This document shows positions 1-23,123 of a stretch of DNA of 23,123 bases, one piece after another. The stretch lies in the IMG/VR virus record IMGVR_UViG_3300002242_000929, positions 1 through 23,123 of that record; one strand, written 5' to 3'. Numbering within the stretch: the first letter of the stretch is position 1; every line of letters begins with the position of its first letter. Below the pieces are notes generated by a model, which ran no database searches, was not told the origin of the DNA, and was given only the letters and a program-made list of their open reading frames with translations. The DNA is from a virus. The position numbers and the translations under genes were made by a program.

Positions 1-235
1 GAATCTTGACTAAGTTATTTTACTAAAATTGTTACGGTATTTTTTGAATCTTGACTAAGTTATTTTATTGAAATTGTTACGGTATTTTTTGAATCTTGAC
101 TAAGTTATTTTATTGAAATTGTTACGGTATTTTTTGAATCTTGACTAAGTTATTTTACTAAAATTGTTACGGTATTTTTTGAATCTTGATTTATTAAAAT
201 TGTTACGACATTTTTTGAATCTTGATTCTTTGAAA
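1..235. repeat. 45-bp tandem direct repeat array
   Basis: Four full 45-bp units start at 1, 46, 91 and 136. Each begins GAATCTTGACTAAGTT and ends TTGTTACGGTATTTTTT. Units 1 and 4 are identical (TACTAAAATT variant) and units 2 and 3 are identical (TATTGAAATT variant), giving an A-B-B-A order. A degenerate 36-bp unit at 181-216 lacks about 9 bp and reads GTTACGACA, and a partial unit starts at 217. The array may continue left of the window. The repeats are non-coding and AT-rich. Each carries TTGAC, but no -10 hexamer sits at 16-18 bp, so I do not read them as promoters. Possible roles are iteron-like, partition or regulator binding sites, which is inference. Confidence 0.9.
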
Positions 236-425
236 TTATGCGGGGTGGGACGAGACGAAAGGATGTTTTCAATTTGACAAGTTAAATTCATCTGTATCTA
301 TCTGATTTTTAAAAATTTTCCTGTATAAAAATTTAATCCTTGACAAATATTTTTATTTATTCTATTATACCTTATATATAATTTTATATTTTTTTAACAT
401 TAACAAACAAAAAAAAGGAGAAAAA
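236..425 (+). other. non-coding leader between repeat array and first gene
   Basis: This stretch holds a short G-rich patch (about 239-263) that stands out in the AT-rich DNA, then the promoter at 340-368 and the leader of the first gene. I see no credible ORF in it. A TTGACA at 274-279 has no good -10 partner. The gene's ribosome binding site AAGGAG is at 415-420. Confidence 0.5.
340..368 (+). promoter_or_regulatory. sigma-70-type promoter P1
   Basis: TTGACA at 340-345, a 17-bp spacer and TATTAT at 363-368 match the housekeeping bacterial promoter closely. The predicted start of transcription is near 375, about 50 nt before the first gene. The spacer and downstream AT-rich sequence resemble those of the promoter at 1333-1361. 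A host-sigma promoter here suggests the cassette can be expressed independently of the phage late programme. Confidence 0.8.
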
Positions 426-728
426 ATGGCGCAAATCAAACAAATTCATCTCAAAGATCGTTATCTGCAAGAAATTCAACTTCCGATCGGGTCAAAAATC
501 CTATGCGTGCAAAATCGCATGGGAATTGTTATCCTGACAGCGTTAGTTGACCCTGATCAGCCACTTAAGACAAGATTAATTCTTGTCTGGGGGGAGACTG
601 ACGGGCCTTTACCGTCTAATGATGTTACTTTTATTGATTCTTATCAAGAAACTACAGATGATGCGATTTTCATTTGGTATGTTTTTGAACTCTCAGAAAT
701 GCCAAAAAAGGTTAATTTTATGTATTAA
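426..728 (+). CDS. small phage protein, DUF7352-like
   Basis: This 100-residue protein has a strong ribosome binding site (AAGGAG, 415-420) 5 nt before ATG. The pattern of an N-terminal strand, Gln then LP-x-GSKILCV, a hydrophobic strand (GIVILTALVDPD) and an aromatic-rich end resembles the small phage and bacterial family DUF7352, as I recall it. That family's function is unknown. The length is about usual for it. No signal peptide or membrane segment is seen. It is the first gene behind promoter P1 and is followed by two palindromic sites before the next gene. The family call rests on motif memory, not a search. Confidence 0.7.
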   Translation: MAQIKQIHLKDRYLQEIQLPIGSKILCVQNRMGIVILTALVDPDQPLKTRLILVWGETDGPLPSNDVTFIDSYQETTDDAIFIWYVFELSEMPKKVNFMY

Positions 729-735
729 ATACCCC

Positions 736-749
736 TGCACACGTGTGCA
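736..749. promoter_or_regulatory. palindrome copy 1 (TGCACACGTGTGCA)
   Basis: A perfect 14-bp inverted repeat begins 7 nt after the stop codon of the gene ending at 728. Its centre is 52 bp upstream of the next copy, about five helical turns. The sequence after each of the two copies is also alike (TGCAAATATAA and TGCAAACATAA, then CAATAATA), so this roughly 52-bp block looks duplicated. Confidence 0.85.
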
Positions 750-785
750 AATATAACCAGTGATCAATAATACAGGTTAACTATT

Positions 786-803
786 TTTGCACACGTGTGC
801 AAA
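786..803. promoter_or_regulatory. palindrome copy 2 (extended to 18 bp)
   Basis: TTTGCACACGTGTGCAAA is a perfect 18-bp palindrome, the longest copy in the window. It lies 37 nt upstream of the ATG at 841. With copy 1 it forms a pair of identical sites between two genes, as expected for a dimeric DNA-binding protein acting cooperatively. The protein is unknown. Confidence 0.85.
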
Positions 804-840
804 CATAATTAATAACCAATAATATAAAGGAGAATGTGCA

Positions 841-1323
841 ATGTATTCAAACGCACAAAATTGGCCTCAAGTAATGGATTACTGTCCTGAAATAAGAATG
901 ACCGGGGAGGAGAAATATAAAATTGTGGGGGATTTGATAACTGAAGAAGACAGTAAAATTTTAATTAAAAAGTTTAAGGGATTGTGTTTGTATGCTGATT
1001 GCCTTGAAAAAGCAAAAATTGTTAAAAGGTATTTAAATGAAGTAAAAAGAATTAATGCTTTAAATGTTCTGGGGAAAATGTATATAAGTTATGATGGATG
1101 TATTTATGGATTTGAATATAATCCTCCTTTGGAATTTCATGCTTTTGTTGTTGTAGGGAATTGTGTTGTTGATTTATCTTTGCCCGGAGTGATTATGAGG
1201 GCACAACAACATCGAGATGAAGAAGGGCAATGGTTTGCTGGGTTGAAACCTTTTATTCTCGCTGGAAACGATATTCCTAAAGGAGTTTCCATACATTATT
1301 CTGTATTCAGAACATTTTTTTGA
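841..1323 (+). CDS. hypothetical protein, possible transglutaminase-like fold
   Basis: This 160-residue protein is preceded by AAAGGAG (826-832). I do not recognise a firm family. A Cys in a predicted helix (C54 in ADCLEKAKIVKRYLNE), a His before a hydrophobic strand (H100 in EFHAFVVV) and an Asp ending the next strand (D111 in CVVDLS) occur in the order Cys-His-Asp seen in transglutaminase and papain-like folds. Other cysteines are C15, C49, C87 and C108. No signal peptide is seen, so a cytoplasmic role is likely if it is an enzyme. It sits between the palindrome pair and promoter P2. The enzyme suggestion is tentative, and an unrelated fold is quite possible. Confidence 0.6.
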   Translation: MYSNAQNWPQVMDYCPEIRMTGEEKYKIVGDLITEEDSKILIKKFKGLCLYADCLEKAKIVKRYLNEVKRINALNVLGKMYISYDGCIYGFEYNPPLEFHAFVVVGNCVVDLSLPGVIMRAQQHRDEEGQWFAGLKPFILAGNDIPKGVSIHYSVFRTFF

Positions 1324-1332
1324 AATTTTTCC

Positions 1333-1361
1333 TTGACACTTATTTTTATTTATATTATATT
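1333..1361 (+). promoter_or_regulatory. sigma-70-type promoter P2
   Basis: TTGACA at 1333-1338, a 17-bp spacer and TATATT at 1356-1361 form a good promoter. The stretch TATTTTTATTTAT directly after the -35 box and an ATATATAAT further on are shared with P1 at 340-368, so the two look like copies of one element. It lies just after the gene ending at 1323 and drives the next four genes up to the terminator near 2900. Confidence 0.7.
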
Positions 1362-1392
1362 CCATATATAATATAAATGAAAAGGGGGATGC

Positions 1393-1818
1393 ATGAATAA
1401 AAAAATTGGAAAAAAAATTGGGAAAAAAAGGGGGATGATAATATGTGATCTGTGTGGGAAATTAACTTCCACTAGTATTCAATATTCTAAAAATAAGAAA
1501 AAAGAAAGATTATGTATTTCTTGTGCTATTAGAAGAAAAAATATAGAAAAAAAATTGACAGTTGAAGTTACCTGCCCGAATTGTATGCAGGTAAGAGAAA
1601 TAAGTGTTTATGAATTTAAAAAGAATAAAGAACAACTTTTTATTTTATGTGATGCTTGTAAAGAAGAAGAGAAAAAAGATCGTACAATGTCTTGCGGGAG
1701 AGAGATTAAAAAGGCAAAATCTGGAAGATGTTCTGATTGGGAAAAATGTGAATATTCAAGTGAGTGTTTACAATATATTATAGAAAAAGATTGGGAAGGG
1801 TTCAGATGTGTAAATTAG
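1393..1818 (+). CDS. cysteine-rich zinc-ribbon protein
   Basis: This 141-residue basic protein has two CxxC...CxxC zinc-ribbon-like units (C18/C21/C41/C44 and C61/C64/C86/C89). A third cysteine cluster near the C-terminus (C101, C113, C119, C125) could bind another metal. This suggests nucleic-acid or protein binding in the cytoplasm, but no family is recognised. The start is uncertain: ATG at 1393 has GGGGG at 1384-1388, while an in-frame ATG at 1435 sits directly after a second GGGGG, too close for a normal ribosome binding site. Starting at 1435 would drop a Lys-rich leader but keep every cysteine. The end overlaps the next gene by 13 nt. Confidence 0.75.
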   Translation: MNKKIGKKIGKKRGMIICDLCGKLTSTSIQYSKNKKKERLCISCAIRRKNIEKKLTVEVTCPNCMQVREISVYEFKKNKEQLFILCDACKEEEKKDRTMSCGREIKKAKSGRCSDWEKCEYSSECLQYIIEKDWEGFRCVN

Positions 1819-2294
1819 TAAGAATAATAGAAAACTCTTTGAAAAGTTCAAATTTACATTATTGTATCTGTGGAAATGTTCGCAGGGAGGAACCATTTAA
1901 TGAAAAGAAACCCCAAAAATTAGAACTTTTAGTAAAAGATTTTTCATTAACTGTAAAAACATTAAAAGATATTGGAGCTAAAAAAATAGGAGTACCATTT
2001 ACAAGTGTTGGGGAACTGTATCAATTAGAAAATTTAAAAATCGGAGTTTATCAAGGAGAAAATTGGAATTGGGGAGCAATGCAATTGTATTTGACTGGAA
2101 ATAGGTTGTTTGTAAGGTTATTAAGAGCACATGCAAAAAATAAATATTATAAATTGAATCAGAAAGGAGTTTGGTTTAATGGGGAATGCATTGCTGGGAA
2201 AACAGAAAAACAAATATTTGATTTATTGGGAATCAAATATTTACCTCCCGCTGAAAGATGCTTTAAAGCGGGTGATTATTTACCATTACTTTAA
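1806..2294 (+). CDS. DNA polymerase X-like protein lacking catalytic Asps
   Basis: This 162-residue protein resembles the palm-thumb part of family X polymerases. GNVRR (23-27) matches the GSxRR nucleotide-binding motif. The stretch at 90-123 (GAMQLYLTGN, R107, KLNQKGVW) matches the GAxxxxFTGS...R...LNexG segment, and KTEKQIFDLLGIKYLPP matches the thumb end (KTEEEIFxxLGLxYIPP). The catalytic DxD after GNVRR is replaced by K38-L39-E40, and the third Asp position, around residues 79-80, is Ile-Gly. So it is probably inactive as a polymerase and may bind DNA ends or nucleotides. I chose ATG 1806, with GAAGGG at 1795-1800, over an ATG at 1764 that would lie deep in the upstream gene. Confidence 0.75.
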   Translation: MCKLVRIIENSLKSSNLHYCICGNVRREEPFNEKKPQKLELLVKDFSLTVKTLKDIGAKKIGVPFTSVGELYQLENLKIGVYQGENWNWGAMQLYLTGNRLFVRLLRAHAKNKYYKLNQKGVWFNGECIAGKTEKQIFDLLGIKYLPPAERCFKAGDYLPLL

Positions 2295-2306
2295 AAGGGG
2301 GTTGTC

Positions 2307-2813
2307 ATGAGGAAAGTAAGATTTAAAAATGTTGGAGAAACACAAATGGGGATAACTGGAAAAGAGACGCAAGATATTCTTTATAATATCTTGCAAAAAG
2401 ATGAGTTAACGAAAAAAGACCTTGAAATACTTGTAACATGGTATGGAGAGGCTTCTGAACTTGAAAAATCTTTGAAAAAAAGAAAAGAAGAAATAAAAAA
2501 GAGATTTATTGAGGAAGCAAGAAATCCAAAAGGAAACTTTCAGCAAGTAAATGATAATGTTGCTGAATTTGAAGCGTCTTCTTTCCGCTGTGTTATTTCA
2601 AAGAAAGGGGGAACAAGAATTGGGATGCCTCCTACAAAAGTTGCAGCATTTTTGAAAAGAATCGGGAAACTTCATTTATTTGACGTTTTGTTTAAGGTAG
2701 GGATTACTGATCTAAAAAAGTATGTTGACATCCATACTCTTGAGGAGGAAGGAGTTCTTGTTCCTATCCCTGATGAAGAAAAGACTAATGTTTGTAGTGT
2801 AAAACGTATATAA
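2307..2813 (+). CDS. hypothetical coiled-coil protein
   Basis: This 168-residue protein is preceded by AAAAGGGGG (2293-2301), 5 nt before ATG. I do not recognise it. Residues about 45-75 are a charged Lys/Glu-rich helix likely to form a coiled coil. A possible beta region (SSFRCVISKKGGTRIG) follows, then a helical C-terminal part with KVGITDLKKYVDIHTLEE. No signal peptide or membrane segment is seen. It is the last gene of the cassette, 12 nt after the polymerase X-like gene, and is followed by a terminator, so it is probably co-transcribed from P2. Confidence 0.7.
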   Translation: MRKVRFKNVGETQMGITGKETQDILYNILQKDELTKKDLEILVTWYGEASELEKSLKKRKEEIKKRFIEEARNPKGNFQQVNDNVAEFEASSFRCVISKKGGTRIGMPPTKVAAFLKRIGKLHLFDVLFKVGITDLKKYVDIHTLEEEGVLVPIPDEEKTNVCSVKRI

Positions 2814-2887
2814 TTGTGTAATTCTACATGAGGGTAACAAATTTATAAGTATCTAAATTTATAAATTTTTTTATTTTCCTTTATTTG

Positions 2888-2930
2888 AAAAAGGTGTTGT
2901 ATCTTTGAAAGATATAACACCTTTTTTATT
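2888..2930 (+). terminator. intrinsic terminator
   Basis: AAGGTGTTGTATC (2891-2903) pairs with GATATAACACCTT (2911-2923) around a 7-nt loop, with one G-U wobble. Six T residues follow at 2922-2927. Upstream A residues could extend the stem, so it may also work on the minus strand. It ends the accessory cassette and separates it from the head genes. Confidence 0.88.
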
Positions 2931-2980
2931 GTTTTTTCAACCTGTTATATATAAGTATTTGAAATTACTCATATCTTTAT

Positions 2981-3034
2981 ATCTGTTCCTTATCTGTTCC
3001 CCCTTAAAAAGTTGTAAAATTGTTCAAATCTGTT
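2981..3034 (+). promoter_or_regulatory. ATCTGTT direct repeats upstream of late genes
   Basis: ATCTGTT occurs at 2981-2987, 2992-2998 and 3028-3034. The first two are 11 bp apart (one helical turn) and extend to ATCTGTTCC. They lie in the 270-bp gap between the terminator and the protease gene, where a late promoter would be expected. No good sigma-70 promoter is visible in this gap, so an activator or phage-specific start is possible. This is weak, positional evidence. Confidence 0.3.
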
Positions 3035-3086
3035 AATTTTTATTAAAAAATACTTGACTTTTGTATTTTTAAAAGGAGTCACTGTT

Positions 3087-3674
3087 TTGAAACGTAAACT
3101 ATTTATTAAATCTGAAGAAGAACGAATTGTTTCCGGGGAAGTGTATTCTCCATTAGATATTGATACTGATGGAGAAGCGATGACAAAAGAAGAAATCAGA
3201 AAAATGGCGTATAAATTTCTTGCCTCTGGAAGAGTAAACAAAATTGATATCAATCATAATGAAGTAGAATCGGGAGTTGTTGTTGTCGCTTCGGATATTG
3301 CAAAAGTAAATGATCCTGATGGATTTACTGAAGGAGCTTGGGTATTAACTGTTTATGTTGAGCCTGATGAAATTTGGCAGAAAATAAAAAAAGGTGAACT
3401 TAATTGTTTTTCTTTTGGTGGAGATGGGTATACTGTTGAATTAGATTCAACGGTTAGTGTTCCCAAAGAAGCTATTGGAAAAACTGAATTATCTTTGAAA
3501 GATGTTCCTCTTCCTCCTCATGATCATGATGTCCATTTAACTTTTGATGAGAATGGAGATTTGATTCCTACTGAAACAGGAAAAACCTTAAACCATGTCC
3601 ATTATATAAAGAGTGTATCTGCAACTGAAGTAACATTTGACCATGCTCATCGAATCATTTTTGAAGAGGAGTAA
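3087..3674 (+). CDS. XkdF-like prohead serine protease
   Basis: This 195-residue protein resembles the XkdF putative phage protease family, which processes scaffold and capsid during head maturation. Family-like features are SGEVYSP (16-22), DTDGEAMTKEEI, a candidate catalytic His in DINHNE (H57), GAWVLTVYV, and a candidate nucleophile Ser in CFSFGG (S109). The start is TTG at 3087, chosen because AAAAGGAG (3071-3078) lies 8 nt before it. The in-frame start at 3054 lies upstream of that site. The C-terminal 55 residues carry three HxH motifs (H145/H147, H170/H172, H186/H188), an extension that could bind metal. The next gene follows 4 nt later, and its ribosome binding site lies inside this gene. 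Confidence 0.82.
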   Translation: MKRKLFIKSEEERIVSGEVYSPLDIDTDGEAMTKEEIRKMAYKFLASGRVNKIDINHNEVESGVVVVASDIAKVNDPDGFTEGAWVLTVYVEPDEIWQKIKKGELNCFSFGGDGYTVELDSTVSVPKEAIGKTELSLKDVPLPPHDHDVHLTFDENGDLIPTETGKTLNHVHYIKSVSATEVTFDHAHRIIFEEE

Positions 3675-3678
3675 ACAA

Positions 3679-4845
3679 ATGGCTGTTAAAATTACACAAT
3701 TTGAAAATACTAAAAAAAAGACAGGGTTTAATGTTGATGTTGATGCAAAGTTTGTTTCTCTTGTTCAGCATGGAGCAAATCAAAAAGCATTTAAAATTAT
3801 AAAAAATGATAAAGGAGGAAAAATGCAAGAAAAATTTATACAAAGTGTTGTATTACGAAAAAATGTAAAATTAGATGATATCACATCTATAAAAGGATTG
3901 GAATACTTGGCTGAAGTTAAAGATTGTGATGTGAAAAAAACTGAAGATTATTCAGTGTTTACTCAAATTGATGCCAATAAAATGAAAGATTTGCAACTTT
4001 CTAAAGTGGAAGACAAAGCTTTCATTATTTTTGGTGATCTTTCTGAGGAAGCTGATGTTGATCAATCTAAACTTCTGACTCTTTCAAAAGAACAAATGGA
4101 AAAAATTGAAAAGGGAGAATTTCCGACCCCGAAAGCTTATGAATGGAATCCTTCTGTTTCTTCCATGTTTTTTGATTCTTTTGATAGAGAATTGTTTGCA
4201 ATGGTGGATATAATTGAAGGAACTTTGAGACAAGCTAATATTCCCCCTGCAACAATGAAGAAAACTATTTTGGGAGCTATTTCTGCTTTCCAATCTTTTA
4301 TGTCCATGGCTATTGATTCCCTTAATTCAAATTCGTCTGGAGATAAAGTTGCTAAGTTTGAGAAAGTTGAAAATGTGTCCAAACTGTTGAAAAATAAATT
4401 TATTGATAAAAACACACAAGAAAAAGGAGGAAATCAAATGTTTACGTTCGAGAACAAAGAAGATTTTGAAAAAGCGGTTGATGAAAGAATGCTTGAAATT
4501 TTGAAAAAAGCAAAGGAAGCTGAAAAGGAAGTCGAAAAGGAAACAGAAGTAACGAAATCGGAGGAGAAGAAAAAGGAGGAAAAGAAAAAAGAGGAAACTT
4601 CCGAAAAAACTTCCAAAGAAAAAAATGAAACTTCCGATGATTCTAAAATTTCTGAGATTCTGGAATCTTTGAAAGTCTTGGGAACCCGGGTGGAAAAAAT
4701 GGAAAATGCGATAACGACTCCCCCCGCTGGTATCAAACAGGATGAGGAAGAATCTGATACTAAGGATAAAAAGGAGAAAACTGAAAAAGACGATAATCCT
4801 TTTAAAGGATTTTTTACAAAAGACATTAGTAAACTTGTCAGTTAA
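3679..4845 (+). CDS. capsid assembly scaffold, long form
   Basis: This 388-residue protein starts at ATG 3679, with GAGGAG at 3666-3671. Residues 25-42 contain FVSLVQHGANQKAFKIIK, a motif I recall from scaffold or XkdF-associated proteins next to the capsid gene. A mixed central domain (about 49-250) follows. The last 135 residues are a Lys/Glu-rich helical region (about 270-330), a second short helix and an acidic linker ending DNPFKGFFTKDISKLVS, typical of a scaffold. Two internal in-frame ATGs have near-perfect ribosome binding sites (3823 and 4438), so shorter products are likely. It lies between protease and capsid, the usual scaffold place. It would guide procapsid assembly and then be cleaved or expelled. 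Confidence 0.78.
   Translation: MAVKITQFENTKKKTGFNVDVDAKFVSLVQHGANQKAFKIIKNDKGGKMQEKFIQSVVLRKNVKLDDITSIKGLEYLAEVKDCDVKKTEDYSVFTQIDANKMKDLQLSKVEDKAFIIFGDLSEEADVDQSKLLTLSKEQMEKIEKGEFPTPKAYEWNPSVSSMFFDSFDRELFAMVDIIEGTLRQANIPPATMKKTILGAISAFQSFMSMAIDSLNSNSSGDKVAKFEKVENVSKLLKNKFIDKNTQEKGGNQMFTFENKEDFEKAVDERMLEILKKAKEAEKEVEKETEVTKSEEKKKEEKKKEETSEKTSKEKNETSDDSKISEILESLKVLGTRVEKMENAITTPPAGIKQDEEESDTKDKKEKTEKDDNPFKGFFTKDISKLVS
3823..4845 (+). CDS. possible internal-start scaffold form (intermediate)
   Basis: An in-frame ATG at codon 49 of the long scaffold gene is preceded by AAAGGAGG (3811-3818) with a 4-nt gap, rather short but close to consensus. Initiation would give a 340-residue protein lacking the N-terminal FVSLVQHGAN motif. 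Lys-rich coding (KNDKGGKM) could produce such a site by chance. The presence of a second, better site at 4438 makes deliberate internal starts more plausible. Confidence 0.45.
   Translation: MQEKFIQSVVLRKNVKLDDITSIKGLEYLAEVKDCDVKKTEDYSVFTQIDANKMKDLQLSKVEDKAFIIFGDLSEEADVDQSKLLTLSKEQMEKIEKGEFPTPKAYEWNPSVSSMFFDSFDRELFAMVDIIEGTLRQANIPPATMKKTILGAISAFQSFMSMAIDSLNSNSSGDKVAKFEKVENVSKLLKNKFIDKNTQEKGGNQMFTFENKEDFEKAVDERMLEILKKAKEAEKEVEKETEVTKSEEKKKEEKKKEETSEKTSKEKNETSDDSKISEILESLKVLGTRVEKMENAITTPPAGIKQDEEESDTKDKKEKTEKDDNPFKGFFTKDISKLVS
4438..4845 (+). CDS. nested scaffold protein, Nu3-like arrangement
   Basis: An in-frame ATG at codon 254 of the long gene has AAAAAGGAGG at 4421-4430 and a 7-nt spacer, as good as the capsid gene's own site. 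The 135-residue product (MFTFENKEDFEKAVDERM...) would be almost entirely charged coiled coil, then Pro/Gly and acidic linkers, and a basic-aromatic tail (FKGFFTKDISKLVS) that could contact the capsid protein. This matches the lambda C/Nu3 logic, where scaffold is made separately from the 3' part of the gene upstream of the capsid gene. The difference here is that the protease is a separate upstream gene. Translation from this site is inferred from sequence only. Confidence 0.65.
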   Translation: MFTFENKEDFEKAVDERMLEILKKAKEAEKEVEKETEVTKSEEKKKEEKKKEETSEKTSKEKNETSDDSKISEILESLKVLGTRVEKMENAITTPPAGIKQDEEESDTKDKKEKTEKDDNPFKGFFTKDISKLVS

Positions 4846-4848
4846 TTT

Positions 4849-4864
4849 TTGCACACGTGTGCAA
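4849..4864. promoter_or_regulatory. palindrome copy 3 (TTGCACACGTGTGCAA)
   Basis: A perfect 16-bp copy begins 3 nt after the scaffold stop codon and ends 43 nt before the major capsid ATG. It sits exactly at the scaffold-capsid boundary. As RNA it could form a 6-bp stem with an ACGU loop. Confidence 0.85.
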
Positions 4865-4907
4865 TAAATTTTTTTGACCAAAAAATAAAAAAATAAGGAG
4901 GATTAAA

Positions 4908-5855
4908 ATGAATTTTCGAGAAGTTCTCAATAAAGCTCAGTTGACTGTTGCTGATCTTGTGACGAATGGTGGGTATCTTACTGCTGAACAGAATAACAGG
5001 TTTATCCGAGATATCCAGAATACCCCTACAATTGTAAACCAGATGCGAGTAGTCCCGATGAATAACCCGACGATGGAACTCAATAAAATCGGGTTTTCTG
5101 AAAGGATTCTGCGTGCCGCTCCCGCTTCCGGAGCACTTAGTGCGGCTGATAGGGCCAAGCCGACCACTGGGAAGGTTGAATTGATGACAAAAGCTGTCCG
5201 TGCCGGTGTCCGCCTTCCTTATGACGTGTTGGAAGACAATATTGAACGTGGGTCTCTTGAAACTACCATTATGCAGTTGATCACTGAACGTGCCGCTTTG
5301 GATATCGAAGAATTGGTTCTCCTTGGAGACACTTCTTCTGATGATTCCTATCTTGCCCTTTTGGATGGTATTTTGAAACAGGCCAATCAGCATATTGTTG
5401 ATTATACTTCCGCCCCTGCCGCAATGACCAAAACTGTTTTCAAAGATATGGTAAAGGCTATGCCTAATAAATATCTGAGAAATCGAAGGGAATTCAGGTT
5501 TTATATTTCTCCGGATGCTGAAACTGAGTATGTTGATTCTATTGCAGATAGGCAGACTCTTCTTGGTGATACTAAAATCAATACTTGGACACCGAATTCC
5601 CCCTACGGAATTCCGATGGAGTCCGCAGCTTTGATGCCGAATGCTAAGGGCATTCTGACACATCCGAAAAATATGATTCTTGGTATCCAAAGGAATATCA
5701 TGATCGAAACTGACAAAGATATTGAGGCTCAGGAACTCATTATCGTGGTTTCCATGCGTCTGGATGCCAAGTTTGAGGAAATTGATGCTGTCGTCAAAGT
5801 TGATGGGCTTGATCCTGATGGTGATTACACGCAGACCTCCACGACGAGTGCGTAA
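4908..5855 (+). CDS. major capsid protein, HK97-fold type
   Basis: This 315-residue protein forms the icosahedral shell. AAGGAGG (4895-4901) lies 6 nt before ATG. Family-like features are GGYLTAEQNNRFIRDI near residues 21-36, a long basic-to-hydrophobic middle with KAVRAGVRLPYDVLEDNIERG (E-loop/spine region), RAALDIEELVLLGD, RREFRFYISPDAE, and a C-terminal strand region where NMILGIQRN is followed by an Asp-rich end. Position after the scaffold supports the call. Its G+C content and codon choice are visibly higher than the neighbours, as expected of a very highly expressed gene. The end, QTSTTSA, is Thr/Ser-rich like other structural proteins here. No crosslinking or protease site is assigned. 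Confidence 0.9.
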   Translation: MNFREVLNKAQLTVADLVTNGGYLTAEQNNRFIRDIQNTPTIVNQMRVVPMNNPTMELNKIGFSERILRAAPASGALSAADRAKPTTGKVELMTKAVRAGVRLPYDVLEDNIERGSLETTIMQLITERAALDIEELVLLGDTSSDDSYLALLDGILKQANQHIVDYTSAPAAMTKTVFKDMVKAMPNKYLRNRREFRFYISPDAETEYVDSIADRQTLLGDTKINTWTPNSPYGIPMESAALMPNAKGILTHPKNMILGIQRNIMIETDKDIEAQELIIVVSMRLDAKFEEIDAVVKVDGLDPDGDYTQTSTTSA

Positions 5856-5884
5856 TTTATTATAAGTAAAAAGGAGGTTTTTAA

Positions 5885-6157
5885 ATGTCTGAAGTTACCC
5901 TGTTAAAACCTGCGTCACACACAATTATCAAATCTTTTCCTACAGGAAAGAAAATCAGATTTGTGGGGGGAGTCACATTAACTGTTTCTGATGAAATTGC
6001 GGCAATTTGTGAAAGTTTAAATCCGGAAAATGAGGCTCCTCTTTTTAAAGTTGTTTATTCTGACCCTGTAGAAAATGAATCAGAAGGTACCAGACAAGAA
6101 CCTGTAAATTCTAAACCCAAGTCATTAAAAATTTTTGATTTTGAGGATAATTCCTAA
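5885..6157 (+). CDS. small protein following capsid gene
   Basis: This 90-residue protein has AAGGAGG (5870-5876) 8 nt before ATG. The N-terminal 60 residues look like a small beta-rich domain (VTLLKPASHTIIKSF, IRFVGGVTLTVSDEIA), followed by a polar, likely disordered tail with EPVNSKPKSLKIFDF. Small proteins of this size after the capsid gene can be decoration or connector accessory proteins, but I cannot assign a role. The stop overlaps the next start (TAATG), so the two are translationally coupled. Confidence 0.7.
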   Translation: MSEVTLLKPASHTIIKSFPTGKKIRFVGGVTLTVSDEIAAICESLNPENEAPLFKVVYSDPVENESEGTRQEPVNSKPKSLKIFDFEDNS

Positions 6158-6705
6158 TGTTAATTTGTACCAAAGGCGGGGCTGAATCTAATAGTTTTGT
6201 AACGCTTGAAGAAGCGGATGACTATATTCTTAAATTGCCTGATGATCCTGATCCTTGGTTTGCTTTAGCACCATGGCAAAAAGAATATAGACTTCAACTA
6301 GCGGCACAATTATTAAATATGTTTCCTTTTATAGGTGAAAGGAGTTATCGAAATCAAAATTTGGCTTTCCCTAGAACATGTACCAATCATGAGATTCCTG
6401 AAGAAGTAAAGGAAACTCAGGTTTTTCTTGCTTATAGTGTTGTACACCGAGGGCTTGCTTTAAGAGGTGTCGATGTAACACAAGGGGAAAAGGATAGGGT
6501 AACCCAAATTTCTCTTGCTGGGTTACTTATGGTTTCCACGGCTGGGTTATCTCAAAGTGTTAGAAGTTCTTTTCTTGACCAAATGCTTAACTCTGCTCAA
6601 TTTCCTGTTTTTATCCGTCTTTCAAGATGGATGACTAAAATCAGAGCAAGAGTTGTGAGAGACCCAAATAGTTCACCTAAATTAACAACAACGACAACAG
6701 TGTGA
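6157..6705 (+). CDS. head-tail connector (DnaT-like/gp6-like family)
   Basis: This 182-residue protein has the signature SNSFVTLEEADDYILKLPDD...W (residues 11-35), a helix with LQLAAQLLNMF, then NLAFPRTCTNHEIPEEVKETQVFLAYSVV. This matches the phage family often labelled 'DnaT-like ssDNA-binding' but better explained as a head completion adaptor of the gp6 type, which docks on the portal ring. Location after the capsid gene supports the adaptor role. The start overlaps the upstream stop. The C-terminus ends in five threonines and a Val. The next gene starts 4 nt after the stop with no visible ribosome binding site. Confidence 0.75.
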   Translation: MLICTKGGAESNSFVTLEEADDYILKLPDDPDPWFALAPWQKEYRLQLAAQLLNMFPFIGERSYRNQNLAFPRTCTNHEIPEEVKETQVFLAYSVVHRGLALRGVDVTQGEKDRVTQISLAGLLMVSTAGLSQSVRSSFLDQMLNSAQFPVFIRLSRWMTKIRARVVRDPNSSPKLTTTTTV

Positions 6706-6709
6706 AAAA

Positions 6710-7087
6710 ATGGGATTACTTGACCAAATAGCTCCTGCTGTTAATCAAATTTTTGATATGGTGAAGGATGAAGAAAGTATTGCCGTTTCATTAATTTATA
6801 AAAGGTACACAGGACAAAAAAATGGAGTCGATCAGTTTGATGAAATTAACATTTCTTCAGACAATTGTTTGAAATTAAAACATAATGAAAAAAGTATTGC
6901 TATTTTGGGGGATTCTAATACTAATCTGAATATTGGAGATGTTTTGTATATGATAAAAGGTAATGCATTTCCATCTACATATTCCTTGAAAGATACTGTT
7001 TCTGAAACAAATGGGCCTGAACAACAAATTTCAAAAATTACTCCTGTATTCGGATTACTGTATGTTGTTTCAATTGTAGGGGTGTAA
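6710..7087 (+). CDS. putative head closure / connector protein
   Basis: This 125-residue protein looks like a beta-rich domain (residues 20-110) after a short N-terminal helix, with IGDVLYMIKG in the middle and a hydrophobic end (FGLLYVVSIVGV). Its size and place between the gp6-like adaptor and the gp10-like protein fit a head-closure (stopper) protein. Sequence motifs are not decisive. There is no ribosome binding site upstream: GTGTGAAAAA precedes ATG, so translation probably relies on reinitiation after the upstream TGA. Confidence 0.6.
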   Translation: MGLLDQIAPAVNQIFDMVKDEESIAVSLIYKRYTGQKNGVDQFDEINISSDNCLKLKHNEKSIAILGDSNTNLNIGDVLYMIKGNAFPSTYSLKDTVSETNGPEQQISKITPVFGLLYVVSIVGV

Positions 7088-7090
7088 AAA

Positions 7091-7504
7091 ATGTCTGTAA
7101 CTGTTGCAAAAGATGAAATTTCTCCTTTATTAAGTATTTTATCAAAAATAAAAGAACTTTTAATAAAGGAAATGAAAACAGAAATTACCCCTATTTACGA
7201 ATTTATTCAGGAAGGGACTCCTGTAGGTATTCGCCCTGACCATGCTGGAACCTTAAAAAGATCATGGACTGGGGTTACTTTAAATGCTTCAGGAGTTTCT
7301 TTTGGAAATTATCAGGAGTATGCTCCTGTGTTGGAAACTGGGGGGTATAAAGGACTCGGACCTCGAACAGTTAAGGTAGACGGGAAAATTTATTCATCTC
7401 AAGCCCCCGGGGGGATGTTAATCGCTCCCTTAAAAAGAAATCCTAAATTGCTTGATAATTTTGTAAACAAAATTGTTGATAACATTATTAAGAAAATGCT
7501 ATGA
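7091..7504 (+). CDS. neck / tail completion protein, HK97 gp10-like
   Basis: This 137-residue protein has a long N-terminal amphipathic helix (residues 8-40), then HAGTLKRSWTG, NYQEYAPVLETGGYKGLGPR and a C-terminal helix. The combination of 'tGtLkrSw' with 'YApvlEtG' is characteristic of the gp10-like (HK97) neck family that joins head and tail. The segment APGGMLIAPLKRNPK between them is also usual in the family. The start is 3 nt after the preceding stop, with a weak AGGGGTG site. The end overlaps the next start as ATGA. Confidence 0.75.
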   Translation: MSVTVAKDEISPLLSILSKIKELLIKEMKTEITPIYEFIQEGTPVGIRPDHAGTLKRSWTGVTLNASGVSFGNYQEYAPVLETGGYKGLGPRTVKVDGKIYSSQAPGGMLIAPLKRNPKLLDNFVNKIVDNIIKKML

Positions 7505-7941
7505 AACGAGAAGAGATAATTTCAGAATTATTTCAACGGATTGTTAATGTCCCGGGGGTATCCCGAGTAAAACGCAATCCAAATGTTGCTCCTAGCACTG
7601 AAGATACTCCTATTGTTAATATTTTTGAATTTGAAGCTAAAGTAATAGGAGATTCTGGTGGGGGAGGGGTTGCACTTCCAGTGATAAAATTTAAAATGCC
7701 TTGTGTTGTTGAAGTTTTTATTAATGCGTCATCAAATGCTACTGCAACAACTGAATTTTTTACTTTTTATCAGGAAGTTTTGAAATCAATTTTTAATGAT
7801 GGAATGTCTTTGGGAAACATTGGTTGCAATATAAAAATTATAAGTACGTCAAGAATTTTTCGCCCTACTGGGTTAATGATTGGAATGGGAACTGTCTTTG
7901 AGATAGTATATCTTGAAGATTTAAAACAACTTATACAATAA
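7501..7941 (+). CDS. tail terminator protein, gpU-like
   Basis: This 146-residue protein starts inside the stop of the neck gene (ATGA) with no strong ribosome binding site, implying coupling. Features are an N-terminal helix (REEIISELFQRIVNVPGVSRVKRNP), a central beta-strand pair (IVNIFEFEAKV, KFKMPCVVEVFINA) and a helix-strand end (FYQEVLKSIF...GTVFEIVYLED). This layout matches gpU/minor tail terminator proteins that cap the tail tube and stop its growth. Position just before the tube gene agrees. The motif evidence alone is moderate. Confidence 0.68.
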   Translation: MKREEIISELFQRIVNVPGVSRVKRNPNVAPSTEDTPIVNIFEFEAKVIGDSGGGGVALPVIKFKMPCVVEVFINASSNATATTEFFTFYQEVLKSIFNDGMSLGNIGCNIKIISTSRIFRPTGLMIGMGTVFEIVYLEDLKQLIQ

Positions 7942-7953
7942 AAAGGAGGCATT

Positions 7954-8979
7954 ATGCACAGCACAGATTTTTACACATTAGGCAAAGGAATTTTGTATTT
8001 TTCTAAAAAGAATGAGGATGGTTCTTATCAAGGACACCGAGACCTTGGGAATAGTCCTTCATTCTCAACTTCTATTGATCTCACTCTTTTGGAGCATTTT
8101 TCTTCCCGGAAAGGGTTGAAAGCAAAAGACAAAAAAATTGTCCAAACTTCAACTCCTAAAGTCAAGTTTACTCTTGATGAGCCGAATATGAAGAATCTTT
8201 CGCTTCTCAATCTCGGTAACCTTGAAGAAATTGTTCAAGAAGCAGGAAAAGGGTTTGTTGACACTTTTGATGTCAAAGAACAGGATGTTTATTTGACAAA
8301 TCAGGAAACCGGCAAACGAAATTGGGAACCCTGCCCGTATCTTCGATATGATGGGGGTAGCGGGATGTTTGCTGTAGATGAGACTGTAACAGGCGATGCC
8401 GGTGCTACTGCGATTGTAAAAGCAGTCATTGGAGATGTTACTTCCGGTATTCTTTTGCTTGATAGCATCTCGGGGAATTTTGTTGATGGTGAGAATCTGA
8501 CAGGAAGTGTTTCTGGTCTTGCCGTTGCTAATGGGTCTCAGGTTATCCCCGCTGACAATGATGTACTTGTTTGCAAAGCAGATGGTTCTGTGGTTTACAC
8601 TTTGGATACGGATTACACCCTTGACCTTACTCGGGGTCGTATTTTTATCAAGAGTGGGGGAGCAATTACCAGCCCTGAAACAATTTCTGTAGGGTACAAT
8701 TATGGAAAAGTGAAGTATTCACGAATTAGTGTCTCTAGTGACACCATGATTGAAGGGGAACTCCATTTTATCTCCGATAATCCGGTTGGTGAAAATATCG
8801 AGATTCTCTTTTGGAGAGTTGTTTTGACCCCTTCCGGGGATTTCAATCTTATTGGAGATAATTGGGAAACTCTTGGGTTTGATGGTGAAATTCTGATTGA
8901 CACGGAAAATCATCCTTCTCTTCCCTATGGACAAATCCTTGGAGATATTGAAACTATGGAAACCACAACTACAACGTAA
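7954..8979 (+). CDS. major tail tube protein
   Basis: This 341-residue protein with AAAAGGAGG (7941-7949) lies where the tube gene is expected, before the chaperone pair and tape measure. The N-terminus (YTLGKGILYFSKK...GHRDLGNSPSFSTSID) and EGELHFISDNPVGENIEILFWRVVLTP near the end are typical of tube proteins built from two beta sheets. Residues about 135-190 (ETVTGDAGATAIVKAV, SGNFVDGENLTGSVSG) look like an extra GETVTG-type beta module inserted in the tube fold, seen in other phage structural proteins. G+C content is higher than the neighbours, in line with high expression. It ends in five threonines. No sheath gene is present, so the tail is non-contractile. Confidence 0.82.
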   Translation: MHSTDFYTLGKGILYFSKKNEDGSYQGHRDLGNSPSFSTSIDLTLLEHFSSRKGLKAKDKKIVQTSTPKVKFTLDEPNMKNLSLLNLGNLEEIVQEAGKGFVDTFDVKEQDVYLTNQETGKRNWEPCPYLRYDGGSGMFAVDETVTGDAGATAIVKAVIGDVTSGILLLDSISGNFVDGENLTGSVSGLAVANGSQVIPADNDVLVCKADGSVVYTLDTDYTLDLTRGRIFIKSGGAITSPETISVGYNYGKVKYSRISVSSDTMIEGELHFISDNPVGENIEILFWRVVLTPSGDFNLIGDNWETLGFDGEILIDTENHPSLPYGQILGDIETMETTTTT

Positions 8980-8983
8980 GATA

Positions 8984-8999
8984 TTGCACACGTGTGCAA
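8984..8999. promoter_or_regulatory. palindrome copy 4 (TTGCACACGTGTGCAA)
   Basis: A perfect 16-bp copy begins 4 nt after the tail tube stop codon, 46 nt before the chaperone start. It marks the boundary between a highly expressed gene and low-level assembly genes. Confidence 0.85.
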
Positions 9000-9045
9000 A
9001 ATCTTTTTAATCCATTAATCATATAAGCATAGGAGTAGCTTAAAT

Positions 9046-9510
9046 ATGACTGGGTCCAAAAATACCTCTTCTTTCTTTAGCGACGATGAATGGAAAGAAA
9101 TTTTACATATAGAAGAAGTAATGATAGGGGGGAAACTTATTCCTATTTCCCCCCTCGGATTTGAAGATCTCGTATATGTAATTGTTCGGTTGATGTCGCT
9201 TGCCAAAATTTTCAATAAAGAAAACATTTCTTTAAATTCCCTGTCTTCCGAAGATGGAATCCCTATAGAAACTCTTCAAAAAATTCTTAAAATTGTAATG
9301 TCTAATATCCCAGATATTGTTGAAAAATGTTGTGGGATTCCCTTTGAGGATTTTAGAAGACTTCCGTTAGGTCCCGCAGTTGAAATTGTTAAAACTGTTT
9401 TACAAGTTAACATTACAGCTTTTGAGGGCTTGGAAAAAAACTTGCAAGGGCTGGCGGACAATTTGAAAGTGATCACAAACGGGATGACGACCGCCAGAAA
9501 GCCCGCATAA
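9046..9510 (+). CDS. tail assembly chaperone, gpG-like
   Basis: This 154-residue mostly helical protein sits between the tail tube and tape measure genes, the position of the lambda G gene. It would bind tape measure protein and tube subunits during tail assembly and be absent from the virion. AGGAG (9031-9035) lies 10 nt before ATG. Near its end, codons 130-132 (GAA AAA AAC) contain the slippery heptamer A AAA AAC in the correct phase, so a fraction of ribosomes would shift to the -1 frame and make the longer protein described in the next entries. The sequence shows no conserved enzyme motif. Confidence 0.85.
   Translation: MTGSKNTSSFFSDDEWKEILHIEEVMIGGKLIPISPLGFEDLVYVIVRLMSLAKIFNKENISLNSLSSEDGIPIETLQKILKIVMSNIPDIVEKCCGIPFEDFRRLPLGPAVEIVKTVLQVNITAFEGLEKNLQGLADNLKVITNGMTTARKPA
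9435..9504 (+). promoter_or_regulatory. -1 programmed ribosomal frameshift element
   Basis: The slippery site A AAA AAC (9435-9441) lies exactly on codon boundaries (X XXY YYZ). Six nt downstream a GC-rich stem begins: GGG-CTGGCGG (9448-9457) pairs with CCGCCAG (9491-9497) and, after an AAAG bulge, CCC (9502-9504). In a very AT-rich region such a stem is conspicuous. The -1 frame has no stop from the heptamer through the downstream ORF. The 33-nt loop could take part in a pseudoknot, which I did not establish. Confidence 0.9.
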
Positions 9511-9830
9511 TTGATATTTTTGACGATTTGATAATGAGGGGACACCGATTTGAGGATATCAAAAAATATCCTATATCAACACTTTCAGGATTTATTATCT
9601 CCGGAGTTAAACGTAAAAAAGTTGAACGAGTAAATAAATTTTTAGATATGCGAGCTGCTATCGCTCTTAAAACTGAAGAAGATTTTAGAAATTATCTAAA
9701 ATTAATAGGAGATGATAGTGAAAGTGTATCAAAGAATAAAACTTCTTCCAAATCTATTGATGCTGATGAAATCAGTAAAAATATCCGGAGATTTAAACGG
9801 GAATTTGCAATAATCAATCAAGGAGTTTAA
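9441..9830 (+). CDS. -1 frame extension of chaperone, gpT-like
   Basis: Ribosomes slipping at 9435-9441 would read 9441-9830 and yield a 261-residue fusion (132 zero-frame residues plus 129 here), like lambda gpGT. The junction continues ...EKNLARAGGQFESDHK or ...EKKLARAGG depending on the slipped codon. The T-like part is basic and helical (KARIIDIFDD, KYPISTLSGFIISGVKRKKVERV). It would connect tape measure and tube proteins during tail assembly. Read as an independent gene, the frame offers only TTG at 9528 or ATG at 9534 and no ribosome binding site, so separate translation is unlikely. The tape measure gene starts 4 nt after its stop. Confidence 0.85.
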   Translation, partial: LARAGGQFESDHKRDDDRQKARIIDIFDDLIMRGHRFEDIKKYPISTLSGFIISGVKRKKVERVNKFLDMRAAIALKTEEDFRNYLKLIGDDSESVSKNKTSSKSIDADEISKNIRRFKREFAIINQGV

Positions 9831-9833
9831 CAA

Positions 9834-12800
9834 ATGGCCGATGTCACAAAAACAATTGAATTAGTGGTTTCGGTTATCGACCATTCTAAAAAAGCCATAT
9901 CTTCTGTTTCCACAAATCTTAATGACGTCAAGAATTCTGCTAAGAAAGCTTCTGCCTCTCTTAATACAGCTACATCTTCTGTAAAAACTTTAGGGTCTTC
10001 CGCAAAAGAATCTGCAAAAGGATTAAAGAAAGAAGTTGAAGTTGCTAAAAAAGGTGCTGAAGCTAACGATAGTCTTGGGCGCTCCCTCGCTTATGTTTTT
10101 TCTAATATTTTAGCAATTGTTGCTTCCATTAAAGGATTCACATATCCAATAAAAGAAAGTTCTGAATTTGAAGTTTCAATGAAAAGAGTTGCGGGGGTAA
10201 TGGGGGCAACACAAGAAGAATATGCTAGGTTGACTGATGCCGCCGCAGAAATGGGAAAAACAACTGTTTTTACTGCTGGACAAGCGGCGGATGGATTAAA
10301 ACTCCTTGCACAAGCTGGTTTTGATACAGAACAAGCAATTAAAGCATTGCCTGATGTTTTGAATTTAGCTCTTGCTGGGGGGATGGAATTAGCAAATGCC
10401 ACAGATTATTTAACTTCAAGTATGTATTCAATGGGATTGCAAGTTTCTGATTTATCCCATGTAACTGATGTTCTTGTTAATACTTTTAGTAGTACAAATA
10501 GTAATTTAAGTGATTTAGGTGAAGGGTTAAAATATGTTGGGCCAATAGCTGCCTCTGTTGGAGAAAATATAGATGAGTTATCTGCTACCATGGGGATTCT
10601 TGCCAATGCTGGTATTAAAGGAAGTATGGCAGGAACAACTTTGAGGGAGGCTATTAAACGTCTTTTAAATCCTGTACCAAAAGCTAAAAAAGCAATGGAA
10701 GACTTAGCTGGACGTATAGGACAATCATCTATTAAAATACATGATGCTTCCGGTAATTTTGTAGGAATGGCTGGAATTATCAAGCAATTAGAAGATGCTT
10801 CTATGTCCGCTGGGGAAGCAATGGAAATTTTTGGGTCAAGAGCAGGCCCGGGGATGGTTGCCCTCGTTCAAGCTGGGTCAGATGCAATTGAAGAGTTAAC
10901 AAAAAAGAATAAAGAGGCTGATGGTGTAGCTAAAGCTTTTGCTGATACTGTTCAAGATAGTGTTGATGGTTCTTTAAAATTACTTAAATCTGCTTTAAAT
11001 GGATTATTTATTTCTCTTGGTGATAAATTAGCCCCTGCTGTTAAGAATGCCGCAGATTCTTTTTCTGTTCTTTTTTCTTCTCTTTCAGATTTAGCTGATG
11101 AATTTCCTGCAACGACAACTGTTATTTTAGATTTAGTTTCTACAATAACAATAGCTATCGCATCTTTTTCTGCTTTGAACCTTGCTATGATGGGAATTAG
11201 CTATGTTTTAAAGACTCAATTAATTGTAGGAATTACAACTTTCGCAGGTGCAATTGCTGAAACTGTAGTAGGAATTACTAAAATGGTTTCAGCTTTTGGG
11301 CTAATTGAAGGAGCTTCTTCTGCTTTTCTTTTAATTCTTCAGGGTTTAAATCTTCCATTAATTGCAATTGCTGGGATTATTACAACAATTGTTGGAGGTC
11401 TTTATTTATGGATAACTAGAGAAGAAAGATTAAAAAAAGCTTTTAAAGATAGAGAAGGAATGCTTAATTCTGCCGCACGAGAAACTGAAAAGTATGCAGA
11501 TAAGCTTGAAACTTTAATAAAAAAAGAAAAAGATGGAAAAGATATTTCAGAAGAAAGAAGAGATTTATTAATAACATTAATAAAAAAATATCCTGAATTA
11601 GCTGAGAAAGTTGATATTGCTACTGTATCTTTAGATGATCTTCAAAAAGTTATGAAAGAAATGGCAAATGATAAGATAGAAGATCAAATTATTAATGAAT
11701 CAAAAAGATTAGGTGAAGTTTTAGATACTTTAGCAGAAAAAGAATTAGGAGAATCTTTTAAAAAATGGGCTGATTCTGGAAAATCTGTTGAAGAAGCATT
11801 ACATCAATTAAATTTAACAAATGAATTAACAATTGATGATATTGAAAAATATAATGATGCTTCTACTTCTCAACAGAAAAATTTGAAAGAAATTGGAAAA
11901 TTAGTATCATTAATTGAATTAAATGCTCGAAGAGCAAATCTTTCTACAAATGATTTTTTTATTCTTTTGGAGACTTCATCTGGGCTTCCTAAAGAAATTG
12001 TAGAAAAATTTAAAGATATGTATGATAAAATTATTGAAAAGGAGGAAAAAAGTAAAGAAGCAATATCTGAAACTGAAGAAGCAAGACGAGAAGGTATTAA
12101 ATTATTACAAAAAGAAAAAGATGCATATAAAGAAGTTTTGGAGGAAAAAAAGAAATCTCATAAAAAATATATGCTTTTTCTTAAAGATTTAATTGATCAA
12201 GGAGTTATTACAGAAAAAGACGCCGAAGTTGCAAAAACTAAGTTTGAAGCTAAACAAGCTGAAGATAGATATGAGACTGCAAAAAGATTTTTTGAAGAAG
12301 GTTCAAAATTATATGATAAAGATTCTGATCAATATAAACAATTACAGGAAAATTTAGTAAAAGCTACAAAAGAAAATTACACTGCTCGTGCTCGATTACG
12401 AAAAGCTGAGTATGAAAAACAAAAAGATGCATATAAGCAAAGTGTTAAAGATGCTAAAGAAGCATTGGATAAAAAATTATTAGATTTAAAAGAAGCTGCT
12501 GAGAAAGGGATAAAAACACAAGATGATGCTGAAGAAGAAAAAATTGAAATTATAAGAGATTACTATAAAAAAGAAATTAAGAAAGCAGAAGAAAATTTAA
12601 AGAAAATTAAAGAAATTCAAGGAATTGGAGTTGACGCAGTAAAAAATGCGCAAACGAAAGTTGATAAATTAAAAGAAGAATCAGCAAAATTTGAACTTAA
12701 ACAACTTAAAAAAGTTCATGATGAAAAAATGGCTATGCTTGATGCTAATTTAGCATTAGCAAAAGCTAACGTAGATAAAGAAAAGGCAATTCTTGATCAA

Positions 12801-15800
12801 CAAGTTCAAGATGGTCTTATTTCTGAAAAAGATGCCGCAGATAAAAAATTAGAAATTGAAGCTGACTATGCGCAAGCAAAATTAAATAATGCGATTGCAG
12901 TATTTGATGATATTGCAAATCAATATGATATTGATACTTCTAATTATAAACAAGCATTAGCTAATAAAAAAGAAGCTGAAGCTGAATATATTGATACTAT
13001 GAATAGTATCAAGAAAAAAAGAGAAAAAATTGAAGAGGATATTACTGAAAAAGTAAAAGATGAAACTAAAAAACAGAAAAAAGAAGTTTCAGGAGTTTTT
13101 GTTACTTATGTTTCTAGTTTAGATCGAATGAAAGCTTCATATTCTGAAATAATGGATGAGATAGCAAAACAATCTAAGGATTACAGAGATCAAATAGATA
13201 ATCCTTTTATGAGCTGGGAGATTGGACAAACAATTGATAAACTTAATGAAGTTAAAAATGCTTTAGAAAGTGTAAAAGATTATGTTGATAATAAATTTAA
13301 TGTTAATTTAGATATTTCAAACCTCTCTATTGATACAATGAAAGAAGAGGTTAAAAAATTAGAAGATGCTTTTAAAAATACTGGGAAAAAAATTCTTGAT
13401 ATTGAGAAAAATTCAGAAAATGCTACAAAAGAAATCAAAAATTGGAGAAATGGAATTGAAGATACTGGACCTAGTATAGATGATTTAAATAATAAAATTA
13501 CAGATTTAAATAAAAGTATTTCAAAAGTTTTCTCAAAAGATGCTAAACCTTTAAAGGTTGATGAAATTATTAATAGTTTAGATGATATTACAAATAAATA
13601 TCAGGAAGTATATGATATTGGTGCAAAAATTATTGATAATTTAAAAACTAAATGGGAAGAATTAGATGATGCTATTCATGCTATTGATGATAATCTTTCT
13701 CTTATTAAAAATGACTCAGAAAAGATACAAGAAAATTTCTCTGATTGGAAAAATGGAGTAAGTGATACTGAATCAAAATTAAAAGATTTTCATTCAAAAT
13801 TAAAAGATTTAGAAGATACAATTAAAAATGTATTTTCAAAAAATAATATGTCAACATCTGATGTGCAAGATGCCATTAACACTGTTATAAATAAATATAA
13901 AGAAATGGAGGATGCTGGGAAAAGTGTTATTGACGAGTTAAAGAGTCAATGGGATTCATTAGCTGAAAAAATTAAAAGTATAAATGATCAAATTTTAAAT
14001 CTTCAACAAGATACGCAAGATGCTATACGAAATCTTGAACAAGAAGTAATGAATGATGAACAAAAATGGTTAGATAATCGAAAATTTTATCATGAAACAT
14101 ATTTAAAAGCTATAGATGCTTTAAATAAAGGAAATTATGATACTGCTGTTGGTTTATTTAAAGAAGCAGAAAAAATCGCAAAAAAATTAGCTAAAGAAAT
14201 AAAAGATAATTCAGGTAATGTTGTTTCTTCATTAGAAGATAACACAAAAATTGCCATTGATTTAATTCAAAAAGCTGAAAAGGGTGCTATAGATGCTTTA
14301 AGTAAAAAACAGGATGACTTAAAAGATAGACAGAAAGATTTAAGTGAAACAATTGCTACTAGTATTGGATTGGTTATAGATGCTTCAAAAGAATCAACAG
14401 ATGCATTGAAAACTCAACAAATAAATTTAGCAAATCAACAAAAAGCCACAGGAAATTTATTAGATAACACTATAAATAAACTTGATACAATTAATAAAAG
14501 AATGCAAAATTTAGGAAATGTTATTCTAGATGTTTCTAACCCAAATTTTGATTGGCGTAAAGTTCCAATAGGTGAAAATAGCCCATATTATACTCCTAGT
14601 GGGGGTAATATGGATGCTAATAATGCTTTTTACACAAAACCTTTTAGTAGTGGTGGGTTGTTAGGTGGAAGACCTCACTCTCAAGGTGGAACAATTATTG
14701 AAGCAGAAGCTGGAGAATTTGTTGAACCTGTAAGTACTGTAAAAAAATATGGAGTTCAATTTTTTGAAGCATTACGAAAAGGAGTTATTCCTGAATCAGT
14801 AGTAAGTAAATTTTTACAACCTCAAAAATATGCTGAAGGGGGGGAAGTTAAAAAATATTTATCATTTGATGGAGTAAAACTTATATCTACAATAAAAGAT
14901 AGTGCAGATACTATAGTTGGAATTTATGATTCTCTCGGAGATGGGACTTTTAAAGTTAAATATCCTAATTTAACTTCAGACGGAGTTAAAAATTTAATAG
15001 GGGAAAAATTTGAAACATTAAAAAATGCTGAAACATCAGTTAAAGAAAATCCAAATGTTTTAATTTCAAAAGATTTAAAAGAAGAAATTAAATCAGTAAA
15101 ACAAGTTGTAAAAAAAGTAAAAGACCCAGATTTTTGGAGATTCGGGCGAGGAAAACATGTATCTGATCCTTTGAGAGATATTTCAGCTCCTGGGTTTAAT
15201 TGGAAAGATGCTCCAAAAAATGAGGATATTTTAAGAAGTTCTGATAGTTTAGCTTCACTTTTAGGTATACGATCTACAGATTTTAATGTTCGTACTTTTG
15301 CTGAAGGTGGTGAAGTTAAAAAATCTTCATTAGATATTGGAGAAGAAAAAATTTCAAATTTATCTAAACTTATTAATTCAGTATTAAACGATTATTCACA
15401 AATTCAACATAAATTTAAAGAAAGTAATCCTGAACTTACTGAAAAAGGAATTGAAGCATTAACTGATAAATATTTAGAAAATTTTCCTGATTATTTTAAA
15501 AAAATTAAAAAAGCTTTAAAAGATGTTAATGATGATTCTTATGTTTCAGTTCCTTTTGAATTACAAGAAAAACTTAAAGTAGTAGATAAAATTTTTGATA
15601 GAACAATAGATAAAAGACTTTCTGGTTATACAGGTTCTGTTAGTGAAAAATTTACTTCAACTGATAAATGGATGAGTAATAAAGAAAGTAGAGATGTTGC
15701 AAATTTATCAAAATTAGCTGATAACGTAATACAAGGGTATTCTGATTTTCATAATAAATATAAAAATCTCGATAAAGAAAGTTTAAAAGAATGGCAACTT

Positions 15801-16409
15801 GCATATAAAGATACTCTTTCTGAATATGAAAAATTATTATCTGTTACTTCAGAAGAATTTAAGAAAGATCCTTTAGCTTCTTTTTCAGAAAATTTAAAAA
15901 CTAAAATTAAAAAAGCAAATAAAATTATAAATGATTATACAGCAGAACAAGAATCAATTCAGAAAAAAGCAATAGGTGGGTTATTAGGTGGAAAACCTCA
16001 TTCTCAAGGTGGGACAATTATTGAAGCAGAAGCTGGGGAATTTATTGAACCTATAAAATCTGTAAAAAAATATGGAGTTCATTTTTTTGAAGCTTTAAGA
16101 CAAGGAGTTATTCCTGAATCTGCAATTAATTTTATAATGTCTTCTCATAAAACTATTGATTCCGCTGTTGGAGGTATAAAAACTATTTTTGCTGATGGTG
16201 GAATCGTCCCCCCCGTGCCTAGTTCTGTGATGAATACAGACACAAATTCAAATACTTTTGGGAGTTCTATGTCAAAACCTTTAGGATATTATAAAATTGA
16301 TTTAAATATCGGTGGGAAAAAATCTTCTGGATATTATGATCAAGATAATGTAAATAAATTATTGGATTCTTTAGGTACTTCAAAATTAGCTTCTTTAAGT
16401 AGTTATTAA
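9834..16409 (+). CDS. tape measure protein
   Basis: This 2191-residue protein sets tail length. At about 1.5 angstrom per helical residue the expected tail is near 330 nm, very long. AAGGAG (9820-9825) precedes ATG. Order: N-terminal coiled coil; TP901-like tape measure core at about 105-340 (MGKTTVFTAGQAADGLKLLAQAG, MGILANAGIKGSMAGTTLREAI, EIFGSRAGPGMVAL); hydrophobic membrane-like segments at about 427-465 and 495-527; then about 1000 residues of charged coiled coil with tandem repeats; then glycine-rich GG...HSQGGTIIEAEAGEF modules at 1607-1660 and 2048-2101. No peptidase or muramidase domain was recognised. The gene is more AT-rich than the capsid gene. A palindrome abuts the stop codon. 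Confidence 0.95.
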   Translation: MADVTKTIELVVSVIDHSKKAISSVSTNLNDVKNSAKKASASLNTATSSVKTLGSSAKESAKGLKKEVEVAKKGAEANDSLGRSLAYVFSNILAIVASIKGFTYPIKESSEFEVSMKRVAGVMGATQEEYARLTDAAAEMGKTTVFTAGQAADGLKLLAQAGFDTEQAIKALPDVLNLALAGGMELANATDYLTSSMYSMGLQVSDLSHVTDVLVNTFSSTNSNLSDLGEGLKYVGPIAASVGENIDELSATMGILANAGIKGSMAGTTLREAIKRLLNPVPKAKKAMEDLAGRIGQSSIKIHDASGNFVGMAGIIKQLEDASMSAGEAMEIFGSRAGPGMVALVQAGSDAIEELTKKNKEADGVAKAFADTVQDSVDGSLKLLKSALNGLFISLGDKLAPAVKNAADSFSVLFSSLSDLADEFPATTTVILDLVSTITIAIASFSALNLAMMGISYVLKTQLIVGITTFAGAIAETVVGITKMVSAFGLIEGASSAFLLILQGLNLPLIAIAGIITTIVGGLYLWITREERLKKAFKDREGMLNSAARETEKYADKLETLIKKEKDGKDISEERRDLLITLIKKYPELAEKVDIATVSLDDLQKVMKEMANDKIEDQIINESKRLGEVLDTLAEKELGESFKKWADSGKSVEEALHQLNLTNELTIDDIEKYNDASTSQQKNLKEIGKLVSLIELNARRANLSTNDFFILLETSSGLPKEIVEKFKDMYDKIIEKEEKSKEAISETEEARREGIKLLQKEKDAYKEVLEEKKKSHKKYMLFLKDLIDQGVITEKDAEVAKTKFEAKQAEDRYETAKRFFEEGSKLYDKDSDQYKQLQENLVKATKENYTARARLRKAEYEKQKDAYKQSVKDAKEALDKKLLDLKEAAEKGIKTQDDAEEEKIEIIRDYYKKEIKKAEENLKKIKEIQGIGVDAVKNAQTKVDKLKEESAKFELKQLKKVHDEKMAMLDANLALAKANVDKEKAILDQQVQDGLISEKDAADKKLEIEADYAQAKLNNAIAVFDDIANQYDIDTSNYKQALANKKEAEAEYIDTMNSIKKKREKIEEDITEKVKDETKKQKKEVSGVFVTYVSSLDRMKASYSEIMDEIAKQSKDYRDQIDNPFMSWEIGQTIDKLNEVKNALESVKDYVDNKFNVNLDISNLSIDTMKEEVKKLEDAFKNTGKKILDIEKNSENATKEIKNWRNGIEDTGPSIDDLNNKITDLNKSISKVFSKDAKPLKVDEIINSLDDITNKYQEVYDIGAKIIDNLKTKWEELDDAIHAIDDNLSLIKNDSEKIQENFSDWKNGVSDTESKLKDFHSKLKDLEDTIKNVFSKNNMSTSDVQDAINTVINKYKEMEDAGKSVIDELKSQWDSLAEKIKSINDQILNLQQDTQDAIRNLEQEVMNDEQKWLDNRKFYHETYLKAIDALNKGNYDTAVGLFKEAEKIAKKLAKEIKDNSGNVVSSLEDNTKIAIDLIQKAEKGAIDALSKKQDDLKDRQKDLSETIATSIGLVIDASKESTDALKTQQINLANQQKATGNLLDNTINKLDTINKRMQNLGNVILDVSNPNFDWRKVPIGENSPYYTPSGGNMDANNAFYTKPFSSGGLLGGRPHSQGGTIIEAEAGEFVEPVSTVKKYGVQFFEALRKGVIPESVVSKFLQPQKYAEGGEVKKYLSFDGVKLISTIKDSADTIVGIYDSLGDGTFKVKYPNLTSDGVKNLIGEKFETLKNAETSVKENPNVLISKDLKEEIKSVKQVVKKVKDPDFWRFGRGKHVSDPLRDISAPGFNWKDAPKNEDILRSSDSLASLLGIRSTDFNVRTFAEGGEVKKSSLDIGEEKISNLSKLINSVLNDYSQIQHKFKESNPELTEKGIEALTDKYLENFPDYFKKIKKALKDVNDDSYVSVPFELQEKLKVVDKIFDRTIDKRLSGYTGSVSEKFTSTDKWMSNKESRDVANLSKLADNVIQGYSDFHNKYKNLDKESLKEWQLAYKDTLSEYEKLLSVTSEEFKKDPLASFSENLKTKIKKANKIINDYTAEQESIQKKAIGGLLGGKPHSQGGTIIEAEAGEFIEPIKSVKKYGVHFFEALRQGVIPESAINFIMSSHKTIDSAVGGIKTIFADGGIVPPVPSSVMNTDTNSNTFGSSMSKPLGYYKIDLNIGGKKSSGYYDQDNVNKLLDSLGTSKLASLSSY
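12168..13085 (+). repeat. three 102-residue repeats in tape measure
   Basis: Three degenerate copies contain G-x-h-x-x-x-x-DA: DQGVITEKDAE, EKGIKTQDDAE and QDGLISEKDAA. The shared glycine codons are at 12201, 12507 and 12813, exactly 306 bp (102 residues) apart each time. Each copy continues with a Lys/Glu-rich helix. Unit borders given are approximate. Confidence 0.75.
13410..14010 (+). repeat. two ~101-residue repeats in tape measure
   Basis: NWRNGIEDTGPSIDDLNNK and DWKNGVSDTESKLKDFHSK are followed by KVFSK/NVFSK, an N-x-Y-x-E segment and K-x-x-W. The matching GGA codons at 13452 and 13755 are 303 bp apart. The period is close to the 102-residue repeat upstream, although the sequences differ. 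Borders are approximate. Confidence 0.75.
14652..14813 (+). repeat. duplicated C-terminal tape measure module, copy 1
   Basis: Residues 1607-1660 start GGLLGGRPHSQGGTII and end near GVIPESVV. Copy 2 at residues 2048-2101 (15975-16136) is nearly identical, for example GGLLGGKPHSQGGTII. Between them come two (Y/F)AEGGEVKK motifs and two N/G-F-x-W-(R/K) motifs (FDWRKVP, FNWKDAP). This indicates duplication of a larger C-terminal block. Confidence 0.85.
15975..16136 (+). repeat. duplicated C-terminal tape measure module, copy 2
   Basis: Second copy of the GGLLGG-x-PHSQGGTIIEAEAG module, 1323 bp (441 residues) downstream of copy 1. It differs at few residues and at many third codon positions, so the duplication is not recent. 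It precedes the Gly/Pro-rich C-terminus. Confidence 0.85.
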
Positions 16410-16425
16410 TTGCACACGTGTGCAA
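16410..16425. promoter_or_regulatory. palindrome copy 5 (TTGCACACGTGTGCAA)
   Basis: A perfect 16-bp copy begins at the base after the tape measure stop codon and ends 18 nt before the next ATG. AGGAGG (16430-16435) follows directly. A protein bound here or an RNA hairpin would sit right against the ribosome binding site. Confidence 0.85.
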
Positions 16426-16443
16426 ATATAGGAGGTTATTGCA

Positions 16444-19400
16444 ATGAGTGACATAGTTGAAAGTGATGTGAAATTTTATAAAGCTGAAAATCAAAGTGAT
16501 ACTGACTTAGGCGGGGGGAGAATGTCCCCTAATATTGTTGTATCTGGAGAAGTAAATAATTTATTTCCAAATATCTCAAGAATTGACAGGTTAGTTGGAA
16601 GAATCCAATTAAAAAAGATATTTCAAAAAATTGATTCTCTAAATACTGCTGTTTATTCTGGAGCAAATGTTATTGTAAGAGACATTCCTTTAGATGATAA
16701 TGTCTCAATTTTATTATTTGATACCGATGATCATAATGACAGAAGGCCGGATATTGTAAGTTATGTTGAAGCATACTATGAAGAATCAACCCCTGCGGGG
16801 AATGCTGGGTTAGAATATCCTGTTTCAATAGGAGATACTCAACTTGTATTTAAAATTAGAGATTATGAATATACTCCTGAATATAAAGATGATGGGAGAT
16901 TGAATTATATTAAAAAAGTTGATGCTAAATATGCTTTAAACATTAATGTTAAAGACCTTATTGTTTTAGATGATGGGAATGGAACTGTCGAATATGCACA
17001 TGTGCAGTCTATGCAACGAGTAACAGACAATTTAGATAATGCAGATGCATTTCATTATTACACAGTTGAATATGTTATCGTAACTTTAGCTGATGGGTTA
17101 TTAAATGATTTCCCTGCTGGAGTTGTCCCAAGAAGAACAATTAAAAATACAAATTGGAAATGTTTTGGGGCAATGCGGCTAAAAAATGATGCAAATGCAG
17201 AAAATAGTGTAATAGAAGTTGAATCCACTAAAGCACGTCTTGCTCCTGTCATTACCCGGGGGATGACTGTAGAAGATCAAGCTTTTTTTGGTCCTCCTTC
17301 GATAGTTGATGCAATTCCTTTATCTGCTGATGGAATTAATTGGACAGTTGATCAAGGGGAACAAATTAATGTTTCTGAGAGTATCCAAGCTGAAGATGGG
17401 AAAAAAACGTATACTCATTCTTTAATAAATAAACCACGAGAAGAATCTACATTAGAAGTATGGTATATTTCGGAAGGTGAATGGTATCTTTTAACTGAAG
17501 ATGCTGGAACTTTATCAGGGAATGGTATTGGGAATGTTAATTCTGAAGATACTGTTTCTATTAATTTAGATTTTCAACCTGATTCTGGTTCCCAAATTAT
17601 TTTTTATTATACAAGACAACATAATTTTAGTATTAATGAAAATTTAAATTTAAATTCAGATGTTGTTTACCAAGAAGAACAAGTTGAAATTCCCCCTGAT
17701 ACTTTAAATATAAGTGGAACACTTTCTGCTAGTCTCCCTATTCAAGCAAATTTTATAAAATTATTTATTGACACAGGAAACGGTTTTGTCCCCTTCGGGT
17801 CAGACTCAAAAATAAATGAAACTACAGGTTCTCTTTCTGGAGATAACATTAAAATTGGGACTATTGATTATTTTTCACGTGAATGGTCACTTACTCTTAA
17901 TTCTTCGTATCCTTCAGGAGCAGTTTTAAAATGGCAATATGTATTATTAGAAGAAAAGGCAATTTCTGAATCTTATGACTTAGGAAATTCTTTTAAAGAT
18001 AGTCATGGGGGAACTAAAGTATTTTTTTTAAATAAACATCCTGTGTCTTCTGAACTTCCTCCAGATTTTGTTATTTCTAGTTTTTATGAATACAAACAAA
18101 CAGTATACCCAAATTCTACAAATGATATAGGATATACTACATATATACACACACTTCAAGAAATTCATTGTGAAATTCAACAAGATGGATCAATAAATTT
18201 AAATTCTAATTATGATAATGATGGAACATGTTCTGGAACTTTCGACCCAATAACTGGAAAGTTAGTAATTTCTTTTAACTTTAACCATGTAATTTTAGAT
18301 TCTGTATCTTTAGATATTAATTATCATTATTATAATGCAGTTGCTCAGGAACAAACAAGTTTACCTTATACTTTTTCAGTTGGTAAAGAAAATATTATTC
18401 CTAATTCTTTACTCCTTCAATATTATATCCAAGGTGTAAGTCTCCCATGGTATGCTCTTGATAAAAATGGAGTTCTTGAATTAGTATACAGTATGAAAGA
18501 TTGGGAATTAGGTAATGCTTTTAACGTAAATATTTTTGATTTTGATGCTGTTTATGGAAATGGACAATGGACTGCAACCATGGGAGGAGGGTATCAAGGA
18601 ATTTGGACTTCAGGAAATGGAAAAGATTGGATACATGTTTATCAAACTCCTAGTGATGCAACATCTTCTGCCTATCAAAATAATTCTTCATGGAATGCTA
18701 TAGCTGTTAAAGAAAGTTCAAATCCTGTTTGGATTGCTTGCGGGTATAGAAAAAATTCTGGAAGTGAAAGTTACCCTAATGCTGGGAGATCATTAAATGG
18801 TTCTGATTGGACTACTATGGTAATTGATAATTATACAAGATTGATGGATGTTGAATATTGTCCTGAACTTGATATTTTTATCATTATTGAAAGTGGTAAA
18901 ATATTTACTTCAAATGATGATGGAGATACTTGGGTTGAGCAAACATCTCAAATTTCAAGTGACATGCAAAAAATTATTTCTTTTTCCCCCACGGGGTCAA
19001 CTTCCCCTGTTATTATTTGTTTTGGTATTGGGAATACAATGCAGTATTCGACAGATGGGGTTAATTTTTCTATTGGGGCCTCAAAATTAAGTGGGAAAGC
19101 TGTAGGAAGTGCTGTTTTGCCTGTTAATGACGTTGATACTCTTTTTATTGCTGATGATGCAGGTAATCTTTCAAAGTCAACAGATGGAATTAATTTTGAA
19201 CTTCTTCAAACTTCAGTTTCTGGAACTCCTACATCTATCGCTTCTGATGGAATAGATACTCTTATAATTGCTTTTAATGCGTATCATTATATGATTTCTA
19301 AAGATTATGGAGAAACTTGGGAAACTGTAAATAGTGGAGATTCTAATTTGTTTTGGGATATCCAACATTCTAAGATTTTTTTCTCTCTTGAATTAGGATG

Positions 19401-20751
19401 GCTTAACTTAATACATGCAAAAAGTATAGCTGGTAATTATGATAAAATATTCCCGTATGTTTCACCATTACAAAATATTATGACTGATGGAAATGGGAAT
19501 CCGATAAAAAAAATTGGAACTTTTGACCCTGAAACTGGAAATGGTGTAATCACTGATGGAGAAATACCTCAATCTTTACAGGCAAGATATTGCTTGACCC
19601 CCAGAAGAGTTTCAGATTTTGTTGTAACAACAAAAGGTGCAGTTCCTATTTATCCAAATACGTTTACCGCTTCTGCTGAAACGTATTCTGGAGCGAAATT
19701 ACTTTTATATGAAGATACTACTAATGAAGGACAATTAACAGGTAAAGGACTTGGAACTTTTGATCGTGAAACTGGAATTGCAACTTTATCTTTTTCTTTT
19801 CCTGTTCGCCCCGAATCTGTGAAATTATCATATTCTTATGGGTCAATTTATCATCCTCAATATGACGAAATAAACACAAGGGCAATGCCCCTTGATGGAT
19901 TAGTTCCTGTTTGTCGAAAAGATGATATTGCAGTTATTGTTGAATTTGCCCGTTCTCCTTTAGTTGCTGATATTTCTGACACTGATACAAGTTTTGATAT
20001 TCAAGATGGATCAATTTTCCCTGATCGAGAAATTGTTATCTTAATTGAAGATGAACAAATTTTGGGGATAATTTCAGGAAATACTTTTACTGTAAGCTCA
20101 GGGGGAAGAGGATATAATGGGACTACTAGTTCTGCGCATACTGCTGGAACCCTTGTTGAATTATATTCTAGAAATGAAGAAATGATAACTGTTTTAGGGG
20201 TTTCTGAAACTAGAATTACTTCTATGAACTCACTTACCCATTCATATAAAGCTGGGGGAGCTATTATATCCACTGCAATACTTAAAGGAGATTTGCAAGC
20301 TCTCGAAACTGATCATTTTGATCAAGCATCTTGGGATGGAACAACATGGGTAGATTCAGATAATGCTGGTAGTCCTGCTGATGGAACTTATGATTGGGTA
20401 AATTATCCTTTGCAATTAACAAATAAGGGGGCTACGACTGAAAGATGGGCAATTAAAATTGTTTCTCTAAGTCCAATGAAAGTTGATATTATTGGAGAAT
20501 ATTTAGGAACTATCGCAACAGATCAAGATGCATCATATGATTTGAGTCCTATTAATCCGAATACAAATCAACCGTATTTTACATTATCTGCTCAAGGTTG
20601 GGGGGGAGGATGGCAAGTAGGTAATATTTTACGATTTAACACAAAAATGGCTGGTGCTCCTCTTTGGGTATGCAGAGTAATTAATGCTCGTGCAAGTAAC
20701 ACAATTGATGATCATGCAGTATTGCAAAGTAGAGGAGATGTTGCTGTATAA
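16444..20751 (+). CDS. large tail-tip protein with Asp-box beta-propeller
   Basis: This 1435-residue protein is preceded by AGGAGG (16430-16435). Residues 8-85 (DVKFYKAENQSDTDLGGGRMS, SGEVNNLFPNISRIDRLVGRIQLKK) and about 1290-1435 (GTIATDQDASYDLSPINPNTNQPYF, GWGGGWQVGNILRFNT) resemble a conserved tail protein that I recall follows the tape measure in some Gram-negative siphophages. The middle has recurring beta units with a 'GtFD-x-x-TG' motif. Residues about 700-960 contain six Asp-box-like motifs (TSGNGKDW, SLNGSDW, TSNDDGDTW, STDGVNF, STDGINF, SKDYGETW), predicting a sialidase/sortilin-like beta-propeller, perhaps for binding cell-surface carbohydrate. The stop overlaps the next start (TAATG). 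Confidence 0.8.
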   Translation: MSDIVESDVKFYKAENQSDTDLGGGRMSPNIVVSGEVNNLFPNISRIDRLVGRIQLKKIFQKIDSLNTAVYSGANVIVRDIPLDDNVSILLFDTDDHNDRRPDIVSYVEAYYEESTPAGNAGLEYPVSIGDTQLVFKIRDYEYTPEYKDDGRLNYIKKVDAKYALNINVKDLIVLDDGNGTVEYAHVQSMQRVTDNLDNADAFHYYTVEYVIVTLADGLLNDFPAGVVPRRTIKNTNWKCFGAMRLKNDANAENSVIEVESTKARLAPVITRGMTVEDQAFFGPPSIVDAIPLSADGINWTVDQGEQINVSESIQAEDGKKTYTHSLINKPREESTLEVWYISEGEWYLLTEDAGTLSGNGIGNVNSEDTVSINLDFQPDSGSQIIFYYTRQHNFSINENLNLNSDVVYQEEQVEIPPDTLNISGTLSASLPIQANFIKLFIDTGNGFVPFGSDSKINETTGSLSGDNIKIGTIDYFSREWSLTLNSSYPSGAVLKWQYVLLEEKAISESYDLGNSFKDSHGGTKVFFLNKHPVSSELPPDFVISSFYEYKQTVYPNSTNDIGYTTYIHTLQEIHCEIQQDGSINLNSNYDNDGTCSGTFDPITGKLVISFNFNHVILDSVSLDINYHYYNAVAQEQTSLPYTFSVGKENIIPNSLLLQYYIQGVSLPWYALDKNGVLELVYSMKDWELGNAFNVNIFDFDAVYGNGQWTATMGGGYQGIWTSGNGKDWIHVYQTPSDATSSAYQNNSSWNAIAVKESSNPVWIACGYRKNSGSESYPNAGRSLNGSDWTTMVIDNYTRLMDVEYCPELDIFIIIESGKIFTSNDDGDTWVEQTSQISSDMQKIISFSPTGSTSPVIICFGIGNTMQYSTDGVNFSIGASKLSGKAVGSAVLPVNDVDTLFIADDAGNLSKSTDGINFELLQTSVSGTPTSIASDGIDTLIIAFNAYHYMISKDYGETWETVNSGDSNLFWDIQHSKIFFSLELGWLNLIHAKSIAGNYDKIFPYVSPLQNIMTDGNGNPIKKIGTFDPETGNGVITDGEIPQSLQARYCLTPRRVSDFVVTTKGAVPIYPNTFTASAETYSGAKLLLYEDTTNEGQLTGKGLGTFDRETGIATLSFSFPVRPESVKLSYSYGSIYHPQYDEINTRAMPLDGLVPVCRKDDIAVIVEFARSPLVADISDTDTSFDIQDGSIFPDREIVILIEDEQILGIISGNTFTVSSGGRGYNGTTSSAHTAGTLVELYSRNEEMITVLGVSETRITSMNSLTHSYKAGGAIISTAILKGDLQALETDHFDQASWDGTTWVDSDNAGSPADGTYDWVNYPLQLTNKGATTERWAIKIVSLSPMKVDIIGEYLGTIATDQDASYDLSPINPNTNQPYFTLSAQGWGGGWQVGNILRFNTKMAGAPLWVCRVINARASNTIDDHAVLQSRGDVAV

Positions 20752-22346
20752 TGTCAACGATTGCTTGCAATGTTTCAACATCTGTACCATGGAAAAAATA
20801 TGAAAAAACTAAGGATGTTTCAACTGTTTCTGTATGGGAAAGAAATATCCCTTTTGATAACAGCACATTTTTCTCATGGCAATTAACAAATATTTTAAAT
20901 GTGCACACGTGTGCAAACTGGAATGTTACTGCATCTTTTGATTTTGGTAATTTTATTCTTTTTGAAGAACAAAAAAAATTTGACATAAATACTAAAATTC
21001 CATGGGTTCCTATAAATTCTAAAGATATTAATTTTAATCTTCCTTGGGATCCCACAGAAACCCTTGACTTTTTAAAAAGATTATTATACACTAAAACTGC
21101 TGACTGTGATAAAAAAAATATAATAATTTGGGGGAAAACAAAAGATATTGATATTCGTAATATAATTCCATGGGAGAAAACACTTCAAGTTGATATTCCA
21201 GATATAACACCATGGAGAAGGACTCTTCCTTTAGATACTGTAACCCTTTCAACATTTACACAAGGTGTAGGAGTTGAAAAAAGAAAAATATTAACTACTT
21301 TCTTTTTATTACGTTGGTTAGCTTCTAAGGGGATTTTAATTTTGAATCATACAATAAATCTTACACGAGTTTCCGACTCACACCCAATAAAGATATCAGG
21401 TGGGTCTTTATCTATTGATATTGACTCATGGGTATGGCAGTTTTCTGCGAATGTCCTTAATAAAGAAAGCCTTGATTTAGTTGACCCCATGAAACAAGGG
21501 GGACCGGTTGAAGTTTTACTTACAATTAATGGGTATACATGGAAATTTGTTGTTACGAAAGTTTCTGACCGGTATGAATATGGAAATAGCCAATATTCTA
21601 TTTCTGGGTATTCAACAGCTATCACATTAGGTGAACCATATTCCCCCAAAATTACAAAGACATGGACAGAACTCACGTCTGCTTATGCATTAGTCGCAAA
21701 TTTACTTGCTGAAAAAGGATGGGGGGTTGATTGGAATTTAATTGATTGGGATATCCAAGCAAATACATTTTCTGTAACAGATATGACTATTTCACAAATA
21801 GTCGCAGTTGTTGCAAAAGCTGTAGGGGGAATTTTTAGAACTCATCCATATGAAAAAGAATTACAATTTTTATATCGGTTTCCTGTTTCCCCCAAAGATT
21901 GGGGGAGCACAGAACCAAAAGAATTTTTGTTAACTGGTATTATTTTAGGTCAATCAAATGAATCTGAAACTCACCCAAATTATAATTATGTTGTAGTTTC
22001 TGGAAAAGATTATGGATGTTTAGTTCATGTAAAAAGATCAGGGACTTCTTACGATATCCCCGCCCCTCATGTCGTTGACCCCTTAATTCAAACACAACAA
22101 GTAGGTATGCAAAGGGGGAGAAATATTTTAGATGAGGAAGGGTATGATAGATGTATTGTAACTCTTGATCTCCCCCTTCCTCACGCTAGTTCAAATGATC
22201 GTCCTAAATTATTATTCCCGGGTGACCTTGTACAAGTTTATGATTTGAATGAAGTTTGGAAAGCCGCAGTATTATCAACAGCAATTTTATTTAATCTTAA
22301 TTCTGTAACAATGACAGTTAAATTAGATAGGGTGATACAATCATGA
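20751..22346 (+). CDS. tail hub-like protein with W-rich repeats
   Basis: This 531-residue protein starts within the upstream stop codon. Residues 1-170 carry repeated short motifs with Trp after Pro or hydrophobics: SVPW, IPW, LPW, IIW, IPW and TPW, spaced about 15-20 residues and separated by Asp/Lys-Thr stretches such as KTLQVDIPDITPW. From about 190 the protein resembles gp27/hub-type tail proteins: ISGGSLSIDIDSWVWQFSA, TINGYTWKFVVTKVSDRY, then a LFPGDLVQVYD beta domain near 490. Its place suggests a tail-tip hub contacting the tape measure end. One palindrome copy is inside the coding sequence, where it encodes VHTCA. Confidence 0.75.
   Translation: MSTIACNVSTSVPWKKYEKTKDVSTVSVWERNIPFDNSTFFSWQLTNILNVHTCANWNVTASFDFGNFILFEEQKKFDINTKIPWVPINSKDINFNLPWDPTETLDFLKRLLYTKTADCDKKNIIIWGKTKDIDIRNIIPWEKTLQVDIPDITPWRRTLPLDTVTLSTFTQGVGVEKRKILTTFFLLRWLASKGILILNHTINLTRVSDSHPIKISGGSLSIDIDSWVWQFSANVLNKESLDLVDPMKQGGPVEVLLTINGYTWKFVVTKVSDRYEYGNSQYSISGYSTAITLGEPYSPKITKTWTELTSAYALVANLLAEKGWGVDWNLIDWDIQANTFSVTDMTISQIVAVVAKAVGGIFRTHPYEKELQFLYRFPVSPKDWGSTEPKEFLLTGIILGQSNESETHPNYNYVVVSGKDYGCLVHVKRSGTSYDIPAPHVVDPLIQTQQVGMQRGRNILDEEGYDRCIVTLDLPLPHASSNDRPKLLFPGDLVQVYDLNEVWKAAVLSTAILFNLNSVTMTVKLDRVIQS
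20902..20915. promoter_or_regulatory. palindrome copy 6, inside a coding sequence
   Basis: The 14-bp TGCACACGTGTGCA core is intact inside the hub-like gene. It is about 150 nt after that gene's start and about 164 nt downstream of the end of the preceding gene, so it does not fit the stop-codon pattern. It encodes part of NVHTCANW without a repeated Trp motif nearby. Confidence 0.8.
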
Positions 22347-22570
22347 ATCTCTGGAGTCAATTTAAAAGATTAACAAGTAAATCTGATCTCAGAGTTGGGG
22401 AAGTGATTGCAATCTCTACTTCAGATAATGTTTCAAAATTAATTGATATTTATGGACAAACTTTTATAGCTACAGGAACTTCTATTGATGTTGGAAAAAA
22501 AGCATTTGTTAAAGATGGAATTATTCAACAAGAAGCGCCTTCTCTTCCAGAATATACTGTATATGTATAG
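22343..22570 (+). CDS. small OB-like tail-tip protein
   Basis: This 75-residue protein begins within the previous stop (ATGA). RVGEVIAIS, a strand reading LIDIYGQTFIATGTSIDVGKKAFVKDGIIQ and the ending APSLPEYTVYV match a small beta-barrel family I recall downstream of the hub gene in siphophages, where the usual pattern is GxVxxV...VxGxG-x-hGxxhhVxxGxIxxxAPxLP. It is likely an OB-like structural piece of the tail tip. The assignment rests on motif and location. No SD sequence of its own is obvious, so coupling is expected. Confidence 0.7.
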   Translation: MNLWSQFKRLTSKSDLRVGEVIAISTSDNVSKLIDIYGQTFIATGTSIDVGKKAFVKDGIIQQEAPSLPEYTVYV

Positions 22571-22578
22571 GTGATTTT

Positions 22579-23001
22579 ATGGGAGTTGCATCACTAGATT
22601 CTGTAATCCTCGGGGAGGATGTATATTGGAAAGATGAATGGGATTGGACTCCTGTCCCTCAATCTGTAAGAAGGGCTTTAGATGGTACTCTTGTTATTGA
22701 ACGTTTATTCCAATATACAAGTGGAAGACCTGTAACTTTATTTTGTAGTTGGGTTTCATATGATACTGTTAAAGAAGTTGAAACATTAAGAGATTCTGAA
22801 ACACAAAATCCAATGTTATTAACATTAGCTGATGGGAGAACAATGCATGTTTTATTCAGACACCATGAGGGGAACCCAATTTCAGTTGTTCCTGTTTTAG
22901 AAAGACCTGATTATATAAACCAAAAAAATCCTGATTATTATGATTTAACAATTCGATTATTTGAAATTTCTGATGAAATCCCAGTAACAACAACGACATA
23001 A
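22579..23001 (+). CDS. tail-tip structural protein
   Basis: This 140-residue protein has a ribosome binding site AGGTGA (22569-22574) before ATG. The pattern ILGEDVYWKDEWDWTPV, then LDGTLVIE, then SGRPVTLFCS, then LADGRTMHVLFRHHEG and a final YYDLTIRLFEI matches a common phage tail protein found after the small OB-like gene. Its role in the tail tip is structural, the exact contact unknown. It ends VTTTT, another poly-Thr tail. A partner gene follows 15 nt downstream. Confidence 0.75.
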   Translation: MGVASLDSVILGEDVYWKDEWDWTPVPQSVRRALDGTLVIERLFQYTSGRPVTLFCSWVSYDTVKEVETLRDSETQNPMLLTLADGRTMHVLFRHHEGNPISVVPVLERPDYINQKNPDYYDLTIRLFEISDEIPVTTTT

Positions 23002-23016
23002 AAAAGGAAAAGATAA

Positions 23017-23123
23017 ATGGCTAATCAATATGAATTATTGCTTGCGTGTAAAGACGAGCCCGAGGCTCACCGCAAAGACGAAGGGGATATCATAGATATA
23101 CGACCCAGAGGCTGGCAGTGGGG
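23017..23123 (+). CDS. next tail-tip gene, 5' part only
   Basis: AAAAAGGAAAAG (23001-23012) precedes ATG 23017, and 35 residues are read before the window ends. They contain EGDIIDIRPRGWQWG, a GDhI-x-hRP-x-x-W-x-WG motif I recall in small tail-associated phage proteins. The DNA here is much richer in G+C than the neighbours. The role is unknown, and the protein continues beyond the window. Confidence 0.7.
   Translation, partial: MANQYELLLACKDEPEAHRKDEGDIIDIRPRGWQW

Follow-up and report, generated by a model that had tools for sequence, protein, structure and literature searches.

To our knowledge, how tailed phages load a small number of dangerous protease molecules into a scaffold-filled procapsid has been detailed for few systems, and chiefly for fusion, as in lambda. 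According to a passage of PMC8508860, which cites Shaw and Murialdo 1980, the lambda genes C and Nu3 overlap. The lambda initiator consists of C, Nu3 and the portal (PMC3224144), and the lambda protease belongs to the S49 family (PMC10695390).

Here we describe a locus from an IMG/VR virus record, analysed over its whole length of 23,123 bases (the window). The gene between a prohead protease and the major capsid protein, called here the outer gene, contains two putative internal starts: site 1 at ATG 3823 and site 2 at ATG 4438. Its full-length protein comprises an N-terminal segment (N-segment), an M domain and a coiled-coil scaffold. As with lambda C/Nu3, a scaffold would arise from an internal in-frame start in a larger, protease-related gene placed before the capsid gene, and a minor long product is proposed next to a major short one. 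Unlike in lambda, where an S49 protease lies whole within C, the protease core is here a separate gene of the S78_2 type; the scaffold gene has only the proposed last strands of the protease, two internal starts and the extra M domain.

Three further systems can be set beside the locus. The PBSX-like XkdF (PF14550; ORF10 of Bacillus phage PBP180) shares with it the protease domain family, the N-segment and a coiled-coil scaffold part, and has a Nu3-like internal ATG at aa 190; however, N-segment, protease and scaffold are there parts of a single polypeptide, whose N-segment precedes the protease domain. In gp51 of Streptomyces phage Genie2, a fused S78 prohead protease, an SLVxxPAN strand follows the protease core and is itself followed by the scaffold, whose part of the gene holds an internal GTG258 behind AAGGAGGTG. 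There, in contrast to our locus, no stop separates the core from its last strand, and the M domain is missing. Finally, phages of the SIO-2, VHS1, DLP_5 and RcZahn type have the same three-gene order, the N-segment and a Met after it, but their site-1 Shine-Dalgarno sequence (SD) is weaker and site 2 is not clear; the outer gene is annotated there merely as hypothetical.

Our search of the open-access literature on the XkdF scaffold, on nested scaffold starts and on a split prohead protease turned up no account of this arrangement.

Results

The locus and its gene order

The features of the locus are collected in Table 1. The protease gene matches PF14550 with 74.3 bits (cut-off 24; E=1.1e-20) and phrog_15223 with E=2.7e-41. 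The residues at its two predicted catalytic positions, H59 and S111 (L005 numbering), are invariant across 26 proteases and both present in the window. The gene ends without the terminal SLV..AN strands of S78 proteases. Three HxH pairs, H148/H150, H173/H175 and H189/H191 in the same numbering, are invariant as well: placed 3' of the protease core and before the missing last strands, they look like a metal site. Compared with T4 gp21, the core shows a weak resemblance (probability 0.69-0.77, rmsd 3.1 over 105 columns, E about 0.5). The protease profile gave chance matches only against the sequences of solved structures, and a search of NCBIfam returned nothing useful.

Table 1 Features of the protease-scaffold-capsid locus in the window.
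Feature	Position	Strand	Details
XkdF-type (Peptidase_S78_2) prohead protease core gene	3087-3674	+	TTG start; PF14550, phrog_15223
Outer-gene SD, GAGGAG	3666-3671	+	from sequence; dG -8.6
Outer gene, full length: N-segment, M domain, coiled-coil scaffold	3679-4845	+	388 aa; single open frame
N-segment, aa 1-48	3679-3822	+	core motif FVSLVxxGANxxxFxxxK; full-length product only
Internal SD 1, AAAGGAGG	3811-3818	+	dG -11.6; 4 nt to ATG 3823
Putative nested product from ATG 3823: M domain and scaffold	3823-4845	+	340 aa; proposed bulk scaffold
M domain: alpha/beta part aa 52-145 and helix pair aa 158-217	3832-4329	+	AlphaFold2 pLDDT 86-96
Internal SD 2, AAAAAGGAGG	4421-4430	+	dG -11.6; 7 nt to ATG 4438
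Putative nested product from ATG 4438: helices of the coiled coil plus the conserved FxG tail	4438-4845	+	135 aa
C-terminal tail motif, NPFKGFF	4795-4815	+	F375 in at least 90%, G377 invariant; common to all three products
Major capsid protein, XkdG type	4908-5855	+	phrog_1623, E=4.7e-106

The SD of the outer gene sits within the final codons of the protease gene. A preliminary description of this DNA had begun the outer frame at 3811, which is the first base of internal SD 1; the true start is ATG 3679. The capsid gene, of the XkdG type with HK97 fold and with homologues annotated XkdG, follows directly downstream. Its protein has a Thr/Ser-rich C-terminal tail, and poly-threonine tails likewise close three structural genes of the window, 6157-6705, 7954-8979 and 22579-23001 (KLTTTTTV, ETTTTT and VTTTT, respectively).

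Two internal start sites of high predicted strength

ATGs 3823 and 4438 had been described as in-frame starts behind SDs of their own, the second with a spacing of 7 nt. Both are found at these places within the single frame of the outer gene, and the spacing is confirmed from the sequence. In strength, their SDs come close to those of the best gene starts in the window. Of its 738 plus-strand ATG/GTG codons, no more than 15 have an SD with dG <= -10, and these include six gene starts and the two internal sites. The predicted unpaired values are 0.78 for the site-1 SD and 0.80 for the site-2 SD, against 0.33 for the outer start.

Conservation of the starts in relatives

The outer protein, used by itself as a direct query, brought up no relatives, so we gathered them through the capsid protein, a route that gave 80 viral contigs, 215 phage records and 8 bacterial genomes. 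In most contigs extending far enough upstream, a homologous open reading frame again lies between the protease and capsid genes. The test set was made of 31 non-redundant outer genes, that of the window and 30 others with 18-31% protein identity to it.

At the position of site 1, all 31 genes have an SD-bearing ATG or GTG, where synonymous shuffling gives a mean of 9.8 and a maximum of 19. Under a stricter spacing rule the site is found in 30 of 31, whereas equally long control windows from the same genes show one in 6.6% of cases. Among 47 more distant loci, 42 have it at a weak threshold (11.8% of control windows) and 16 at dG <= -8 (2.1% of control windows); the site-1 SD is weak in distant phages. 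Site 2 occurs in 19 of the 31 genes (8.7 expected by synonymous shuffling, maximum 15), a count that, like the other start-conservation statistics, ignores shared ancestry, although silent sites are saturated at 20-30% identity. It is present in all 16 members of the nearest clade and absent from the clade around L022-L029.

The threshold of dG <= -8 is reached across the 31 diverged relatives by 30 of 31 site-1 starts and by 15 of 15 site-2 positions, the latter picked for having a start, versus 21 of 503 other in-frame ATG/GTG codons; since the compared positions are the best start of their region, Fisher values overstate this difference, whereas the shuffling and control-window tests use the same best-of-region rule. 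Where an internal start is not ATG, it is GTG. The SD itself is coded as GGA-GGN, AAG-GAG or AGG-AGA: residues differ and bases stay. Its being written in three codon frames points to selection on the bases and not on the residues, and conservation of the peptide is rejected as the cause of the AAGGAGG sites.

One of the two predicted internal starts is conserved across about 80 relatives. We hold it very probable that site 1 is a real nested start, and probable that site 2 is one. The earlier proposal of nested in-frame scaffold starts with three possible products gains support from this conservation. The same proposal had named, as an outcome that would speak against it, close relatives that lack the internal sites although their outer gene is intact. 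We checked for this: site 1 persists almost throughout, site 2 within one clade.

The outer gene of Pseudomonas phage PA_L9 (2528-3910) departs from the common layout. It begins with a stretch similar to the N-segment, with no Met following, seems to carry one more copy of an M-like domain, and has an ATG331 that resembles site 2.

Domain layout of the outer protein

In an AlphaFold2 model of the outer protein, built on 26 aligned outer proteins, aa 1-50 are disordered (pLDDT of the N-segment 43-49) and precede the M domain. After the M domain come a disordered linker, two helices (260-303 and 321-343) and a tail, disordered as well, that bears the conserved FxG motif. Met49 stands just ahead of the first strand and Met254 just ahead of the coiled coil: both internal starts fall on predicted domain borders. 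This layout agrees with the earlier view that the product from 4438 is the coiled-coil part alone. The NPFKGFF tail is presumed to contact the capsid protein.

Fold searches with the M domain against solved structures found no known fold and only its equivalent in Pseudomonas phage SM1. In some prophages the domain is missing, and the outer gene is reduced to N-segment, start and coiled coil.

In nearly all relatives, the SD of site 1 (mostly -11 to -13) is stronger than that of the outer start (about -6 to -10). A stronger and mostly unpaired SD suggests that the scaffold is made chiefly from 3823, with the full-length protein as a minor product.

The N-segment resembles the missing strands of the protease

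The part of the outer protein that site 1 skips has the consensus FVSLVxxGANxxPFxVxK. In almost all loci that extend far enough, it lies in the gene that follows the protease, and it aligns with the head of the fused XkdF of PBP180. The N-segment weakly matches positions 7-38 of phrog_3017, a head maturation protease (E=0.0076), and the phrog_3017 positions that come after are those matching the upstream protease gene. Aligned with hhalign to the terminal strands of S78 proteases, it reaches a probability of 78.6%, the S78 stretches having been picked by this same motif. These S78 proteases were taken from bacterial genomes in a class-wide search; in the genomes that carry the prophage loci, no S78 protease was found.

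We also modelled a read-through chain from loci that have protease and outer gene in the same frame, with the stop read as a residue. In this AlphaFold2 model (mean pLDDT 85, pTM 0.72) the N-segment forms strands with pLDDT 90-96, in a chain that tethers it to the protease and with 11 of the 26 alignment rows covering it. The neighbouring capsid protease lacks its last strands, and the N-segment resembles them; the model predicts that this segment completes the fold of the protease in trans.

Because aa 1-48 resemble these missing strands, the outer frame reads as a fusion of a protease piece and a scaffold, and is for that reason nearer to lambda C/Nu3 than the preliminary description held. 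Its comparison with lambda is upheld in that the scaffold start is nested in a longer gene and has its own ribosome site. It had also set the protease apart as an upstream gene of its own; this is right for the core, but the resemblance of aa 1-48 to the missing strands means that the protease is not simply separate from the outer gene.

Stenotrophomonas phage DLP_5 has a 56-aa gene (2488-2658) between the protease and the outer gene.

Discussion

A proposed path for the protease into the procapsid

The start sites are conserved, they lie at the borders of the modelled domains, and the protease gene and the N-segment keep constant company. The reading that we favour, and consider fairly likely, is a nested protease/scaffold set of the lambda C/Nu3 type whose protease domain is divided between two genes by a stop codon. 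The upstream gene would supply the protease core. The outer gene would give, with some 48 N-terminal residues, the last beta-strands of the protease, and then the M domain and the coiled-coil scaffold. Its full-length product, made from an SD weaker than that of site 1 in most relatives, may bind the core, and the docked core would enter the procapsid as part of the scaffold. For this docking we see an even to fairly good chance. Several points count against the favoured reading: the tethered read-through chain with few rows over the N-segment, the choice of the S78 stretches by their own motif, the weakness of the match to T4 gp21, the N-segment of PA_L9 with no start behind it, the weak site-1 SD of distant phages and the lack of site 2 in one clade.

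From site 1, with its stronger SD, would come the bulk scaffold devoid of protease strands, as the conservation of this start suggests; site 2, kept in one clade, may yield a short fragment made up of the coiled coil and the tail presumed to bind the capsid protein. The strength of the start sites would then decide how much scaffold bears protease strands relative to plain scaffold, the dose of protease may be set by the frequency of full-length synthesis, and the long and short scaffolds would play the role that C and Nu3 have in lambda. That this is a natural split prohead protease, in which a start skipping exactly the N-segment sets how many scaffolds dock or switch on the protease, appears to us about an even bet.

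Fused protease-scaffold genes have unannotated SD-bearing in-frame starts before the scaffold part, namely ATG190 in PBP180 and GTG258 in Genie2. The fused gene of Methanobacterium virus Drs3 has an unannotated, SD-bearing internal ATG230 in the same place. With such starts present in fused relatives, the nest may predate the split.

Alternative readings

The nested starts could be real and the N-segment nevertheless no part of the protease, acting on the few full-length scaffolds as a tag for docking to the portal or core. Its location on the scaffold in all loci with a separate protease fits such a tag, and tagged scaffold present in minor amounts at the portal vertex would suit head assembly generally. 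Three observations speak instead for a protease part: the N-segment folds with the protease in the read-through model, it is similar to the S78 terminal strands, and in fused XkdF it directly precedes the protease domain. We regard the docking tag as unlikely.

It is also conceivable that the AAGGAGG sites make the ribosome pause, or are left over from genes that were formerly separate, with the full-length protein alone being made. Disordered linkers do part the modules, so that pausing there could aid folding, and linkers rich in Lys, Glu and Gly tend to write SD-like sequence (0.3-0.5 per gene under the synonymous null). Yet a start codon, ATG or else GTG, is kept at suitable spacing behind the SD across very divergent genes; pausing does not require a start codon, and remnants of former genes would not survive down to 20% identity. 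This makes the idea quite improbable.

A fusion of the protease and outer frames into one long protease-scaffold protein, by read-through of the stop or by a frameshift, is rejected as extremely improbable. In roughly one locus in four, the outer gene does lie in frame behind the stop of the protease gene. The frame relation varies freely (35/20/19), however, the two genes are separated by gaps of 10 to 549 nt, and most outer genes begin with an SD and an ATG of their own, so neither event would be the normal way in which the protease parts meet.

Significance

In the favoured reading of a protease divided between two genes, the docking idea is the new part; the arrangement is a variation of the lambda-type nest and not a separate kind of system. 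It suggests a second route for loading the protease: the scaffold would bear a strand required by the protease, and the number of bearing copies would be set by an internal start. The gene set comes from phages of Vibrio, Stenotrophomonas, Rhodobacter and Rhizobium and from uncultured phages. A conserved gene annotated as hypothetical gains a proposed function, and gene callers pass over one to two start sites in each genome, which stay unannotated. If true, the split protease would couple both the incorporation and the activation of the protease to assembly.
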